Shown piece by piece: positions 1-64,000 of a DNA stretch of 64,000 nt. The DNA comes from Alphaproteobacteria bacterium. GTDB lineage: Bacteria; Pseudomonadota; Alphaproteobacteria; Elsterales; Elsteraceae. The number at the start of each line of letters is the position of its first letter. Position 1 is the stretch's first letter. The stretch is taken from assembly GCA_004292755.1 (NCBI GenBank), contig RDXE01000030.1:1-64000 (forward strand). The letters run 5' to 3'. The notes beneath the pieces are model-generated. The model saw only the letters and a list, made by a program, of their open reading frames with translations. It was not told the DNA's origin and did not search any database. The position numbers and the translations under genes are program-made.

Positions 1-1
1 T

Positions 2-163
2 AGCGCCTTTGTCCAGGATTCTGGGCCGGAGGTGCCGCTCTACCGGTTTTTCAACACCCGTACGGGTGTGCATTTCTTTACAGCGAACGAGGGCGAGCGC
101 TCCGCGATCCTTGGCACCATGGCGTGGATGCAGCCTGAAGGCATTGCCTGCTACGTGCTATAG
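2..163 (+). CDS. C-terminal end of a DUF5648-repeat protein (5' truncated by window)
   Basis: The frame is open from the window edge to TAG at 161-163 and encodes 53 residues. It contains YRFFNTRTGVHFFTANEGER followed by a tail with EGIACYV. This Y-R-F-x-N-x-x-T-G-x-H-F-x-T pattern with a terminal EG-x-x-x-Y matches the DUF5648 repeat, usually found at the end of secreted or cell-surface proteins such as glycosidases and peptidases. The N-terminal domain lies outside the window, so the function is unknown. The stop codon overlaps the convergent ELM1-like gene by 6 bp. Confidence 0.75.
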   Translation, partial: SAFVQDSGPEVPLYRFFNTRTGVHFFTANEGERSAILGTMAWMQPEGIACYVL

Positions 164-1087
164 CCAGCCGAGCCGCTGGCGCACGGCACGCGCAGCTGCA
201 GCCGTCTCCGCCAGGGGGGGATAGCTCCACTCTGCCAGCGGCAGGCTTAGGGGCCGAAGTGCGCCATAGTCGATCAAGCGCTGGTGGAGGTGGGCAAACT
301 TGCCCGCTGCCCCCGGCAGTGCGATGCCATGGACTGGACGCCCAGTGGAGGCGGCTTCCGACAGCATGGACACGCTGTCCATGGTGACAACCAGATGGTC
401 TGCCAGCGCCAGCAGGCCGAAATAGGGATTGTCGCCCGTACCGTCCCACCACCACAGTCGCTCGGGTGCCAGTGCCGCCTGGATCGTCTGTACGGCCTCG
501 GCCGGAGTGCGGCGGGAGGCCGTGATTGCCAGCGCCATGCCATCCTGTTGCAGGTGGCGGAGGGCTGCGCCAACGCTCTCAGATGTTGCCGCATCAAACC
601 GGAACACACGGTTCGCACCGCCCAGCAGCACGGCGACCAGCGGGCGGCCCAGCGGCGCCAAACGATCCCGCCAGGCGCTGGCAGCAGCATCCAGCCGCGC
701 AGGCGTGATGCGGGTCAACGCGCCAAGTGTGGTGATCACGCTCTCGCCCCTGATGCCGTCATGGGCGGGGGCGATGGTGGCATCAAACCACCGCAGCGGC
801 AGGCGCGGGTCCTGGATCGTGACGGTTGGCACCCCCTGACGGCGTAGCCACGCGCCGACGGCGACAGCGGTTCGCCCTGCGGTGATCACGAGATCCGGCC
901 AGGGCGGGGTCAGCGGTGTCTGAGGTGCTGCTCCCGCGGCCAGCCAAGCCCTTGCGGGCAACCATCGCCACGGCGCCCGCGCTACAACGGTGCGGACCTC
1001 AACGCTTGCCAAGCCTTCCTCCACGCCCAGCGCTTCGGCGAGGCCAAGGCATTGGTTCACGTGACCAGCCTTGCCGTCACTCACCAC
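158..1087 (-). CDS. Mitochondrial fission ELM1-like family protein
   Basis: A protein of about 309 residues opening with VVSDGKAGHVNQCLGLAEAL, the hallmark N-terminus of the ELM1 family (formerly DUF1022), whose bacterial members look like GT-B glycosyltransferases. A central LGGANRVFRFD segment and the acidic/Asn stretch NPYFGLLALADHLVVTMDSVSMLSEA resemble the donor-binding half of such a fold. The bacterial role is unproven. The start is uncertain: the GTG used here has no Shine-Dalgarno. Ten codons upstream a CTG at 1115-1117 is preceded by GGGAGG (1123-1128) at 5 nt, which would add LSAPAAKRIW. The gene is divergent from the Lrp regulator. Confidence 0.85.
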   Translation of the reverse strand: MVSDGKAGHVNQCLGLAEALGVEEGLASVEVRTVVARAPWRWLPARAWLAAGAAPQTPLTPPWPDLVITAGRTAVAVGAWLRRQGVPTVTIQDPRLPLRWFDATIAPAHDGIRGESVITTLGALTRITPARLDAAASAWRDRLAPLGRPLVAVLLGGANRVFRFDAATSESVGAALRHLQQDGMALAITASRRTPAEAVQTIQAALAPERLWWWDGTGDNPYFGLLALADHLVVTMDSVSMLSEAASTGRPVHGIALPGAAGKFAHLHQRLIDYGALRPLSLPLAEWSYPPLAETAAAARAVRQRLGWL

Positions 1088-1174
1088 CCAAATCCGTTTT
1101 GCCGCTGGCGCGCTCAGCCGAGCCTCCCTACATTGAAAGAATGTTGCGCGGTTCCGCGCTGAAGGAGTGTCATC

Positions 1175-1657
1175 ATGCGCCGCAACGCGCTGGATCGCAT
1201 TGATCTACAGATCCTCCACGATCTCCAGGCCGATGGTCGGATGACCAATGTCGATCTGGCGGAGCGGGTTGGTGTGTCGGCGCCCCCCTGTTTGCGGCGG
1301 GTGCGGGCGCTGGAACAAGCAGGTTACATTCGTGGCTACCATGCCGACCTGGACCCCGCCAAGCTGGGCTTTGCGATGACGGTGTTCGCTCAGGTCGGCC
1401 TCGCCTCGCAGCATGAGGCTGATTTGAAAGCCTTCGAGGCGCTGGTGGCGAGTTGGCCAGAGGTGCGTGAGTGCTATATGTTGAGCGGTGACGCCGATTT
1501 TCTTCTTAAGATTGTGGCTTCCGATTTGGCTTCTTACCAAACCTTCTTGACTCAGCGATTGACAGCAGCGCCAACGGTTACTCACGTAAAAAGCGCAGTG
1601 GTCTATCGTACCTCAAAACGCGAGCCGGGCATTCCAGTTCCGATGGAGGCCCGCTAG
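1175..1657 (+). CDS. Lrp/AsnC family transcriptional regulator
   Basis: A 160-residue protein of standard Lrp length. An N-terminal winged helix begins LDRIDLQILHDLQADGRMTN and continues with the recognition helix segment VGVSAPPCLRRVRALEQAGY. It is followed by the RAM (AsnC ligand-binding) domain, with VRECYMLSGDADFLLKIV as its ligand-site signature. Such proteins are octameric regulators of amino-acid metabolism or export that respond to an amino-acid effector. The start ATG follows GAAGGAG at about 6 nt. The target is unknown; the divergent ELM1-like gene and its own promoter are the nearest candidates. Confidence 0.93.
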   Translation: MRRNALDRIDLQILHDLQADGRMTNVDLAERVGVSAPPCLRRVRALEQAGYIRGYHADLDPAKLGFAMTVFAQVGLASQHEADLKAFEALVASWPEVRECYMLSGDADFLLKIVASDLASYQTFLTQRLTAAPTVTHVKSAVVYRTSKREPGIPVPMEAR

Positions 1658-1730
1658 CGGCGCAGGAATCCGAACGTGCGGCGCGGGAAAGGCTTGTTTT
1701 GTCGTCGGCTCTGGCGCATTGAAGGACCCC

Positions 1731-2105
1731 GTGACGACTGACATCGCCTCTGCTCCGACCCCCGGCGTGCACCCCACGGCACGCATCGCACAAGCAGGTG
1801 ACTTATTCCTGCTTGCACCGTTGGTGCGCGCGCTGCTGGCTGAACGTCGACGTGCCCTGTCTGAAAGCCAATTGGAGGCCGAAATTCTGGCCCGCATTGG
1901 CGATGGCGAGCACGGCGGTTACTTGTTGGTCGAGCGGGATGGTCACGGTATCGGCGTGGCGGAGATTGATGCCGACGGGGTGATTGGCCCATCGGTCACC
2001 CCTGATCCCGCCCATGCCAGTGCTGTTGAGGAGGCGCTTGCCTCCTGGCGGCAGCACCAAAGCGCCGAGACGACTGCCCCTGTGGACGGCCACGCGTCAA
2101 ACTGA
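1731..2105 (+). CDS. Small hypothetical protein, possibly GNAT-related
   Basis: About 124 residues from the GTG at 1731, which has AAGGA at 1722-1726 with a 4-nt spacer; an in-frame TTG at 1719 is less likely. The middle (ARIAQAGDLFLLAPLVRALL, then GGYLLVERDGHGIGVAEID) resembles the first helix and beta2-beta4 core of a GNAT acetyltransferase. The acetyl-CoA pyrophosphate loop (Q/R-x-x-G-x-G/A) is missing and the protein is short, so enzymatic activity is doubtful. It lies between the Lrp regulator and an exporter operon. No firm function can be given. Confidence 0.6.
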   Translation: MTTDIASAPTPGVHPTARIAQAGDLFLLAPLVRALLAERRRALSESQLEAEILARIGDGEHGGYLLVERDGHGIGVAEIDADGVIGPSVTPDPAHASAVEEALASWRQHQSAETTAPVDGHASN

Positions 2106-2147
2106 CCTCGCGACGCCGGTCCACGAGTCGTTCATTAGACTCAGCGA

Positions 2148-3158
2148 ATGATCCGCCTGCTCAAATGGCTGTTGTTTCTGCTGGTGCTGGCGGCCGCCGC
2201 TGGCGGTGCTTGGTGGTGGCAGACCCGACCATTGCCGGTCACGCCCTATCGCGTCGGCTTCGGCGCGGCGGTTGAGGCTGTTTATGCCACCGGAGTTGTG
2301 GAGCCGGTGGAGTGGGCGCGGGTGGGCCCGCTGGGTACCGCGCGCGTGGTTCAGATTCTCGCCCGCGACGGTCAACCCGTGGTGCAGGGCCAGCCTTTGG
2401 CGCGCCTGGATGACCGGGAGTTGAAGGCGCGCGAGGCAGAACTGGTCGCCCGCCAGCGCTATTGGGAGGAGGAGGTGCGCCGCGCCAGCCAGCTGGCCGA
2501 GCGTGGCATCGCAACCCAAGCCTCGCGGGATCGGGCAGTCTCGGAGTTGGCGGCAGTGCGCGCGCAGCTTGCCCAGATTCGCAGCCGCATCGAGGATCTG
2601 GTGCTCACCGCACCGATGGATGGCGTGGTGTTGCGTCAAGACGGCGAAGTGGGCGAGGTGGTGGAGGCGCGGAACACCTTGTTCTGGATCGGGCGCACCC
2701 AACCGCTGCGCATTACAGCCGACATTGATGAAGAAAACCTGCCACGGGTCGCGCTGGGGCAGCGTGTGTTGATCAAGGCCGATGCCTTTCCCGACCGCGT
2801 GCTCGAAGGGCGGCTGGAGGACATCACGCCCAAAGGCGACCCGCTGGCCAAAACGTTCCGCAGCCGCATCGCGCTGGATCCCACCACGCCGCTGCGCATC
2901 GGCATGTCGGCTGAACTGAACATCATCCTGCGGGAGGTGCCGCGCACCCTCGTGCTGCCTGCCCGCGCGCTACAGCCCGGCGGCAAGGTGTGGCGGATCA
3001 GTGCTGATGGTCTGGCGGAGCTGGTACCGGTACGCCTGGGCATCCAGGGGCCGGTGCAGGTGGAGGTGGTGGAGGGGTTGCTCGAGGGCGATTCCGTGAT
3101 CATTGATCTGCCAGCCGGTCTGAGCCCAGGACGCCAGTTGCTGGTGGAGGGGGGGTAG
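2148..3158 (+). CDS. Periplasmic adaptor (HlyD/MFP family) of a MacAB-like exporter
   Basis: A 336-residue protein. It has one N-terminal membrane anchor (residues 5-22, LLKWLLFLLVLAAAAGGAW), a lipoyl/barrel-sandwich half (GPLGTARVVQILARDGQPV), a short alpha-hairpin, a second lipoyl half with LTAPMDGVVLRQDGEVGEVV, and a beta-barrel with PLRIGMSAELNIIL. It is expected to link the inner-membrane ABC pump to an outer-membrane channel. The permease starts 6 bp downstream and the ATPase follows, giving an adaptor-permease-ATPase operon. No outer-membrane TolC-like gene is adjacent. The exported substrate cannot be predicted. Confidence 0.9.
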   Translation: MIRLLKWLLFLLVLAAAAGGAWWWQTRPLPVTPYRVGFGAAVEAVYATGVVEPVEWARVGPLGTARVVQILARDGQPVVQGQPLARLDDRELKAREAELVARQRYWEEEVRRASQLAERGIATQASRDRAVSELAAVRAQLAQIRSRIEDLVLTAPMDGVVLRQDGEVGEVVEARNTLFWIGRTQPLRITADIDEENLPRVALGQRVLIKADAFPDRVLEGRLEDITPKGDPLAKTFRSRIALDPTTPLRIGMSAELNIILREVPRTLVLPARALQPGGKVWRISADGLAELVPVRLGIQGPVQVEVVEGLLEGDSVIIDLPAGLSPGRQLLVEGG

Positions 3159-3164
3159 CAGCCG

Positions 3165-4409
3165 ATGCCACTCGCCCTCTCCATCGCCTTGGCGCACTTG
3201 ATCGGGCGGCGGCGGCAGACAGTCGTCTCGGTGTTCGGGGTTGGGTTGGGGGTCGCCTTCTTCATTGGCCTGTCTAGCCTGATGCTCGGCTTCCAGCGCG
3301 ACTTCATCGCACGCATCATCGACACATCACCCCATGTGCTGATTCGCGATGAGTACCGCACGCCGCGCATCCAACCAGCCGTGATGCAGTGGCCTGACCA
3401 GCCGGTTGTGGTTCATGGCTTGAAGCCACGCGACGAAGTTCGCGGCATTCGTACGGCGCGGGAGATATTGGCGGCCCTGGCCGACCTGCCGGACGTGGTG
3501 GCGGCGCCTGTGCTGGCGGGACCCGTATTTCTGCGCTACGGCTCGGCTGATCGCTCCGCGACCCTGACCGGCATCAGCCCAGTGGTGGAGCGCCGGGTTA
3601 CCACTTTGGAGCGGGACCTGTTATCGGGCTCCCTCGATAGCCTGTCGACCACTGCCAATGGCATCATCCTGGGTGAGCTGCTGGCGCAGCGGTTGGGCGT
3701 CGGTGTTGGCGGCACGATCACAGCCACCAGTGCCGCGGGCGTCGTGATGCGCATGACCGTGGTGGCAGTGTTCCGCTCTGGCATCACCACTCTGGATGCG
3801 AGCAACGCCTACGCGCTGACCAAGCGGGTGCAGGTCCTCCTGAACCGGCCGGAGGTGATCAACTTGATCCGCCTGCGTCTGGCCGATGCAGAGCAAGCGC
3901 GCAGCGTTGCAGCGGTGCTGGAGCGGCGCTTCGCCTATAAAGCTGAGAGTTGGGAGGAAACCAACTCCAACGTTCTGACGGTGTTCGTCATTCAGCGGGC
4001 GATCATCTTCTCCACGGTCGGGGCAATTCTGATCGTTGCGTGCTTTGGTATTTTCAACGTGATCTCCACAGTGATCCACGAGAAGGCACGCGACATTGCC
4101 ATTCTAAAATCAATGGGGTTTCGCGAATCCGATGTTCGCCACATCTTCCTGATTGAAGGCTTGATGCTTGGAATGATTGGGGTGGCGATCGGCTGGGGAC
4201 TGGGGTTTTTACTGGTGGAGTTGCTGGGTTCCATCCGCTTCAACAATGAAGGCTTTATCCGGGCCCAGGGATTTGTGTTGTTCCGGTCCTGGATTCACTA
4301 TGGCATCGGCGGGGCTGTGGCGATGGTCGCCTCCATCCTCGCGGCATGGTTGCCGGCGCGCAAAGCCGCCCGGGTCAATCCCGTCGACATTGTGCGGGGA
4401 GCGGCCTGA
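3165..4409 (+). CDS. ABC exporter permease, FtsX/MacB type
   Basis: 414 residues with the FtsX/MacB topology: one N-terminal membrane helix (about residues 15-42), a large periplasmic domain of some 200 residues, then three C-terminal helices beginning about residue 280 (AIIFSTVGAILIVACFGIFN). Between the second and third helices lies the cytoplasmic coupling stretch VIHEKARDIAILKSMG, typical of the FtsX domain. The C-terminal LPARKAARVNPVDIVRG is the classic end of MacB/LolC-type permeases. Its stop codon overlaps the ATPase start by 1 nt (TGATG), indicating translational coupling. Confidence 0.92.
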   Translation: MPLALSIALAHLIGRRRQTVVSVFGVGLGVAFFIGLSSLMLGFQRDFIARIIDTSPHVLIRDEYRTPRIQPAVMQWPDQPVVVHGLKPRDEVRGIRTAREILAALADLPDVVAAPVLAGPVFLRYGSADRSATLTGISPVVERRVTTLERDLLSGSLDSLSTTANGIILGELLAQRLGVGVGGTITATSAAGVVMRMTVVAVFRSGITTLDASNAYALTKRVQVLLNRPEVINLIRLRLADAEQARSVAAVLERRFAYKAESWEETNSNVLTVFVIQRAIIFSTVGAILIVACFGIFNVISTVIHEKARDIAILKSMGFRESDVRHIFLIEGLMLGMIGVAIGWGLGFLLVELLGSIRFNNEGFIRAQGFVLFRSWIHYGIGGAVAMVASILAAWLPARKAARVNPVDIVRGAA

Positions 4410-5098
4410 TGGCTGCGCTGCAAGCCGTTGGCCTGACCCGTTTGATTGGCGAGGGTGACGGCGTCACGCTGGTGCGCGATATCTCGCTCAATTTCACTGC
4501 GGGTGAGTTTGTGTGTATCACTGGCCCATCAGGTTCGGGCAAATCCTCATTGCTGTATCTGCTGGGTTTGCTGGACCAACCCACTGCTGGGGATGTGCTG
4601 GTGGATGGCCGCTCCACCCAGCGCCTGAGCCGCGATGCCTTGGCTGACCTCCGGCTCGCGAAGCTGGGCTTTGTGTTTCAGTTCCACTTCCTGCTGCCGG
4701 AGTTCAGCGCGTTTGACAATGTCGTGCTGCCGATCCGGCGGCTCGGGCGCCTGCGCGGGCGCGCGGCTGACCGCCGGGCCGAAGCACTGTTGGACCGGCT
4801 GGGCCTCGCCGCGTCGATGCACAAGCGTCCGGGGCAGATGTCCGGCGGGCAGCGTCAACGGGTGGCGATTGCCCGCGCTCTCGCCAATGATCCGCCCGTA
4901 GTGCTGGCGGACGAGCCTACCGGCAATCTCGATACCCACAACGCCACCGAGGTGTTTCGCCTGTTTCAGGAGATCGCAGCCGAAGGCCGGTTGGTGGTGG
5001 CGGTCACCCACGATCTTGATCTGGCGCGCGAGGCGTCGCGCCGGGTGCATCTGGTGGATGGCGCGCTGGCGCCAGTGCCTGGCGTTGCGCTCGATTGA
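4409..5098 (+). CDS. ABC exporter ATP-binding protein (MacB/LolD-like)
   Basis: 229 residues from the ATG at 4409, which shares its first base with the permease stop; longer upstream starts would lie inside the permease gene. All nucleotide-binding motifs are present: Walker A GPSGSGKSS, Q-loop VFQFHFLLPEF, signature MSGGQRQR, Walker B VVLADEPTGNLD and H-loop VTHD. Sequence and length fit the LolD/MacB ATPase group that powers extrusion from the inner membrane. The 3' end overlaps the convergent DMT transporter gene by 95 bp. Confidence 0.94.
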   Translation: MAALQAVGLTRLIGEGDGVTLVRDISLNFTAGEFVCITGPSGSGKSSLLYLLGLLDQPTAGDVLVDGRSTQRLSRDALADLRLAKLGFVFQFHFLLPEFSAFDNVVLPIRRLGRLRGRAADRRAEALLDRLGLAASMHKRPGQMSGGQRQRVAIARALANDPPVVLADEPTGNLDTHNATEVFRLFQEIAAEGRLVVAVTHDLDLAREASRRVHLVDGALAPVPGVALD

Positions 5099-5951
5099 CC
5101 AGGGCAAGACCCGCGAAGATCGACACCACTGCCAGCACCATCAAGGCGCTGGGCCGCTCTCCAAACAACAAGAAGCCCCACGCCATCCCCATGAGCCCGA
5201 CCACATAGCCGGTTTGGGAGAAGAACACGCCCCCTGCAATGCGGATGATCTCGAAGAACAGCATATACGCGACAGAGGAGATGACGATCTGTCCCAGGAT
5301 CGCCCAATCCGCGGCGCTGACGGGAAGGCTCAACACAGGGCGGTGGAACGCACCCAGCGCTAACACCAGCGGCGTCATCAACAGGGCAGATGCCATCAAC
5401 ATGCCACCGGCAAAGGCGAGGCTGTCGCCAGGTGGGCGCGTGCGGGCGGAGGAGAACACATTCGTCGCGGCGTAGCCGAGTGGTCCCAACAGCGCGATCG
5501 CGATCAACCAAGCCTCGCCACCGATGCCACCGCGATCCGCAGCAATGATCGCCGCCCCCAGCAAGCCCAGCAGCAGCCCGCCCAGCTTCCACGGGTGAAA
5601 CCGCTCCAGCTGAATGCTGAGGGACAGGCCATAGGTAATCAGCGGCACCAGCGTGCTCATCAACGCGACAGTGCCTGCGGGCAGGCGGTCAATGACTAGA
5701 AACAGGCAGGCGTTGGGGAATGCGATGCCCAAGGCGCCCGTGACGCCATAGTGCAGGACATGGGCAGAGGTTAGCCGGGGCAGGGTGCCGCGCGCGGCGC
5801 AGATGGCCAGCACCAGCACGCCAGCCCCAGCCGACTGCCACCAGACATAGCCGAGAGGCGGTACCCCCTGGGTGATCGCAATCTTGGCCAAGCTGAACGC
5901 CAAGCCCCAGAGGCCACCCAGCAGCAACAGATACACAGTCGGACGCAGCAT
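5004..5951 (-). CDS. DMT superfamily (EamA) transporter
   Basis: About 315 residues with roughly ten hydrophobic helices arranged as two EamA repeats (VYLLLLGGLWGLAFSLAKIA and, in the second half, WLIAIALLGPLGYAATNVFS). The substrate of this export/import family is not predictable from sequence. Two starts are possible. The ATG at 5951 is just before the first helix and follows AGGA at 7 nt. The GTG at 6023 overlaps the upstream stop as GTGA and would add 24 residues. The C-terminal codons overlap the convergent ABC ATPase gene by 95 bp, with a hydrophilic Arg/Pro-rich tail likely shaped by that overlap. Confidence 0.87.
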   Translation of the reverse strand: MLRPTVYLLLLGGLWGLAFSLAKIAITQGVPPLGYVWWQSAGAGVLVLAICAARGTLPRLTSAHVLHYGVTGALGIAFPNACLFLVIDRLPAGTVALMSTLVPLITYGLSLSIQLERFHPWKLGGLLLGLLGAAIIAADRGGIGGEAWLIAIALLGPLGYAATNVFSSARTRPPGDSLAFAGGMLMASALLMTPLVLALGAFHRPVLSLPVSAADWAILGQIVISSVAYMLFFEIIRIAGGVFFSQTGYVVGLMGMAWGFLLFGERPSALMVLAVVSIFAGLALVNRAQRQALAPARHPPDAPGATPRAPDQDRG

Positions 5952-6019
5952 GCGGCCATCCTGGCGCTGTGCGCGGCTGGTTACCAGTGATGCTGCGGCA
6001 GACCGGGGTCTGGCGAGGA

Positions 6020-6388
6020 TCACAGGCCAAGACGCACCGCCATCGGCCAGGCGTTGAAGATCGCCATGGACAGGATGGTCAGGCTGAGGCCCAGCACCAG
6101 ATGGTCCGCGCGCTCAGCCACTTGGGCGTAGTCGGGGGTGGGCTGGCGGGCGAGGGTGGGCGCTGGGGCGTCGCGCGGCTCTGTCTCAGGTGCCTTGAGG
6201 TCATAGACCCGGCGGCGTCCCGCTTGCAGGCGCGCCACCAGTCGCAGCTTGACCAGCGGGTTCACCCGGAAGATGGCACGGGCGCGCAGCATGGCAGTTT
6301 CCAGCCGCTGCGCTTCTGCGACGACGTGCCAACCCTGCTCGCCGAAGTGTTCGATTGTATAGGGCACAGGACGGTGTTTGGTCTTCAT
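6020..6388 (-). CDS. Hypothetical protein with C-terminal membrane anchor
   Basis: About 122 residues from the ATG at 6388 (MKTKHRPVPYTIEHFGEQGW); an in-frame start 17 codons upstream is possible. The N-terminal half is basic and rich in helix-forming residues (QRLETAMLRARAIFRVNPLV). A Pro/Thr-rich linker then leads to one hydrophobic helix near the end (HLVLGLSLTILSMAIFNAWP). This suggests a cytoplasmic domain tethered by a tail anchor. It probably lies in a transcription unit with the DMT transporter, whose alternative GTG start overlaps its stop. No family was recognised. Confidence 0.6.
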   Translation of the reverse strand: MKTKHRPVPYTIEHFGEQGWHVVAEAQRLETAMLRARAIFRVNPLVKLRLVARLQAGRRRVYDLKAPETEPRDAPAPTLARQPTPDYAQVAERADHLVLGLSLTILSMAIFNAWPMAVRLGL

Positions 6389-6518
6389 GGTCGCCTCCAC
6401 CCACCGATGCGGTTGGGCATGAGGGAAGAGTAGACCCATCCTGTCTTCGTGGATATTGACTGGACAGTATAGACTAAGCAGGTGAGACGGCCATCACACC
6501 TTGCCCCTATTCAAACAT

Positions 6519-6540
6519 ACTTGGTTGACACTTGGTTGAC
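6519..6540. repeat. Perfect tandem repeat of an 11-mer
   Basis: ACTTGGTTGAC occurs twice head-to-tail (6519-6529 and 6530-6540) in the 168-bp gap between the end of ugpC (6557) and the start of the small membrane protein gene (6388). One helical turn per unit is compatible with a cooperative operator for the 6388/5951 unit, but it could be chance. A TATACT-like -10 (minus strand, 6466-6471) lies between it and the gene. Confidence 0.5.
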
Positions 6541-6556
6541 GAAAGACTGTGGCCGT

Positions 6557-7630
6557 TTAGGTCTTCGACGGCAGCCGAATTCCTGTGTCGGTATCAAATA
6601 AATGCTGATGACCGGACAGTGCCGTTAACCGGATTTTATCGCCAATTCCAACAACACTGCTGCCCGGAAGCCGGGCCGTTAAGGTTTGACCCGATTGGGT
6701 TTGTCCATAAATCAAGGTGTCAGCCCCCAGCGCCTCCACCAAATCCACCGACACCTGGATCGGGCCATCGCCGGTCGCCACCAGATGCTCTGGACGGATG
6801 CCGAAGATCACAGGGCGGCCAGCACTCTCCTGCCAGATCGGATCAAGAGGAAGGCGCTCAACCCCAAAGCTTATGTCAACGCCGTCATCGGACACCGTGG
6901 CTGAAACGAGGTTCATGGCAGGTGAACCAATGAACCCAGCCACGAAGGTGGTAGATGGTTTGGTATAGAGGTCGAGCGGGCTGCCGATCTGGTCAGCGCG
7001 ACCGGCATTCATGCAGATCAGCCGGTCTGCCAGCGTCATCGCCTCAACTTGGTCATGGGTGACGTAGAGCGACGTGATGCCAAGCTGGCGCTGCAGCTTT
7101 TTGATTTCCACCCGCATCTGCACGCGCAGTTTCGCATCCAGATTCGACAGTGGTTCATCGAACAGGAACGCCTTCGGCTCCCGCACAATCGCGCGGCCCA
7201 TGGCGACGCGCTGGCGTTGACCACCGGACAATTGCCGCGGCTTGCGATCCAGGTATGGACCCAGCTGCAAGATGTCGGCCGCGCGTGCCACCCGCTGGCT
7301 TATCTGATCGGTGGGAAGGCCACGAATCTTCAAGCCATAGGCCATGTTCTCGCGCACCGTCATATGCGGGTAGAGCGCATAGTTCTGGAACACCATGGCG
7401 ATGTCGCGATCCTTCGGCTCCAGCGCGGAGACATCACGGCCATCGATCAGGATTTGACCGTTGGACTGGGTTTCCAAGCCAGCGACGATGCGCAACAGCG
7501 TGGACTTGCCACAGCCCGATGGCCCGACGATCACGACAAACGCACCATCGGGGATATCCGTCGAGATACCATGCAGCACCTGGGTGTCGCCAAAGCGCTT
7601 TTCGACAGACTGAAGGGTAACCTGAGCCAT
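6557..7630 (-). CDS. ugpC: sn-glycerol-3-phosphate ABC transporter ATP-binding protein UgpC
   Basis: 357 residues of the MalK/UgpC class. The nucleotide-binding domain has Walker A GPSGCGKST, Q-loop VFQNYALYPHMTV, signature LSGGQRQR, Walker B FLFDEPLSNLDAKLR and H-loop VTHDQVEAMTLADR. A C-terminal TOBE/OB regulatory domain of about 120 residues follows (FGIRPEHL). It energises glycerophosphodiester/G3P uptake through UgpAE. It is the last gene of ugpBAEC, starting 2 bp after ugpE ends. The context, with all four components in order, makes the Ugp assignment stronger than the ATPase alone would. Confidence 0.93.
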   Translation of the reverse strand: MAQVTLQSVEKRFGDTQVLHGISTDIPDGAFVVIVGPSGCGKSTLLRIVAGLETQSNGQILIDGRDVSALEPKDRDIAMVFQNYALYPHMTVRENMAYGLKIRGLPTDQISQRVARAADILQLGPYLDRKPRQLSGGQRQRVAMGRAIVREPKAFLFDEPLSNLDAKLRVQMRVEIKKLQRQLGITSLYVTHDQVEAMTLADRLICMNAGRADQIGSPLDLYTKPSTTFVAGFIGSPAMNLVSATVSDDGVDISFGVERLPLDPIWQESAGRPVIFGIRPEHLVATGDGPIQVSVDLVEALGADTLIYGQTQSGQTLTARLPGSSVVGIGDKIRLTALSGHQHLFDTDTGIRLPSKT

Positions 7631-7632
7631 GA

Positions 7633-8475
7633 TTACTTTTCCTGATCGACAAGGCCTTTAACGAACCAACGCTGCATCAGCACCACTACTGCCACAGGGG
7701 GCAGCAGGGCGAGCAGTGCGGTCGCCATGACCAGATTCCAGTCAGTCGGTGCGTCGGCACCGCCCATCATCTTCTTGATACCCAGCACCACAGTGTCCAT
7801 CTCTGCCGCGGGGGCAATCAACAGCGGCCAGAGATACTGGTTCCAGCCGTAGATGAACAAGATAACGAACAGTGCCGCCATGTTGGTGGCCGACAGGGGC
7901 ACCACGGTGTCTTTGAAAAAGCGCATCGGCCCTGCGCCATCAATCTTGGCCGCTTCCACCAGTTCATCGGGGATGGTCAAAAAGAATTGGCGGAACAGCA
8001 GGGTTGCCGTGGCGGAGGCGATCAACGGCACCGTCAGACCAGCGAAGGTGTTCAGCATGCCAAGGTCCACCACGACTTGGTAGGTTGGCACGATGCGCAC
8101 CTCCACGGGCAGCATCAAGGTGATGAAGATTAACCAGAAGCAAATCATGCGGCCAGGAAACTGAAAAAACACCACAGCATAGGCAGACAGCAGGGAAATG
8201 GCGATCTTTCCTAAGGTGATGGCGAGTGCCATGACCAGGCTGTTCCACATCATCACGCCAACTGGCGTGGTGCCGACTTTGCTGGTGCCACCATCGAAGA
8301 GAACCCGGGCAAAGTTATCCAACCCATAGGGACCGGGCAGCACCGGCACCGGCGCCTGAGCTAGATCCGGCGGCATCCAGGTGGTGGCGATGAACGCCTG
8401 ATAGATGGGAAAGGCTGTGATCGCGATGCCCAGCCAGATCACCAGATGGGGCAGCCACTCGCTTCGCCGCTGCAT
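7633..8475 (-). CDS. ugpE: G3P ABC transporter permease UgpE
   Basis: 280 residues with six predicted membrane helices (the first GIAITAFPIYQAFIA). The EAA loop that docks the ATPase is EAAKIDGAGPMRFFKDTVVP. The periplasmic loop after helix 1 is long, as in MalG/UgpE. The start ATG shares one base with the ugpA stop, implying coupled translation. It pairs with UgpA to form the heterodimeric channel for sn-glycerol-3-phosphate or its diesters. Confidence 0.93.
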   Translation of the reverse strand: MQRRSEWLPHLVIWLGIAITAFPIYQAFIATTWMPPDLAQAPVPVLPGPYGLDNFARVLFDGGTSKVGTTPVGVMMWNSLVMALAITLGKIAISLLSAYAVVFFQFPGRMICFWLIFITLMLPVEVRIVPTYQVVVDLGMLNTFAGLTVPLIASATATLLFRQFFLTIPDELVEAAKIDGAGPMRFFKDTVVPLSATNMAALFVILFIYGWNQYLWPLLIAPAAEMDTVVLGIKKMMGGADAPTDWNLVMATALLALLPPVAVVVLMQRWFVKGLVDQEK

Positions 8476-9365
8476 CAGTAATGCACCTTCCGCTCGATGT
8501 ACCGGAACTGAATGGCGGTCAGTGCAATCACAATCGCCATCAAGATCACGCTCTGGGCTGCCGACGTGCCGAACTGGGCCGAGCGGAAGCCATCATTGTA
8601 GACTTTGTAGACCAGGATTTCGGTTGCCTTGGCCGGACCGCCGGAGGTGACCGCATCGATCACGCCAAAGGTGTCAAAGAAGGCATAGACAACATTGACC
8701 ACGATCAAAAAGAAGGTGGTCGGTGACAGCAACGGGAAGATGATATCCCAGAACTGGCGCTGCCGGGATGCCCCATCGATCGCCGCTGCCTCAATCACCG
8801 ATCGGGGGATTGATTGGAGGCCGGCCAGGAAAAACAGAAAGTTATAGCTGATTTGTTTCCACGCGCTGGCGATCACCACCAGGATCATCGCGTGATCACC
8901 ATTCAGGATAGGGTTCCATGCCACTCCCAACTGGCGCAACACCCAGGCTGCGGACCCAACCGTGGGATTGAACAAGAACAGCCACAGCACGCCTGCAACA
9001 GCCGGGGCGATGGCGTAGGGCAGCACGATCAAGGTTTGATACAGGCCCTTGCCACGCATCACGCGATCCACCTGAACCGCCAGATACAGCGAGGGAACCA
9101 ACGCCAGTGCCGTCACACCCACGGAAAACACAGCCGTGGTCCACAGGGAGGACACATAGCCAGGGTCGCTCAGGACTGTGCGGAAATTCTCCAACCCAAC
9201 ATATTGGTAGGATGTACCAAACATATCCTGCTCAAGGACTGAGAAATACAGCGCTTGGCCCGCAGGCCAGAAGAAGAACACGCCCGTAATCGCCAGCTGT
9301 GGCGCGATCAGCAGGATCGGCAGCAATGTGCCTTTGAATATGACTTTGCGTTGCATCCGCCGCAC
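8475..9365 (-). CDS. ugpA: G3P ABC transporter permease UgpA
   Basis: 296 residues with six membrane helices ([20 protein letters not shown] first) and the conserved [13 protein letters not shown] motif after it, as in UgpA/MalF-type subunits. The EAA loop reads [20 protein letters not shown]. The start used is GTG at 9365; an ATG three codons in (9356) is an alternative. A gap of 133 bp separates it from ugpB and holds a strong hairpin. The 3' end overlaps ugpE by one base. Confidence 0.93.
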
Positions 9366-9408
9366 TCAATCCAGGGGGAGCATCCAGCCATTGTGCCAGA
9401 CGCCAAGA

Positions 9409-9442
9409 CCCGCTGCGCCGGGGGTAAGGCAGGCGCAGCGGG
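9409..9442 (-). other. Intercistronic hairpin between ugpB and ugpA
   Basis: CCCGCTGCGCC (9409-9419) and GGCGCAGCGGG (9432-9442) form a perfect 11-bp stem with a 12-nt loop. There is no T-run on the minus strand. A position between a receptor gene and its permease genes is typical of elements that stabilise the receptor mRNA or partially terminate, giving excess binding protein. That role is inferred. Confidence 0.6.
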
Positions 9443-9498
9443 CTCGAAGCAGCTGGGGTGGCATGACCACCCCAGCGACGAGGGGGGTACTGGGCGAG

Positions 9499-10830
9499 TT
9501 ACTGGGCGGTGCGTTCAAACTGGCGCAGGGCGGCATTGCCACGCTGCACGGCGTTGTCCAGCGCTTGCTTCGCGGTGATCTGGCCCTGCAGCGCGCGCTC
9601 CACTTCCTCGTGGTAGAAGTCGCGGATTTCCGTCCACCGACCGAAGCGGTAGCCCATCGAGTTGCTGGTCGGCGTGCCGCGGTTCAGCTGCTCAAACGGC
9701 ACTTCGGTGCCGGGATTGCGCTGGAAGTAGCCAGCTTCGCGCATGCGGTTGAAGCTTGCTTCCGTTGGCGGCACGAAGCCGGTCGGCTCGGCGAACTTCG
9801 CCAGCACTTCCGGGGTGCGCAGGTAGTCCAGGAACTGCGCGACGCCACGAATCTCGGCATCAGTGCGATTGGGGGCGTTGAACACCCACAAAGACGCGCC
9901 GCCGACGATGCCGTTCTTCGGCTGGGCGATTACATCCGGCCAATAGGGCAGGGGAGCAGTGCCCCAGTTAAACTTCGCATCACGCGCAATGGTGCCGCGG
10001 CCACCCGACGACTGCAGGAAGATACCGCACTCGCCCGAGATGAACTTCGGCTCAGCGTTGTTGGAGCGACCGCCGTAGTCGAAGGTCTTATCCTTCTGCA
10101 GGTCGACCAGCGTCTGCACCATCTTTTCACGGGCGGCGTCGTTGAAGTTCAACACGGCACCCAGGCCACCGCGGCCATTGTCCATCGTGGAGAGCGGCAG
10201 GTCATGCAGAGCGGAGAACTGCTCCAGCATGATCCAGGCGATCCAGGTGGAGGTGAAACCGCAGGCCATGCCGGACGCGCGCAGCTTGCGCGCGGCATCG
10301 ATGGTTTCCGGCCAAGTGCGGGGCGGCTTCTCCGGGTCCAGACCGGCGCGCGCAAACGCATCCTTATTGTAGAACATGACCGCTGTGGAGACGTTCAGCG
10401 GCTGGGACAGCAAGGTGCCATCCGGCGTGGAGTAATAGCCGAAGGCCGGGCCGATGAAGGCGCGCGGGTCGAACTGCAAACCAGCGCGGCGATAGACTTC
10501 AGAGACCGGGATAACGGCATTACGGGCCGACATCATGTCGCCGGTACCGGCATCGAACATTTGCATGATGTGCGGCGGGTTGCCGGCACGGAAGGCGGCA
10601 ATGGCCGCAGCCCGCTGCTCAGGATACTGGCCGCGGAACGACACATTAACCCGATATTCAGGATTACGAGCGTTGTAGTCATTTCCGATCTGGATCAGCA
10701 GCTCCTGGGCAACGCCCGTGAGCCCGATCCACATCTCGATGGTCCGTGGCGCTTGCTGGGCCAGCGCGGGCATGGCGACAGTCGCAGCGACGGCTGCTGC
10801 CGCGCCAGCGACGAAGGAACGGCGACGCAT
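9499..10830 (-). CDS. ugpB: G3P ABC transporter substrate-binding protein UgpB
   Basis: 443 residues with an N-terminal twin-arginine-like signal (MRRRSFVAGAAAAVAATVAM, cleavage near ALAQ). A type 1 extracellular solute-binding domain follows (IEMWIGLTGVAQELL, then PRTWPETIDAARKLRASGMA). Segments such as FTSTWIAWIMLEQFSALH and GVVGGASLWVF-like INGIVGGASLWVFN match UgpB rather than maltose-binding proteins. It delivers G3P or glycerophosphodiesters to UgpAE. As first gene of the operon it is preceded by a hairpin-forming leader and a Pho-box-like element, which fits phosphate-starvation control. Confidence 0.92.
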   Translation of the reverse strand: MRRRSFVAGAAAAVAATVAMPALAQQAPRTIEMWIGLTGVAQELLIQIGNDYNARNPEYRVNVSFRGQYPEQRAAAIAAFRAGNPPHIMQMFDAGTGDMMSARNAVIPVSEVYRRAGLQFDPRAFIGPAFGYYSTPDGTLLSQPLNVSTAVMFYNKDAFARAGLDPEKPPRTWPETIDAARKLRASGMACGFTSTWIAWIMLEQFSALHDLPLSTMDNGRGGLGAVLNFNDAAREKMVQTLVDLQKDKTFDYGGRSNNAEPKFISGECGIFLQSSGGRGTIARDAKFNWGTAPLPYWPDVIAQPKNGIVGGASLWVFNAPNRTDAEIRGVAQFLDYLRTPEVLAKFAEPTGFVPPTEASFNRMREAGYFQRNPGTEVPFEQLNRGTPTSNSMGYRFGRWTEIRDFYHEEVERALQGQITAKQALDNAVQRGNAALRQFERTAQ

Positions 10831-10855
10831 GAGTTGGTCTCCCCAAACATATTCG

Positions 10856-10885
10856 GTGACCGGGCTTCTAGCGGCCCGGTGTCAC
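10856..10885 (-). promoter_or_regulatory. Hairpin in the ugpB leader
   Basis: GTGACCGGGC (10856-10865) can pair with GCCCGGTGTCAC (10874-10885), with a 2-nt bulge and an 8-nt loop. It lies 26-55 nt before the ugpB start codon, so it would be in the untranslated leader if transcription starts just downstream of the Pho-box-like element. A role in mRNA stability or translation is possible but not shown. Confidence 0.45.
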
Positions 10886-10891
10886 TCTCCT

Positions 10892-10920
10892 GTGACAGAA
10901 ATATTGATAAACGATGACAG
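10892..10920 (-). promoter_or_regulatory. Putative Pho box upstream of ugpBAEC
   Basis: On the minus strand CTGTCAT (10914-10920) and CTGTCAC (10892-10898) lie exactly 22 bp apart, two helical turns. A degenerate middle copy TTATCAA lies between them. CTGTCA(T/C) repeats on an 11-bp period are the PhoB-binding pattern, and ugp operons are classical Pho regulon members. The element ends about 61 bp before the ugpB start, a suitable distance for an activator-overlapped -35 region. The assignment rests on motif plus context. Confidence 0.65.
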
Positions 10921-11016
10921 CCGGGTCGTGGTAGGGGGAAACACAGCCAGATGCAAACTGATGGCAGACAGCCTCAGACCGCTGGCTTCCCCGTGAACGC
11001 TGCTCCGCCTACTCGG

Positions 11017-14000
11017 TCATGAAGGGTCTGGGTCCGCGATGGGTGGCGGCGTCGCCACGCGGCGATTGCCGGTAACGGCGCGGACGACAAGGTAGAAGAT
11101 CGGCGTCAGGAACAGGCCCAGGATGGTCACGCCGATCATGCCTGAAAACACAGCCGTGCCGAGGGCCTGGCGCATCTCAGCACCAGGGCCGGTGGCGATC
11201 ACCAGCGGCACGACGCCCAGGATGAAGGCCAGCGCCGTCATCAGAATCGGCCGCAGCCGCAGGCGGCAGGCTTCCACCACTGAATCGAGGGCGGACTTGC
11301 CCTCATGCTCCAACTGGCGGGCGAACTCCACAATCAGGATGGCGTTCTTGGCGGCAAGGCCGACCAGCACCACAAGGCCAATCTGTACCAGGATGTTGTT
11401 GTCCATGCCGCGCAGCATCACCCCCAACAACGCGGAGAACACGGCCGTGGGCACAATCAACACAATCGCGAAAGGTAGCCCCCAGCTTTCATACTGGGCC
11501 GCTAGCGCCAGGAACACAAACACCACCGCCAGAATGAAGATGTAGATAGCGGTGTTGCCGGTGCGTTTTTCTTCAAACGCCAGCTCCGTCCAATCGAAGC
11601 CAACACCCTGCGGCAGTGTTTCAGCTGCAATCTGCTCCATCAACTGGATTGCCTGCGCTGAGGAGATGCCCGCGGCGTTGGCGTTCAGCGGCACCGAGGC
11701 AAACATGTTGTACCGCTGCACCAAGTCCGGCCCGGAAACATCGCGAATGTCCACCAGCGTACCCAGTGGCACCAGCGCTCCCGTGGCGGAGCGGACCTTC
11801 AATTGCGCGATGTCGGCTTGATCCAGGCGGTAGCGTTGGTCGGCCTGCACGCGAACCTGCCAAACCCGTCCGAAGGCGTTGAAGTCATTGACATAAGCGG
11901 TGCCGAGATTGACCGAGAGGGTTTCAAAGATGTTCTGGATCGGCACGTTCAGGATTTGGGCGCGGCTGCGGTCAATCTCCAGATACACCTGTGGGCTGGA
12001 GGCGGTGAAGGTGGTGAACACACCGGCCAGCCCTGGGGTCTGGTTTGCCCGCATCATCACACTGCGTGCCACCTCCAGCAGCTTGCCAACATCATTGCCG
12101 GTGCGGTCCTGCAACTGCATCTTGATGCCGCCCACGCTGCCAATGCCGGGCACGGCAGGGGGCGGGACTGCAATGATGAAGGCTTCAGGAATGCTTTGCA
12201 GGCGCCCAAACAAGGCGCCGACGATGGCGCGGGCGGGCAGCCCCTGTGCGATTCGCTCATTGAACGGCTTAAAGGCCGTGAAGATCACGCCCGCGTTGGA
12301 CGCGTTGGTGAACGTCACGCCGGAGAAGCCCGCAAACGCCACGGCATCGCGCACACCGGGGGTCTGGCGAATGATGTCGGTCGCCTTCTGGATCACAGCG
12401 TCGGTGCGCTCCAGCGAGGCACCATCGGGCAGCTGGATCGCAACGATCGCATAACCGCGGTCGAGCGTCGGGATGAACCCACCGGGCACCCGCCCCATGA
12501 TGTCCACGGTCAAGAACAGCAAGCCGCCATAGATCGCCAGCATCACCAGCTTGTGACCCGCCAGTGACCGAACCGAGCGGGCGTAACGGTCCGCACCGGC
12601 ATCAAAGGACCGGTTGAACACCCGCGCAAAGCCGCGCGCAAGCAAGGCAAGCGGGTTGCGGGTCGGGTGATGATGGTGGGGCTTCAACAGGATTGCGCAC
12701 AGGGCAGGTGACAAGGTGAGGGAGTTGAACGCCGACAGTGCCGTCGCAACGGCAATGGTCAGCGCAAACTGCTTGTAGAACTGGCCCGAGATACCAGGAA
12801 TAAACGCCGTCGGCACGAACACGGCACACAGCACGACGGAGATTGCGATCACCGCGGTGCCAACTTCATCCAAGGTTTTGCGTGCGGCATCGCGGGGACT
12901 GAGGCCCAAGGCGATGTTGCGCTCCACATTCTCCACCACCACGATGGCATCATCGACGACGATGCCAATCGCTAGCACGAGGCCAAACAGCGTCAGCACA
13001 TTCAGGCTGAAGCCAAAGCCGTACATCACCGCGAAGGTGCCGATCAGCGAGACCGGGATCGCTAGAATTGGGATGATCGCCGCGCGCCAGGATTGCAGGA
13101 ACACCAGCACCACCAGGGCGACCAGCACAATCGCTTCAGCCAGGGTAACATAGACGGCGCTGACAGACTCGGCGATGAATTCCGTCGGATTATACACCAC
13201 CTGATAGTCAATGCCCGGTGGAAAATCGCGCTTCAATATTTCCATCATCGCCAACACTTCAGAGGCGGTGTTCAGCGCGTTGGAGCCAGGCTTCTGGAAC
13301 ACGGCCAGCGCCACGGCAGCCTTGCCGTTCAGCAGCGAGTTCGTGACGTAGTCACGTGCCCCCAGCTCCACCCGCGCCACATCGCGCACCCGCACCAAGC
13401 GGCCATCGGGTGTGGCGCGGACGATCACATCGCGGAACTGGTTCAAGTCAACAAACCGGCCCTGCGTGGTCACCACCACCTGGAACGCAGTCCCGGACTC
13501 GGCTGGCGGGGTGCCCAGGGCACCGCCCGAGACCTGGACATTCTGCTGTTGCAGCGAGCGCACGACATCGCCGCCGGTCAAGCCATAGCTGGCGAGCTTG
13601 TCGGAATCGAGCCAGACGCGCATCGCGTATTCCCGCGCGCCAAACACCAGGAGGTTGCCGATCCCCTCCAGCCGTAACAACTGATCGCGCACCCGCAACA
13701 GCGCATAGTTGGAGATGTATAGTTGATCAAAGCTGTCGTCGGGCGACAGCATATGCACCACCATCATCAAGTTCGGCGATGACTTCTGGGTGGTCACACC
13801 CAGGCGGCGAACCTCTTCAGGCAGACGCGGTTGAGCAATTGCCACTCGATTTTGGACGAGAACCTGGGCTTTGTCCAAATCGGTGCCCAGCTTGAAAGTG
13901 ATGGTCAGCTGCATTTGACCATCGGACGTGGCGTAGGACGACATATACAGCATGTCCTCCACACCATTGATTTCAGCCTCCAGGGGAGTAGCGACCGTCG

Positions 14001-14181
14001 CAGCCACGGTTTCAGCGTCGGCACCGGGGTAGACCGCGCGCACCTGGATGGTGGGCGGGGCGATCTCGGGATACTCGGTCACTGGCAAGATCACGTATGC
14101 AATCGCGCCAACAATCACCATCGCAATCGCCAGCACGCTGGCGAAGATGGGGCGATCAACGAAGAAATGCCCGAACTTCAT
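11017..14181 (-). CDS. RND efflux pump inner-membrane transporter (AcrB/MexB family, HAE1)
   Basis: About 1054 residues, the normal length for AcrB-type pumps. The start ATG at 14181 gives MKFGHFFVDRPIFASVLAIA and follows GGAGG at 7 nt. The twelve-helix pattern includes the proton-relay segment GIVVDDAIVVVENVERN in helix 4, and PLEAEINGVEDMLYMSS is the usual porter-domain motif. It should exchange protons for hydrophobic drugs or solutes, working with the adaptor encoded 13 bp upstream. A His-rich cytoplasmic loop (KPHHHHPTRNP) precedes the second half. No TolC-type channel gene is adjacent. Confidence 0.95.
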   Translation of the reverse strand: MKFGHFFVDRPIFASVLAIAMVIVGAIAYVILPVTEYPEIAPPTIQVRAVYPGADAETVAATVATPLEAEINGVEDMLYMSSYATSDGQMQLTITFKLGTDLDKAQVLVQNRVAIAQPRLPEEVRRLGVTTQKSSPNLMMVVHMLSPDDSFDQLYISNYALLRVRDQLLRLEGIGNLLVFGAREYAMRVWLDSDKLASYGLTGGDVVRSLQQQNVQVSGGALGTPPAESGTAFQVVVTTQGRFVDLNQFRDVIVRATPDGRLVRVRDVARVELGARDYVTNSLLNGKAAVALAVFQKPGSNALNTASEVLAMMEILKRDFPPGIDYQVVYNPTEFIAESVSAVYVTLAEAIVLVALVVLVFLQSWRAAIIPILAIPVSLIGTFAVMYGFGFSLNVLTLFGLVLAIGIVVDDAIVVVENVERNIALGLSPRDAARKTLDEVGTAVIAISVVLCAVFVPTAFIPGISGQFYKQFALTIAVATALSAFNSLTLSPALCAILLKPHHHHPTRNPLALLARGFARVFNRSFDAGADRYARSVRSLAGHKLVMLAIYGGLLFLTVDIMGRVPGGFIPTLDRGYAIVAIQLPDGASLERTDAVIQKATDIIRQTPGVRDAVAFAGFSGVTFTNASNAGVIFTAFKPFNERIAQGLPARAIVGALFGRLQSIPEAFIIAVPPPAVPGIGSVGGIKMQLQDRTGNDVGKLLEVARSVMMRANQTPGLAGVFTTFTASSPQVYLEIDRSRAQILNVPIQNIFETLSVNLGTAYVNDFNAFGRVWQVRVQADQRYRLDQADIAQLKVRSATGALVPLGTLVDIRDVSGPDLVQRYNMFASVPLNANAAGISSAQAIQLMEQIAAETLPQGVGFDWTELAFEEKRTGNTAIYIFILAVVFVFLALAAQYESWGLPFAIVLIVPTAVFSALLGVMLRGMDNNILVQIGLVVLVGLAAKNAILIVEFARQLEHEGKSALDSVVEACRLRLRPILMTALAFILGVVPLVIATGPGAEMRQALGTAVFSGMIGVTILGLFLTPIFYLVVRAVTGNRRVATPPPIADPDPS

Positions 14182-14194
14182 GGCGCGCCTCCGA

Positions 14195-15373
14195 TCACGA
14201 GCGCGGCGGAGTGCGCACAGGCGGCAGCTCCGTCGGTTGCGGGGTGACACGCCCGCCGGGACGCACGCGCTGGAGGCCGGAGATGACGATGGTCTCCTCC
14301 CCCGTTAACCCGGAGCGCACCACCCGGTAGCCATCAATGCGCGGACCCGGCCGGATCACCTGGGGTCGAACGGCTCCATCGGCGGCCACCACCCAGACGA
14401 AGCGGCGATCCTGATCGGTGCCAATCGCCTCATCCGGGATCAGCACACCATTGTAGGGGTCAGAGCCCGGCACGCGCACACGTCCGAACAGACCGGGAGT
14501 CAACAACCCGTCGGGGTTGGGAAACACGGCGCGCACGCGCATGGTGCCTGAGGCGGGGTCGAGTCGATTGTCCAGAAAGTCCAGATGGCCAGGGCGGGTC
14601 GGTTCGCGGTCGGTGGCAAGACCAACCAGAACCGGCAAGCCCGCATTGCCGCCATTCGGTCGCATCTGATTCGCCATGCGGGAATAGGCAAGGAACGAGC
14701 GTTCATCAATATCAAAGTAGAAGTGAATCGGGTCAATCGAGACAATAGTGGTGAGCAGGGTTTGATTGGCTGATACAAGGTTGCCTTCACTCACCAGCTT
14801 GCGGCTGATCCGCCCGCCAATCGGTGCGCGAATTTCCGTGAAGGCCAAGTCCAGTCGTGCCTGATCCAGGGCCGCGCGCGCACCATTGATTTCTGATTGC
14901 GCCACCTGGAAGCTCTGGCGGCGTTCATCGCGGGTACGTTCGGCCGCCACTCCTTGATTGGCAAGGCGGTCGGCGCGCTGCAAGTCCGTGCGCAGGAACT
15001 CAATACGCGTCTGGGTTGCGGTCACCTGGGCCTGGGCTTGGTTGACGGCATTCACATATGGGCGACGGTCGATCTGGAACAGCACGTCGCCCTGGTTGAC
15101 GATGGCGCCATCCTGAAAGCCCACAGTCTCAAGGAATCCGGAGACTCGTGCGCGCACTTCGACCACGGCGGTCGCCTCAAATCGACCGACAAACTCGTCC
15201 TGCTCGGTGATCGGTTTGACCACAGGTTTTGCTACTGAAACGGGAGGCGGTGGGCCGCCCATCATGCCCATACCGGCCTGTGGCGGTGGGGGGCGACGCG
15301 TCAAGTACCAGTATCCGCCACCGATCAGGCCGACGAATATGAGCACTCCGAAATAAAACAACAGACGTCGCAT
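14195..15373 (-). CDS. RND efflux pump periplasmic adaptor (AcrA/MexA-like)
   Basis: About 392 residues from the ATG at 15373, preceded by AGGGAG. There is one N-terminal hydrophobic anchor (LLFYFGVLIFVGLIGGGYWY), a Pro/Gly/Met-rich linker, then lipoyl domain (VEVRARVSGFLETVGFQDGA), alpha-hairpin, second lipoyl half (APIGGRISRKLVSEGNLVSA) and beta-barrel (PGLFGRVRVPGS). The protein bridges the RND transporter to an outer-membrane duct. It is anchored by a helix rather than a lipid, since no lipobox Cys is present. It is the first gene of the pump operon; no local TetR/MarR-type repressor is adjacent. Confidence 0.93.
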   Translation of the reverse strand: MRRLLFYFGVLIFVGLIGGGYWYLTRRPPPPQAGMGMMGGPPPPVSVAKPVVKPITEQDEFVGRFEATAVVEVRARVSGFLETVGFQDGAIVNQGDVLFQIDRRPYVNAVNQAQAQVTATQTRIEFLRTDLQRADRLANQGVAAERTRDERRQSFQVAQSEINGARAALDQARLDLAFTEIRAPIGGRISRKLVSEGNLVSANQTLLTTIVSIDPIHFYFDIDERSFLAYSRMANQMRPNGGNAGLPVLVGLATDREPTRPGHLDFLDNRLDPASGTMRVRAVFPNPDGLLTPGLFGRVRVPGSDPYNGVLIPDEAIGTDQDRRFVWVVAADGAVRPQVIRPGPRIDGYRVVRSGLTGEETIVISGLQRVRPGGRVTPQPTELPPVRTPPRS

Positions 15374-15594
15374 TGCCCGCTCCCTGGCGCCGCCAATCAC
15401 TCGCAGGGACCTATCACGAATTCTTCCCGTGCAAAGCCCCTTCACGGCGCATGGTGCTTGTGCAACGCACGCCGGGTCAATGTTCATAAATCGTTCCCGA
15501 TTCCCCCGGCGACTCGACTGAGGCATGATTCTGCAAGCGCGCATCCATGGCGGTAACGACGCTTGGAGCGGCACGGCGGAACGGGGGGACGAGG

Positions 15595-16269
15595 ATGGCT
15601 GACATCGTGACACTGGCGCGGCCAACCGACCCCGGTACCGCGGCGATTGATCTGGCGGCTGCCCTCGCCAAGGTGTCGGCCGATGACATTCGCGGCCAGG
15701 GGCGCGGCGAGAAGCTGGTGCGCCTGCGCGAGGCCGTCGCCCTGGTGGTGCAGATGTTGAGCGCTGGTGCGGATGTGGCAACGCCGCTGGGTCGCTCCGC
15801 GGGCTGGGTGCAGGCCGCCCTGCAGCGGGCAAGCGACCGCTACATCAACGAGGAACCGTTCAAGGAATTTGTCGATGTGCTGGCCCACGCGCTCCAGGCG
15901 CTGTGGTTGCAAGGCCGCCTGCTGATGCCACAAGCGCCGCTGCCGATTGAGCACTGGCTGGATTTGGAGCGGATCCTTCAATCCGAGACCGATCACCGTG
16001 CCGCCCTTGCGCGCGAGATCGCCCGCGCCCACGCCCCGGCCCAGGGCGAAAGCTTTGCGCTCTGGCTGGCTTGGACGCAGTTTCAGCGCGATCTGCGCCG
16101 TACCGACATTGCCCGCCTGTTTGACTGCAAAGAAGCAGAGGTCCACAAGGCCTGGCTGCGGATCAACAGTCGCCGCCACGCCGATCCGGATTTGGACCAG
16201 CGGTGTCAGGCTTCCCTTGATGCCTATGACACCGCGCTGACCCGCGTTCCCCTGCTCAAGCGCGCTTAA
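15595..16269 (+). CDS. Hypothetical protein, soluble and helical
   Basis: About 224 residues from the ATG at 15595 (MADIVTLARPTDPGTAAIDL), preceded by a G-rich Shine-Dalgarno; an in-frame ATG 16 codons upstream is weaker. Composition is rich in Ala, Leu and Arg with predicted helices and no signal or membrane segment. The C-terminal half (FQRDLRRTDIARLFDCKEAEVHKAWLRIN) looks like a helix-turn-helix-like arrangement. No known family was recognised. It is divergent from the efflux pump operon and overlaps the convergent YbjQ gene by 4 bp. Confidence 0.65.
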   Translation: MADIVTLARPTDPGTAAIDLAAALAKVSADDIRGQGRGEKLVRLREAVALVVQMLSAGADVATPLGRSAGWVQAALQRASDRYINEEPFKEFVDVLAHALQALWLQGRLLMPQAPLPIEHWLDLERILQSETDHRAALAREIARAHAPAQGESFALWLAWTQFQRDLRRTDIARLFDCKEAEVHKAWLRINSRRHADPDLDQRCQASLDAYDTALTRVPLLKRA

Positions 16270-16589
16270 CGGGAGAGGCGCACGGCTGTGCCGTTGATCG
16301 CCACCATCAACATGCCGTTCCTGCTGCCCAACACTTGATAGTCCAAGTCGCACCCAATCACCGCCTCGGCACCCATAGACTGGGCGTTGCGGATCAGGTC
16401 ATTCAGCGCCTCGGTGCGCGCTTCCTGTAGGGCGTTTTGCAGACTGCCGGAACGGCCGCCAAAGAAATCACGCAAGCCAGAAAAGAGATCGCGAAAGACA
16501 TTGACGCCGATCACGGCCTCGCCCGTGACCAGACCCAGATAGGCCGTAATCCGTTGGCCATCGATCACGTCGGTGGTGGTCACCAGCAT
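16266..16589 (-). CDS. YbjQ/UPF0145 family protein
   Basis: A compact 107-residue protein with the YbjQ (heavy-metal-binding domain, UPF0145) signature: MLVTTTDVIDGQRITAYLG at the start, VIGVNVFRDLFSGLRDFFGG, then RTEALNDLIRNAQSMGAEAV and GCDLDYQVLG. Members form beta-rich pentamers; the physiological role is uncertain. The ATG at 16589 fits the family start. It follows DUF486 by 10 bp and could be the last gene of an HD-GYP/DUF486/ybjQ-like unit. Confidence 0.93.
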   Translation of the reverse strand: MLVTTTDVIDGQRITAYLGLVTGEAVIGVNVFRDLFSGLRDFFGGRSGSLQNALQEARTEALNDLIRNAQSMGAEAVIGCDLDYQVLGSRNGMLMVAINGTAVRLSR

Positions 16590-16599
16590 ATCCGCCCCC

Positions 16600-16956
16600 T
16601 TACCCCAACGGGCTTTTGAACACGAAAAACGCACCCAATCCGATGAACCCAAAGCCAACCAAGTGGCTGAGGGTGAACCGCTCCCCCAGGTACACCACTG
16701 AAAACACGGCGAACACCACCAGAGTGATGACCTCCTGAATGGTTTTCAGCTCGGCTGCTGAGTAAACCTGATGGCCAACCCGATTGGCGGGCACGGCCAA
16801 GCAATACTCAACAAAGGCTATCCCCCAACTCACCAGCACCACAGACCACAGCGGCGCCGTTGGATGCTTCAGGTGCCCATACCACGCAACTGTCATGAAC
16901 AGGTTCGACGCGACCAGCAGCACAATTGGCAGCACCGCTGGTGACGCCCACCCCAT
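16600..16956 (-). CDS. DUF486 (DMT-like) small membrane protein
   Basis: 118 residues with four membrane helices (PAVLPIVLLVASNLFMTVAW, SVVLVSWGIAFVEYCLAVP, VITLVVFAVFSVVYLGE, LVGFGFIGLGAFFVF). The motif FVEYCLAVPANRVGHQVYS is diagnostic of DUF486, a half-size relative of drug/metabolite transporters that probably dimerises. Substrate unknown. The ATG follows GGAG at 7 nt and lies 3 bp after the end of the HD-GYP gene. Confidence 0.93.
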   Translation of the reverse strand: MGWASPAVLPIVLLVASNLFMTVAWYGHLKHPTAPLWSVVLVSWGIAFVEYCLAVPANRVGHQVYSAAELKTIQEVITLVVFAVFSVVYLGERFTLSHLVGFGFIGLGAFFVFKSPLG

Positions 16957-16959
16957 TGC

Positions 16960-18648
16960 TTACTCCGCGGCTTGGGCGACGGGCTTGGTCAGGTACGGGG
17001 TGATGTCTACCTCGTCGATCTGTTCCGGCATCAAGAACCGCTCGGCATACTCCTTGTGCAGACCCGTGCGCAGGAACAAGTCGAACAAGTCAGCATCAAT
17101 ATGCTGGTCCTTTTTCATGAAGGACATGATCTTGATCGATTCCGACAAGGTTTTCGGCTTCTTGTACGGACGGTCAGCGGCCGTCAACGCCTCGAAGATA
17201 TCGGCGATGCCCATCATGCGGGCCAGCCAGCTCATCTCATGCCGCTTCAGCTTGCGCGGATAGCCAGTGCCGTCCATCTTTTCGTGGTGACCGCCTGCGA
17301 TCTCCGGCACCCGCTTCAAGTGCTTGGGGAAGGGCAGGCTTTCCAGCATCTGGATGGTCAGCACGATGTGATCATTGATGATCTTGCGGTCTTCGTCGTT
17401 CAGGGTACCACGCCGGATCGCCAGATTCATCATCTCGTCTTCGGTCAGCAATGTGCGTTCAGTGTTGGCGATGGTGATCGGCTGCCGACCAATGGTCTGC
17501 ATGCGGGCGATCTTTTCATCGGCCATGAATTCGCCACCGACATTGCAGTCCTGCAGGAAGGTGTAGTCGTCGTCGTGGCGCTTTAACTCTGCCGCAAGCG
17601 CCACTTCAATCTCGGCCCGCTGATCAGGTTCCGCCAGCATGCGACGCAGCGCAGCGATTTCAGCGTCACGCTTCAGGATTTCAACGCGTGTGCCCACATC
17701 GTGAATGCGGTCGACAATCTTCTCCAGCTTGGTTGCCTTATCCATGATGTGAACAGGCGTGGTCACCTTGCCGACATCATGCAGACCACCAGCGATCTTC
17801 AGTTCATACCATTCTTCTTCGGTCAACGCGAAGTCGGCGAACAGGCCCTCGGTCTGGTCGCACGCGGCGTGGGCCAGCATTTCCGTCAACACTGGCACGC
17901 GTTGGCAATGGCCGCCCGTGTAGGCGGACTTGGCGTCAACTGCAGCCGCCATCATGTGCATGAAGGCGTCGAACAGCAGTCGTTGCCCTTCGATCAGTTG
18001 CTGATTGTCGATGGCGACCGCGGCTTGCGATGCCAGCGCCTCAATCAACGGCACAATGGTTTTGGAGAAGGGCACAACGGTCTTGCCGTCGTCCTCCCGC
18101 GCGTTGATCAGCTGAATAACCCCGATAACATCACCCTTGTGGTTCAGCATCGGCACAGTCAAGAACGATTTGGAGCGGTATCCCGTCTTGGAATCAAAGC
18201 CCTTGGTGCCGGAGAAGTCAAAATTCTCGACATGGTAGGCGTCTTCGATGTTGATCGTACGCTTGGAAATCGCGGCGTAGGCGGACACGTTGTGGAAGTT
18301 CGGCTTGCCATCCCGCTCCAACGGCACGGGGTAGAAGGAGATTTCCTTACCAGTCGTGCCGCCCATGGCGATGCCAAGGGTGTCGTTACGAATAATCTTG
18401 AAGGCAAGCACTTGCTCGCGCCGGGCCGTGTTGTGGCCGGCTTCACCCTTCTTCACCCCGGTTGGATCTTTCTCCTCCAGGATGTAAATCGTGGCGCCAT
18501 CGGCGTTGGTGATTTCTTTGGCGCCCAGCACGAACCGCTCCAGCAGGCGATCAAAGCTGCGCTCGGACGACAGCGCCAAACCCAGCTCGATCAGCCGCTC
18601 GTAGGCGGCAAGCGGGGCGTGGCCGGGATGCTCGATCTCCATCGTCAT
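16960..18648 (-). CDS. GAF domain plus HD-GYP domain phosphodiesterase
   Basis: 562 residues. A GAF sensor domain covers roughly residues 15-205 (ITNADGATIYILEE, then FLTVPMLNHKGDVIGVIQLI). A C-terminal HD-GYP domain follows, with HDVGK at 290, HHEKMDGTGYP at 454 and DIFEALTAADRPYK after it. All metal ligands expected for cyclic-di-GMP hydrolysis appear present. The 159 residues between HDVGK and HHEK are about 100 more than usual, an insertion of charged helical sequence. It probably lowers c-di-GMP in response to a small-molecule signal. The start follows GAGGA at 7 nt. Confidence 0.92.
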   Translation of the reverse strand: MTMEIEHPGHAPLAAYERLIELGLALSSERSFDRLLERFVLGAKEITNADGATIYILEEKDPTGVKKGEAGHNTARREQVLAFKIIRNDTLGIAMGGTTGKEISFYPVPLERDGKPNFHNVSAYAAISKRTINIEDAYHVENFDFSGTKGFDSKTGYRSKSFLTVPMLNHKGDVIGVIQLINAREDDGKTVVPFSKTIVPLIEALASQAAVAIDNQQLIEGQRLLFDAFMHMMAAAVDAKSAYTGGHCQRVPVLTEMLAHAACDQTEGLFADFALTEEEWYELKIAGGLHDVGKVTTPVHIMDKATKLEKIVDRIHDVGTRVEILKRDAEIAALRRMLAEPDQRAEIEVALAAELKRHDDDYTFLQDCNVGGEFMADEKIARMQTIGRQPITIANTERTLLTEDEMMNLAIRRGTLNDEDRKIINDHIVLTIQMLESLPFPKHLKRVPEIAGGHHEKMDGTGYPRKLKRHEMSWLARMMGIADIFEALTAADRPYKKPKTLSESIKIMSFMKKDQHIDADLFDLFLRTGLHKEYAERFLMPEQIDEVDITPYLTKPVAQAAE

Positions 18649-18708
18649 GCTGCAATCCTCACAGATTCAATCCCTCGGGGCTAAAGACCCGCCGCGGACA
18701 CCACAACT

Positions 18709-19983
18709 CTACCGAGGGCGACGAGCGGTTGCCAGCAGCAACCCGTCAACGGCGCCATACCAAAGACCGACCAGGGCCCCGATGCCCCGTCCAAGTGCCC
18801 CCTGCGGCACCCAGCGATGGGGCAGGGTCGTCCAATCGTCGGGCAGAGAGTGCGCCAACACCGCTGCCCGTGCCATCAGCAATCCAGCATAGGGGGCAAG
18901 GCAGACACCTTGCCCCGAGAACCCGAGAGCAGCAAACAAGCCAGGCACAGGCTCGGCCAGGAGGGGCAGGCGGCAGGCCGTAGCAGCAATGCGGCCATGC
19001 CACGCATGGCTGACGGCAGTGTCGGCAAGCGCGGGATAGGTGCGCCGCAGCAGCCGCCGGAGGGCGGCCACGACATCGCGCGGAACACGATCGTCAAACC
19101 GCGCGAGCCCGCCATAGACCAGCCGCCCATCACCAGTTTGGCGAAAATAATCGATCTGATGCGCCGAATCAGCGACAGCCCAGGGTGCCGCCATCGGGGG
19201 TGTCGCCAGCGGCTGCGTGGCCATCACCGCAGAGACAAGGCTCAGCGTGCGGCCCGCGAGGCTGGGGTGAAACTGCCCTGCTGCCGCATCACAGGCGAGA
19301 ATCACCCGCTCCGCCTGAAGGGAGCCGTGGGGTGTGGCCAACTCAAACGGCCCGGAGCCAGTCAGGCGAAGGACAGGGCTGTGGCAGAACAGGTGCGCGC
19401 CCGCTGCGATGGCGGCCGCAGCCAGTCCCTGACACAGCCGACCTGGGTGGAGGTGCCCGCCATCGGGATAGTGCAGGGCTGCACTATAGCGCGCGGTTCC
19501 AATCGCGGCTGAGATTTGCCTGCTGTCCCACAGCACAGGTGGGGGAAGGCCCAACGCCGCGTGCGCCGCCACGTCCCGGTCCAAGTCGGCATGATGGTGC
19601 TGGTGGATGGCGGCGAACAGATAGTGGGGCTGCCAGTCCACGTCGATGGCGAGCCGAGCGATGGTGGCAAGCAGCCAGGCTCGCGCCTGGTCGGCGAGGA
19701 TCAGCAGGGCGCGCGCCCGGTCATCGCCATAGCGCTGGCGCAAGTCAGCCGCTCCGCGCGACCAGCCGGGCACGACTTGGCCGCCATTGCGCCCACTGCC
19801 GCCATCGGCGAGAGCGCCAGCCTCCAACAGCACGGTCTCGGCCCCGCCCTCGGCGGCGGTGAGGGCGGCGGCCAGCCCGCACAGACCGCCGCCAACCACA
19901 GCCACCTGCACCCGTCTGACCCCTCGCAGAGGCGAGGGCGCTAGGGTGATTGCGGCGCGGTACCAGGGCTGGCTGTTGATCAT
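18709..19983 (-). CDS. FAD-dependent amine oxidoreductase (gamma-glutamylputrescine oxidase-like)
   Basis: About 424 residues in the DAO/PuuB-OrdL family. A Rossmann FAD-binding motif VAVVGGGLCGLAAAL lies near residue 25. SGRNGGQVVPGW is the conserved region after the first helix, YFRQTGDGRLVYGG is characteristic, and FAALGFSGQGVCLAPYAG is near the C-terminus. Such enzymes oxidise gamma-glutamylated polyamines or glycine-like amines, giving H2O2 and an aldehyde. It is divergent, 93 bp apart, from a polyamine-type receptor, which supports an amine substrate. The ATG at 19983 gives the usual SQPWYRAAI opening. Confidence 0.87.
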   Translation of the reverse strand: MINSQPWYRAAITLAPSPLRGVRRVQVAVVGGGLCGLAAALTAAEGGAETVLLEAGALADGGSGRNGGQVVPGWSRGAADLRQRYGDDRARALLILADQARAWLLATIARLAIDVDWQPHYLFAAIHQHHHADLDRDVAAHAALGLPPPVLWDSRQISAAIGTARYSAALHYPDGGHLHPGRLCQGLAAAAIAAGAHLFCHSPVLRLTGSGPFELATPHGSLQAERVILACDAAAGQFHPSLAGRTLSLVSAVMATQPLATPPMAAPWAVADSAHQIDYFRQTGDGRLVYGGLARFDDRVPRDVVAALRRLLRRTYPALADTAVSHAWHGRIAATACRLPLLAEPVPGLFAALGFSGQGVCLAPYAGLLMARAAVLAHSLPDDWTTLPHRWVPQGALGRGIGALVGLWYGAVDGLLLATARRPR

Positions 19984-20076
19984 CACGGGCCAATGATTGA
20001 CAGGCCGGGGTGCTGTGTCGATGGTCGCGAACAACCCGGTTGGGGGACCGGTGATCAATCCTGGGGAGAGTGCATC

Positions 20077-21168
20077 ATGAAGGCATGGGCAGGTGCGATG
20101 ATGGTGGCGGCCACGCTGGTGTCGCTGCCAGCTGCAGCGCAGCAGCGGGTGGTCAATGTTTTCAACTGGTCAGACTATATCGCGCCAGAGTCGTTGGCGC
20201 AGTTCACCCGTGAAACTGGCATTCGGGTGCGCTACGACACTTATGATTCCAACGAGTTGTTGGAAGCTCGTCTGACGGCTGGACGCTCCGGCTATGACAT
20301 CGTGGTGCCAACCGCGACGCCGTTCTTGCGGCGGCAATTGACGGCGGGTCTGCATCAGCCGCTGGACATGAGCAAGCTGCCGAACCGTCAGCATCTGGAC
20401 CCAGCGATCCTGCGCGACTTGGCCCAAGTCGATAGCAACAATGCCCACGCCATTCCCTGGATGTGGGGAACCAGCGGCATCGGCGTCAACATTGACCGGG
20501 TCAAGCGGATCATGCCGGACGCGCCTGTCTACAGTCTGGCGATGATCTTCGATCCAGAGATCGTGGCGCGGTTTCGTGGCTGTGGCGTGGTGATGCTGGA
20601 CAGCCCGACAGACGTGTTCCCAGCCGTGCTGCGCTACCTCGGCCGCAATCCTGACAGCCATGATCTGGCGGATTTGCAGGCGGCGACCGAGCATCTGATG
20701 AAGATCCGCCCGTCAATCCGCAAGTTCCACTCCTCCGAGTACATCAATGATCTGGCGACCGGGAATGCCTGCGTCGCCTTTGGCTATTCTGGGGATATCT
20801 TCCAGGCCGCATCCCGAGCAGAGGAAGCGCGCCGACCCTTCACCGTGCAGTACGCCATCCCCACCGAGGGCGCGCTCTTGTGGATTGATGCGGCGGTGAT
20901 TCCAAAAGATGCCCGCAACGTCGCCGAGGCGCATGAGTTCCTGAACTTCCTGATGCGGCCTGAGGTCGCGGTGGCGGCGGCCAATCTGGTTGGCTACGCC
21001 ACGGCCAACAGCACCGCCGTGGCTCAAGTGAAGTCGGAAATCCGCGACAATCCGTCGATCTTCCCGCCCGCTGTGGTGCGCGAGCGGCTCTACACCATCA
21101 CCGTCCCGCCGCAAGACTATGAGCGGGCCCGCACCCGCGCCTGGACGCGGATCAAGACCGGGCGGTAG
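20077..21168 (+). CDS. Polyamine ABC transporter substrate-binding protein (PotD/PotF family)
   Basis: 363 residues: a Sec signal peptide ending near PAAAQQ, then VVNVFNWSDYIAPESLAQF, the canonical PotF start, and GYDIVVPTATPFLRRQL, AIPWMWGTSGIGVN and ALLWIDAAVIPKDARN, all conserved in the polyamine receptors. The start ATG follows GGGGAG. Putrescine or spermidine is the likely ligand. No Pot permease or ATPase is within the window, so it is an orphan receptor, or its partners lie elsewhere. The divergent FAD oxidase fits polyamine breakdown. Confidence 0.92.
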   Translation: MKAWAGAMMVAATLVSLPAAAQQRVVNVFNWSDYIAPESLAQFTRETGIRVRYDTYDSNELLEARLTAGRSGYDIVVPTATPFLRRQLTAGLHQPLDMSKLPNRQHLDPAILRDLAQVDSNNAHAIPWMWGTSGIGVNIDRVKRIMPDAPVYSLAMIFDPEIVARFRGCGVVMLDSPTDVFPAVLRYLGRNPDSHDLADLQAATEHLMKIRPSIRKFHSSEYINDLATGNACVAFGYSGDIFQAASRAEEARRPFTVQYAIPTEGALLWIDAAVIPKDARNVAEAHEFLNFLMRPEVAVAAANLVGYATANSTAVAQVKSEIRDNPSIFPPAVVRERLYTITVPPQDYERARTRAWTRIKTGR

Positions 21169-21280
21169 CGAATAGCCGCCACGTCGGCCCGGCACGCGGC
21201 GGTGGAACTCTTGACCCCACCCCCGCGTGCGGGGCACGGTCCGGCGCACGTTATGCCCGATCCGTGCTGAGGAGAGCCTA

Positions 21281-21505
21281 ATGGCCGGACACGCCCCGCC
21301 GCCCGCCCCTGTAGATGCCACGCTGGCTGACCGTCACGCCCGTCAGGTGAGCGAGGGCGAGGCGTTTGACGCGGCCCTGCAACGCTCGGCCGGGGCGACC
21401 GCGGCGCCAGAGCGGCGCTGGCTGGCGCTCACCATGGCCGGGTGTGTGGGGCTTCTGGTGCTGGGCTTTGCGAAGGCGCTGAAGGGCGGGAAGGATGCCC
21501 ACTGA
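21281..21505 (+). CDS. Small single-pass membrane protein
   Basis: 74 residues from an ATG preceded by GAGGAG at 7 nt. The N-terminal 50 residues are hydrophilic and Ala/Pro-rich. One membrane helix follows (WLALTMAGCVGLLVLGFA) with a short Lys-rich end (KALKGGKDAH), suggesting a C-terminal tail on the cytoplasmic side. Its last 11 bp overlap the next gene, so the two are probably co-translated. No family recognised. Confidence 0.6.
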   Translation: MAGHAPPPAPVDATLADRHARQVSEGEAFDAALQRSAGATAAPERRWLALTMAGCVGLLVLGFAKALKGGKDAH

Positions 21506-22301
21506 CGCCAGCCGTGGTGTTGGTGAGCCAAGCTTTCTAACGCTCCAGCGCCCTTCCGGCCCGATGGTGCTGGAGGTGCTGGACATTGCCGGTGCCAACC
21601 CCGCGATTGTGTTGCTGCATGAGGGGCTGGGCTCTGTCTCGCTGTGGCGGCAGTTTCCAACCATCCTTGCGGCAGCCAGCGGGCGCCGAGTGTTTGCTTA
21701 CAGCCGTCAGGGCTACGGCGCCTCTGGCCCAGCCGAAGCGCCGAGGGATGTCGACTACTTGCACCGCGAGGCCTGGGACTGGCTGCCAGCTGTGCTGCAG
21801 GCCGTTGGCATTGAGCATCCCGTGTTGGTTGGCCATTCCGATGGCGCCTCGATTGCTTTGATCCATGCGGCCCGGCATCCCGTCAGCGCCCTGGCGGTGA
21901 TGGCGCCCCATGTGATGGTGGAGCCGATCACCCTGGCTGGCATACGCGCGGCCCAAACCCTGTGGCGAGAGACTGACTTTCCCCAGCGCCTTGGCCGTCA
22001 CCATCGCGATGCCGACAGTGTGTTCTGGGCATGGCAAACCATCTGGCTCGATCCGCGCTTTGCCGCCTGGGACATCCAGGACTTGCTGCCTGAGATCACG
22101 GTCCCGGTGCTCGCGATCCAAGGGCGGGACGATGAGTACGGCACCCTGGACCAGTTGGAGCGGATCGCCACCCGCTGTGCGGGTGCAGTCGACGTGCTGG
22201 CCCTCGCGCGCTGCGGCCACACGCCCTGGCGGGATCGCCTGGATCTGGTGCTTCCCGCTGTTTTGGCATTGCTGCCGCAGGTGCACTCCGCCAAGGCCTA
22301 G
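21495..22301 (+). CDS. Alpha/beta-hydrolase fold enzyme
   Basis: 268 residues with the full alpha/beta-hydrolase pattern: the oxyanion loop IVLLHEGLGSVSLWRQFP, the nucleophile elbow VGHSDGAS (Ser catalytic), the acid in VLAIQGRDDEYGT and the His in CGHTPWRD. HEG in place of HG-G and the SRQGYGAS strand resemble ester or C-C hydrolases acting on small aromatic or acyl substrates. The substrate is not predictable. It is translationally linked to the small membrane protein upstream by an 11-bp overlap. Confidence 0.88.
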   Translation: MPTDASRGVGEPSFLTLQRPSGPMVLEVLDIAGANPAIVLLHEGLGSVSLWRQFPTILAAASGRRVFAYSRQGYGASGPAEAPRDVDYLHREAWDWLPAVLQAVGIEHPVLVGHSDGASIALIHAARHPVSALAVMAPHVMVEPITLAGIRAAQTLWRETDFPQRLGRHHRDADSVFWAWQTIWLDPRFAAWDIQDLLPEITVPVLAIQGRDDEYGTLDQLERIATRCAGAVDVLALARCGHTPWRDRLDLVLPAVLALLPQVHSAKA

Positions 22302-22568
22302 CAGCCGGTCCCCGGAGCGTGACGGTTTAGGCAATAAACATTTCTTGCAGCGCAGCATGATCCGTGCGATGTATCGACCGTGCATGCCGAGCGCGGACGA
22401 TTATGACAGGTCGGCGGTATGCGGGCAGAACCGGCACCCGAACCAGGGGCCAGCTCCTGCCAACGCCTCCTCAGCGGAGGCACCCTTAGGCGGCTGAGCA
22501 CGCGCAGGCTTCCTTATCGCAGCTGTTGAGGGCGCAGGACCCAAGGTCCGCGACCGGAAAGACGCATC
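22302..22568 (+). promoter_or_regulatory. Upstream region/long leader of the DEAD-box helicase gene
   Basis: No gene in 267 bp. The first part is AT-richer (AATAAACATTTCTTG at 22333-22347). Two short hairpins are possible near the gene: GCCTCC/GGAGGC (22465-22470 with 22476-22481) and GGACC/GGTCC (22537-22541 with 22545-22549). Long structured leaders are common on cold-inducible DEAD-box mRNAs, but no promoter could be fixed here. Confidence 0.3.
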
Positions 22569-23936
22569 TTGACTGATTTTGCTTCCCTCGGCCTTGCCGA
22601 GCCCATCCTTCGCGCTGTTGCTGGCGAAGGTTATACCATCCCGACTCCGATCCAGGCCGGTGCGATTCCCGCTCTGCTGGGTGGTCGGGACGTTGTCGGT
22701 ATTGCCCAGACGGGTACCGGCAAGACGGCCGCGTTTGTGCTGCCGATCCTGCACCATTTGTCTGAGCGGCGGCTGCCAACGCCGCCGCGCACCTGTCAGG
22801 CGCTGATCCTGACACCAACGCGCGAGCTGGCATGCCAGATTGGCGACAACCTGAAGGCCTATGGTCGCTTTGTGCGCCTGTCTCACACGGTTGTTGTCGG
22901 TGGCGTGAGCATGGGTGCCCAAGTTCGCGCGCTGTCGCGCGGGGTGGACGTGTTGGTGGCGACCCCAGGCCGTCTGCTCGACCATGTCGGCGAGGGTACG
23001 CTGCATCTGCAGCACACCCACATCGTCGTGCTGGATGAAGCCGATCAGATGCTTGACCTCGGCTTCCTGCTGCCGATCCGCCGCATCCTGGGACGGCTGG
23101 CCCTGAAGCGCCAGACCATCCTGTTTTCCGCCACCATGCCGCCCCCCATTCGTGAACTGGCGGATGAATTCCTGCGCGAGCCGATGGAAATCGCCGTGGC
23201 GCCAGCCGCGCGCCCGATTGATCGGATTGAGCAGAGCGTGGTGCCAGTCGCGGCTGTGGAAAAGCGCGCCAAGCTGGTGGAAATCCTGGCTCCGCGCGAA
23301 GTGGAAAGCGCGATTGTGTTCACCCGCACCAAGCGCGGTGCCGATCGCGTGTGCGAGTATCTGGAAGCGGCGGGCCTCTCGGCTGCTGCCATCCACGGCA
23401 ACAAGAGCCAGAGCCAGCGTGAGCGGGCCTTGGCGGCGTTCAAACAGCGGCGCGTCCGGATTCTGGTTGCGACGGACATTGCCGCCCGCGGCATCGACGT
23501 CGATGGTGTCAGCCACGTGATCAATTATGAGCTGCCGAACGTTCCGGAAAGCTATGTCCACCGCATCGGTCGGACGGCTCGGGCTGGGGCAACTGGCATC
23601 GCGATTGCGCTCGTGGATCCGGAAGAATACCCGCTGCTGCGCGATATCGAGAAGCTGATCGGTCGCACGCTGCTGGATCGCCCGGAACAGCGCGGTGGGC
23701 CACGCGGCCCGAAGCGCCCGCAACAGGCGCGGCCGCAACAGCGTAGCGCTGCTCCTCGCTCGGACCAGGCGCGCCCGGCACGGACGGGTGATGCATCGCG
23801 CCCAGCGCGGACGGGTGAGTCCGCTCCGCGTCCGGCGCGGGGCCCCCATCCAGCGGCTGCTAAGTCTGCCGGGCAGCCTCAGCAGGCGCGGGCGGCAGGC
23901 CAGCCACCGTCCCGGCGGGGATCGAACAGCCGTTGA
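22569..23936 (+). CDS. DEAD-box ATP-dependent RNA helicase (RhlE-like)
   Basis: 455 residues starting at TTG (MTDFASLGLAEPILRAVAGE), with GGAAAG upstream. All helicase motifs are in order: Q motif GYTIPTPIQAGAIP, Walker A AQTGTGKT, PTRELA, TPGRL, DEAD, SAT, motif IV VFTRTK, motif V ATDIAARGIDVDGV and motif VI HRIGRTAR. The C-terminal 80 residues are a basic, disordered Arg/Pro/Gln tail with near-repeats of RPARTG. The enzyme remodels RNA in ribosome assembly or mRNA decay. The last 77 bp overlap the convergent fmt gene. Confidence 0.95.
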   Translation: MTDFASLGLAEPILRAVAGEGYTIPTPIQAGAIPALLGGRDVVGIAQTGTGKTAAFVLPILHHLSERRLPTPPRTCQALILTPTRELACQIGDNLKAYGRFVRLSHTVVVGGVSMGAQVRALSRGVDVLVATPGRLLDHVGEGTLHLQHTHIVVLDEADQMLDLGFLLPIRRILGRLALKRQTILFSATMPPPIRELADEFLREPMEIAVAPAARPIDRIEQSVVPVAAVEKRAKLVEILAPREVESAIVFTRTKRGADRVCEYLEAAGLSAAAIHGNKSQSQRERALAAFKQRRVRILVATDIAARGIDVDGVSHVINYELPNVPESYVHRIGRTARAGATGIAIALVDPEEYPLLRDIEKLIGRTLLDRPEQRGGPRGPKRPQQARPQQRSAAPRSDQARPARTGDASRPARTGESAPRPARGPHPAAAKSAGQPQQARAAGQPPSRRGSNSR

Positions 23937-24822
23937 GCAAGGACTGACGGTCGACGGGGCTGCGGCCGGGGCGTTGCAAGCGCTCCAGCCGCAGCACGCC
24001 GTTGCCGGTCAGAATGCCAAGCTGCGAGTCCAGAACAGTGCCCGGCGTGGCGCTGGCGGGCACGCGGGCAGGCGGCGGCTCGGCCGTTGCTGCCAGCACC
24101 CGCATCACTTCGCCTGCCAGCACCACCTGCACCCCCGGACGTGGCGCCATGGCACGCACTTGCCGGGCTAGGACCTCTGCGTCCCGCTCCCACACCAGCA
24201 CCCGGTCGGCAGGTCCCAGCTTGTCCGCATAGGTCACCCCCTCGGTTGGCTGCGGCGTGGGGGTGAGGGTGTCGAGGGTTGCCAGTGCCTGCACCATCAG
24301 GCGAGCCCCCAACGCAGCCAAGTCGTCATGCAGGCTGCCACCAGTCGCCGCGCTGGTGATCGGCACAGCCTCGGCCAGCAGCATGGCACCCGTGTCCAGC
24401 CCCTTATCCATCTGCATGATGGTGACGCCGGTTTCTGCATCGCCCGCCATCAGCGCCCGCTGGATTGGCGCTGCGCCCCGCCAGCGCGGCAACAACGAGC
24501 CATGGACGTTGAGGCACCCGCGCCGGGGAGCGTTCAGGATCGGCAGGGGCAAGATCAAGCCGTAGGCAGCCACCACGGCCACGTCCAGGTCCAGGCTCGC
24601 GAACGCGGCTTGCTCCGTCGGGTCGCGCAGGCTGATCGGCGTGCGCACTGGAAGGCCATGGTGCTCCGCCAGGGCCATCGTCGGCGTGGGCACCAAGCGC
24701 TGCCCGCGCCCTGAGGGGCGTGGCGGCTGGCTATAGACGGCGGCGATCTCGTGCCCGGCGGCAATCAGTGCGGCTAACGTGGCCGCGGCGAAGTCAGGCG
24801 TGCCCAGGAAGGCTAACCGCAT
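23860..24822 (-). CDS. fmt: Methionyl-tRNA formyltransferase
   Basis: 320 residues, standard length. It opens MRLAFLGTPDFAAATLAALI. The formyl-transferase domain has the catalytic loop LNVHGSLLPRWRGAAPIQRA (Asn and His) and the tetrahydrofolate-site Asp in the TGVTIMQMDKGLDTGAML region. The C-terminal OB-like domain carries GPADRVLVWERDAE and an unusual terminal stretch. It formylates initiator Met-tRNA. It lies 3 bp after def in the standard def-fmt unit. Its 3' end overlaps the helicase gene by 77 bp, so the C-terminal residues of both are constrained. Confidence 0.97.
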   Translation of the reverse strand: MRLAFLGTPDFAAATLAALIAAGHEIAAVYSQPPRPSGRGQRLVPTPTMALAEHHGLPVRTPISLRDPTEQAAFASLDLDVAVVAAYGLILPLPILNAPRRGCLNVHGSLLPRWRGAAPIQRALMAGDAETGVTIMQMDKGLDTGAMLLAEAVPITSAATGGSLHDDLAALGARLMVQALATLDTLTPTPQPTEGVTYADKLGPADRVLVWERDAEVLARQVRAMAPRPGVQVVLAGEVMRVLAATAEPPPARVPASATPGTVLDSQLGILTGNGVLRLERLQRPGRSPVDRQSLLNGCSIPAGTVAGLPPAPAEAARQT

Positions 24823-24825
24823 CGG

Positions 24826-25350
24826 CTAGGCCGCCGCACCAGGATCGCTCCGCTTGGCCTTGGTCAGCTTGCGCAGGATCATGTTGCGCTTCAGCGCCGA
24901 CAGGTGGTCCAGGAACAGGATGCCGTCCAGATGGTCCATCTCATGCTGGACGCAGACAGAGGCAAGGCCACTGAAACGCTCCTCCCGCTCGGCGCCGGTT
25001 TCATCCAGCCAGCGCACGGTCACCTCAGCCGGGCGGACCACATCGGCATAGTGCTGCGGCACGGAGAGGCAGCCTTCCTCTGCCTTCATGTCATCGTCAG
25101 ATACCCAGATGATCTCAGGATTGACCATGCGGTAGGGGTGTGGCGGCGCGCCCTTGTCCGCAACATCCATCACCAGCACACGCTTTGAGACGCCAACCTG
25201 TGGCGCTGCCAAGCCGATGCCAGGGGCGGCGTACATGGTGTCCAGCATGTCATCCATCAGCCGCCGCACATCTGCGTCAACTGTTGTGACAGGAGCTGCC
25301 TTTTGCTTCAGGCGCGGGTCGGGTGCCGTGAGAATGGGGAGCAATGCCAT
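24826..25350 (-). CDS. def: Peptide deformylase
   Basis: 174 residues from the ATG at 25350 (MALLPILTAPDPRLKQKAAP). The three deformylase motifs are intact: GIGLAAPQVG, EGCLSVP (metal-ligand Cys) and QHEMDHLDG (two His ligands and catalytic Glu). It removes the N-formyl group from nascent proteins, completing the cycle begun by Fmt next door. The in-frame upstream extension has no family similarity and was not used. Confidence 0.97.
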   Translation of the reverse strand: MALLPILTAPDPRLKQKAAPVTTVDADVRRLMDDMLDTMYAAPGIGLAAPQVGVSKRVLVMDVADKGAPPHPYRMVNPEIIWVSDDDMKAEEGCLSVPQHYADVVRPAEVTVRWLDETGAEREERFSGLASVCVQHEMDHLDGILFLDHLSALKRNMILRKLTKAKRSDPGAAA

Positions 25351-25399
25351 GGCTGATAGCTGGGTCTTCACAACCGACTGGTCAAGCGGAGGAGGGGAT

Positions 25400-26023
25400 C
25401 TAGAACAGACCTTCCAGCAGCCCACGGCGCCGACGCTGAATCGACGGGGTCTGCCCTGTCGAGGCGGGAAGGCCAAGGGCTGAGTTCTCACGCAGGCGGC
25501 GGGTTTCGGCCGTGGGGTCGACCACGGTGCCCGCGGGCTCGGCCTCGCGCCAGAACAGGATGCGGTCGATCAACCGCCGGTCCGCGGCAGCCAGTTGTTG
25601 GGATTCCCGATCAACGGCCTCGCGCACGGACGGGTCAAGATTGACCGCGCCAGCCTGACGCAGCAACGCCACCTCGCCGCCAGAGCGGGTTCCATCGGCC
25701 AATTGATCGCGGGTGAGTGCTGGAGTGCCAAAGACCGCCGAGCGTGCCTGTTGGGCCGTGGTCGCTTCGTTCGGGCGCGGTGCACCAGGCTGCGGCGGGC
25801 GCAAGCCAAAGCCGGGTGGCAATTCCAGCGGAGCCTGGGCCACGACACGGAAGGCATCAGGGCCCTGACGGTCCAGCCCCAACTGGCGGCGGATGTCGGT
25901 ATCACCCGAGCAGGCAGTGAGCGTGACGGCTGCCAGTGTCAGCACGGCGACCTGGATCATGGAGGAGCGGCGCCCCTCCCGTGGCGGTGATGCCGTCGCT
26001 GATGTCTTCGCCATGGCGCGCAT
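25400..26023 (-). CDS. DUF3035 family lipoprotein
   Basis: About 207 residues from the ATG at 26023, which follows GGAGGA at 5 nt; a second ATG at 25960 would leave almost no n-region. The N-terminus has Arg residues, a hydrophobic stretch and the lipobox LTAC, then SGDTDIRRQLGLDRQGPDAF and ELPPGFGLRPPQPGAPRP, typical of the alphaproteobacterial DUF3035 proteins (BamF-like in some lineages). It is predicted to be an outer-membrane lipoprotein. It lies downstream of lspA, whose product would mature it. Confidence 0.88.
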   Translation of the reverse strand: MRAMAKTSATASPPREGRRSSMIQVAVLTLAAVTLTACSGDTDIRRQLGLDRQGPDAFRVVAQAPLELPPGFGLRPPQPGAPRPNEATTAQQARSAVFGTPALTRDQLADGTRSGGEVALLRQAGAVNLDPSVREAVDRESQQLAAADRRLIDRILFWREAEPAGTVVDPTAETRRLRENSALGLPASTGQTPSIQRRRRGLLEGLF

Positions 26024-26090
26024 GTCGTCCTCCGTCCTCGCCTCACTCAAACCCGCCGCTGCCCGCGTGATCATTCCGTTCGGGCCGCGA

Positions 26091-26594
26091 TCAGTTTGGC
26101 GGTCTTGATTGGGCGTCTTTATGTCCGATCAGACCGTCCAATACCAGCACCGCGACGCCGAGTGTGATTGCCGCATCGGCGACGTTGAACACCCAGGGGA
26201 AAAACAGGCCGGACACATCAATGAAATCGAACACCGCGCCCCAGCGCAGGCGGTCGATCACGTTGCCGATGGCGCCGCCAATCACTGCCCCCAAGGCCAG
26301 GATCAGCCGGGGGCTATCGGCCCGCACCAGCCACACGGCGAGCATGACCGCCACCCCACTGGCGACGCCTGCCAACAGCCAGGCGTTCCAGGGCGAGTCA
26401 CTGGCGAACAGGCCGAAGCTGACGCCGCGGTTCCAGACCACGGTCAAGTTGAACCAAGGTGGCAACACAAGAAGTTGTTGCGGCCAGGGCAGGTCGAGCA
26501 GGAGGCCCGCCATCCATTGCTTGCTGGCTTGATCCAGGATCAACACCACCAACGCGAACAGCGCGCCGTGGCGTGGGGTCAGCCGTGTGCTCAT
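26091..26594 (-). CDS. lspA: Lipoprotein signal peptidase (signal peptidase II)
   Basis: 167 residues with four membrane helices (ALFALVVLILDQASKQWMA first). The conserved blocks are FNLTVVWNRGVSFGLF, GGAIGNVIDRLRWGAVFDFI and FPWVFNVADAAITLGV, which carry the two catalytic aspartates (NVID-R and NVAD-A). It cleaves prolipoproteins after lipidation in the inner membrane. Its start overlaps the ribF stop by 4 bp (ATGA), so translation is coupled to ribF. Confidence 0.97.
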   Translation of the reverse strand: MSTRLTPRHGALFALVVLILDQASKQWMAGLLLDLPWPQQLLVLPPWFNLTVVWNRGVSFGLFASDSPWNAWLLAGVASGVAVMLAVWLVRADSPRLILALGAVIGGAIGNVIDRLRWGAVFDFIDVSGLFFPWVFNVADAAITLGVAVLVLDGLIGHKDAQSRPPN

Positions 26595-27574
26595 GACCGG
26601 TTGGCCAGCACGGTGCGGGCCGTCTCAGCATCGCGTCGGATCTGCTGCATCAACTCTTCCAGGCTGGCAAAGCGATGCTCTGCACGCAGGAAGGCGACCA
26701 AGTCCACGTCAATCCGCTGCCCATAAAGATTGCCCGACCAGTCAAACACATGCACCTCCAACCGAGCATCGGTACCGCCAACCGTGGGGCGCATGCCAAG
26801 ATTGGCAACGCCTGCGTGCCACTGCCCGCGGATCGCCACGCGAACGGCATACACGCCAAAGCGGGGGCGCAGCTGGACGCCCAGGCTCAGATTGGCCGTT
26901 GGAAAGCCGATGGTGCGTCCACGCTGGTCGCCCCGTCGCACATGCCCGGAGACTCGGAACGCCCGACCGAGCTGCGCGGCAGCTTCGTCCAAGGTGCCAG
27001 CCTGCAAGGCGCTGCGGATCGCAGTTGAGGAATAGCGCACCCCATCATCACCGGCGACTGGGGCGACGATCACCGTTGGGATGCCGCGCGCTTCAAGGCG
27101 ACGGGTCAACACCTCGGCACTGCCGCTCCGGCCCTTGCCGAAACAGAAATCCCGTCCAACCACCACGGCGCGCGGCGCCAACCCGTCAATCAACACCGTG
27201 TCGATGAAGTGCTGCGGGTCCATTGTGGCGAAGGCCGGTGTGAAGCGTTGCAGCACCACTTGATCGACCCCGGCGGTCGACAGGGCGACGACTTTCAAGC
27301 GCGGTGGGGTCAGGCGGAACGGCGGGTCCTCAGGCCGGAACACCTGCCGTGGGTGCGGCTCGAAGGTCAAAACACCTGTCGCGGCACTCAAGCGCTGACC
27401 GAGTGCCTGGGCAGCAGCAATCACCGCGCGGTGCCCGTGGTGGACACCGTCGAAATTGCCGATTGCATAGCAGGCAGCAGGTGCGCCGCGAACGGACTGC
27501 CAATCGCGAAAAACCCGGCAGAGGTGCTGGCCACCGTCGCCCCCCACGGCGGTGGCCGGCTGGTCCGCAATCAC
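26591..27574 (-). CDS. ribF: Bifunctional riboflavin kinase / FAD synthetase
   Basis: 327 residues. The N-terminal FAD-synthetase nucleotidyltransferase domain has AIGNFDGVHHGHRAVIAAA (HxGH-type) and VVVGRDFCFGKGRSGS. The C-terminal riboflavin-kinase barrel has GRTIGFPTANLSLG and the later LEVHVFDWSGNLYGQRIDVD. It makes FMN and then FAD. The GTG at 27574 overlaps the MaoC gene stop as GTGA, and lspA overlaps its end. The ribF-lspA order is common in Proteobacteria, usually with ileS between, which is absent here. Confidence 0.96.
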   Translation of the reverse strand: MIADQPATAVGGDGGQHLCRVFRDWQSVRGAPAACYAIGNFDGVHHGHRAVIAAAQALGQRLSAATGVLTFEPHPRQVFRPEDPPFRLTPPRLKVVALSTAGVDQVVLQRFTPAFATMDPQHFIDTVLIDGLAPRAVVVGRDFCFGKGRSGSAEVLTRRLEARGIPTVIVAPVAGDDGVRYSSTAIRSALQAGTLDEAAAQLGRAFRVSGHVRRGDQRGRTIGFPTANLSLGVQLRPRFGVYAVRVAIRGQWHAGVANLGMRPTVGGTDARLEVHVFDWSGNLYGQRIDVDLVAFLRAEHRFASLEELMQQIRRDAETARTVLANRS

Positions 27575-27999
27575 GCGCGGCTCGGCACCATCACCACGGC
27601 TTCGCCGTCGATCACCACTGTGTCACCCACCTTGCAGACCGTCGCCAGCGTGGCACGCTTCTTGGCGGCATCCAGGCCGGTCACGGTGGCGGTGGCGACC
27701 ACCGTGTCGCCGATGCGCACGGGTGCCTTGAACTTCAGCGACTGCGACAGATAGATCGCCCCCGGTCCCGGCAGCTTGGTGCCCAGCACGGTGGAGATAA
27801 AGCCAGCCGACAGCATGCCGTGCGCGATCCGGCTTTTGAACATCGTCGTCTCGGCATAGCTTTGGTCGAGGTGGACGGGGTTGGTGTCGCCCGACACGCC
27901 CGCGAACAACACGATGTCGGCCTCGGACACAGTCTTGGCGTAGGAGGCGCTTTGGCCTTCGCTGAGGTCCTCAAAGAACAATCCGGCGGCGGTGGGCAT
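27571..27999 (-). CDS. MaoC family (R)-specific enoyl-CoA hydratase-like dehydratase
   Basis: 142 residues from the ATG at 27999 (MPTAAGLFFEDLSEGQSASY). It is a single hot-dog domain with the hydratase-2 motif FAGVSGDTNPVHLDQSYAE (catalytic Asp and His), FKSRIAHGMLSAGFIS, and LKFKAPVRIGDTVVATATV. Such proteins hydrate trans-2-enoyl-CoA to (R)-3-hydroxyacyl-CoA, for example for polyhydroxyalkanoate supply. The gene is first in a coupled string with ribF and lspA, with no obvious metabolic link. A longer in-frame N-terminus exists but has no similarity to the family. Confidence 0.9.
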   Translation of the reverse strand: MPTAAGLFFEDLSEGQSASYAKTVSEADIVLFAGVSGDTNPVHLDQSYAETTMFKSRIAHGMLSAGFISTVLGTKLPGPGAIYLSQSLKFKAPVRIGDTVVATATVTGLDAAKKRATLATVCKVGDTVVIDGEAVVMVPSRA

Positions 28000-28211
28000 G
28001 CTGAACACTCCGGTTTCCACGGGTTGCGCGGGGGGCGACGCCACACCGTCGAGGACGGCGGCGGTCAATCCGCGTGGCGAGACCCTATCCGCAGCCGACA
28101 GCCTGCCGCAAGGCGGCCCCGCGTGCCCGCCACCGGTTTGTGGTCGCATGGGCAGCCAAGGACCTGTATATGTGTCCGTGCGTGAACACGCGCTGAGCGA
28201 GGTATCGGGCA

Positions 28212-29291
28212 GTGTCATTTGATCGGCTGAGCGTTTTGATCGTTGAAGACAGCGCCTTCGCCCGCGGCATGCTTCAGGAAATTCTGCGGACCCTGAAGGT
28301 TGGCAAAGTCCTTACCGCTGCCGATGGTGCGGAAGCGATCAACATCCTGAAACAAGTTGGCCGCAATATGAAGTCAATGTCCGGCAACATGGCTGCTGCC
28401 AATGTGCTGGCGATTGATATGGTGCTGTGTGACTATGTCATGAGCCCAATCAACGGTGCAATGGTGTTGCGCTGGGTGCGCAATCATGAGGACAGCCCGG
28501 ACCGCTTTATGCCGTTTGTCATGGTGTCGGGCCTAGCAGACAGTATTAAAGTGCATGAGGCACGCGATCTCGGCACGTCAGAGTTTCTGGCGAAGCCATT
28601 TTCGGTAAAATCAGTGGCCGAGCATTTGATCACTGCAATTGAAGTGCCGCGTCCGTTTATTTATTGCGCTGGGTATTTTGGTCCAGATCGACGTAGGCAG
28701 CGGCGCCCCTACAATGATCGGGAGCGGCGGGTTTCGACATCTGACGAGATTGAAACAGTCTATTCGACCACGCGAATGAAGGGCCTGAACCCCAAGGTGA
28801 AGGTGTTCCGCTTCCAATTGCCGAATCGTTTGAAGGAAAAGATCGCAGGCCTGGGCGGCGGCCCGATCACCATCCCCCCAGACATCCTGGCCGAAGCCGA
28901 ACAGCGCATCGAGCGGATGGAGGGGGATTACGCCGATTGGGTGCGGGCGGAGGTGCAGCAACTGACCCTGCATCATCGGCGGTGCGTTGACGACGACGAC
29001 ATCACCCGCCGCCCGGTGCACTTGGCAAAGATCAACCAGCTTGCCCACGACCTGCGCGGTCAGGGATCAACCTTCGGCTATCCGTTAATCACAGTGTTCG
29101 GTCGGTCCTTGTATGAATGCACCGCATCGGTCACTGAGGTTTCGGACGAGCTGATTGATTTTGTCAAAGCCCACATTGATGGCATCTCTGCTGTGATCCG
29201 CGAGAAGATTCGCGGCTCGGGTGGCGAAATTGGCGATGCATTGGTGACCAGCCTGGAGCAGGCGCGCGAGAAGCTGGCACAGACGTTTTAG
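28212..29291 (+). CDS. Response regulator with C-terminal HPt-like domain (REC-HPt)
   Basis: 359 residues, GTG start. The N-terminal receiver has VLIVEDSAFARG (acidic pair E12/D13), phospho-acceptor D74 in VLCDYVM, VMVSG and the Lys in FLAKPF. A run of about 20 residues (QVGRNMKSMSGNMAAANVLA) is inserted before D74. After a basic linker (GPDRRRQRRPYNDRERR), the last 100 residues hold INQLAHDLRGQGSTFGYP, an HPt-like motif with H279 as candidate phosphoryl carrier. This suggests a phosphorelay intermediate rather than a DNA-binding regulator. No kinase gene is adjacent. It is divergent from the MaoC gene. Confidence 0.8.
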   Translation: MSFDRLSVLIVEDSAFARGMLQEILRTLKVGKVLTAADGAEAINILKQVGRNMKSMSGNMAAANVLAIDMVLCDYVMSPINGAMVLRWVRNHEDSPDRFMPFVMVSGLADSIKVHEARDLGTSEFLAKPFSVKSVAEHLITAIEVPRPFIYCAGYFGPDRRRQRRPYNDRERRVSTSDEIETVYSTTRMKGLNPKVKVFRFQLPNRLKEKIAGLGGGPITIPPDILAEAEQRIERMEGDYADWVRAEVQQLTLHHRRCVDDDDITRRPVHLAKINQLAHDLRGQGSTFGYPLITVFGRSLYECTASVTEVSDELIDFVKAHIDGISAVIREKIRGSGGEIGDALVTSLEQAREKLAQTF

Positions 29292-29310
29292 GCTGAGGTG
29301 TCGCCTTTGC

Positions 29311-29333
29311 CCCCCAGACGACCGTTCTGGGGG
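29311..29333. other. Hairpin after the REC-HPt gene
   Basis: CCCCCAGA (29311-29318) and TCTGGGGG (29326-29333) form a perfect 8-bp stem with a 7-nt loop, 20 bp after the stop of the REC-HPt gene. No T-run follows on either strand, so it is at best a weak terminator or an mRNA-end stabiliser. The remaining gap to the TRAP receptor gene holds nothing else recognised. Confidence 0.4.
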
Positions 29334-29482
29334 TGGGGAAATCGTCAGCGGATCGCTGAAAGACCGATGAAACCGCCAACAAATCTGAGTATGGTCGCTC
29401 CGTCCGGTCGCCTACTGGGAGGGGGCCGAGGAATGGGCAGGCGGGCTCACCCGCCGCCGTCACGTCACGAGGGAGAAACAGC

Positions 29483-30610
29483 ATGAAGCGTCGCAGCTTT
29501 CTGAAGACGACTGCCGCCGGTGGGGCCATTGCCGCCTCTGCGACCGGGACCGCGGTCGCGCAGGCTCCCGCCGCACCTGCAGTCAGCACGGGCCGCCTGG
29601 AATGGCGCATGGTCACCTCCTGGCCGAAGGGCCTGCCGGGCGTCGGTACCGGCGCGGAGAAGCTGGCGCAGAATATCACTCAGATGTCGGGTGGCCGTTT
29701 GACCGTGCGCGTGTTCGCCGCGGGCGAACTGGTCCCAGCGCTGCAGTGCTTTGACGCTGTGTCGAACGGCACGGCGGAAATGGGCCATGACGCGTCCTAC
29801 TACCACCTGTCGAAGTCCGAAGGTCAGGCGTTCTTCACTGCCTTCCCGTTCGGCCTGTCGGCTGGCGAGTTGACCGGCTGGGTGCACCATGGCGGCGGTC
29901 AGGCCCTGTGGGACGAAATGAACGCGCCGTTCAACGTGAAGGCGTTCCTGGCTGGCAACACCGGCTGCCAGATGCTCGGCTGGTTCCGCCGCGAGATCAA
30001 CACGGTGGACGATCTGAAGGGCCTGAAGTTCCGCACCCCGGGCAACCAGGCGAAGATCCTCACCCGCCTCGGCGCCTCGGTCGTGCAGCTTCCGGGTGGT
30101 GAAATCTTCCCGGCTCTGCAGTCCGGCGCCATCGACGGTGCGGAGTGGATTGGGCCGCTGAACGATCTGGCCCTCGGCTTCCATCAGGTTGCCAAGTTCT
30201 ACTACTCGCCGGGCTATCACGAGCCGGGCGCTGGCCTGCAGCTGATGGTCAACAAGCAGCGCTATGATGCTCTGCCGGCGGATCTGAAGGCGATCGTCGC
30301 TGTGGCCGCTCAGGCGGCTCACGACGACATGTATGCCGAGTACACCGCAAAGTCCGGTGCGGCGCTGCAAACTCTCGTGCAGCAGCATGGCGTGCAGCTG
30401 CGCACGCTGCCACGTGATGTGCTGGTTGCGTGCGGTCAGCAGGCCAACAACATCCTGGTTGAGTTGATGGATGGCCGGGATGAAGTGACCAAGAAGATCA
30501 TCAGTGGCTATCTGGCCTACCGCAACGCCGTGATCCCCTGGACCCGCGTTGCCGAGCAGGCCTACTTCACCTCGCGCCTGCTGCCGTTCCCGCACGGTCG
30601 CCGCGCGTAA
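29483..30610 (+). CDS. TRAP transporter substrate-binding protein (DctP/TakP-like)
   Basis: 375 residues with a twin-arginine signal (MKRRSFLKTTAAGGAIAASA), so the receptor is likely exported folded. The mature part has WRMVTSWPKGLPGVGTGAEK, the family Arg region LKGLKFRTPGNQAKILTRLG (Arg contacts the ligand carboxylate), and EIFPALQSGAIDGAEWIGP. These are features of the TakP group binding 2-oxo acids or other monocarboxylates. No DctQ/DctM membrane genes are within the window. An intrinsic terminator follows directly, so it is transcribed as a single gene. Confidence 0.93.
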   Translation: MKRRSFLKTTAAGGAIAASATGTAVAQAPAAPAVSTGRLEWRMVTSWPKGLPGVGTGAEKLAQNITQMSGGRLTVRVFAAGELVPALQCFDAVSNGTAEMGHDASYYHLSKSEGQAFFTAFPFGLSAGELTGWVHHGGGQALWDEMNAPFNVKAFLAGNTGCQMLGWFRREINTVDDLKGLKFRTPGNQAKILTRLGASVVQLPGGEIFPALQSGAIDGAEWIGPLNDLALGFHQVAKFYYSPGYHEPGAGLQLMVNKQRYDALPADLKAIVAVAAQAAHDDMYAEYTAKSGAALQTLVQQHGVQLRTLPRDVLVACGQQANNILVELMDGRDEVTKKIISGYLAYRNAVIPWTRVAEQAYFTSRLLPFPHGRRA

Positions 30611-30640
30611 CGCAGCATCGGCTTACGCCGACAGACAGAA

Positions 30641-30668
30641 GGCCCGCGGCTCGCCGCGGGCCTTTTTT
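30641..30668 (+). terminator. Rho-independent terminator of the TRAP receptor gene
   Basis: GGCCCGCGG (30641-30649), loop CTCG, CCGCGGGCC (30654-30662), then six T (30663-30668). It is a perfect 9-bp GC stem with a U-tract, 31 nt after the TAA of the receptor gene. Confidence 0.95.
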
Positions 30669-30761
30669 CGTGGCAACAATGGGCTATTCCTTTCACCTCA
30701 AGTTTCAGGTAAGATTCTCCTGCTAAAGCGTTGAGTATACGCAATTTGTCGGAGAGGCGCT

Positions 30762-31628
30762 ATGTCAGCCGAAGCCATCCAGGCCCCGCGCGACGCAACT
30801 CACCTGTTCTACAGCCGGGTTCGCAGCCTTGTGGTTCAGGCCGGTGCCATCAATCGCGCCCAGCTGGACGAGTTGTATCGCCGCTTCCGCCAAGCGGTTG
30901 AGCGGGGCGACCTCACGCTGGCGCCTGCCTCATCCAGTGTCGTGTCGCGCCAAGCCGACGCTATGGCGTCCGCCCGCAGCGGCTGGGAGGGGGTGGGGCA
31001 ACCAACAGCCAGCGCAACACCCGCCCGCCCGGCAGCTGCATCGCCGCCAGCTGGGGTGCGGCGCAATCATCTGCTGCGCCTGTTGACGGCCGCCTATGCG
31101 CCCATGTTCGAAGCACCGGGCCCTGGTCAGCTGTGGGAGCCGCTGCCGCGCCGGATCGTTGGTGGCGTCCAGAATTGGCTGGAATACGCGCTTGGCCCGC
31201 AATTGCTGGCGCACATGAATGAGTTTGCGGGCACCATCCTGGAAGACATCGACACCGCCGATGATGTGGCGCTGTGGAAGGCCGCCACCACCCATCCCGG
31301 CTATGGCGTGCTGGTGCGCGATATCCTGGTCCGCCTTGCGTTCAAGTTTGAAGACTACGAGACCGCCCGCGGCAAGCTGTTGACCATCATGATCAACGCC
31401 CTGCGCGAGCAGAATCGACAGTCCTGGCTGACCGATGGCCAGGGCGACCAGCTGCTGTCGGCAATCTTTCGCCCATTGAAGAGTGCGCTGAACCAGAACC
31501 GCGAGCGCATCCGCATCGATTTCATGCTGGGGGACGGCACAGCCACGCGTCTCGCCACCATCCTCGACCGCATCGTCCCGACGCGGGAGGGTGAGATATC
31601 AGCCGTCGAGGCAAGCCGCGCGGCCTAA
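30762..31628 (+). CDS. Hypothetical protein, conserved-looking
   Basis: 288 residues with a clear ATG after GGAGAGG. An N-terminal helical segment (residues 1-50, FYSRVRSLVVQAGAINRAQL) is followed by a low-complexity Ala/Pro/Ser linker (about 60-105). A well-composed C-terminal domain of about 175 residues contains IVGGVQNWLEYALGPQLLAH and FEDYETARGKLLTIMINALR. No signal peptide or membrane helix. I do not recognise the family. It is convergent with the M16 protease genes, 5 bp apart at the stops, and transcribed from its own upstream gap after the terminator. Confidence 0.7.
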   Translation: MSAEAIQAPRDATHLFYSRVRSLVVQAGAINRAQLDELYRRFRQAVERGDLTLAPASSSVVSRQADAMASARSGWEGVGQPTASATPARPAAASPPAGVRRNHLLRLLTAAYAPMFEAPGPGQLWEPLPRRIVGGVQNWLEYALGPQLLAHMNEFAGTILEDIDTADDVALWKAATTHPGYGVLVRDILVRLAFKFEDYETARGKLLTIMINALREQNRQSWLTDGQGDQLLSAIFRPLKSALNQNRERIRIDFMLGDGTATRLATILDRIVPTREGEISAVEASRAA

Positions 31629-31633
31629 CCCGC

Positions 31634-32983
31634 CTAGCGCGGCAGGGGACCTGCGGTGATGCCAACAGGCCGCCCCGCGATCACCACCGACAGCTGATCC
31701 GTCGTCAGCAGCCGGGCCGCGACCCGCCGCACGTCCGCAGGTGTCACCGCTGCGATCAGGGACGTGCGCCGCTCCAGATAATCCTGACCCAACCCGTCCA
31801 GCTGCAGACCAACCAGCAGGCGGGCGATCGAGGCCGTGCTGTCCATCCGCAAGGGGAAGGAGCCAGTGAGCCAGGATTTTGCGCCCTCCACCTCCGCATC
31901 GGTGGGCCCATCGGTGGCGAGGCTGCGCCAGACACCGGTGATCAACCGAACGACCTCGGCCGCAGAGGCATTGTCAGTCTGGCTTTGGCCCATCAAGAGG
32001 TTGGCATGCTGAAACCCGGCCAGACCAGTGGAGATACCATAGGTGAGCCCCCGCTTCTCGCGCACTTCCTCGGTCAGTCGGGAGGTAAAGCCACCACCGC
32101 CCAGGATGTAGTTGACCACCGTCGCGGCGTACCAATCGGGATCGCTGCGCGCAATGCCTTGATGGCCAAACACCACCGTCGACTGCGGCACTTGCATGTC
32201 AATGATTCGGACACCGGCCGGAGCGGCGACTGTAGCCGTGGTGACAGGAGGACGGGTGCCAGTGGCTGGCAGGCGCCCGAAGCTCGCCTCCAGCAGGTTG
32301 GCTAGAGCCTCCGGTGTGATGTCTCCTGCGACGCCGATGGTCATGGCATCGCGGGTGAACTGCGCGCGCGTCCACGCAAGCAGATCGTCACGGGTAACTG
32401 CTGCAATTGCTTGGGGTGTGCCACGGCTGCCACGGGCATAGGGATGGGTGCCAAAGGCATCCCGGAAGAAGGCCCGGTTGGCCATGGTGGCCGGGTCTTC
32501 CTGCTCGCGCTGTAAGCCAACCAGAACCTGACGCCGCACCCGCTCAATCGCCGCTGCGTCAAAGCGCGGTGCCACCAGGGCATCCACGGCCAGATCGACG
32601 GCTGAACCAAAGGTTTCGCTCAACGCGCGCAGCGACACGCTGGCGCTGTCGAGGGTGGAGCCAAAGCCAAGGCGCGCGGACAAATCCTCTAACGCAGAGG
32701 CATAGGCCTGGTCGTCCCGCTCGCCTGCGCCCTCGTCCAGCAGGCCGGTGGCGAGGCGGGACAGCCCCTCCCGCCCGGCAGGATCAAGCACCCCGCCGCC
32801 AGCAAAGCTAACCTCCATCGCCACCAGCGGGACGGAGGTGTCGCGGATCAGCCAAGCGACGATGCCGCTGGGGCTCACCACACGCTGGATGGTTTGCGCC
32901 TGGGCCTCAGGAACAGTCGCAGTGATGGTGAGGGCAGGCAGCATCAAGGCTGCCGCCACGAAGGTGCGGGCGAACCGGAGCAT
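31634..32983 (-). CDS. M16 family peptidase, non-catalytic partner subunit
   Basis: 449 residues with a signal peptide (cleavage near AQAQ). It has two M16 halves, but the zinc motif HxxEH is replaced: the aligned stretch reads GLSRLATGLLDEG. The second half keeps the RLTEEVREKRGLTYGI signature with Arg and Tyr that assist catalysis in the partner. Together with the next gene upstream this forms the usual periplasmic heterodimer of an active and an inactive subunit. It lies 13 bp after the catalytic gene, in one operon. Confidence 0.92.
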   Translation of the reverse strand: MLRFARTFVAAALMLPALTITATVPEAQAQTIQRVVSPSGIVAWLIRDTSVPLVAMEVSFAGGGVLDPAGREGLSRLATGLLDEGAGERDDQAYASALEDLSARLGFGSTLDSASVSLRALSETFGSAVDLAVDALVAPRFDAAAIERVRRQVLVGLQREQEDPATMANRAFFRDAFGTHPYARGSRGTPQAIAAVTRDDLLAWTRAQFTRDAMTIGVAGDITPEALANLLEASFGRLPATGTRPPVTTATVAAPAGVRIIDMQVPQSTVVFGHQGIARSDPDWYAATVVNYILGGGGFTSRLTEEVREKRGLTYGISTGLAGFQHANLLMGQSQTDNASAAEVVRLITGVWRSLATDGPTDAEVEGAKSWLTGSFPLRMDSTASIARLLVGLQLDGLGQDYLERRTSLIAAVTPADVRRVAARLLTTDQLSVVIAGRPVGITAGPLPR

Positions 32984-32996
32984 GTCTGTCCTCTCC

Positions 32997-34349
32997 TCAC
33001 GATTGCGGCTGCGGACGCAGAACTGAAACCACGGCGATGTCCGGTCGCAGAACAGCCCGCGCGATGGCAGAGACCTGAGCAGCCGTCACCGCCCGGATGC
33101 GGTCCGGCCAATGCTCCACGTCCTCGATGGTGCCGCCAGTGGCCAGCGCTAACCCAATCGCACGGGCACCCGTACCCAACGAGTCGCGGGCATAGATGGC
33201 CTGAGACAACAGGCGGTGCTGGGCGCGCTGGACTTCTGCCTCGCTGACCCCGTCGGCAAGAAGCCGGGCGAGTTCGGCGCGCAACGCTGCCTCCGCCCGC
33301 TCCACAGCCACCTCTTGCTTGGGGGTGAGCGAGAGCGCGAATTGCCCTTGGTCCAGTCTGGACCCGTCGTAGGACGCTGACGCACCCGTCGCCAGCTGCT
33401 GGTCCAACACCAACGCGCGGTGCAAGCGGCTGGTGGCGCCGCCGCCGAGGATATCCTCCAGCACCTGCAACGCCTCAGAGGTGCCAGCGCCCTCGGTGCC
33501 GGGACGATCGATGGGGGTCAGCCAGCGCAATGCCAAGCTGACTTGACGCACGCGGGGATGCGCCATCTCCACCCGCGCATTGGCGAGCCGCGGCGGCTCT
33601 TGCACCCGCTGGCGGGCAGGGACCGTGCGCGCTGGGATCGGGCCATAGATACGCTCTGCCAGATCGCGCACGCCCGCTGGCGTGACAGCGCCGGAAACCA
33701 CCAGCACAGCGTTGTTGGGTGCGTACCACGTGCGATAGAACGCTAGCGCATCGTCAGCTGTCAGGCTGCGGATCTCATGCTCCCAGCCAATGATGGGGAT
33801 GCGATAGGGGTGGTGTTGGTAGAGGGTGGCCTGCACCTGCTCCGACAATTGTGCACCCGGTTGGCTGTCCACCCGTTGCCGACGTTCCTCCAGCACCACG
33901 CCCAGTTCGGGCCGGGCCAGCGAGTCGGTCAGGCGCAGATTGGCCATGCGGTCGGCCTCCATCCGCATGACCATCTCCAGCCGGTCGGCTGCAATGGTTT
34001 GGAAGTAGGCCGTGTAGTCAAAGCTGGTGAAGGCATTGTCCCGCCCGCCATGGCGGGCGACGGAACGGGAAAACTCCCCCGGTGCCACCTGTTCACTGCC
34101 TTTAAACATCAGATGCTCGAGATAGTGGGCGATGCCCGACTTTCCGAGCGGTTCATCGGCTGAGCCGACCTTGTACCAGACCATGTGCTGAACCACGGGG
34201 GCCCGGCTGTTCTGGATCACCACCACCGTCAGGCCATTGGCCAGGGTGAAGCTGGTGGGGTCAAACACGCGCGCGGCTGCCGGTGCGGCTGAACCGCTGG
34301 CAACCAAGGCCGTGACTGCGACCGCTGCTGCGCGCAGGCTCTGGTGCAT
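32997..34349 (-). CDS. M16 family zinc peptidase, catalytic subunit
   Basis: About 450 residues from the ATG at 34349, with signal peptide (VALVASGSAAPAAA region). The inverted zinc motif is intact: IAHYLEHLMFKGSE gives H-x-x-E-H, and the third ligand is in ARPELGVVLEERRQR. TLANGLTVVVIQNSRAPVV is the usual first strand. It is a periplasmic peptidase cleaving short peptides. Its inactive partner follows. In related genomes this pair is often next to lspA/DUF3035; here those genes are about 6 kb away. Confidence 0.94.
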   Translation of the reverse strand: MHQSLRAAAVAVTALVASGSAAPAAARVFDPTSFTLANGLTVVVIQNSRAPVVQHMVWYKVGSADEPLGKSGIAHYLEHLMFKGSEQVAPGEFSRSVARHGGRDNAFTSFDYTAYFQTIAADRLEMVMRMEADRMANLRLTDSLARPELGVVLEERRQRVDSQPGAQLSEQVQATLYQHHPYRIPIIGWEHEIRSLTADDALAFYRTWYAPNNAVLVVSGAVTPAGVRDLAERIYGPIPARTVPARQRVQEPPRLANARVEMAHPRVRQVSLALRWLTPIDRPGTEGAGTSEALQVLEDILGGGATSRLHRALVLDQQLATGASASYDGSRLDQGQFALSLTPKQEVAVERAEAALRAELARLLADGVSEAEVQRAQHRLLSQAIYARDSLGTGARAIGLALATGGTIEDVEHWPDRIRAVTAAQVSAIARAVLRPDIAVVSVLRPQPQS

Positions 34350-34434
34350 TTCCGCCTCTTCGAATGACGTCATTGGATCACTATGACGGTATATAGGCGG
34401 GGCGCCAACTGCGCACACCCCGACCCTCATCGAT

Positions 34435-37400
34435 TTAGGCGACCTCGACTGGAGACCGAGTGGTGGGGTCGGGCGCCAGCTCTTGCCCTGCGAGCGTGGC
34501 GGTGATCAGCGGCAGACTGAGGGTGATCCGCGCCCCACCCTCTGGTCCATTGTCCAAGGTCATCTCGCCTCCAACGCGGGAAATCAGGCCAAAGACGACC
34601 GACAGACCAAGACCAGTGCCCTGGCCAATGGGCTTGGTGGTGTAGAAGGGTTCCATGAGCCGCGATAACTGTGCCGGTGGAAAGCCGGGGCCGGTGTCTT
34701 GCACGGTGATCTGCACCCGACGGTCATTTCCGTCGCCTGCAGCCCACACCCGGATATGGGCAGCACCCTTCCACTCCGTGGCGTCACCTGCATTGCTTAA
34801 CAGGTTCAAGAACACTTGGCTGATGTCTGTTGAGTCCAGCGCCACGCCACCCTCCAGCGGCGTGGTCTCTGACGTGATGGCGAACGAGCTTGGCATCAGC
34901 CGCGCGGCATAGGTGAGGGCGCCACAGATGGTGCGCTCAGCTGGGTAGAGCCGCATGGTGCCGCGACCATCGGTGAGACCGCCGCGGGGGTTGGCGCGGG
35001 CGAAATCCAGCGTCCGCCGCACGATCTCGCGTGCTTTCATGGCGCTGTCGTACATCAGGCTCAACCGTTCCGCTCGGGCGGCGTCACCCTGGGCGGCAAA
35101 CAGTTCCAATTCCGTCAGGCTGAGGATCGGCTGCAGCAGATTGTTCAATTCGTGGGCCAGTCCGCCTGCCAACTGCCCAAGGGCGTTGAGCTTCTCCACC
35201 TGGGACAGGCGTTGTTCTGTGGCGCGCTGGCGGGTGACATCCTGGATCACGCCATAGATGCGGACACACACACCGTCGCGCACTTCTGGGTGGCCGATGG
35301 CGTGGACGATGCGCCGCTGACCATCGGCGCCGATCAATGCCTCTTCAAAGTCAAACGGCTCGCCCCGCTCGATCGCAGCAGTGACAGCGGCTTCCACACG
35401 GGGACGCGCCTCAGGAGCGTAGTATTTGATCGCATCGGTCAGCGGTATCATTTTCGTTGGTGCTAGGCCGTAGATGCGAAACACCTCCTCACTCCAGCGG
35501 GTGGTTTTGGTGACCAGATCGACAGTCCAGGTGCCAACGTGCGCAAGGCGCGCGGCATCTTCCCATAACCGGCGTTGGGAGGTGAGTTCCTCTTCTCGCC
35601 GACGCTGGTCGGTGATGTCGGTCTCAATGGCCAGAAAGCGCTCGGTCTGACCATCCGCGCCGGGCAGAGGCACCACTTCGATGCGCACCCAATAGGGGCG
35701 ACCGTCGCGGGCATAGTTCAACACGTCAACATTGCTGAATCCGCCTCCCGCCTTCAGGGAGTCGCGCATGGTTGCGATGGTGCTGGTGTCGGTGCCCTCT
35801 CCCTGCAGGAGAGTGCCGGGGTTCTGGCCCAGCACCTCCTCAAGGCGATAGCCGGACTGACGCTCAAAGCTTGGATTGGCCCAGAGGATGCGGCGCTCCC
35901 GGTCGGTGACCAGCACCATATTGCCGGTCCGCCGTGCGATTTCCGCCAGCATCGCCATCTCGGCCTGGAGTTGGCGCTCTTTGGTGATGTCCCAGTGCAT
36001 GCCGACGAAGCCGGTCAGCCGCCCGCTGGAATCGTGCAGTGGCAGCACCTCCACCTTCAGCCAATACTCGCTGCCATCGGGCCGCAGATAGCGCACTGCG
36101 GGCAGACGCACCGGACCACCCTGGGCGAGGGCGGTGCGACCCGCCAGAATCTCCGAAGTCACATCAGCTGCTTGAAACGGGCCCTTGCCAGCGATGGTGC
36201 CCAGCACCTGGGCGCGGTCCAGCCCCGTGACCTCCACGAACGTGTCGTTCACCCATTCGATGCGCTGCCCACAATCGACCAGCAGCACGAGGTGGGAGCT
36301 TTTGCGGACCACAGTCGCCAGACGCTCGGTCTCCAAGCGGGCATGCTCCGCCTCGCGCTGGGCGGTTCGCAGCGCGGTGATGTCACGGGCAACGCCGCGA
36401 TACCCGGTACAATTGCCTGCCGGATCGAACAGAGGCGCCCCTGAGATGCGGATCACCCGATCCCTGCCATCGGGTGCCTTGCCGGTCAGCACAAGGTCCA
36501 CATCGCGAAAGGGGCGCTGCTGGTCTAACACCCTGGCGTGGCATGCCGCGGCGAAGGTGTTGAGCCACGCGTTCAAGTCGATGATTGCATTGGCAGATGT
36601 CGAGGGTGCCAGCCAGTCTCGCAATCGAAGGCGCGGGCGCACCAGGATACCAGTGGCGTCGGCTTCCCAGGGCTCGTCATCCGCGGCGTCGCGATAATCG
36701 CGAAAGCGCTGCTCACTATAGGCGAGGCGCTCGATGGCGGTGACCGACCGGCGTCCAATCACACTAAAGCCCACCAGCACGGCAAACCCCAGACCGAGCG
36801 AGGCCGCGAGCGTTGGCAGGGAGTTTGTCGCCCAGATCTGCCAAACCGTGCGGGTGGGCACCAGGATTGCGATGCGGAACTGGCCGTTGGCGATGGTCTG
36901 CCACGCTAGAAACTGCCCAGCACCGCCGGTCAGCGCGTTGTCCGGCAAACGCTCGAACCCGCGTGCCGCCGACGTTGCTGTCATCGCCGTCGAGATTGCG
37001 GCCTCGGTCGTGTCACCCCATGTCTGCAGAGAGGGGTGTCGCAGCCATACTCGTCCCTCCTTGTCCAGCAGCAGCAGTGTGCTGGTGGCGGGAAGGGTCG
37101 TACGCTCCCAATCGTGCAGCAGGCTGGCAATGCTGTGGCCAACAATGACCAGCCGCCCATCGCCGAGCGTCACGGTGAACGGTGCGAACAAGCCAGACAT
37201 GCGCTCCACCGGTGGGCCAAGACCGGCCAATGGCTTCACATCTCTAGCTTGGGGCTGCGCGGTTGGGCCTGCGCCGAACAAGACCAACGGGGTACCGTCG
37301 GCAGCGACAAGGTCACCGAAGCTGGGCGTGGTCACCAGGGCCGAGGCAAGGGCAAGCCGCTCTCGAACCCCCTGCTGTGCGGGAGCAGCTGCGGCTTCAA

Positions 37401-37644
37401 CCACGGCCGCCACGTCGCGCGCATGGGCCTCCAGCCGGGTGAGGGTTTCGGCCATTGGGTCGGTCAAATGGTCGAGCGTGAGGGTGATGCTGGTGGTCAA
37501 AGTGGCGCGGGTGCTCTGCAAGCCGCGGATCGCCCACAGACCATGACCGATCAGCAACATAACCAATGCCAGGAGTTGGGCATTACGCGCGAGGCGTTTT
37601 AACTGCTGAAACGATGCTGAGCGGGTGGGGGCGGGATCAGTCAC
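34435..37644 (-). CDS. Multi-PAS sensor histidine kinase with periplasmic Cache-like domain
   Basis: About 1069 residues from the GTG at 37644 (VTDPAPTRSASFQQL); a GTG 26 codons upstream lacks a Shine-Dalgarno. A membrane helix (AQLLALVMLLIGHGLWAI) and a second near residue 280 (LAASLGLGFAVLVGFSVIG) enclose a periplasmic sensor. Four PAS/PAC units follow, each ending in a D-I-T type signature (GVARDITALR, GMHWDITKER, AIETDITDQR, GVIQDVTRQR). The kinase core has the H-box GGLAHELNNLLQPIL, N-box NLLSNAGDA and G-boxes DTGPGF and GQGTGLGLSVV, as in NtrB-type kinases. The nearest candidate partner is the CheY-like gene at 40549. Confidence 0.93.
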   Translation of the reverse strand: MTDPAPTRSASFQQLKRLARNAQLLALVMLLIGHGLWAIRGLQSTRATLTTSITLTLDHLTDPMAETLTRLEAHARDVAAVVEAAAAPAQQGVRERLALASALVTTPSFGDLVAADGTPLVLFGAGPTAQPQARDVKPLAGLGPPVERMSGLFAPFTVTLGDGRLVIVGHSIASLLHDWERTTLPATSTLLLLDKEGRVWLRHPSLQTWGDTTEAAISTAMTATSAARGFERLPDNALTGGAGQFLAWQTIANGQFRIAILVPTRTVWQIWATNSLPTLAASLGLGFAVLVGFSVIGRRSVTAIERLAYSEQRFRDYRDAADDEPWEADATGILVRPRLRLRDWLAPSTSANAIIDLNAWLNTFAAACHARVLDQQRPFRDVDLVLTGKAPDGRDRVIRISGAPLFDPAGNCTGYRGVARDITALRTAQREAEHARLETERLATVVRKSSHLVLLVDCGQRIEWVNDTFVEVTGLDRAQVLGTIAGKGPFQAADVTSEILAGRTALAQGGPVRLPAVRYLRPDGSEYWLKVEVLPLHDSSGRLTGFVGMHWDITKERQLQAEMAMLAEIARRTGNMVLVTDRERRILWANPSFERQSGYRLEEVLGQNPGTLLQGEGTDTSTIATMRDSLKAGGGFSNVDVLNYARDGRPYWVRIEVVPLPGADGQTERFLAIETDITDQRRREEELTSQRRLWEDAARLAHVGTWTVDLVTKTTRWSEEVFRIYGLAPTKMIPLTDAIKYYAPEARPRVEAAVTAAIERGEPFDFEEALIGADGQRRIVHAIGHPEVRDGVCVRIYGVIQDVTRQRATEQRLSQVEKLNALGQLAGGLAHELNNLLQPILSLTELELFAAQGDAARAERLSLMYDSAMKAREIVRRTLDFARANPRGGLTDGRGTMRLYPAERTICGALTYAARLMPSSFAITSETTPLEGGVALDSTDISQVFLNLLSNAGDATEWKGAAHIRVWAAGDGNDRRVQITVQDTGPGFPPAQLSRLMEPFYTTKPIGQGTGLGLSVVFGLISRVGGEMTLDNGPEGGARITLSLPLITATLAGQELAPDPTTRSPVEVA

Positions 37645-37756
37645 AGCAGCGCATTCCTTACCCTCAGGGCCCCATCGGCCCGACCGCGGATCGGCAGCGA
37701 CCCGAATGTAGGACCAAAGCACTGACCAATGCAGCGCTTCACTGCGTGCCCCAACT

Positions 37757-38020
37757 TGTTCGATCTATTTGTTGCCAGAGTATTGCACAGTCACGCTGGC
37801 CTGGCATTATTCTTTTGTGCGCAGTGTCAGCATTGGTGCCAGTACCGTTGTGCGCGTCCAGCTATCAGCGATTCCTGGCAATGGGTGACGCCGCGTTGGT
37901 GATTTTTGCCGCCACATAATCCGAAAAAGGGCTTCGTCCGCGTGGTGTCAGCGACTGCCACGGGGTTGTCTGTGGTGGTTGGCATGATATTGGCGCCGTG
38001 AGCGTCGGTCCGCGTCGTGT
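37757..38020 (+). pseudogene. Decayed copy of the response-regulator 5' region
   Basis: This stretch aligns with the upstream region and first codons of the intact regulator at 40549. CAGAGTATTGC (37776-37786 vs 40463-40473) and GGCATTATT (37803-37811 vs 40490-40498) are identical and 16 nt apart in both. Then 21 codons align without a gap (37857-37919 vs 40546-40608) at 39 of 63 bases. In the left copy the ATG is AGC and a Gln codon has become TAA (37917-37919). GTGGTGTCAGCGAC at 37942 matches the intact copy at 12 of 14. Similarity fades before the SLOG gene end at 38023. It is a non-functional remnant. Confidence 0.7.
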
Positions 38021-38022
38021 GG

Positions 38023-38745
38023 TTAGCGTTGCCCGCTGGGGGGCGACTTGGCGCGTGATTTGGCGATGGTGATCAAGTTCTGCCGCAGATGCCGGACAAT
38101 ACCGAGCAGACTGGCCTCGTCGACGGCATGCAGCCATTCATTTGGCTGGTGGTTGGCAAGGAAGCTGCCCGCAGCGCCACCGAACTCTGTGATGATGAAC
38201 GCATGCTTCTGACGCTCCGTTGCCAGCTTTATTTCGTCCCAGACACCCGGCGGCGGGCTCTCGCGCAGCTGGCCGCCCAGCGCAATCAGGGCATCGCAGT
38301 CTTCCGCCAGGGTTTGGCGCAGCGCATGAAGCGCCTGAGACTTGCTCTCCGGCGTACCCGTCAGGGTCGAGGCGTTGCGGGCGCCGTGGCACCGAACAAA
38401 CATGCCAGCGCGGTTACCCGCCTCCTGTCCCGGATCGTCGCCGCCATTGACCCCAGGCACGACATACCACCGGATGGGTGGAGTGTCGGCCATCGCGAGC
38501 GAGCGTGCATAGGCGCTGGCAAGATCGATCAGTTGCTCGGTGTAGCCGAACTTGCGCAAGTCCCCAGCATAGGCGACGGTCGCGCCCGCCACGAACAGCA
38601 TGCGGCAGATTTCCACAAATGCTTGATCAAGCTCTGCTTTGGTTCGACCGAAGGCCGCGAGATTCGGGCTGTCGGATATAGCAACCTGGACCAGCATATT
38701 TGCCAGCGGCCGCTGATCAGCCTGGGTGCTTGCAGGTTCGGACAT
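38023..38745 (-). CDS. SLOG/STALD-type nucleotide-binding protein of a TIR-SLOG module
   Basis: 240 residues forming one Rossmann-like domain. LVQVAISDSPNLAAFG is the first strand/loop, then VAGATVAYAGDLRKFGYTEQ (GDLR at 61-64). DALIALGGQL (151-160), GVWDEIKLA (167-175) and FIITEFGGAAG (183-193) follow. The order GDLR, L-GG, E-I-x-x-A and x-FGG-A matches SLOG-superfamily domains of the STALD group, named for association with Sir2 and TIR, which bind NAD-derived nucleotides in ThsA of Thoeris. No Sir2, nuclease or membrane domain is fused. It starts 4 bp after the TIR gene. Function as sensor or regulator is inferred. Confidence 0.78.
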   Translation of the reverse strand: MSEPASTQADQRPLANMLVQVAISDSPNLAAFGRTKAELDQAFVEICRMLFVAGATVAYAGDLRKFGYTEQLIDLASAYARSLAMADTPPIRWYVVPGVNGGDDPGQEAGNRAGMFVRCHGARNASTLTGTPESKSQALHALRQTLAEDCDALIALGGQLRESPPPGVWDEIKLATERQKHAFIITEFGGAAGSFLANHQPNEWLHAVDEASLLGIVRHLRQNLITIAKSRAKSPPSGQR

Positions 38746-38749
38746 GGGT

Positions 38750-39853
38750 TCAGTCCAATTCCAGAAGTGAGACAAATCTAACACCGGGCGCGAAGGTCTG
38801 CAGCACTGCCGCTGCGTCCTCATCCAACGCTGGCCCAGGGTAGAGCCAGGTGCTGCCGACTGTGCAGCGCAAGCTCTTGAAATCATCCGTCAGCAAGCTG
38901 ATCGGATCTGGCGTGCGCACAAACACACAGCCGCCGACATCTGCCTGGGGAGGATACTGCCCACCCCCTTTTGTGGTTGCGGTCCAGACAAACGTGAATA
39001 GCGCCTGTTTCAAGGCCTCCAGCAGCACCTGCTTCAGCCCGCTTGTCTCCGGTGGCAGAGACAGCCGCACGGTGGGCAGGGCACCAGCATGGGGGGCACG
39101 CTGCGGCTCACCTTTTTGTTGGCAGAGTACAAGCAGAATAGGGCGGTCTGTCACCTTGGCTAGCATCACCTCGTGCCGACACCAGTACCGGCTGGAAAAT
39201 TGATCGGTTTCGAAGGCTATGATGATGCTTCCGACCACTGCGTCGCGAATAGACTCACGCCAATCCTCACCGAGGCTGATTGTCTCCTCATCGAAAAATG
39301 CGTCGAGCCCTCTGTTAACAGTATCTTTACTGAACTTTTCTGCCAATTTCCGTCCATCATACTTTGCGTGGCTAAGAAATAATTTCGGTTTGGTAGAGTC
39401 CTGGAACAGCAGGAGCTGGAGCTTCTTCAAGATTGCCTGGATCAGCTGGATATGACAGTCAACACGGTCAGTGTCTGATTTGGGCATACATAAGGATTGA
39501 AGCTCACCTTTCAGTCTTGGGCTGTGTGGCTCGCACACTTGAACCAGCATGACCCATGTCGAATTGTCTTCTGCGGCACGAGTGAGCGTGGCCAAGACTG
39601 ACCCCGCCGGTGGTGGTATCAGTTCGGGCTGTAGCGGGAGAACAACAAACACGTGAAGTGTGCACGGGTACCGAGACAGCAGCTTGCTGAGGGCCTCGCC
39701 GGGGGCGTCAGGCTGCCAATGACGGGTGTCAATCAGGACAGACAAACCAGCTGTCTCAGCAGACTGGCATAGCTCGGCCGCAAGGGCGGAGACAAATTTC
39801 AGTGATTGATCACTGCCACTGTGGACAAAGTGAATTGCGAGGCGCGGATCCAT
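38750..39853 (-). CDS. TIR-domain protein with an extra N-terminal TIR-like segment
   Basis: 367 residues. A canonical TIR domain occupies about 156-265: KPKLFLSHAKYDGRKLAEKF (box 1), FFDEETISLGEDWRESIRDA (BB loop and box 2), and SSRYWCRHEVMLAK, whose E228 aligns with the catalytic Glu of TIR NADases. Residues 1-150 also look TIR-like (LAIHFVHSGSDQSLKFVSAL, then LSVLIDTRHWQPDAPGEALS and LHVFVVLPL) but lack the WCxxE motif. The C-terminal part has TWLYPGPALDEDAAAVL. GC is about 48% over 39181-39480, well below neighbours. It is first in a two-gene operon with the SLOG protein. A predicted NAD-consuming or signalling enzyme in defence. Confidence 0.85.
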   Translation of the reverse strand: MDPRLAIHFVHSGSDQSLKFVSALAAELCQSAETAGLSVLIDTRHWQPDAPGEALSKLLSRYPCTLHVFVVLPLQPELIPPPAGSVLATLTRAAEDNSTWVMLVQVCEPHSPRLKGELQSLCMPKSDTDRVDCHIQLIQAILKKLQLLLFQDSTKPKLFLSHAKYDGRKLAEKFSKDTVNRGLDAFFDEETISLGEDWRESIRDAVVGSIIIAFETDQFSSRYWCRHEVMLAKVTDRPILLVLCQQKGEPQRAPHAGALPTVRLSLPPETSGLKQVLLEALKQALFTFVWTATTKGGGQYPPQADVGGCVFVRTPDPISLLTDDFKSLRCTVGSTWLYPGPALDEDAAAVLQTFAPGVRFVSLLELD

Positions 39854-40548
39854 GCGATCGAATACTCCCTACCGGTCTGACGATTGTTCACATGCGGGGG
39901 TGCGGAGTTACGGATTCAGCAGGAACACTCTTTTCTGTTTAAGCTGATAGGTTCAACCACGCGGTCGCCTGAAGCTGCCGATAATTCACGATCGACGTAG
40001 TGTCACGTCCCTGTACCATCTGCATACAGCAATCTAATAAAAATGGTGACCACAAGTTTTTCACCCAAGTTGCTTAGTGTCATCGATCGTCAGGCCGTTG
40101 CCTGTAGCTCTCTCGTCGGCATTGTTCCCAACAAAGGTTCGCAGAGCCAGCGGCATTATCCAAACCTTTGATAGGGTACATCCACTCGTCAGTACAAGGA
40201 AAGGAGTATGCGACAACCTGCGGTTCGCTGATCCCCACGCCTCGGATACGGCTGCACCCGGTCGGGCGGTGATAGATCATGCCTGCCGAGAGTTTGGTGA
40301 TGCTGCCTCAAGCAACCCGGGCAGGGCGAGGGATCGGCCAGCGCGCCATATCCCTATCCCTCGCAGGTCAGAGCGCGGACTGCGGCGATCCGAAGGTTGG
40401 CCCGCAGCCCGGCACGGGCAGCGTTTGGACGTCTGCGCTAATATGTTTTACCTAGTTCATCTCAGAGTATTGCGTAGGCGCGTCACTCGGGCATTATTGT
40501 TTTGCGTAGAGGTCGCCAGGATTGGCGCGGAAACCTTTGAGGATGTCC
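39854..40548. other. Gene-free region between the TIR gene and the response regulator
   Basis: 695 bp without a credible gene; frames here have poor composition and no family similarity. The left part (39901-40080) is AT-rich, down to about 38% GC in 40021-40080, and should hold the promoter of the TIR-SLOG operon. The TIR start has GGGAG 11 nt upstream. The middle is GC-rich with one 9-bp inverted repeat. The right end (from about 40443) is the regulator upstream segment that is duplicated, in decayed form, at 37757-38020. No integrase, tRNA or terminal inverted repeat was seen. Confidence 0.5.
40326..40364. other. Inverted repeat in the gap right of the TIR-SLOG module
   Basis: GCGAGGGAT (40326-40334) and ATCCCTCGC (40356-40364) are perfect inverted copies, 21 bp apart. 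It could be a hairpin of a non-coding transcript or a protein-binding site; there is no T-run for termination. Confidence 0.4.
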
Positions 40549-40932
40549 ATGCCACAGCGAATCCTTGTGATCGACGATGAATCAACAGTGATTTTTACCC
40601 TCACACAAGTCTTATCCGCGAATGGGTTCGAGGTGGTTTCTGCGACAGACGCTGACCAAGCCATGGCGATTTTGGCGAACACGGCGTGTGATCTGGTTCT
40701 GTGTGATCTGGTGATGCCCACTATTGATGGTGTCCGCGTCATTCAGCGCCTGGGGCGCGATTACCCGGCCGTGCCGGTGATTGCCATGACTGGTGGCGGC
40801 AGTGCGATGCCGCCGGCTCTGTCCCTACCGTTGGCGGAGGCGTCAGGCGCCCGCGCCAGCTTGGTCAAGCCGTTCACCCAGGCCGAACTGTTGACGGCGA
40901 TTCGCGAGGTGTTGACGGGCTCGGGTCGCTGA
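40549..40932 (+). CDS. Single-domain response regulator (CheY-like receiver)
   Basis: 127 residues from the ATG at 40549 (GAGG 6 nt upstream); an ATG two codons earlier abuts the GAGG and is unlikely. MPQRILVIDDESTVIF gives the acidic pair, DLVLCDLVMPTIDG the phospho-acceptor Asp, VIAMTGGG the Thr, and ASLVKPFTQAEL the Lys. No output domain is fused, so it should act by protein contact or as a relay element. The four-PAS kinase about 3 kb to the left is a plausible partner, now separated from it by the TIR-SLOG module. A decayed copy of its 5' region lies beside that kinase gene. Confidence 0.92.
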   Translation: MPQRILVIDDESTVIFTLTQVLSANGFEVVSATDADQAMAILANTACDLVLCDLVMPTIDGVRVIQRLGRDYPAVPVIAMTGGGSAMPPALSLPLAEASGARASLVKPFTQAELLTAIREVLTGSGR

Positions 40933-41175
40933 CCTGTCGCGCAGTCCGATTATCCGACCCGATATCAGAGTCTGCTGAGGTCCTGGTGCGCGGTGTGGGC
41001 TACCGTCCGCGGCGGTGCGCACACGGTGAGTCTGATGATCCCGGCGCGCAGCATCGGACTCCATGCCCGCTGTCTTGGCAGCGGATTGCTCTGGCTTTGC
41101 GGATCATTGCGAGTTTTCACTTGTCAGGCCCCAGCGGTTCGGGAACCTTCCTACCAGCAGCGTTAGGATGTAGCA

Positions 41176-41661
41176 TTGCGCATGGCGCCGTCACGAACCC
41201 TTGGTAGCACCGCCGCAGAGGCTCTGGAGCAATTGATGCGCTGGGTCAGTGCGGAGGCTTACGCCACCGACCTGACGCCCCAGCAGTGGTCAGTGTTGCG
41301 GTTCCTGGCGCGGGCTCAACCCAGCTTGCGAACGGTCAAGGGCTTTGCCGGCTATCACCAGACCACGCTGGGCACGGCGTCACAGACCCTGGCGACGTTG
41401 GAGCGGCGCGGTCTGATTCAGCGGCGACCGAACCCCGATGATGGCCGCAGCCACATTCTCGAACTGACCGAGACAGCGCAGCAAGTGATGGCAACCGATC
41501 CACTGTCCCGGTTGGTGGCGGCCATCAACGACCTGCCAGAGGCAGAATCCCAAAGCTTCGTGACCTCCCTCACCGCCATCTGTCTGCAGGTGCTGCCCTT
41601 GGCGGGCACAACCTCGGCAGCCCAGCGGGACAAGGCGGATCGCGGTCTGGCTGCGGAGTAG
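41176..41661 (+). CDS. MarR family winged-helix transcriptional regulator
   Basis: About 161 residues. Helices bracket a winged helix: LTPQQWSVLRFLARAQPSLR, recognition helix YHQTTLGTASQTLATLERRG and wing LIQRRPNPDDGRSHILELTE with the conserved D-x-R. Such dimers repress transport or stress genes until a small ligand binds. The start is probably TTG at 41176 with AGGA at 7 nt; an ATG two codons later (41182) is possible. The 243-bp gap before it contains no recognised gene. The target is unknown. Confidence 0.9.
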   Translation: MRMAPSRTLGSTAAEALEQLMRWVSAEAYATDLTPQQWSVLRFLARAQPSLRTVKGFAGYHQTTLGTASQTLATLERRGLIQRRPNPDDGRSHILELTETAQQVMATDPLSRLVAAINDLPEAESQSFVTSLTAICLQVLPLAGTTSAAQRDKADRGLAAE

Positions 41662-41683
41662 GCGCGCGGCCTGTCAGCTCGAC

Positions 41684-42307
41684 TCAATGCTCAAAGATAT
41701 CGCCCGGCCAGCCCATGCGATCCAAATCGGCGCGGGCGGGTAGGAAGGCGAAGCAGGCGGCAGCCACCTCCGTGCGGCCTTCACGCTCCAGCACCCGGTC
41801 CAGCTTCTGGCGCAGCGCGTGGAGGTAGAGGACGTCACTGGCGGCATAGGCCAGTTGCTCCTCCGTCAACTCATCAGCGCCCCAGTCGGAGGATTGCTGC
41901 TGTTTGGAGATTTCCACGCCGAGCACCTCCTTCACCAGATCCTTCAATCCGTGGCGGTCGGTGTAGGTGCGCGTCAGGCGGGAGGCGATCTTGGTGCAGT
42001 ACACGGGCGAGACCGTGATTCCCAGGCTGTGGCCCAGGACCGCAACGTCAAAGCGCGCGAAATGAAACAGCTTGGTGACCGAACGGTCAGCCAGCAGGGC
42101 TGCGAGATTGGGTGCGTGGAATCGACCGTCCGGCCCAGGGCGGCCCATCTGCACAAGGTGTGCTGTGCCATCACCAGCCGACAGTTGAACCAGACACAAA
42201 CGGTCCCGTCCGATCTGCAGCCCCATGGTTTCGCTGTCGACCGCAACGGAGGACCCAAAGTCCATGCCCGAGGGCAAGTCACCGCGATGCAATGTGAAGC
42301 GCGTCAT
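41684..42307 (-). CDS. rnd: Ribonuclease D (3'-5' exonuclease, short alphaproteobacterial type)
   Basis: 207 residues from the ATG at 42307, which follows GGAGG at 6 nt. DEDD-type exonuclease motifs are AVDSETMGLQIGRDRLCLVQ (Exo I Asp and Glu), LFHFARFDVAVLGHSL (Exo II Asp) and EEQLAYAASDVLYLHALRQK (Exo III Tyr and Asp). The C-terminal HRDC domain of enterobacterial RNase D is absent, as is usual in this class. It trims tRNA 3' ends and other RNAs. The gene lies directly downstream of tRNA-Leu, separated by a terminator. Confidence 0.94.
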   Translation of the reverse strand: MTRFTLHRGDLPSGMDFGSSVAVDSETMGLQIGRDRLCLVQLSAGDGTAHLVQMGRPGPDGRFHAPNLAALLADRSVTKLFHFARFDVAVLGHSLGITVSPVYCTKIASRLTRTYTDRHGLKDLVKEVLGVEISKQQQSSDWGADELTEEQLAYAASDVLYLHALRQKLDRVLEREGRTEVAAACFAFLPARADLDRMGWPGDIFEH

Positions 42308-42324
42308 GGCAGCCTCCAGAACGA

Positions 42325-42358
42325 ACAAACGCCCGACGGAGTACCGTCGGGCGTTTGT
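42325..42358 (-). terminator. Terminator after tRNA-Leu
   Basis: On the minus strand ACAAACGCCCGACGG, loop TACT and CCGTCGGGCGTTTGT form a 15-bp perfect stem, with the 3' arm ending in T-rich TTTGTTCGTT. It lies 5 nt after the encoded CCA of the tRNA and 17 nt before the rnd start. It could also act on the other strand. Confidence 0.85.
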
Positions 42359-42363
42359 CGGAA

Positions 42364-42450
42364 TGGTGCCCAGGAGAAGACTCGAACTTCCACGAGCTTT
42401 CGCCCACTAGAACCTGAATCTAGCGCGTCTACCAATTCCGCCACCTGGGC
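42364..42450 (-). tRNA. tRNA-Leu(CAG)
   Basis: Minus strand, 87 nt including an encoded CCA (42364-42366). The acceptor arms are GCCCAGG (5' end at 42450) and CCTGGGC, with discriminator A. The anticodon stem is CTAGA/TCTAG with loop TTCAGGT, giving anticodon CAG. The D-arm has AATTGGTAGAC, there is a long class II variable arm, and the T-loop is GTTCGAGT. The long variable arm and A73 identify leucine. It reads CTG, a frequent codon in this genome. Confidence 0.97.
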
Positions 42451-42778
42451 GCGGGAGCCGTTGTATCGGTCAGCCACCCCCCCGCTGTCAACACCGTTTT
42501 TCATTTTTTCTGTCACACGCCCGGCGTTCGCCGACACAGCAGACGCGAGCATTCGTCAAGAGCGCACGACCGACCTTATTTTTTCGTTTGGCGCGTTGTG
42601 AAGCTTGCATGGGCGGCGGCAACTCGGCATCGTCGTTTCGGTTTCATGCACCGCGGATCAGTACTGGGGAGGTACGGCGCGGGGGTGGTTCACAATCAGG
42701 GCGCGCGGTCAACGCGGGCCGTACAGGGATCGCTGGCGCGGCTCTGCCCGCGCCTTGGGAGGGGAGCGTGCGGGTGGC
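42451..42778. other. Gap between tRNA-Leu and the liv operon
   Basis: The left end holds the tRNA promoter. An AT-rich stretch with runs of T (about 42496-42590) lies in the middle. The right half is GC-rich and should be the livG leader. No gene was recognised. Open frames continuing into livG from upstream lack Shine-Dalgarno signals and family similarity. Confidence 0.5.
42462..42491 (-). promoter_or_regulatory. Sigma-70-type promoter of tRNA-Leu
   Basis: On the minus strand TTGACA (42486-42491) and GATACA (42462-42467) are 18 bp apart. The -10 ends 11 bp before the mature tRNA 5' end, so a very short leader is expected. The -35 is a perfect consensus match; the -10 is weaker. Confidence 0.65.
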
Positions 42779-43534
42779 ATGACCGCCGACTACATATTGG
42801 AAACGCGCGGCCTGACGAAGGAATTCAAGGGCTTCACCGCAGTCAACCAAGTCGACCTCAAGGTGCGGCGTGGCACGATTCACGCGTTGATCGGGCCGAA
42901 CGGCGCGGGCAAGACAACTTGCTTTAACTTGTTGACGAAGTTCCTGCAACCAACGCGTGGCGCGATCTCCTACAATGGTCGGGACATCACGCGGATGAAG
43001 CCAGCCGACGTGGCGCGGTTGGGGCTCATCCGCTCGTTCCAGATCTCGGCCGTGTTCCCGCACCTCACGGTGCTTGAGAATGTGCGCATCGCTCTGCAAC
43101 GCAGCCGCGGCGCCTCGTTTGACTTCTGGCGTTCGGATACGGCGCTGGACAGCTTCAATGAGCGCGCACTCGAATTGATCGAGTGGGTTGGGCTGTCGGA
43201 TTATGCCGGGTCAGTGGCGGTGGAGATGCCCTATGGACGCAAGCGCGCGCTAGAGATCGCAACCACCTTGGCGCTGGAGCCGGAGATGATGCTGTTGGAC
43301 GAGCCGACAGCCGGGATGGGCCATGAGGACATCGACCGCATCGTCCAGTTGGTCAAGCGCGTCTCGGCAGGTCGCACCGTTCTGATGGTCGAACACAACC
43401 TGTCCGTGGTGTCCACCTTGTGCGAAACCATCACTGTGCTGACCCGCGGCCAAGTGCTGGCGGAGGGGGATTATCAGTCCGTCTCCACCAATCCCGAGGT
43501 GATCCAGGCCTACATGGGGACAGCACATGGCTAA
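42779..43534 (+). CDS. livG: Branched-chain amino acid ABC transporter ATP-binding protein LivG
   Basis: 251 residues from the ATG at 42779 (MTADYILETRGLTKEFKGFT). Motifs: Walker A GPNGAGKTT, Q-loop RSFQISAVFPHLTVLENV, a signature region with VEMPYGRKRALEIATTLAL (LSxGxxR replaced by MPYGRKR, normal for LivG relatives), Walker B MMLLDEPTAGM and H-loop VEHN. It powers uptake through LivHM together with LivF, which overlaps its 3' end by 8 bp. It is the first gene of livGFKHM. The Shine-Dalgarno is G-rich but distant. Confidence 0.92.
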   Translation: MTADYILETRGLTKEFKGFTAVNQVDLKVRRGTIHALIGPNGAGKTTCFNLLTKFLQPTRGAISYNGRDITRMKPADVARLGLIRSFQISAVFPHLTVLENVRIALQRSRGASFDFWRSDTALDSFNERALELIEWVGLSDYAGSVAVEMPYGRKRALEIATTLALEPEMMLLDEPTAGMGHEDIDRIVQLVKRVSAGRTVLMVEHNLSVVSTLCETITVLTRGQVLAEGDYQSVSTNPEVIQAYMGTAHG

Positions 43535-44231
43535 GGTGATGCTTGAGGTGGCCGGGCTGGAGGCTTGGTACGGCGAAAGCCACATCCTGCACGGCGTAAG
43601 CCTAGAGGTGCGCGAGGGGGAAGTGGTGACCATGCTGGGCCGCAATGGTGCTGGCAAAACCACCACCATGAAGTCGATCATGGGGATGGTTGGTAAGCGC
43701 ACAGGCTCAATCAAATACCAGGGGACTGAGACCATCGGTCTTGGCTCCAACAAGATCGCACGTCTGGGTATTGCGATCTGCCCGGAGGAACGGGGTATCT
43801 TCTCTTCCCTCAATGTCGAGGAGAATTTGCTGCTACCTCCAGTCGTGCAGGCCGGCGGGCTATCGGTGGAGCGCATCTTCACCCTGTTCCCAAACCTGAA
43901 AGAGCGTTTGAAGAGCCAGGGCACGAAGCTTTCGGGTGGCGAGCAACAGATGCTGGCGATTGCCCGCATTTTGCGGACTGGCGCTCGGCTGTTGCTGTTG
44001 GATGAGCCAACGGAGGGGTTGGCACCGGTGATCATCCAGCAGATCGGCGCCACCATCCGAGCGCTGAAGGAGGAGGGGTTCACCATTCTGCTGGTTGAGC
44101 AGAATTTCCGGTTCGCCTCCACGGTGGCAGACCGGCACTACGTCATGGAGCACGGCAAAATCGTCGACATGATCCCCAATGATCGGATCGATGCCGAGAT
44201 GGACAAGCTCCATGAGTATCTGGGTGTGTGA
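43527..44231 (+). CDS. livF: Branched-chain amino acid ABC transporter ATP-binding protein LivF
   Basis: 234 residues. VAGLEAWYGESHILHGVSLE is the typical LivF opening. Walker A is GRNGAGKTT, followed by IAICPEERGIFSSLNVEENL, signature LSGGEQQM, Walker B LLLLDEPTEGLAPVI and H-loop VEQN. It forms the heterodimeric engine with LivG. The 8-bp overlap with livG implies coupled synthesis. Confidence 0.95.
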   Translation: MAKVMLEVAGLEAWYGESHILHGVSLEVREGEVVTMLGRNGAGKTTTMKSIMGMVGKRTGSIKYQGTETIGLGSNKIARLGIAICPEERGIFSSLNVEENLLLPPVVQAGGLSVERIFTLFPNLKERLKSQGTKLSGGEQQMLAIARILRTGARLLLLDEPTEGLAPVIIQQIGATIRALKEEGFTILLVEQNFRFASTVADRHYVMEHGKIVDMIPNDRIDAEMDKLHEYLGV

Positions 44232-44275
44232 TCAAGGGCAGAGACACGAACTAACACTTGGGAGGGACTTCAACC

Positions 44276-45508
44276 ATGTCACGCAGCATGTTCACCGGCC
44301 TGGCAGCGACTGCAATCGCGCTGGCCCTGGGGATGAGCCCCGCCGCGGCTCAGATTTCCGACAACCGCATCAAGATCGGCGTGTTGACCGACATGTCCGG
44401 TCCGTTCCGCGATCTGGCTGGTCCGAATTCCACCGCCGCGACGCGCATGGCGGTGCAGGACTTTGGCAACAAGTTGGGCAATGTGCAGATCGAAGTGGTC
44501 CAGGCGGACCACCAGAACCGCGCCGACGTCGGTGCCACCATTGCGCGTGAATGGTTCGACCGCGATGGCGTCGATGTGATCATCGACGTTGCAAACTCGG
44601 CTGTGGCATTGGCGGTTAGCCAAATCGCACGGGAGCGCAACAAGGTGCTGCTGGCCACGGGTCCTGCGACTGACGCGCTGACCGGTGCGCAGACCTGCTC
44701 GCCCAACACCGTCCACTATGTCTACGACACCTGGGCACTGGCCAATGGCACAGCCCGCGCGGTGGTGGAGAGCGGTGGCAAGTCGTGGTTCATCATCACG
44801 GCCGATTATGCGTTCGGCCACTCGCTCGAAGCAGCCGCCATGCGCGTTGTGCGCGAGACCGGTGGCGATGTGCGCGGAACCGTGCGCGTGCCGCTCAATA
44901 CGCCAGACTTCTCCTCGTTCCTGCTGCAGGCGCAGTCCAGCCGGGCGCAGATCGTCGGTCTCGCCAATGCTGGTGCGGACACCATCAACTCGGTCAAGCA
45001 GGCTGCGGAGTTCGGCCTCGGTCGCCGCGGTCAGAAGTTGGCCTCGCTGCTGGTGTTCCTGTCGGACATTCACTCGCTGGGTCTGCAAACCGCTCAAGGG
45101 CTGCAGTTCACCGAAGCGTTTTACTGGGATCTGAACGACAGCACCCGGGCCTGGTCGCGTCGGTTTGGGGAGCAGGCCTCTCCGCGCGGCACCATGCCCA
45201 GCATGGTCCACGCTGGTAACTACTCGGTCGTCACCCAGTACTTGAACGCGGTGCAGGCAACCGGCACCGATGGTGGTCTGGCCGTCGTCAACAAGATGAA
45301 GGAAGCGCCCTACAACGATCCGCTGTTTGGCAACGGCCAAATCCGCGCGGATGGTCGGCGCGTCCACGACATGTATCTGTTCGAGGCAAAGGCCCCGAAT
45401 GAGAGCCGTGGTCCGTGGGACTATTACAAGCTGGTCCGCACGATCCCAGGTGAGCAGGCGTTCCGTCCGCTGAGCCACCCGGATAACTGCGCCGCCACCC
45501 GCGGCTGA
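44276..45508 (+). CDS. livK: Branched-chain amino acid-type ABC transporter substrate-binding protein
   Basis: 410 residues from the ATG at 44276, after GGGAGGGA. A Sec signal peptide ends near SPAAAQ. The receptor domain follows: IKIGVLTDMSGPFRDLAG, then DVIIDVANSAVALAVSQIAR, KVLLATGPATDALTG and FIITADYAFGHSLEAAAMRV. It is a periplasmic-binding-protein type I fold (Peripla_BP_6). The family binds Leu/Ile/Val but also aromatic acids, amides and urea, so the ligand is open. It lies between livF and livH, with a hairpin after it. Confidence 0.9.
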   Translation: MSRSMFTGLAATAIALALGMSPAAAQISDNRIKIGVLTDMSGPFRDLAGPNSTAATRMAVQDFGNKLGNVQIEVVQADHQNRADVGATIAREWFDRDGVDVIIDVANSAVALAVSQIARERNKVLLATGPATDALTGAQTCSPNTVHYVYDTWALANGTARAVVESGGKSWFIITADYAFGHSLEAAAMRVVRETGGDVRGTVRVPLNTPDFSSFLLQAQSSRAQIVGLANAGADTINSVKQAAEFGLGRRGQKLASLLVFLSDIHSLGLQTAQGLQFTEAFYWDLNDSTRAWSRRFGEQASPRGTMPSMVHAGNYSVVTQYLNAVQATGTDGGLAVVNKMKEAPYNDPLFGNGQIRADGRRVHDMYLFEAKAPNESRGPWDYYKLVRTIPGEQAFRPLSHPDNCAATRG

Positions 45509-45524
45509 TCCAGCAACCGATGGG

Positions 45525-45553
45525 GGCTTGGCTGGTGTTGCACCGGCCAAGCC
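45525..45553 (+). other. Hairpin between livK and livH
   Basis: GGCTTGGCTGGTG (45525-45537), loop TTG, CACCGGCCAAGCC (45541-45553): a 13-bp stem with one G-U pair and no following T-run. It sits 17 nt after the receptor stop. As at ugpB/ugpA, such an element may protect the receptor mRNA and raise its level relative to the permeases. Confidence 0.6.
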
Positions 45554-45599
45554 GACCCTCGACGCTTCATCTGGTTTGTTGTGATGGATTGAGTGCGCC

Positions 45600-46469
45600 A
45601 TGTTGGATTTGGAAGCGGCGTTGACCCAGGGAACGCTTGGCCTGATCAATGGCGCGTTTTACGCGATGTTGAGCCTGGGCTTGGCGGTGATCTTCGGGTT
45701 GCTGAACATCGTCAACTTCGCCCATGGGGCGCTATACATGCTGGGGGCGTTCGTCGCCTGGGGTCTGTTGACCTTCTTGGGCCTCGGCTACTTCCCGGCC
45801 TTGATCCTGGCGCCGTTGATCGTCGGCGCGATTGGGATCTTGCTGGAACGCACGGTGCTAAAGCCCCTGTATAAGCTCGATCACCTCTATGGGTTGCTGG
45901 CGACATTTGGTGTGGCGCTGATTCTCGAGGGCGTGCTGCGCAATGAATTCGGCGTTTCCGGCATGCCCTATGCCGTCCCGCCCGATCTGCGCGGTGTGGT
46001 TGATCTCGGCTATATGTTCCTGCCCCGCTATCGCGGCTGGGTGGTGTTGGTCTCGCTGCTGGTCTGCCTTGGCACGTGGTACATGATCGAAAAGACGCGG
46101 CTGGGCGCCTACTTGCGTGCCGCGACGGAGAACCCGGCCTTGGTGCAGGCGTTTGGCATCAATGTTCCGGTGATGATCACACTGACCTATGGGTTCGGGG
46201 TGGCGTTGGCGGGCCTGTCCGGCGTGCTTGCTGCTCCGATCTACTCAGTCAATCCGAACATGGGCTCCAGTCTGATCATCGTGGTGTTCGCCGTCGTCGT
46301 CATTGGCGGCATGGGATCGATCCTTGGATCGATCATCACTGGCTTTGCGTTGGGCTTCATCGAGGGCATGACCAAAGTGGTCTACCCCGAAGCCTCTACT
46401 ACCGTTGTCTTCATCATCATGGCGATCGTGCTGCTGATCAAGCCGGCCGGTCTGTTCGGGAGAGCGTAA
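45600..46469 (+). CDS. livH: Branched-chain amino acid ABC transporter permease LivH
   Basis: 289 residues, about eight membrane helices. LGLINGAFYAMLSLGLAVIF and LLNIVNFAHGALYMLGAF form the conserved LivH N-terminal block. ENPALVQAFGINVPVMITLT is the cytoplasmic coupling loop, and VVVIGGMGSILGSIITGFAL the C-terminal signature. It forms the translocation path with LivM, which starts 3 bp after its stop. Confidence 0.95.
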   Translation: MLDLEAALTQGTLGLINGAFYAMLSLGLAVIFGLLNIVNFAHGALYMLGAFVAWGLLTFLGLGYFPALILAPLIVGAIGILLERTVLKPLYKLDHLYGLLATFGVALILEGVLRNEFGVSGMPYAVPPDLRGVVDLGYMFLPRYRGWVVLVSLLVCLGTWYMIEKTRLGAYLRAATENPALVQAFGINVPVMITLTYGFGVALAGLSGVLAAPIYSVNPNMGSSLIIVVFAVVVIGGMGSILGSIITGFALGFIEGMTKVVYPEASTTVVFIIMAIVLLIKPAGLFGRA

Positions 46470-46472
46470 CCC

Positions 46473-47462
46473 ATGGCCGCCCCCATTTCCGCTCCCGCCT
46501 CGGCTCAAGCCGGGCTGCCGCTGCCGACCACTGGCATGCCCCGCCATCAGGTGATTGCCCTGGCGGTCATGGTGCTGTTCTTCGCGCTGGCACCGTTCGC
46601 AGGGCTGTATTCCGTCTTCTTGATGAAAGTGATGTGTTTTGCCCTGTTTGCCTGTGCGTTCAACCTTCTGCTGGGTTATGTCGGCCTGCTGAGTTTCGGC
46701 CATGCTGCCTATTTCGGCTTTTCCTCTTACCTGGCTGCGCACGCAGCCAAGGCGTGGGGGTTCACGCCGGAGTTGGCAATCCTGTTCGCCGTGGCTGGTT
46801 CGGCGCTGATTGGGTTGGCGTTCGGCGCCTTAGCGATCCGGCGGCAGGGTATCTACTTCGCGATGATCACCTTGGCGCTGGCGCAGATGGTGTTCTTCTT
46901 CTGCCTGCAGGCACCGTTCACGGGCGGTGAGAATGGCATCCAGTCAGTGCCACGCCCGCCCTTGTTTGGTTTCATCCCGATGCAGGGCGACCTGCAGGTT
47001 TACTGGCTGGTGTTCGCCCTGTTCATTGGCGGCTTCCTGCTGGTCTATCGCATTGTCCACAGCCCGTTTGGTCAGGTGCTGAAGGCGATCCGGGAAAATG
47101 AGCCGCGCGCCATCTCGCTGGGCTACCGGGTCGACCACTACAAGTTGATCGCCTTCGTCCTGTCGGCTGCACTGGCCGGTCTGGCCGGGGCTGCCAAGGC
47201 GTTTGTGGTGCAGCTGGCATCGCTTACCGATGTGGCGTGGCAAATGTCTGGCGAAGTGGTGTTGATGACGCTGGTTGGCGGCATGGGCACGATGTTTGGC
47301 CCCGTCGTCGGCGCCTTCACCATCATCACCATGCAAACCTATCTGGCGGAGTTCGGCGCCTGGGTGACGGTGATCCAGGGCGGCATCTTCTTGCTGTGCG
47401 TCTTGGCCTTCCGTCGGGGCATTGTTGGCGAGGTGGCCCGGCTGACCCGCAAGTCGTTCTAA
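46473..47462 (+). CDS. livM: Branched-chain amino acid ABC transporter permease LivM
   Basis: 329 residues with about ten helices. FACAFNLLLGYVGLLSFGHA is the LivM signature, QGIYFAMITLALAQMVFFF is conserved, LKAIRENEPRAISLGYRVDH is the ATPase-contact loop, and TLVGGMGTMFGPVVGAF lies near the end. It is the last gene of the operon. Its stop overlaps the convergent SIS gene by 4 bp. Confidence 0.95.
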   Translation: MAAPISAPASAQAGLPLPTTGMPRHQVIALAVMVLFFALAPFAGLYSVFLMKVMCFALFACAFNLLLGYVGLLSFGHAAYFGFSSYLAAHAAKAWGFTPELAILFAVAGSALIGLAFGALAIRRQGIYFAMITLALAQMVFFFCLQAPFTGGENGIQSVPRPPLFGFIPMQGDLQVYWLVFALFIGGFLLVYRIVHSPFGQVLKAIRENEPRAISLGYRVDHYKLIAFVLSAALAGLAGAAKAFVVQLASLTDVAWQMSGEVVLMTLVGGMGTMFGPVVGAFTIITMQTYLAEFGAWVTVIQGGIFLLCVLAFRRGIVGEVARLTRKSF

Positions 47463-48496
47463 ACCGTTTCCGTCACTTTGCTCAGATGGCGCGGGTGATC
47501 GGGGTTCCGCCCCAGCTCCCGCGCTGCTGCTTCGATGGCTTGATACGCCGGCAGCAGCATCGCGATCGGGGCAAGCGCGCTGTGATCGGTTGAGACGGTT
47601 GGCAGCGCGATCCCCCCGCCAGACCCCCCGCCAGTCCCGCCGCCAGTCCCGTCGCCCGCCACAAACACCGGCTCACCTGCTGCGCTCAAACTCGCCACCA
47701 GGGCGTCGGTGCCTGGGGCGCTGGGGTCGGCTTGACGCAGCACGAGCACCGGCGTCTGACCCGTGATCGCGCCGCGCGGTCCGTGGCGCAACTCCGCTGA
47801 GGAATAGCCCGCAGAGGGCAGCCCCAGACACTCCGCCAGCTTCAAGGCCAACTCGCGCGCTGGACCAAGGGCTGGGCCGCGTCCGGCAATGAAGGCGCCG
47901 CGTGCGCTGATCAGGCTGGTGCGCCACGCTGACCAGTCCTGACCGAGGGCGCGCTCCAACTGCTCCGGCAAAGCGGGCAGGGCGCGCGCGAGCGCTGTGT
48001 CACCCAGGCGAGCCATCAAGGCCGCCCCAGCCACCATGGCCGCGACCACGCTCTTGGTGGCGGCGACGGAGCGTTCAGGCCCAGCCAGCAGCGGCACGAC
48101 ATGAGTGACAGCGGCTGCCAACGGCGAGTCCGCCACATTGACCAATGCGACGGTCATCGCCCCAGCCGTGCGTGCCGCCTCGGCGCATTGAACCAGGTCA
48201 GGGCTCTGGCCCGATTGGCTGATCGCCACGAACAGCGATCCGGCTGGGGCAGGCGAGCGCCCATAGAGCGTGGTGATGGAGGGAACGGCGATGGTCGCCG
48301 GGCGGCCCCATGCCACCTCCCACAGGTGCCGCAGGTAGCTGGCCGCATGGCCCGAACTGCCACGGCCACACAGCACCAGCAAGGGCGGGTCCAGCGCCTG
48401 GATCGCACCCACAACGTCTGCCAGCGCTGGGTTGGTCAGTCCCCGTGCTGCGACGGCTGGCGCTTCAGCAATCTCAGCCGCCATCAGGCTGGTCAT
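47459..48496 (-). CDS. SIS-domain sugar isomerase/deaminase (GlmS C-terminal/NagB-II-like)
   Basis: 345 residues with two SIS domains. LLVLCGRGSSGHAASYLRHL and VAISQSGQSPDLVQCAEAAR (phosphosugar-binding Ser/Gly loop) lie in the first. FIAGRGPALGPARELALKLA and YSSAELRHGPRGAI (catalytic Glu/His region) lie in the second. This matches the glutaminase-less GlmS-like proteins that act as glucosamine-6-phosphate deaminases (NagB-II). A Gly-rich linker from a 12-bp DNA repeat precedes the last part. It overlaps murQ by 4 bp, so it probably handles GlcN6P made downstream of MurQ during cell-wall sugar recycling. Confidence 0.88.
   Translation of the reverse strand: MTSLMAAEIAEAPAVAARGLTNPALADVVGAIQALDPPLLVLCGRGSSGHAASYLRHLWEVAWGRPATIAVPSITTLYGRSPAPAGSLFVAISQSGQSPDLVQCAEAARTAGAMTVALVNVADSPLAAAVTHVVPLLAGPERSVAATKSVVAAMVAGAALMARLGDTALARALPALPEQLERALGQDWSAWRTSLISARGAFIAGRGPALGPARELALKLAECLGLPSAGYSSAELRHGPRGAITGQTPVLVLRQADPSAPGTDALVASLSAAGEPVFVAGDGTGGGTGGGSGGGIALPTVSTDHSALAPIAMLLPAYQAIEAAARELGRNPDHPRHLSKVTETV
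47616..47651. repeat. 12-bp tandem repeat inside the SIS gene
   Basis: Three head-to-tail units of CCGCCAGTCCCG (47616-47627 with one mismatch region, 47628-47639, 47640-47651). They encode a Gly/Thr/Ser stretch (GTGGGTGGGSGGG). A change in unit number would add or remove four residues without a frameshift. Confidence 0.75.
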
Positions 48497-49404
48497 CGAG
48501 GGGGTGCTCCCCCCACCTCAGCCAGGGCAGCGCGCAGGTTCCCGCCGTGCTGGTCCAACATCGCGGCCGCACCGGTCGCCGACAGTCCAGAGGCGATCAG
48601 GATGGCGTGCTTCACATCGCCCCCCGCTGCTGTCAAAGCCTCCTCTGCCTCAGACAAGGGGCAGCCGACGATCTGGTGGACCATCCGCGCTGCGCGGCGC
48701 AGCAGCTTGGCGTTGGTCGCCTGCATCTGCACCATCAACCCGCGATACACTCGGCCAAGACCAACCATGATCGCAGTCGACAGCATGGTCAGCACGCTCT
48801 TCTGTGCCGTGCCCGCCTTCATGCGGGTGGACCCTGCGATCACCTCCGCACCCGTGGCGATCAACACGGGATAGCGTGCAGCCGCCAGCAGGGCGGCGGC
48901 GGGATTGTTGGCGATGCCGATGGTCACGGCGCCACGGGCGGTCGCGGCCTCAATGGCAGCCACGGTGAACGGAGTGCTGCCACTGGCTGCCAACCCGATC
49001 ACTACGTCCGAGGGGCCGATGGCATGCTCCTCCATCGCGGCGAGGCCTGCGGCTGCGCTGTCCTCCGCCCCTTCGACGCTGTGGGTCAGTGCGCCCAGCC
49101 CGCCGGCCATCACGAACACCAGTCGCTCGCGCGGCCAGTTGAAGGTGGGTGGCAACTCCGCCCCATCCAGCACGCCCAGCCGCCCGGAGGTCCCCGCCCC
49201 CACATAGACCAGCCGCCCGGAGGTGCCCAGCACCTGCACCGCAGCGTTGGTTGCGGCCACCAGCTGCGGCAAGGCGGCGCGCACGGCCGCCATCGCAGTC
49301 AGCTGGCCTTCATAGAGGGTGTCGAGCAGGTCTGCCGTCGGCCAGCCATCAACCTCCTGGTAGCGCTGGGCCATGTGTTCGGTGGCAGGTATCAGCATCG
49401 TCAT
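48493..49404 (-). CDS. murQ: N-acetylmuramic acid 6-phosphate etherase
   Basis: About 303 residues; the ATG at 49404 is used, and a second ATG at 49398 has better Shine-Dalgarno spacing. MurQ signatures are present: RLVYVGAGTSGRLGVLDGAE, VIGLAASGSTPFTVAAIEAA, the catalytic region EVIAGSTRMKAGTAQK (Glu and Lys), and the C-terminal helical GGDVKHAILIASGLSA. It cleaves the lactyl ether of MurNAc-6-phosphate to GlcNAc-6-phosphate and lactate. It lies 4 bp after ggt and overlaps the SIS gene by 4 bp, so the three are co-transcribed. Confidence 0.96.
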   Translation of the reverse strand: MTMLIPATEHMAQRYQEVDGWPTADLLDTLYEGQLTAMAAVRAALPQLVAATNAAVQVLGTSGRLVYVGAGTSGRLGVLDGAELPPTFNWPRERLVFVMAGGLGALTHSVEGAEDSAAAGLAAMEEHAIGPSDVVIGLAASGSTPFTVAAIEAATARGAVTIGIANNPAAALLAAARYPVLIATGAEVIAGSTRMKAGTAQKSVLTMLSTAIMVGLGRVYRGLMVQMQATNAKLLRRAARMVHQIVGCPLSEAEEALTAAGGDVKHAILIASGLSATGAAAMLDQHGGNLRAALAEVGGAPPR

Positions 49405-49408
49405 GGCC

Positions 49409-50941
49409 TCAGCCCCCCTCAGCCATACCTGCCATCGGGTAGGTGATGTCGGCCAGGGCAGAGTTGATCCCTGCTGGATCACGCGCGACCGCCCCAGGGG
49501 CCGCGAATGGCCGTGGGAACACGGTGCGTGGCACCTCGACCGTACGAAACCGCTGGGCGAGGCTGTGCTTCAAGGCCTCGGGCAGCTCGGGGTCCAGGCG
49601 CACGGTGCCGCCGCCGGTGGCATCCAGCCGCGGGTGGTGCATCGCTTGCTCCAGGTTTAAGCCCCCTTGCAGCCACAGGGCAATCACCTGCGCCACTGCG
49701 GGCACAATCTGGCTGCCACCGCTGGCCCCGACGGCGAGAATTGGGCGTCCAGCACGGGTGACGATGGTGGGGCACATGTTGGTGAGGGCGCGCGCACCAG
49801 GGCTGAGGCTATTGAGGCGGCCTGGGCGTGGATCAAACCAGGACAAGCCATTGTTCATCATCAACCCGGTGCTGGGGCTCACCACGCGCGCACCAAAGCG
49901 GTTGAGCAGCGTGAAGGTCAACGACACCATCATGCCCGTCGCATCGACGACCGAGATGTGGGTGGTTGACCCCTCCCGCGGGCCAGCAAGTCGGCGTTGA
50001 TGGCGGGAGAAGGCGCGATCCAGCCCATCGGCCAGGGCGTCAAGGATCGCTGACGGCTCGCTGCTGCCCGGCAGGCGCGCATCGACCAGCGCCATCGCGT
50101 CCAGCAACCGCCCGCCACCCGAAACATCGGGCACGACGTGGAGCACGGCCCCGCCATGGGTCTGGCTTGTGGCTTCGACGATCCGCGGGCGATAGGTGGC
50201 AAGATCGTCCAGCGACAGGCAACTGCCGCCTGCCCGCGCATCGGCGATCCAATCTGCCGCCAAACGGCCCTCGTAGAAATCAGCCGGACCATCCTCCGCA
50301 AGGCGCCGCAGAGTGCGGGCCAGAGTGGGCAGCGGCAGGCGACGCCCCGGCTCTGGCGGGGCACCCCCCGGCAGCAGCCAGGCAGCGGCGGCTGTATCGC
50401 GGGCAAGGTCCGGCATCGCCATCGCAATCGCCAAGGTGGCGTGCCAGTCGACCGCCATGCCGCCATCGGCCAGCGCGATCGCAGGGGCGACCAGTTCCGG
50501 CCAGGCAAGCCGCCCCCAGCGCTCATGGGCCGCAGCCAGGCCCGCCACCGCACCCGGCACCGCGACGGCCTGCCAGCCAACCACCAGCCGATTGCCGGTC
50601 ACGCCAGGGAAGCCAAGAAAGGTCGGCGGCACAGAGGGATCGATGGGATAGTCGTCCGGGGTTAAGGCCAGTGGGGCGACACCGGAGAACTCAACAGCAG
50701 TCACTCCCGGCAGTTGCGGACCCGCGACCAGCAGATAGCCAGAGGCGGTCAGGCCGCTCATCCAGGGCTCGACACACTGCAGCGCCAGGGCTGTGGCAAT
50801 TGCTGCGTCGACGGCGTTCCCACCAGCCGACAGGCAACTGACCCCAGCGCGCGCTGCGAGGACATGCTGGGCTGCGACCACGCCGCGGCGACTGACCAGC
50901 GCCGGTTTGGTGATCGTCCATTGCTCGCTCGCCGCCGTCAT
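49409..50941 (-). CDS. ggt: Gamma-glutamyltransferase family protein
   Basis: About 510 residues from the ATG at 50941. Features: RRGVVAAQHVLAARAGVSCL and GGNAVDAAIATALAL at the start, VAVPGAVAGLAAAHERWG, the autocleavage/nucleophile site REGSTTHISVVDATG (first Thr becomes the small-subunit N-terminus) and GASGGSQIVPAVAQVIALWL near the end. No clear signal peptide is seen, so location is uncertain. It hydrolyses or transfers gamma-glutamyl groups from glutathione-like substrates. Co-transcription with murQ suggests use of gamma-linked peptides from murein, though glutathione breakdown is equally possible. Confidence 0.9.
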   Translation of the reverse strand: MTAASEQWTITKPALVSRRGVVAAQHVLAARAGVSCLSAGGNAVDAAIATALALQCVEPWMSGLTASGYLLVAGPQLPGVTAVEFSGVAPLALTPDDYPIDPSVPPTFLGFPGVTGNRLVVGWQAVAVPGAVAGLAAAHERWGRLAWPELVAPAIALADGGMAVDWHATLAIAMAMPDLARDTAAAAWLLPGGAPPEPGRRLPLPTLARTLRRLAEDGPADFYEGRLAADWIADARAGGSCLSLDDLATYRPRIVEATSQTHGGAVLHVVPDVSGGGRLLDAMALVDARLPGSSEPSAILDALADGLDRAFSRHQRRLAGPREGSTTHISVVDATGMMVSLTFTLLNRFGARVVSPSTGLMMNNGLSWFDPRPGRLNSLSPGARALTNMCPTIVTRAGRPILAVGASGGSQIVPAVAQVIALWLQGGLNLEQAMHHPRLDATGGGTVRLDPELPEALKHSLAQRFRTVEVPRTVFPRPFAAPGAVARDPAGINSALADITYPMAGMAEGG

Positions 50942-51165
50942 TGAGTGTGAGACCCCACCATCGCCTCCATGCGCTGTCCCTCCCACGCGCAGCATTCCAC
51001 CATGACCGGCGGCACACCACCAGCGACTGTGCTGCAACTCCTGGCGTCTGGCGCGCATTGACAGATGTTGCGGGTGCCCACAATCGTTTTGGCGCGCGGA
51101 TTTTTCGACCAGCAGGCGAGGGCTGGGCCACGGCATCGGGCCAGCGCAAAGGGGGAGGACAGGGT

Positions 51166-52062
51166 ATGTCGCCAGGCGGCAATCTCAATGCGGGCTACCA
51201 TCGTCCAGGCGTGCTGCGCGTGTTCGAGCCGTCGCCAGGCGTGCCGCGGGTGCCGCTGGTGTTTGACAGTCCGCACAGCGGCACGGAGCGCCCGCCGGAG
51301 TTTGAGCCTGCCGCCCCGTGGGCAACGGTGTTGATGGCCAGCGACACCCATGTTGACCAGTTGTTTCGCGCGGCACCAAGCGTGGGCGCACCGCTGCTGG
51401 CGGCGCTGTTTCCGCGCAGCTTTCTGGACCTCAACCGCTCCTTGATGGACATGGACCCTGAGTTGCTGGCAGAGCCCTGGCCCCATCCGCTGCGCAACAG
51501 TGCGGCCACACGCCGCGGCATGGGGCTGATGTGGCGGTATGCCTGGGGCGATACTGCAATGTACGCCCGCCCCCTTGGGGTGGCTGAGGCAGAAGCGCGC
51601 ATCGAGCGCTACTACCAGCCCTATCACGAACTACTCGGCCAGCTAATCGACCAATGTCAGCAGCAGTTTGGTGCGGTTTGGCACGTCAACTGCCATTCCA
51701 TGCCAGCTGTTGGCCATGCCCTATCCCCCGATCCGCCGGGCACGGTGCGACCGGATTTCGTGCTGGGCGACTTGGACGGTGTTAGCTGCGAGCCAGGGTT
51801 CGTTGCGTTAGTTGAGCGAACTCTCCAGGGGTTTGGCTACTCTGTATCCAGGAACGTTCCCTTCAAAGGCGCGGAGCTGACATCGAAATTCTCGGATGTC
51901 TCCAAAAGCCGCAACAGTTTGCAAATTGAAATCAATCGTCGGCTCTATATGAATGAAGACACACGGCAGACCACTGATGGCTTTGTCGGGCTGCAACGAC
52001 ATCTGAGCGAGCTTGTCGAAAGAATGGCAGCTTACGCGAGCGAGCGCTCCATGCCGCGCTAG
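51166..52062 (+). CDS. N-formylglutamate amidohydrolase family protein
   Basis: 298 residues from the ATG at 51166, after GGGGGAGGA. The family motifs are PLVFDSPHSGTERP (metal-binding His), HVDQLFRAAP, LDLNRSLMDMDPELL, VWHVNCHSMP (Zn site) and FKGAELTSKFSDVSKSRNSL with an EINRRLYMNE end. The enzyme releases formate from N-formylglutamate, the last step of one histidine degradation route; no other hut genes are near. The 3' half (from about 51780) has lower GC than the 5' half. It is divergent from ggt, with a 224-bp gap between. Confidence 0.9.
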   Translation: MSPGGNLNAGYHRPGVLRVFEPSPGVPRVPLVFDSPHSGTERPPEFEPAAPWATVLMASDTHVDQLFRAAPSVGAPLLAALFPRSFLDLNRSLMDMDPELLAEPWPHPLRNSAATRRGMGLMWRYAWGDTAMYARPLGVAEAEARIERYYQPYHELLGQLIDQCQQQFGAVWHVNCHSMPAVGHALSPDPPGTVRPDFVLGDLDGVSCEPGFVALVERTLQGFGYSVSRNVPFKGAELTSKFSDVSKSRNSLQIEINRRLYMNEDTRQTTDGFVGLQRHLSELVERMAAYASERSMPR

Positions 52063-52145
52063 TTCTTTGAGCTTAAACTACAATCTGACACGTTGACCTC
52101 GTCGGCGGGCTGCGGTTTTGTGGTTCGCGTCGAGGAGGTGAGCCT

Positions 52146-52940
52146 GTGAGCAATCCGCTGCGCTGTGTCGATTTGGTCGCATTGGTCGACTTGGAGCGGG
52201 CTGTTGGCAACCCAGGCGTTGCCGAACATTACGAAGCCGCGATGCAGCAGTGTGCGCGCTCCGGTGGTGTGTGCCAGTCGCCATTCCGGTGTCGGCCTGA
52301 GCAGCCCTTGTGCACGACTCCTGCCACGGTGACGGCGCTGCCGGAGCGTCCGCGCTCCTGGCGCACCCAGTTCGGGGCGGCCGAAGTGGTGCCCCTTGCC
52401 ACCCGTCGCGATGTGCTGGTGTGGACCGACAGCACCACGCGGATGGTGGAGCGCACTGGCCTGCCGCTCGACGACCTTGTCACGGCCCAGGACCGGTTGG
52501 GGGCCTTCTGGCGTCAGTGGCTCGCCCTGCCGGGGGAGGGTGCGCGCCGCGTCACCGATCTTGATTGGGTGCAGGTTGCCGACATCGACATGCTGGGCCG
52601 ATTCCACGTGGTCGATGTCTCGCCGCGCCAGCCCAAGCGCTTTCGCATTCTGGCCTGGGGGGTGCGCATCACTATGGGCACTGGCCGCCCGCTATCGGGC
52701 ACCCGCTTTGGTGATTTCCCCTCGCCAGCCCTGGTTGACAGTGCGCTTTATGACATTGAGCGCGCCAAGCGCGGCCTGATCGGCTATGCCCGCATGCGTG
52801 GCACTGCCCCCGACGGCTCCTCCTACCGCTACCGCCGTCTCGTCCTGCCAGCCCGCACCGGGTTACGCCGCACCACCGACCGTGTGGTGATCGCCGTGGA
52901 GTTCGAATCCACCCAAGGCCCGATCCGGGCGATTGGTTGA
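52146..52940 (+). CDS. Hypothetical protein with PAS-like C-terminal domain
   Basis: 264 residues, GTG start after GAGGAGG. The N-terminal 60 residues contain four Cys (ARSGGVCQSPFRCRPEQPLC) but no CxxC pair. The C-terminal part (DRLGAFWRQWLALPGEGARR, then FRILAWGVRITMGTGRPLSG, TRFGDFPSPALVDSALYDIE and YRYRRLVLPA) resembles the PAS_5 family found singly in alphaproteobacteria. No output domain. A sensory or adaptor role is a guess. Confidence 0.6.
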   Translation: MSNPLRCVDLVALVDLERAVGNPGVAEHYEAAMQQCARSGGVCQSPFRCRPEQPLCTTPATVTALPERPRSWRTQFGAAEVVPLATRRDVLVWTDSTTRMVERTGLPLDDLVTAQDRLGAFWRQWLALPGEGARRVTDLDWVQVADIDMLGRFHVVDVSPRQPKRFRILAWGVRITMGTGRPLSGTRFGDFPSPALVDSALYDIERAKRGLIGYARMRGTAPDGSSYRYRRLVLPARTGLRRTTDRVVIAVEFESTQGPIRAIG

Positions 52941-52979
52941 GGGGCGACTAGACGCCGTGCCTGTCCTGCTGCGTCTCCC

Positions 52980-53516
52980 TCACCCGTGCCCGTCGCGGCG
53001 GGATTGTTCGGTGTGGATGCGGTCGATCAGGCGGCGGACTGCGAGTTCGCGTTGTTCCAGCTGGCGCAGATGGCTGAGTGACACCTCTTCCAGATCGTCG
53101 TCCAGGGTTTCCTCAATCTGCTGCAACTCCATCTCGGCGGTGGAGAGGGCGAGGTCGAGGGCAACATCGTCCAGGCGATTGGCGCCAGCACTTTCAGCGA
53201 GGTCAAGGGCGGTCACCCCGGCCACGAAGCGAATCGCCTCGCGGGTGTAGGAGGTGAGCACGTCGTCGGAGCGGCCGCGCGCCACCTCCACCTTTGGGCC
53301 GGACAGTGGCGCGGAGACGTAGTGGCGATGGCCGCCGCCCGTCTCCACCACCATCAATCGCTCCAGCCCCTCATCATCGCGGTCCACACGAATGGCAAAG
53401 GCAGTGCCTGCCGCTGTGCGGATTGTGCCGCTTTCCTCATCAACCACCAGCAAGCCTTCCTCCCCAACAGGGGGTGGAGCGGGCTCGCTTCGGCGGGACT
53501 GGACAAGCTTGGCCAT
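52980..53516 (-). CDS. Hypothetical soluble protein with C-terminal coiled-coil-like helices
   Basis: About 178 residues from the ATG at 53516 (MAKLVQSRRSEPAPP). The first half is beta-rich (GLLVVDEESGTIRTAAGTAF, then RLMVVETGGGHRHYVSAPL). The second half is helical and acidic (AEMELQQIEETLDDDLEEVS) with Leu spacing that allows a coiled coil. No membrane or signal segment. Not recognised. There is no good Shine-Dalgarno for this ATG, so the start is uncertain. It lies 53 bp downstream of selO on the same strand. Confidence 0.6.
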   Translation of the reverse strand: MAKLVQSRRSEPAPPPVGEEGLLVVDEESGTIRTAAGTAFAIRVDRDDEGLERLMVVETGGGHRHYVSAPLSGPKVEVARGRSDDVLTSYTREAIRFVAGVTALDLAESAGANRLDDVALDLALSTAEMELQQIEETLDDDLEEVSLSHLRQLEQRELAVRRLIDRIHTEQSRRDGHG

Positions 53517-53569
53517 GATGACTACGCAAACGCCTTTGGTCAGCCAGACGTCAGAGTGTGGCGCATTGA

Positions 53570-55042
53570 TTAGCGCGCAACAACAAGATTGGAAGCACTC
53601 CGGTTTTCCGCAATGCCGCATCGGTTCGCTGCAGCTAGCAGCGCAATCTCATCTAATTTCGCCTCGAAGTGGCTCCAATCATCGTCGCGTGTAATGGGTG
53701 CCCAGAGCGCCTCGATCTCGTCGTACAGCAGGGTGACGGGGCGATCCCGTGCGAGATAATCGTGCTGCTGGCGCGCGGGGTCTGCGACCGCAAACCGGGA
53801 CAGCGCTGCGCGTGCGGCAGCAAAGGGCTCGCTGCGGTAGAGCGCGGCGTGAGGTGAGCGGCTGAGCGCGCGGTCTGCCCCGGCGGCTCCCCCTTGCCAG
53901 TCAAAGAAGGCCCGCTCAAACGGCACGGCGGTCTCCAGCAACCCCTGAAACCACGTGGCGACAGCGTCGAGGTCGGCTTCGGCGTCCTCGGTTGGTGCTA
54001 GGTTCAGGCGCCAGAGCACGGCCTGCCGCAAGGCGGCTTCAAAGGCCGGTTGAAATGCGTCCAGGGCCTGGTTCAACCCCTCCGCTGGAGCGATGTCGAG
54101 CAAGCAGCCAGCCAGCCGCGCCAAGTTCCACTGCAACGTGGTCGGCTGACGACCAAAGGCGTACAGGCCGCCATGGTCGAAATAGGCAGCGGTGAAGCGC
54201 GGGTCATAGTGGGGCAGAAACCGATAGGGGCCGTAGTCGAAGCTCTCGCCCGTCACATTGATGTTGTCGGTGTTCAACACGCCATGGACGAATCCAGCCG
54301 CCATCCAGCCTGCCGTGGTGGCCGCACAGCGCTCTGCCACGGCGCGCACGAAGGCAAGGGCAAGGTCGGTATCGCTGGCGGCGCTCAGGGTGGGGTAGTG
54401 GACGCGCACGGTGTGGTGCAGCAGCTGGCGCAACCCCTCCTGATCGCCGTGGAAGGCGAGGCGTTGAAACGTGCCGATGCGGATATGCCCATGGCACAGG
54501 CGCACCAGCACAGCCGAGCGGGTGGGAGAGGGCTCGTCATTGCGGCTGAGATGCTCGCCCGTCTCGATCACCGAGAAGGTCTTGGAGGTATTCACCCCCA
54601 AAGCCTCCAACATCGTGGTCGCCAGCACTTCGCGCACGGCGCCCTTCAGCGTCAGCCGACCATCACCAGCGCGTGACCATGGCGTTTGCCCGCTGCCCTT
54701 GGTGCCCAGATCCAGCAGCCGCCCGTCATCGGGGTCGCGCAGCTGGGCGAACAGAAAGCCCCGACCATCGCCGAGGTCGGGGTTGTACACCCGGAACTGA
54801 TGGCCGTGATACCGCAGCGCCAGGGGTGTCTGCAGATTGTTGGGCAGGGGTTGAAAGCGCCCGAAATGGTCAATCCACTCGGCTTCGGTCAGCTCACCCA
54901 GGCCAACATGCGCGGCCCAGAGTTGATTGCGATACCGCAGCCGATGGGTGGGAAACCGCGCGGCCGCGACGGGGTCATAGAAGGCGGGGCCAAGGTCGGT
55001 GTGGTGAACCTCGGGCTGATAGCGGGGCGATGAGATCGGCAT
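53570..55042 (-). CDS. selO: Protein adenylyltransferase SelO (YdiU family)
   Basis: 490 residues from the ATG at 55042. Pseudokinase-fold signatures: LALRYHGHQFRVYNPDLGDG, RGFLFAQLRDPDDGRLLDLG and KGSGQTPWSRAGDGRLTLKG (nucleotide loop), and GVLNTDNINVTGESFDYGPY (metal-binding Asn/Asp). SelO binds ATP in an inverted orientation and transfers AMP to Ser/Thr/Tyr of proteins in redox homeostasis. The C-terminal selenocysteine/Cys motif seen in some members is replaced: the end reads NRCGIAENRSASNLVVAR. It lies 31 bp after glk on the same strand. Confidence 0.95.
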   Translation of the reverse strand: MPISSPRYQPEVHHTDLGPAFYDPVAAARFPTHRLRYRNQLWAAHVGLGELTEAEWIDHFGRFQPLPNNLQTPLALRYHGHQFRVYNPDLGDGRGFLFAQLRDPDDGRLLDLGTKGSGQTPWSRAGDGRLTLKGAVREVLATTMLEALGVNTSKTFSVIETGEHLSRNDEPSPTRSAVLVRLCHGHIRIGTFQRLAFHGDQEGLRQLLHHTVRVHYPTLSAASDTDLALAFVRAVAERCAATTAGWMAAGFVHGVLNTDNINVTGESFDYGPYRFLPHYDPRFTAAYFDHGGLYAFGRQPTTLQWNLARLAGCLLDIAPAEGLNQALDAFQPAFEAALRQAVLWRLNLAPTEDAEADLDAVATWFQGLLETAVPFERAFFDWQGGAAGADRALSRSPHAALYRSEPFAAARAALSRFAVADPARQQHDYLARDRPVTLLYDEIEALWAPITRDDDWSHFEAKLDEIALLAAANRCGIAENRSASNLVVAR

Positions 55043-55073
55043 GGGGGTGATATGGTATCGCCTAGTCTGGTTG

Positions 55074-56006
55074 TCAGCGATGGCCACTGGTAAGACGCGC
55101 CGCACAGCCGCGCAACGCCACATCCTCGGCCGTGATCAAGGCAGTCGGCACGGCGGCAAGCCATTGGGCCTCCCGCCCGCGGTCCTCGAACTGACGGCGA
55201 AACCCAGAGGCGAGCAGCTGCGGCACCAAGCGCGGCAGTACCCCGCCAGCAAGATAGACACCGCCCGTTGCCAGGGTGAGCAACCCGACATCCCCGGCAT
55301 AGCGGCCAAGCGCACTGAACCAAAGCTCCAAGCTGGCCGCGGCAGCGAGGTCGCCCGCCGCCGCTGCAGCACTTACCATTTCCGGGGGTAACTGTTGCTC
55401 GGTCAACGCCTCGTGGATGCGCGCGAGGCCAGGGCCAGACAACAGATGCTCGTTGGTGATGCGTTCCTGCCAGCGATCCGCCCAGAACCGCCGCACCTGC
55501 TCCTCGGCGTCAGTGGTGGCGGCAAAGGTCGTGTGCCCGCCTTCGCCCGGCAGCGCGACCCAGCCAGAGCCTGTTTCCACTGCCGCGGCAACGCCCAGCC
55601 CGGTACCGGGTCCAATCACGGCCAGCCGACGCTGAGCAACGGGATGACCAGGGCCAATCGCAAGGGAGTCGGCTGCTGTCAGATGGGGCAGGGCCTCGGC
55701 CAGGGCTTCAAAGTCATTCAACAGCACCAAGCGGCTCAGGCGGAAGTCCTGCGCCAAGCGTTGGCGGGAAAACGCCCAGGGGCGGTTCGTCAACTCAATC
55801 CAGTCGTCCACCACCGGTCCGGCAACGGCGAGGGCTGCTGCCTCGGGCGTAACACCAGCCTCGGCACAAAAGGCAGACAGTGCGGCGGCGGCATCCGGGA
55901 AGCGATCCCCCGGCCACGCGACCCGGTGCTGCAGCGAGCCATCGGCTGGCGCAACCACGGCGAAGCGCAGATTGGTTCCGCCAATATCCCCCACCACCAG
56001 CGCCAT
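55074..56006 (-). CDS. glk: Glucokinase
   Basis: 310 residues of the Glk/ROK-related group. VVGDIGGTNLRFAVVAPADG is the ATP phosphate-1 motif, LALAVAGPVVDDWIELTNRP carries the sugar-binding region, AVIGPGTGLGVAAAVETGSG is the phosphate-2 motif, and LPGEGGHTTFAATTDAEEQV matches the conserved Glk sugar loop. It phosphorylates glucose with ATP. It lies between the PIG-L fusion (8 bp gap) and selO. Confidence 0.95.
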   Translation of the reverse strand: MALVVGDIGGTNLRFAVVAPADGSLQHRVAWPGDRFPDAAAALSAFCAEAGVTPEAAALAVAGPVVDDWIELTNRPWAFSRQRLAQDFRLSRLVLLNDFEALAEALPHLTAADSLAIGPGHPVAQRRLAVIGPGTGLGVAAAVETGSGWVALPGEGGHTTFAATTDAEEQVRRFWADRWQERITNEHLLSGPGLARIHEALTEQQLPPEMVSAAAAAGDLAAAASLELWFSALGRYAGDVGLLTLATGGVYLAGGVLPRLVPQLLASGFRRQFEDRGREAQWLAAVPTALITAEDVALRGCAARLTSGHR

Positions 56007-56014
56007 CGTCGGCC

Positions 56015-58348
56015 TCAGGCGGGAGATGCAAGATTGGCGAGCAAGCGGAAGGCGCCTGGCACCAGCGCGTCCAGCTGTGTGTGCAGCGACAGGGCGACAT
56101 GGGTGTGGCGGCCCTGACCAATGCGGGCCGACAACAGCGCCCCTTCATGTTCGGCTTCGCCAGGATCGGCGATCGCCAGCAGGGTTTCGTAAATTTCGTC
56201 CCAGCGGCGTGCAAAATACAGCCCACGCTCCTTGCGCCAACCCTGCCAGTCGGTGTCGTCGATCCGATTGGGGGTGGACAGCAGCGGATGGTCCGGCACC
56301 TGCATCCGCACCGGTGCCGTTGGGTCGGTCACCCGCCAGCGCAGGCTGGGTTGGCCGATCTCCACCGGGCGGGGTGGGATCGTTGCCGGGTCCCAACCAT
56401 CCTGGGGGCGATGATAAAAGGTGACCAGATGACCACCGGCCTGCACCCACCGGCGCAACGCTGGCGCAGCCGGGGCCAAGTCACGGCGCACACCAAACGC
56501 ACACACGCCAATCATCAGCGTGTCGATACCATCGGGCTTGGCGGGGTCAGGATGCTGAACGCTGTAGCCCAACTCCCCCAGCCAGTGATCAATGCGATCA
56601 AGTCCACCGCCCAGATAACCAACCCGTGCGGCAGCCACGGAACATTTGACCGTCAGGACAGACATCGCTGCCGGGGCCACCCGTCCAACCCGGTGGATTG
56701 GCCCATGGTCAAAGGTGCGCACAGCCACCAGGGCCTCGCCCTCCAGCCGCGCTTCGATGCCAACAAGGCCAGGGCCTGACGCCGGACCAAAGGCGATTGG
56801 CAGCGTCGTCGCCTCACCGCGGCGCAGACCCGCAAACGGCACGGCCCGATCCAGCTTCAAGGTACCCGGTTCGATCGCTTGGCGCGCCTCCAGCCGCAGC
56901 GTTGCGAAGGCGGGGCGAGGGTCTCCCTGGCGTCGCATCACAGTGGCGGGATCGATGGTCGCGACTAGGCTCGGCTCCACCACCAGCGGCACTGGCAGGG
57001 GTAGGGTCAGGGGCACGCCTGCCACCACGGTCTTCACCTGCACCAGCGGCGGCGGATCGACGATGCCGTCGGTGTCTGGCGTGCCGAGGGAGGCGTCGGC
57101 AGGCACGCTGACCAGCCAGTCACCCGGTGCGTCGGTTTCTTCAACAGACCAAGCAGGCGGAAGCACAGGCTCGGGCGTGGGGGCGGGCAGCAACGGCGCG
57201 GCACTGATGTGCAGGACTGCCGTGGCACCAACCACCACTCGGGTGCGCGGCACCGCGCTCAACTGTGCGAAGGCAGCCGCCGCCAGTGCGCGTTCCACTC
57301 GGGTGCGCATCAAGCCGAGGCGCGCTGCGACCATCGGGTCCCGCTCAGGTCGACCCAAGTCGCGCCACGCAGCGGCCAAAGCATCGGCCACCCGAGCGCG
57401 ATCGGGGAAATAGGTCAGCGCCGAGGCAATCGCCTGGGCCGCCACGGGGCGACCATAGTCGGCAAGCGATTGCTTCAAGCCAACGAACAAACCATCGCCC
57501 GGCGTGCCATCAACGGGTGCCGCGGGTAGCCCGCCGATCACATGCAGATCCAGCCGTCGGGAGCGCACCTCCGGCCACGTGCCCATCCCCTGACTGGCAT
57601 GGTGGCGGCGGGAGATTTGACCCAGCTGTTCCGGCGTCAAGCCGAGCACGGGGCAGGGCCGCCCAATTTCCACCCCAAGCATGGCCGAGGGTGGCGGCTC
57701 ACTGTCATCATAGGTACCGCCCGCCCCCGTGAAAGCGGGCAGCACAACCCGCGGTACCCGCCAGGCGGGTCGGTCGGTCACCCAACGCGGGTCGGCGGCG
57801 CGGGTCACGGCAGCGATGGTGGCGCGCGTCACCGCGCGGTGATGACCATGCTGGCCCGGCACGTCCAGGAAGGTGGGGGCAATCGCATCAGGCAGCAGCG
57901 CCCGGATGCGATGGGCAATCCGATCCACCAAGCGATCCAGCCCGCCCCAGCGGCGTGTGGTGTCCTCCGCGGATTTGGAGAAGCCGAAATCGCGGATGGG
58001 ATCGCCCTCGCGCGCGGTCAGCCAGACCAGACCGAATCCCCCGGCCTCGGCCGCAGCCATCATCTCGGCTGTGCGCAAGGCGGCAAGGTCTGCCCCAGCC
58101 GCTGCACTGATCGCGTTCTGGCCGCCATCGCCGCGGGTGGCGCAGGCGTAGGTGACAGCCACCCCGTCCAGAATCGCCAGACGCGCCAACAGGGCGCTCC
58201 ACTCATCATCCGGGTGGGCGCCGACTTGCAGAAAGCTCAACGGAGAGCGGCAGGCTGCCAGCGCGCGCCAGAATGTTGTGAGCGGCGAGGCCGCGGCCAG
58301 CGCATCGAGCCGGGCGTGGTCTTCAGTCAGGGTCGGTAGTGCGGTCAT
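56015..58348 (-). CDS. Large PIG-L family deacetylase with ThuA-like C-terminal domain
   Basis: 777 residues from the ATG at 58348. The N-terminal third is a LmbE/PIG-L deacetylase: FLQVGAHPDDEWSALLARLA (Zn motif AHPDDE), TRGDGGQNAI, and the distal His in VPGQHGHHRAVT. A central region of about 250 residues appears beta-sandwich-like (LDRAVPFAGLRRGEATTLPI). The last 200 residues (VGYLGGGLDRIDHWLGELGY, then WVQAGGHLVTFYHRP) resemble a ThuA/class I glutamine-amidotransferase-like fold. It probably removes N-acetyl groups from a sugar. No signal peptide. It is between an aminotransferase (58 bp gap) and glk. Confidence 0.85.
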   Translation of the reverse strand: MTALPTLTEDHARLDALAAASPLTTFWRALAACRSPLSFLQVGAHPDDEWSALLARLAILDGVAVTYACATRGDGGQNAISAAAGADLAALRTAEMMAAAEAGGFGLVWLTAREGDPIRDFGFSKSAEDTTRRWGGLDRLVDRIAHRIRALLPDAIAPTFLDVPGQHGHHRAVTRATIAAVTRAADPRWVTDRPAWRVPRVVLPAFTGAGGTYDDSEPPPSAMLGVEIGRPCPVLGLTPEQLGQISRRHHASQGMGTWPEVRSRRLDLHVIGGLPAAPVDGTPGDGLFVGLKQSLADYGRPVAAQAIASALTYFPDRARVADALAAAWRDLGRPERDPMVAARLGLMRTRVERALAAAAFAQLSAVPRTRVVVGATAVLHISAAPLLPAPTPEPVLPPAWSVEETDAPGDWLVSVPADASLGTPDTDGIVDPPPLVQVKTVVAGVPLTLPLPVPLVVEPSLVATIDPATVMRRQGDPRPAFATLRLEARQAIEPGTLKLDRAVPFAGLRRGEATTLPIAFGPASGPGLVGIEARLEGEALVAVRTFDHGPIHRVGRVAPAAMSVLTVKCSVAAARVGYLGGGLDRIDHWLGELGYSVQHPDPAKPDGIDTLMIGVCAFGVRRDLAPAAPALRRWVQAGGHLVTFYHRPQDGWDPATIPPRPVEIGQPSLRWRVTDPTAPVRMQVPDHPLLSTPNRIDDTDWQGWRKERGLYFARRWDEIYETLLAIADPGEAEHEGALLSARIGQGRHTHVALSLHTQLDALVPGAFRLLANLASPA

Positions 58349-58406
58349 GCGTCGCAAAGCCTGCCCCGAAGGCGCATCGGCGGCAAGAGAGTCGCAGCGG
58401 ACAAAC

Positions 58407-59579
58407 TCAGAATTGCCGGGAGGCTTGCTCGGGCACCTGTAGCGGGCGGCTCCGCCAGTCCGGGGCAGCCCGGTCCAGCGCGGCGACGATGGCCTCAACG
58501 GCCTGCACTGCCATCTCGGCCACGGCACCCTGACCGATATGGCCGATGCGCAGCACGGCGCCCTTCAGTATGCCTTCGCCACCCGCCAGCCACAGCCCGT
58601 CTCTGGCGCGGATGTCCGCGCGCAGAGAGCGTTCATCAACACCGACTGGCAGCCGCAGTGCCGTGACAGCGTCGCAGCAGGTTGCAGGGTCGGCGGGGAA
58701 CAAGGTCAATCCGGCGTGGTGCGCTGCCGCCCGCGTGCTGGTGGCAACGCGATGATGGCGGGCGATCATCGCGGCTGTGCCCTCGGCCTCCCACGCTGTC
58801 AGGACGCCAGAGAGGGCATAGACCTCCAGCACCGAGGGCGTGAACGGGAATGGGGTTGCCGTGTCATCCGCCCCTTGCCAATCCAGCAGGCTGAGGATGG
58901 AGGCGCGTGGAGCGTTCGGGTTGGCAGCCATCTTGCGCCAGGCTGCGGGCGAGATCGCGACGGGGGTTAGACCCGGTGGCCCGGCCAGACACTTGTGCAG
59001 CCCCAGGACCGCGACGTCCAAGCCGTCGCCAACGATGCTCACCGGCATGCCGCCGACCGAGGCAACGGCGTCCACCAGCACCAGCGCCCCAGCCGCGCGG
59101 GCAACGGCTGCGAGCTCGGCAATCGGCAACAGCGTGCCCGATGGGGTTTCGCAATGGACCATCGAGACCAGCGTCGTGTCTGGATACTGCTGGAGCAGCA
59201 GCGCCAGATCCCGTGGGTCAGGGACTTGGTCATCCCTAACTGAGAGTGTCACCACCCGATCGGTGTGCCGGGCAAGCCACAGGCCAAAGAAGCGACCATA
59301 ATGCCCGCTGGCGATGTTGATCACCCGGTCGCCGGGGGCAACCAGGGAGGCTGCGGCGGCTTCCAATGCAACCACCGCCTCTGCCTGCACCAGCACCGGT
59401 GGCTCGGGCACAGACAGCAACCGCGCGAGGCGTTGGGACTGGTCGGCATAGAACTGCTGGAACCAGGGGTCGGTGTGATGGACCAAAGGCAGGCTGAGAG
59501 CGGCCAGAGCCTCAGCGGGCATCGGCCCTGGACCAGAGGCCAGCGTCAGGCGGGGTGGCGCATGGTCAGAAGGGCTCAT
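58407..59579 (-). CDS. Class V PLP aminotransferase (alanine-glyoxylate / serine-pyruvate type)
   Basis: 390 residues, fold type I. LASGPGPMPAEALAAL is the family start, GDRVINIASGHYGRFFGLWL is the cofactor-phosphate region, and GALVLVDAVASVGGMPVSIV holds the PLP Asp. DVAVLGLHKCLAGPPGLTPV has the Schiff-base Lys, in place of the more usual SQKAL. Candidate reactions are alanine-glyoxylate, serine-pyruvate or pyridoxamine-pyruvate transamination. The start overlaps the mltA stop by 4 bp (ATGA), so it is coupled to mltA although the metabolic link is unclear. Confidence 0.88.
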   Translation of the reverse strand: MSPSDHAPPRLTLASGPGPMPAEALAALSLPLVHHTDPWFQQFYADQSQRLARLLSVPEPPVLVQAEAVVALEAAAASLVAPGDRVINIASGHYGRFFGLWLARHTDRVVTLSVRDDQVPDPRDLALLLQQYPDTTLVSMVHCETPSGTLLPIAELAAVARAAGALVLVDAVASVGGMPVSIVGDGLDVAVLGLHKCLAGPPGLTPVAISPAAWRKMAANPNAPRASILSLLDWQGADDTATPFPFTPSVLEVYALSGVLTAWEAEGTAAMIARHHRVATSTRAAAHHAGLTLFPADPATCCDAVTALRLPVGVDERSLRADIRARDGLWLAGGEGILKGAVLRIGHIGQGAVAEMAVQAVEAIVAALDRAAPDWRSRPLQVPEQASRQF

Positions 59580-61027
59580 CCGCGCGGTCCAGGTGCAGAG
59601 GGACGGCGGGGAGGGGCCTGCTGCTGGGCCGCAGCCAGACGGCGATCCCTGCGCTCCGCCAGTGTGGTGGGGAATCGCCGCTCGGCTGGGGTGGCGCGCG
59701 CGACAGCAGTGCGCGCGGATGGCGGGGCGCCCGGCTGCGGACGGGCCATGGCAACAGCCGTTGGCACCAGCACGGTCTGGGTGCCAGTGGCAGCCATCCG
59801 TCCCGCGCGATCAGCGGCTTGCGGCCCACGGCCCCAGAACAAATCACCACGGTGGGCGCCGCGGATGGCGCCCCCGGTGTCCTGTGCCACGGTCAGACGT
59901 TGCAGGATACCGGACGGCGTCGGTGCGCCGCGCAAATCCAGCCAGACCGGCGCACCATAGGGAACATGGGCGGGGTCAACGGCGAGGCTGCGCCCAGCAG
60001 TCAAGGGCACACCGGCTGCACCGCGCACCTCATCGGCGGGGCGTTCGCGGAAGAACACGTAGGAGCGGTTCAGTTCCTTCAATTCGCGTTGACGCTCCGG
60101 GTGGGCGATCAGCCAGGTGCGGATCGCAGCCATCGACATCTCGGACCGCTCCACCTCGCCCCATTGGATCAGGGCTTGGCCGATGGCGAAGTAGGGATGG
60201 CCGTTTTGACCCGCATAGCTGACGCCGATCACCGTGCCGTCGGTCAAGGTGATGCGACCGGAGCCTTGGATCTCCAAAAAGAACGCGTCGATCGCGCTGT
60301 CGACCCACACCAATTCCAGCCCACGCCCGGCCAGCGCGCCGTCCACAATGCTGGCGCGGGTTGGCAACGGGCCGCTCCATTGCTCCGGCTTGCGGTAGAG
60401 CGGCACGGAAAACCGCTCCGTGCGCACGCGGGAGCCGTTCAGGTCTGGCTCATAGTAGCCTGTAACCAGTCCACTGGCGGGACCAGGGATGCGGACGGCG
60501 CGAAACGCGCGCTCCAGCGCCGCGCGCGCTTCGCCCGCTGGGATCCGCTCCAACTGTTGGCAGGCACTCAGCCAGTCGCCGACAGTGCCAAAGCGTGCGG
60601 GGCCAACCAAGCGCTTGGGGTCCTGGTGACGCCACGCCGCACAGCTGTTGCGGATCGCACCCAGCGCCTCCGCATGGCGATCCTCACGCCAGCCCGGCAA
60701 ATCTTCAAACGCGACGATCCGGAAAGCAGGTCCAACGGGTGCGGGCGGGCGGATCGCCGCCTGCTGGGCCGGGGGCCGTGTCGGCGAGGGGGCCGTTGGT
60801 GCGGTGGAGCGCCCAGCGGCTGCCGACGCTGGTGGCCGGGCCGACACATCCACGCGCGGCAGGCCCGCAGAGGGTGATGCCGGAAAACTGCCACCCGGTG
60901 CCCAATCGGACCGGTTGGGGTTCTGGGGCACGAATGCGAAGGGGTCGGCTGCTGCTGGCGCAACCGCCAAACCAACTGTGACGGGTGCTGCCGCCAAGCA
61001 GAATGCCAGACCAAGAACACGAAGCAT
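59576..61027 (-). CDS. mltA: Membrane-bound lytic murein transglycosylase A family protein
   Basis: 483 residues with signal peptide (MLRVLGLAFCLAAAPVTVGL) but no lipobox Cys, so probably periplasmic. After a Pro/Ala-rich linker, the MltA domain has GLVTGYYEPDLNGSRVRTER and VWVDSAIDAFFLEIQGSGRI. The 3D domain has LAVDPAHVPYGAPVWLDLRG and VAQDTGGAIRGAHRGDLFWG, with the catalytic Asp in it. It cleaves glycan strands to 1,6-anhydro-muropeptides. It leads the minus-strand unit with the aminotransferase, PIG-L, glk and selO. It is divergent from the peptide ABC receptor gene (120-bp gap). Confidence 0.94.
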   Translation of the reverse strand: MLRVLGLAFCLAAAPVTVGLAVAPAAADPFAFVPQNPNRSDWAPGGSFPASPSAGLPRVDVSARPPASAAAGRSTAPTAPSPTRPPAQQAAIRPPAPVGPAFRIVAFEDLPGWREDRHAEALGAIRNSCAAWRHQDPKRLVGPARFGTVGDWLSACQQLERIPAGEARAALERAFRAVRIPGPASGLVTGYYEPDLNGSRVRTERFSVPLYRKPEQWSGPLPTRASIVDGALAGRGLELVWVDSAIDAFFLEIQGSGRITLTDGTVIGVSYAGQNGHPYFAIGQALIQWGEVERSEMSMAAIRTWLIAHPERQRELKELNRSYVFFRERPADEVRGAAGVPLTAGRSLAVDPAHVPYGAPVWLDLRGAPTPSGILQRLTVAQDTGGAIRGAHRGDLFWGRGPQAADRAGRMAATGTQTVLVPTAVAMARPQPGAPPSARTAVARATPAERRFPTTLAERRDRRLAAAQQQAPPRRPSAPGPRG

Positions 61028-61147
61028 GGCGGGACGGTCTCAAACCTCGCTCCCGCGGGCAAGCGGAATGCGACTGCTTGCTTTGCGCTTGCAGCGGCAG
61101 CAGCGGTTTCGCACAGTCGCGGTTGGGAGAAGAGGGAGGATAAAGCG

Positions 61148-62638
61148 ATGAAGCGGGTGCTCGCAGCTGTAGTTGTGGCGGGGTTGGCGGCGGTTGCGTG
61201 GCCATCCGCGGTGGGCGCGCAGGCGCGCGATCAATTGGTTCTGGGCATGCAGCTAGAGCCGCCGCACCTGGACCCGACGGCCGGTGCTGCGGGTGCCATT
61301 CGAGAGGTCACCTACGCCAATCTGTTTGAGGGCCTGACCCGGTTGGACCGGCGCGGCCAAGTGCAGCCGCAATTGGCCGAGCGCTGGACCATCAGCCCCG
61401 ATGGCTTGAGCTATCGGTTTAGCTTGCGCGCTGGCGTGCGCTTCCATGATGGCACGCCGTTTGACAGCGCCAGTGTGAAATTCACGCTGGAGCGCGCGAT
61501 GGCCCCGGACAGCACGAATGCGCAAAAGCAGCTGTTCGAGCCAATTGCCAGCATCGAGACCCCGGACCCGTTGACAGTGGTGATCACCCTGAAGCGGCCA
61601 ACGGCCAGCTTCTTGTACAATCTTGCCTGGGGCGATGCCGTGATGATGGCGCCGGGCTCGGTTGCAACCAATCGGGAGCGTCCGATTGGCACCGGCCCGT
61701 TTCGCTTTGACAGCCGCACCCCAGGGGATCGCGTGGTGTTGGTGAAGAATCCCGACCACCGGGATGCTGCCACGATCGCCCTCAATCGGGTGGTGTTCCG
61801 CTTCATCTCCGACCCCCAGGCGCAAGTGGCAGCCTTGCGTGCGGGTGACGTGGATGCCTTCCCCAACCTCGGCCCCGCTGAAGCCGTGGACGGGTTTCGA
61901 CGCGACGCCCGCTTCACGGTTGCCATCGGCAACACGGAGGGGGAAACCATCTTGGCGCTGAACAACAGCAAGGCACCGTTCACCGATGTGCGAGTGCGGC
62001 GCGCGATTGCCCATGCCATTGATAAGGGGGCGGTGATCGACGGTGCCATGTCGGGTACAGCCAAGCCGATTGGCAGCCACTTCTCGCCCAATCACCCGGC
62101 CTATGTCGATCTGACCAGTCGCTATCCCTACAACCCAGCCGAAGCGCGGCGGTTGCTGGCCGAAGCCGGTGTGCGTGACCTGCGCGTGACCTTGCGGTTG
62201 CCGCCGCCCGCCTACGCCCGCCGCTCTGGCGAGATCATTGCCGCGATGCTGGCGGATGTTGGCATCACGGCCACCATCGAGGCTGTGGAGTTCCCGCGCT
62301 GGCTGGAAACCGTGTTCCGCAATGCGGACTTCGACATGACGATCATCGCCCACACCGAACCGATGGACATCAACATCTACGGGCGGCCCACCTATTACTT
62401 CCGCTATCAGAACCACGCCCGCTTGCAGGCGATCATGGATGAAGTGGAGCGGACGGGTGATGAAGCCGCGCGCAACCGTCTGTACGGCGATGCCCAGCGC
62501 CTGCTGAGCGAAGACGCCGTCAATGTCTTCCTGTTCCAGCTGCCGAAGATTGGCGTCTGGAATGCTCGGTTGGAAGGATTGTGGGAAAACAGCCCACTCC
62601 AGGCCAATGACGTGACTGGGGTTCGGTGGCGCAACTAG
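61148..62638 (+). CDS. Peptide/nickel-type ABC transporter substrate-binding protein
   Basis: 496 residues with a Sec signal peptide (cleavage near VGAQA) and the SBP_bac_5 (DppA/OppA) fold: LEPPHLDPTAGAAGAI, LFEGLTRLDRRGQVQPQLAE, RFHDGTPFDSASVKFTLERA, and late FPRWLETVFRNADFDMTII. The start follows GAGGGAGGA. It lacks the Cys of lipoprotein receptors. The ligand could be peptides, murein peptides or glutathione. The mltA and ggt neighbours make cell-wall peptides attractive but unproven. The permeases follow directly. Confidence 0.93.
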   Translation: MKRVLAAVVVAGLAAVAWPSAVGAQARDQLVLGMQLEPPHLDPTAGAAGAIREVTYANLFEGLTRLDRRGQVQPQLAERWTISPDGLSYRFSLRAGVRFHDGTPFDSASVKFTLERAMAPDSTNAQKQLFEPIASIETPDPLTVVITLKRPTASFLYNLAWGDAVMMAPGSVATNRERPIGTGPFRFDSRTPGDRVVLVKNPDHRDAATIALNRVVFRFISDPQAQVAALRAGDVDAFPNLGPAEAVDGFRRDARFTVAIGNTEGETILALNNSKAPFTDVRVRRAIAHAIDKGAVIDGAMSGTAKPIGSHFSPNHPAYVDLTSRYPYNPAEARRLLAEAGVRDLRVTLRLPPPAYARRSGEIIAAMLADVGITATIEAVEFPRWLETVFRNADFDMTIIAHTEPMDINIYGRPTYYFRYQNHARLQAIMDEVERTGDEAARNRLYGDAQRLLSEDAVNVFLFQLPKIGVWNARLEGLWENSPLQANDVTGVRWRN

Positions 62639-62671
62639 CCGCAGGCCCAGCTGGCGGACAGCGGTGAGGCA

Positions 62672-63640
62672 ATGACTGGTGCGGGGCGCCTGAGCCTGTT
62701 GTTAGCTCGCCGCATCGCAATGCTGGTGGTCACCTTGGTGGCGGCCAGCATCGCGCTGTTCTTGGTCTTGGATATTCTGCCCGGCGACCCAGCCCTGGTC
62801 ATGCTGGGCACTGAGGCGCGGCCAGACACGCTGGCAGCCCTCCGCCGGGAGATGGGGTTGGATCAGCCAGCCCTTGTCCGGTACGTCACCTGGATCGGCG
62901 GCGTGGCGGTGGGGGATTTTGGCATCTCCTACACGTGGCGGGTGCCAGTCGCGAGCCTGATTGCCGAGCGATTGGCAGTCACGGTACCGCTCGCTGTGAT
63001 GGCGATTGTCCTGTCCACTCTGATTGCCGTGCCCGTGGGTGTGATCGCGGCTGCCGCCCATGGCCGGACATTGGACTGGATGATTGTCAGCTTTGCCCAG
63101 GTGGGGGTGGCCGTACCGAACTTCTGGATCGGCATTCTGTTGGTGCTGGGCTTCTCCATCGGGCTCGGGTGGTTTCCGGCTGGGGGTTTTCCAGGGTGGC
63201 AGGCGGGGGTTGGGGCTGGTCTCTCGGCGCTGATTCTGCCCAGTGTGGCCCTTGCCCTGCCGCAGGCTGCGATCCTGGCGCGGGTCACCCGCTCGGCCGT
63301 GCTGGAGGTGGTGGGCGAGGATTACATCCGCACGGCCCGCGCCAAGGGGCTGACCGCGCGGCAGGCGTTGTGGCGTCACGGCTTGCGCAATGCGCTGATC
63401 CCCGTGGTCACCATCTTGGGGCTGCAGGTGCCGGTGTTGATCGCAGGGGCGATTTTGATTGAAAACGTATTCGCCCTGCCGGGCTTGGGTCGACTGATCT
63501 TCCAGGCCCTGGGCCAGCGCGATCTCATTGTTCTGAAGGATGTGGCGCTGCTGCTGGCAGGGCTGGTGATCATCGTGAATGGACTGGTCGATATCGCCTA
63601 CACGCTGATCGATCCGCGCCTGAAGGACCGTCTGGCATGA
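62672..63640 (+). CDS. Peptide-type ABC transporter permease (DppB-like)
   Basis: 322 residues with six helices. AMLVVTLVAASIALFLVLDI and LPGDPALVMLGTEARPDTLA form the DppB N-terminal block, VAVGDFGISYTWRVPVASLI follows. The EAA loop is YIRTARAKGLTARQALWRHG, and AILIENVFALPGLGRLIFQA is the family signature after it. It pairs with the DppC-like permease, whose start overlaps its stop by 4 bp. Confidence 0.95.
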   Translation: MTGAGRLSLLLARRIAMLVVTLVAASIALFLVLDILPGDPALVMLGTEARPDTLAALRREMGLDQPALVRYVTWIGGVAVGDFGISYTWRVPVASLIAERLAVTVPLAVMAIVLSTLIAVPVGVIAAAAHGRTLDWMIVSFAQVGVAVPNFWIGILLVLGFSIGLGWFPAGGFPGWQAGVGAGLSALILPSVALALPQAAILARVTRSAVLEVVGEDYIRTARAKGLTARQALWRHGLRNALIPVVTILGLQVPVLIAGAILIENVFALPGLGRLIFQALGQRDLIVLKDVALLLAGLVIIVNGLVDIAYTLIDPRLKDRLA

Positions 63641-64000
63641 GTCGCGCCGCGCTCTGGATCGGTGGGGGGTTGAGCGCTGGTGTGGTGGCAATGGCGCTGG
63701 TGGCCAGTGTGTGGACACCCTATCCACCGACGCGCATGAACATGCGCGCGCGCTTCCAGCCGCCAGGGGGCGAATGGTGGCTGGGTACAGATCACTTTGG
63801 CCGGGACATCGCCTCAATGATCCTGGCAGGGGCCAGCACGTCGCTGATGGTGGCGCTGGCGGCTGTGGCGGTTGGCATGCTGATCGGCGTCAGCCTTGGC
63901 TGCCTGGCGGCAGTCCGGCGGGGCTGGCTGGACGATCTGGTGATGCGCTGCAACGACGTGGTGTTCGCCTTTCCGGCCGTGCTGTCCGCCCTGGTGTTGG
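63637..64000 (+). CDS. Peptide-type ABC transporter permease (DppC-like), 3' truncated by window
   Basis: The ATG at 63637 overlaps the DppB-like stop as ATGA. The frame stays open to the window end and encodes 121 residues. After an N-terminal helix (SAGVVAMALVASVWTPYPP) comes the DppC/OppC signature EWWLGTDHFGRDIASMILAG, a second helix, then RRGWLDDLVMRCNDVVFAFP, the conserved stretch before the third helix. The remainder and probably the ATPase genes lie beyond the window. Confidence 0.92.
   Translation, partial: MSRAALWIGGGLSAGVVAMALVASVWTPYPPTRMNMRARFQPPGGEWWLGTDHFGRDIASMILAGASTSLMVALAAVAVGMLIGVSLGCLAAVRRGWLDDLVMRCNDVVFAFPAVLSALVL

Follow-up and report, generated by a model that had tools for sequence, protein, structure and literature searches.

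A TIR–SLOG cluster2 gene pair points to a little-studied Thoeris-like system in an alphaproteobacterium and in many other phyla

Two adjacent genes on the reverse strand of the window, as we call the whole stretch of 64,000 nucleotides of alphaproteobacterial DNA that was analysed, encode a TIR protein and a small free-standing SLOG protein (Table 1). The TGA stop codon of the TIR reading frame ends at 38750, and 4 bp (ACCC) separate it from the SLOG start codon, an ATG at 38745. Homologues of both reading frames are spread over many phyla, which marks them as real genes. An earlier note, made from the letters of this DNA, had described a TIR protein with intact box motifs and a glutamate at position 228, followed after 4 bp by a 240-residue protein with the SLOG motifs GDLR, LGG, E-I-x-x-A and FGG-A, and all of these were found.

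Table 1. Features of the TIR–SLOG locus in the window.
Feature	Position	Strand	Basis and reading
TIR protein P0002, 367 aa	38750..39853	-	TIR_2 match, AlphaFold model and family profile; partner, probable NADase effector
N-terminal alpha/beta domain of TIR protein, residues 1–150	39404..39853	-	Kept in relatives; family-specific
TIR domain proper, about residues 155–265	39059..39391	-	Pfam TIR_2 match at 159–265
Glu228 codon, catalytic-type TIR glutamate	39170..39172	-	Family alignment and AbTIR alignment
C-terminal domain of TIR protein, residues 266–367, family motif YPxP (338–341)	38753..39058	-	Family alignment
Free-standing SLOG cluster2 protein P0001, 240 aa	38023..38745	-	PF18163 and fold match; probable nucleotide receptor
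Arg143 codon, aligned with BcThsA R371 (signal contact)	38317..38319	-	Profile alignment to ThsA
Glu171 codon, aligned with BcThsA E403 (signal contact)	38233..38235	-	Profile alignment to ThsA
Local G+C trough, 53–59% against about 63–65% in the flanks	38700..40500		Composition profile; spans TIR gene and its upstream region

The neighbours of the pair are genes for a sensor kinase, M16 peptidases, a response regulator, MarR, an exonuclease and an ABC transporter, and neither a ThsB-like gene nor any other defence gene adjoins it. Scans for promoters and terminators turned up nothing above the level of chance. The trough in G+C content suggests that the locus was acquired horizontally; flank synteny of the pair was not established across the nine genomes of the family. 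The only ThsB_TIR match in the genome of the window (G000) lies on another contig, beside a likely membrane protein of 291 aa. At this locus (L147, 6833–8115 on contig C26), the gene of a 136-aa ThsB-type TIR protein overlaps that of the 291-aa protein, which has apparent membrane segments and is possibly an S-4TM-type pore effector, and the two genes are probably a second TIR-based system of this genome.

The TIR domain of the larger protein is recognized by Pfam PF13676 (TIR_2; 47.9 bits, cut-off 28) and carries the box motifs FLSHAK (159–164), FFDE (186–189) and SSRYWCRHE (220–228). Glutamate occupies position 228 in 45 of the 46 rows of the family alignment, W224 is kept in all 46, and a phmmer alignment places E228 on the glutamate of AbTIR, the catalytic residue of which is E208 (PMC10022894). 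A 12-member family profile matches AbTIR, SARM1, Cat1 and other TIR structures, and the AlphaFold model (pLDDT 83, with an alignment of relatives as input) matches the TIR domain of SARM1 with a TM(target) of 0.72–0.78. Full-length fold matches to sugar isomerases were treated as artefacts of the tandem Rossmann-like domains because of their poor fit (TM about 0.2, rmsd about 18). With the TIR NADases AbTIR, SARM1 and Cat1 the window protein shares the TIR fold and a catalytic-type glutamate in a WxxxE context, and it is probable from its sequence that it cleaves NAD+. Unlike in these enzymes, its TIR domain sits between family-specific N- and C-terminal domains and the protein is coupled to a SLOG protein. 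Strands and helices alternate in the modelled N-terminal domain, and a weak match to a TIR-like profile (hhalign probability 30%, E 5e-4) hints faintly at a degenerate TIR domain. The C-terminal domain has no Pfam match, while the prolines of its YPxP motif are kept in 43 (P339) and 44 (P341) of the 46 rows.

The smaller protein belongs to Pfam PF18163 (LD_cluster2, “SLOG cluster2”; 91.4 bits, E 9.2e-26, gathering cut-off 25.3), with its motifs at residues 61–64 (GDLR), 156–158 (LGG), 171–175 (EIKLA) and 188–192 (FGGAA). The SLOG part of the SLOG/STALD assignment made in the earlier note is thereby upheld, whereas membership of the STALD branch (PF18185) falls away, the score of 14.3 bits lying below the gathering cut-off of 24. 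The predicted structure (mean pLDDT 87, with an alignment of relatives as input) has a SLOG-type Rossmannoid fold. No relative of the protein was found among solved structures by sequence search; only fold comparison detected them, with TRPM N-terminal domains and the SLOG domain of BcThsA as top PDB matches and LOG enzymes also among them. The match to the 3'cADPR-bound SLOG domain of BcThsA (7uxs_A) has an E value of 1.8e-4 and a TM(target) of 0.60.

In ThsA, 3'cADPR is reported to be coordinated by R371, K388 and E403, and alteration of these residues renders the protein constitutively active in planta, indicating that SLOG both restrains and activates its ThsA effector (PMC10022894). When the SLOG family profile is aligned with four ThsA proteins (BcThsA numbering), two of these three signal-binding residues, R371 and E403, have counterparts in the window protein, R143 and E171, which are invariant in all 58 rows of the SLOG family alignment. 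At the K388 position 47 of the 58 relatives have R or K; the window copy has Q (Q159). This copy is divergent within the family (at most about 36% identity to relatives), and its ligand binding may be altered or reduced, since it also deviates at near-invariant positions (T186-E187 for GG, S163 for G and H181 for P). Judged by sequence and model, the SLOG cluster2 protein is a probable nucleotide receptor.

A contig scan with the window SLOG as single query gave no match because the protein is a divergent member of its family; a profile of closer relatives gave 73 SLOG loci. Phage records contained no relative and viral contigs one. The comparison covers 86 SLOG cluster2 loci, drawn from plasmids, from whole genomes and, in one case, from a viral contig; duplicate records (two) and the two type III arrays L039 and L040 were left out. 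A TIR gene lies directly upstream in 69 of them, 13 are fused to a TIR domain, 3 lie at a contig edge and 1 (L099) is without TIR. The same type of TIR is therefore directly upstream of or fused to SLOG in 82 of 83 informative loci, a pairing that is far beyond chance and agrees with the single functional unit proposed earlier. Every paired or fused locus has the order TIR then SLOG, and the 13 single-chain fusions have the domain order of SIR2 and SLOG in ThsA. Conversely, in a sample of 367 genomes of the same class, full-family TIR matches and SLOG cluster2 occur in exactly the same five; a sixth TIR match (G288) is an N-terminal fragment lying where a contig ends. The distance matrices of the two proteins agree (Mantel r 0.89; best of 999 permutations 0.27), so that TIR and SLOG diverge in step, as expected of a unit that is inherited together. 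The earlier note had staked its proposal on paired homologues and on the SLOG profile and fold; the pairing, the PF18163 match and the Rossmannoid fold were all found.

The family is patchily distributed, occurring in 7 of 398 genomes, and the record titles of its loci include Pseudomonadota, Cyanobacteriota, Actinomycetota, Planctomycetota and Verrucomicrobia as well as Dehalococcoidia, Saprospiraceae, Oscillospiraceae and a Nitrosopumilaceae MAG. The pair is carried on plasmids and, in E. coli, where 16 of 5426 complete genomes have it, on an integrated conjugative element. Some copies depart from the usual layout. In two loci (L069 and L078, both at 7980–9380) the fusion is reversed, SLOG cluster2 being followed by a TIR-like domain at the C terminus; receptor and signal maker may be joined in these proteins. 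On a Rhizobium bangladeshense plasmid (L019, 3491–5986) an IS3 element interrupts the TIR gene of the pair, and in a Rhodospirillaceae MAG (L032, 7015–7669) the SLOG gene is split into two frames behind an intact TIR gene.

The neighbourhoods of relatives add an element absent from the earlier note, which had called for such a survey. Besides the conserved pairing, an extra TIR gene lies within 6.5 kb in 49 of the 59 loci that have at least 4.5 kb of flank on either side; the remaining ten are solo pairs, as is the window copy. Many of the extra genes match ThsB_TIR (PF08937) and the ThsB models of PADLOC. Genes of the Nmad2, MazG_C and HMUDK_hel types form a second block that has its own ThsB_TIR gene and resembles a modified-nucleotide pathway; of the 86 loci 30 carry Nmad2, 21 MazG_C, 15 a protein annotated in one record as uracil-DNA glycosylase and 13 HMUDK_hel. 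Pair and block lie within 10916–20232 of L162, and similar arrangements are present in L029, L030, L048–L050, L054, L056, L058 and L101; the block combines in varying ways ThsB_TIR with Nmad2, MazG_C, the protein annotated as uracil-DNA glycosylase (L019), HMUDK_hel, dNMP kinase and thymidylate synthase, modification-type genes that recur in about a third of loci. In E. coli the order is an unknown protein, two ThsB_TIR genes, TIR and SLOG (10916–14819 in L162) and then a restriction endonuclease or ATPase gene; further on, Nmad2, ThsB_TIR, HMUDK_hel, a dNMP kinase-like protein and thymidylate synthase follow on the opposite strand, and beyond this second block lie ArdC, MobC and conjugation genes. 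The closest relative within the family (L031, 739–12172) has its TIR–SLOG pair flanked by three large TIR proteins (943–989 aa), and the two whose sequences were read (4596–7427 and 9203–12172) combine an NTPase-like region with TPR-type repeats. About 26 of the 86 loci have, close to the pair, an undescribed domain of about 170–180 aa (for instance L069, 5672–6214; L036, 6680–7201; L109, 1318–4011), either alone, where it has no Pfam match, or inside a larger protein with a patatin match.

Compared with Thoeris type I, the pair has the same domain order, with a SLOG domain beside a domain that is NAD-cleaving (here by prediction), the equivalents of R371 and E403 are kept, the SLOG fold matches the 3'cADPR-bound domain, and ThsB-type TIR genes adjoin most relatives. 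It differs in that the candidate effector is a TIR domain where ThsA has SIR2, that its SLOG is of cluster2 and not STALD, that most loci of the family have two separate genes and that the window copy is without a ThsB neighbour. Neither window protein attains a Thoeris type I cut-off or has a SIR2 domain, and the genome has no STALD match at E<=0.001.

Thoeris type III as named in NCBIfam is a parallel arrangement which the earlier note did not have. In it the gene of ThcB4 (TIR, about 380 aa) is directly followed by that of a free-standing SLOG cluster3 protein, ThcA (about 190 aa), the two being adjacent or overlapping in 6 of 6 loci seen. The likeness to our family lies in the succession of a TIR gene of about 370–430 aa and a small free-standing SLOG gene, in SLOG profiles that align over most of their length (hhalign probability 93%) and in the other TIR genes nearby in the arrays of genomes G424 and G745. 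However, ThcA belongs to SLOG cluster3 (PF18180), and ThcB4 is of another TIR family, alignable with the window protein within the TIR domain only. The type III models do not accept the pair: the window TIR protein reaches 38.4 bits against the 220 needed for ThcB4 (NF058526), and the ThcA model (NF058525; 110 bits) matches neither the window SLOG at E<=1 nor anything in its genome. The two arrays themselves (L039, 5751–11947, in G424; L040, 2977–9679, in G745) contain ThcB4, ThcA, four further TIR genes and a fusion of SLOG cluster2 with a patatin phospholipase. This fusion looks like a lipid-attacking effector of the arrays' signalling network, and it implies that cluster2 can sit on an effector as the sensing part. 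PMC9503650 ascribes the general class of TIR–SLOG antiviral systems to earlier studies, among them the predictions of Burroughs et al. (2015); within Pfam, the window SLOG falls into PF18163. The literature collection that was searched contained nothing on Thoeris type III or on PF18163.

From these comparisons TIR and SLOG are probably an NAD-centred defence unit, and we infer direct binding between the two proteins, NADase activity, the nature of the ligand and a role in defence. We give roughly even chances to the pair being a split receptor and effector, ThsA-like with the effector part exchanged. The ligand of SLOG cluster2 would be a small nucleotide, most likely a derivative of ADP-ribose that a TIR enzyme produces from NAD+. 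Once bound to it, SLOG would switch on its partner TIR protein as SLOG does for SIR2 in ThsA; the activated TIR would then cleave NAD+ and stop the infected cell. That the TIR is likely what SLOG controls follows from the 13 single-chain fusions, which also qualify the earlier statement that SLOG has no fused effector: it is correct for the window copy but not for these 13 loci, where SLOG is joined to the same type of TIR, and the likely effector is the adjacent TIR protein. A separate signal maker in most loci is suggested by the ThsB-type neighbours, which would probably sense the phage and make the signal. In the window, which has no adjacent ThsB, the direct target of the trigger might be SLOG or the TIR protein's N-terminal domain; alternatively, the signal might come from elsewhere.

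The same fusions, and the lack of a recurring third gene beside solo pairs, weigh against a scheme in which the TIR protein is the signal maker and SLOG, as a receptor of its own, relays the signal to a third, unlinked effector. Such a scheme is imaginable for ThcB4 and ThcA, whose constant adjacency under the name of Thoeris type III lends it some weight, as does the ability of SLOG cluster2 to be fused to an effector (patatin); we regard it as rather unlikely. Somewhat harder to credit is that SLOG is a LOG-type N-glycosidase that destroys or reshapes the TIR product and so restrains a toxic TIR, in the manner of a brake or an antitoxin. Catalytic LOG enzymes also use the Arg and Glu of the SLOG pocket, and the invariant R143 and E171 would suit LOG-type catalysis as well, so that these residues, as read from the alignment, could fit a receptor or an enzyme. 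LOG structures are among the fold matches, but the closest immune-related match is the signal-binding SLOG of ThsA. The LOG enzyme motif PGGxGTxxE is not present as such either, the window having PPGVWDE and the family PGIxEE. For SLOG domains in general, a sensing role and the cleavage of N-glycosidic bonds have both been proposed by Aravind and colleagues (PMC9503650).

The recurring second block raises a further idea, which is very unlikely: a separate Thoeris-like type in which SLOG cluster2 gates a TIR effector, the signal would be a base-modified nucleotide rather than plain cyclic ADP-ribose, the modification-type genes would make or clear it and the solo pair of the window would be a reduced form of the system. 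Least probable of all is a metabolic or signalling module with no part in defence. The ordinary neighbourhood of the window pair would suit such a module, yet the patchy distribution, the low-G+C patch at the locus, the carriage of family members on plasmids and an integrated conjugative element, the ThsB-type genes beside relatives and the restriction endonuclease or ATPase gene of the E. coli locus all speak against it.

The split receptor and effector remains our preferred reading, and because TIR and SLOG are almost always adjacent or fused across many phyla, the pair points to a little-studied Thoeris-like antiviral system, the TIR part of which is probably the weapon. No PADLOC model matches the window SLOG protein, and both proteins lie below the NCBIfam cut-offs. 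In the E. coli records examined the SLOG cluster2 genes are annotated as hypothetical proteins, and they match none of the defence models searched, yet the pair is spread over many phyla. The idea of a split receptor and effector is directly testable with the single-chain fusions and the E. coli copies. If it is true, receptors of the Thoeris type would be modular, with one sensing fold driving SIR2, patatin or TIR effectors.
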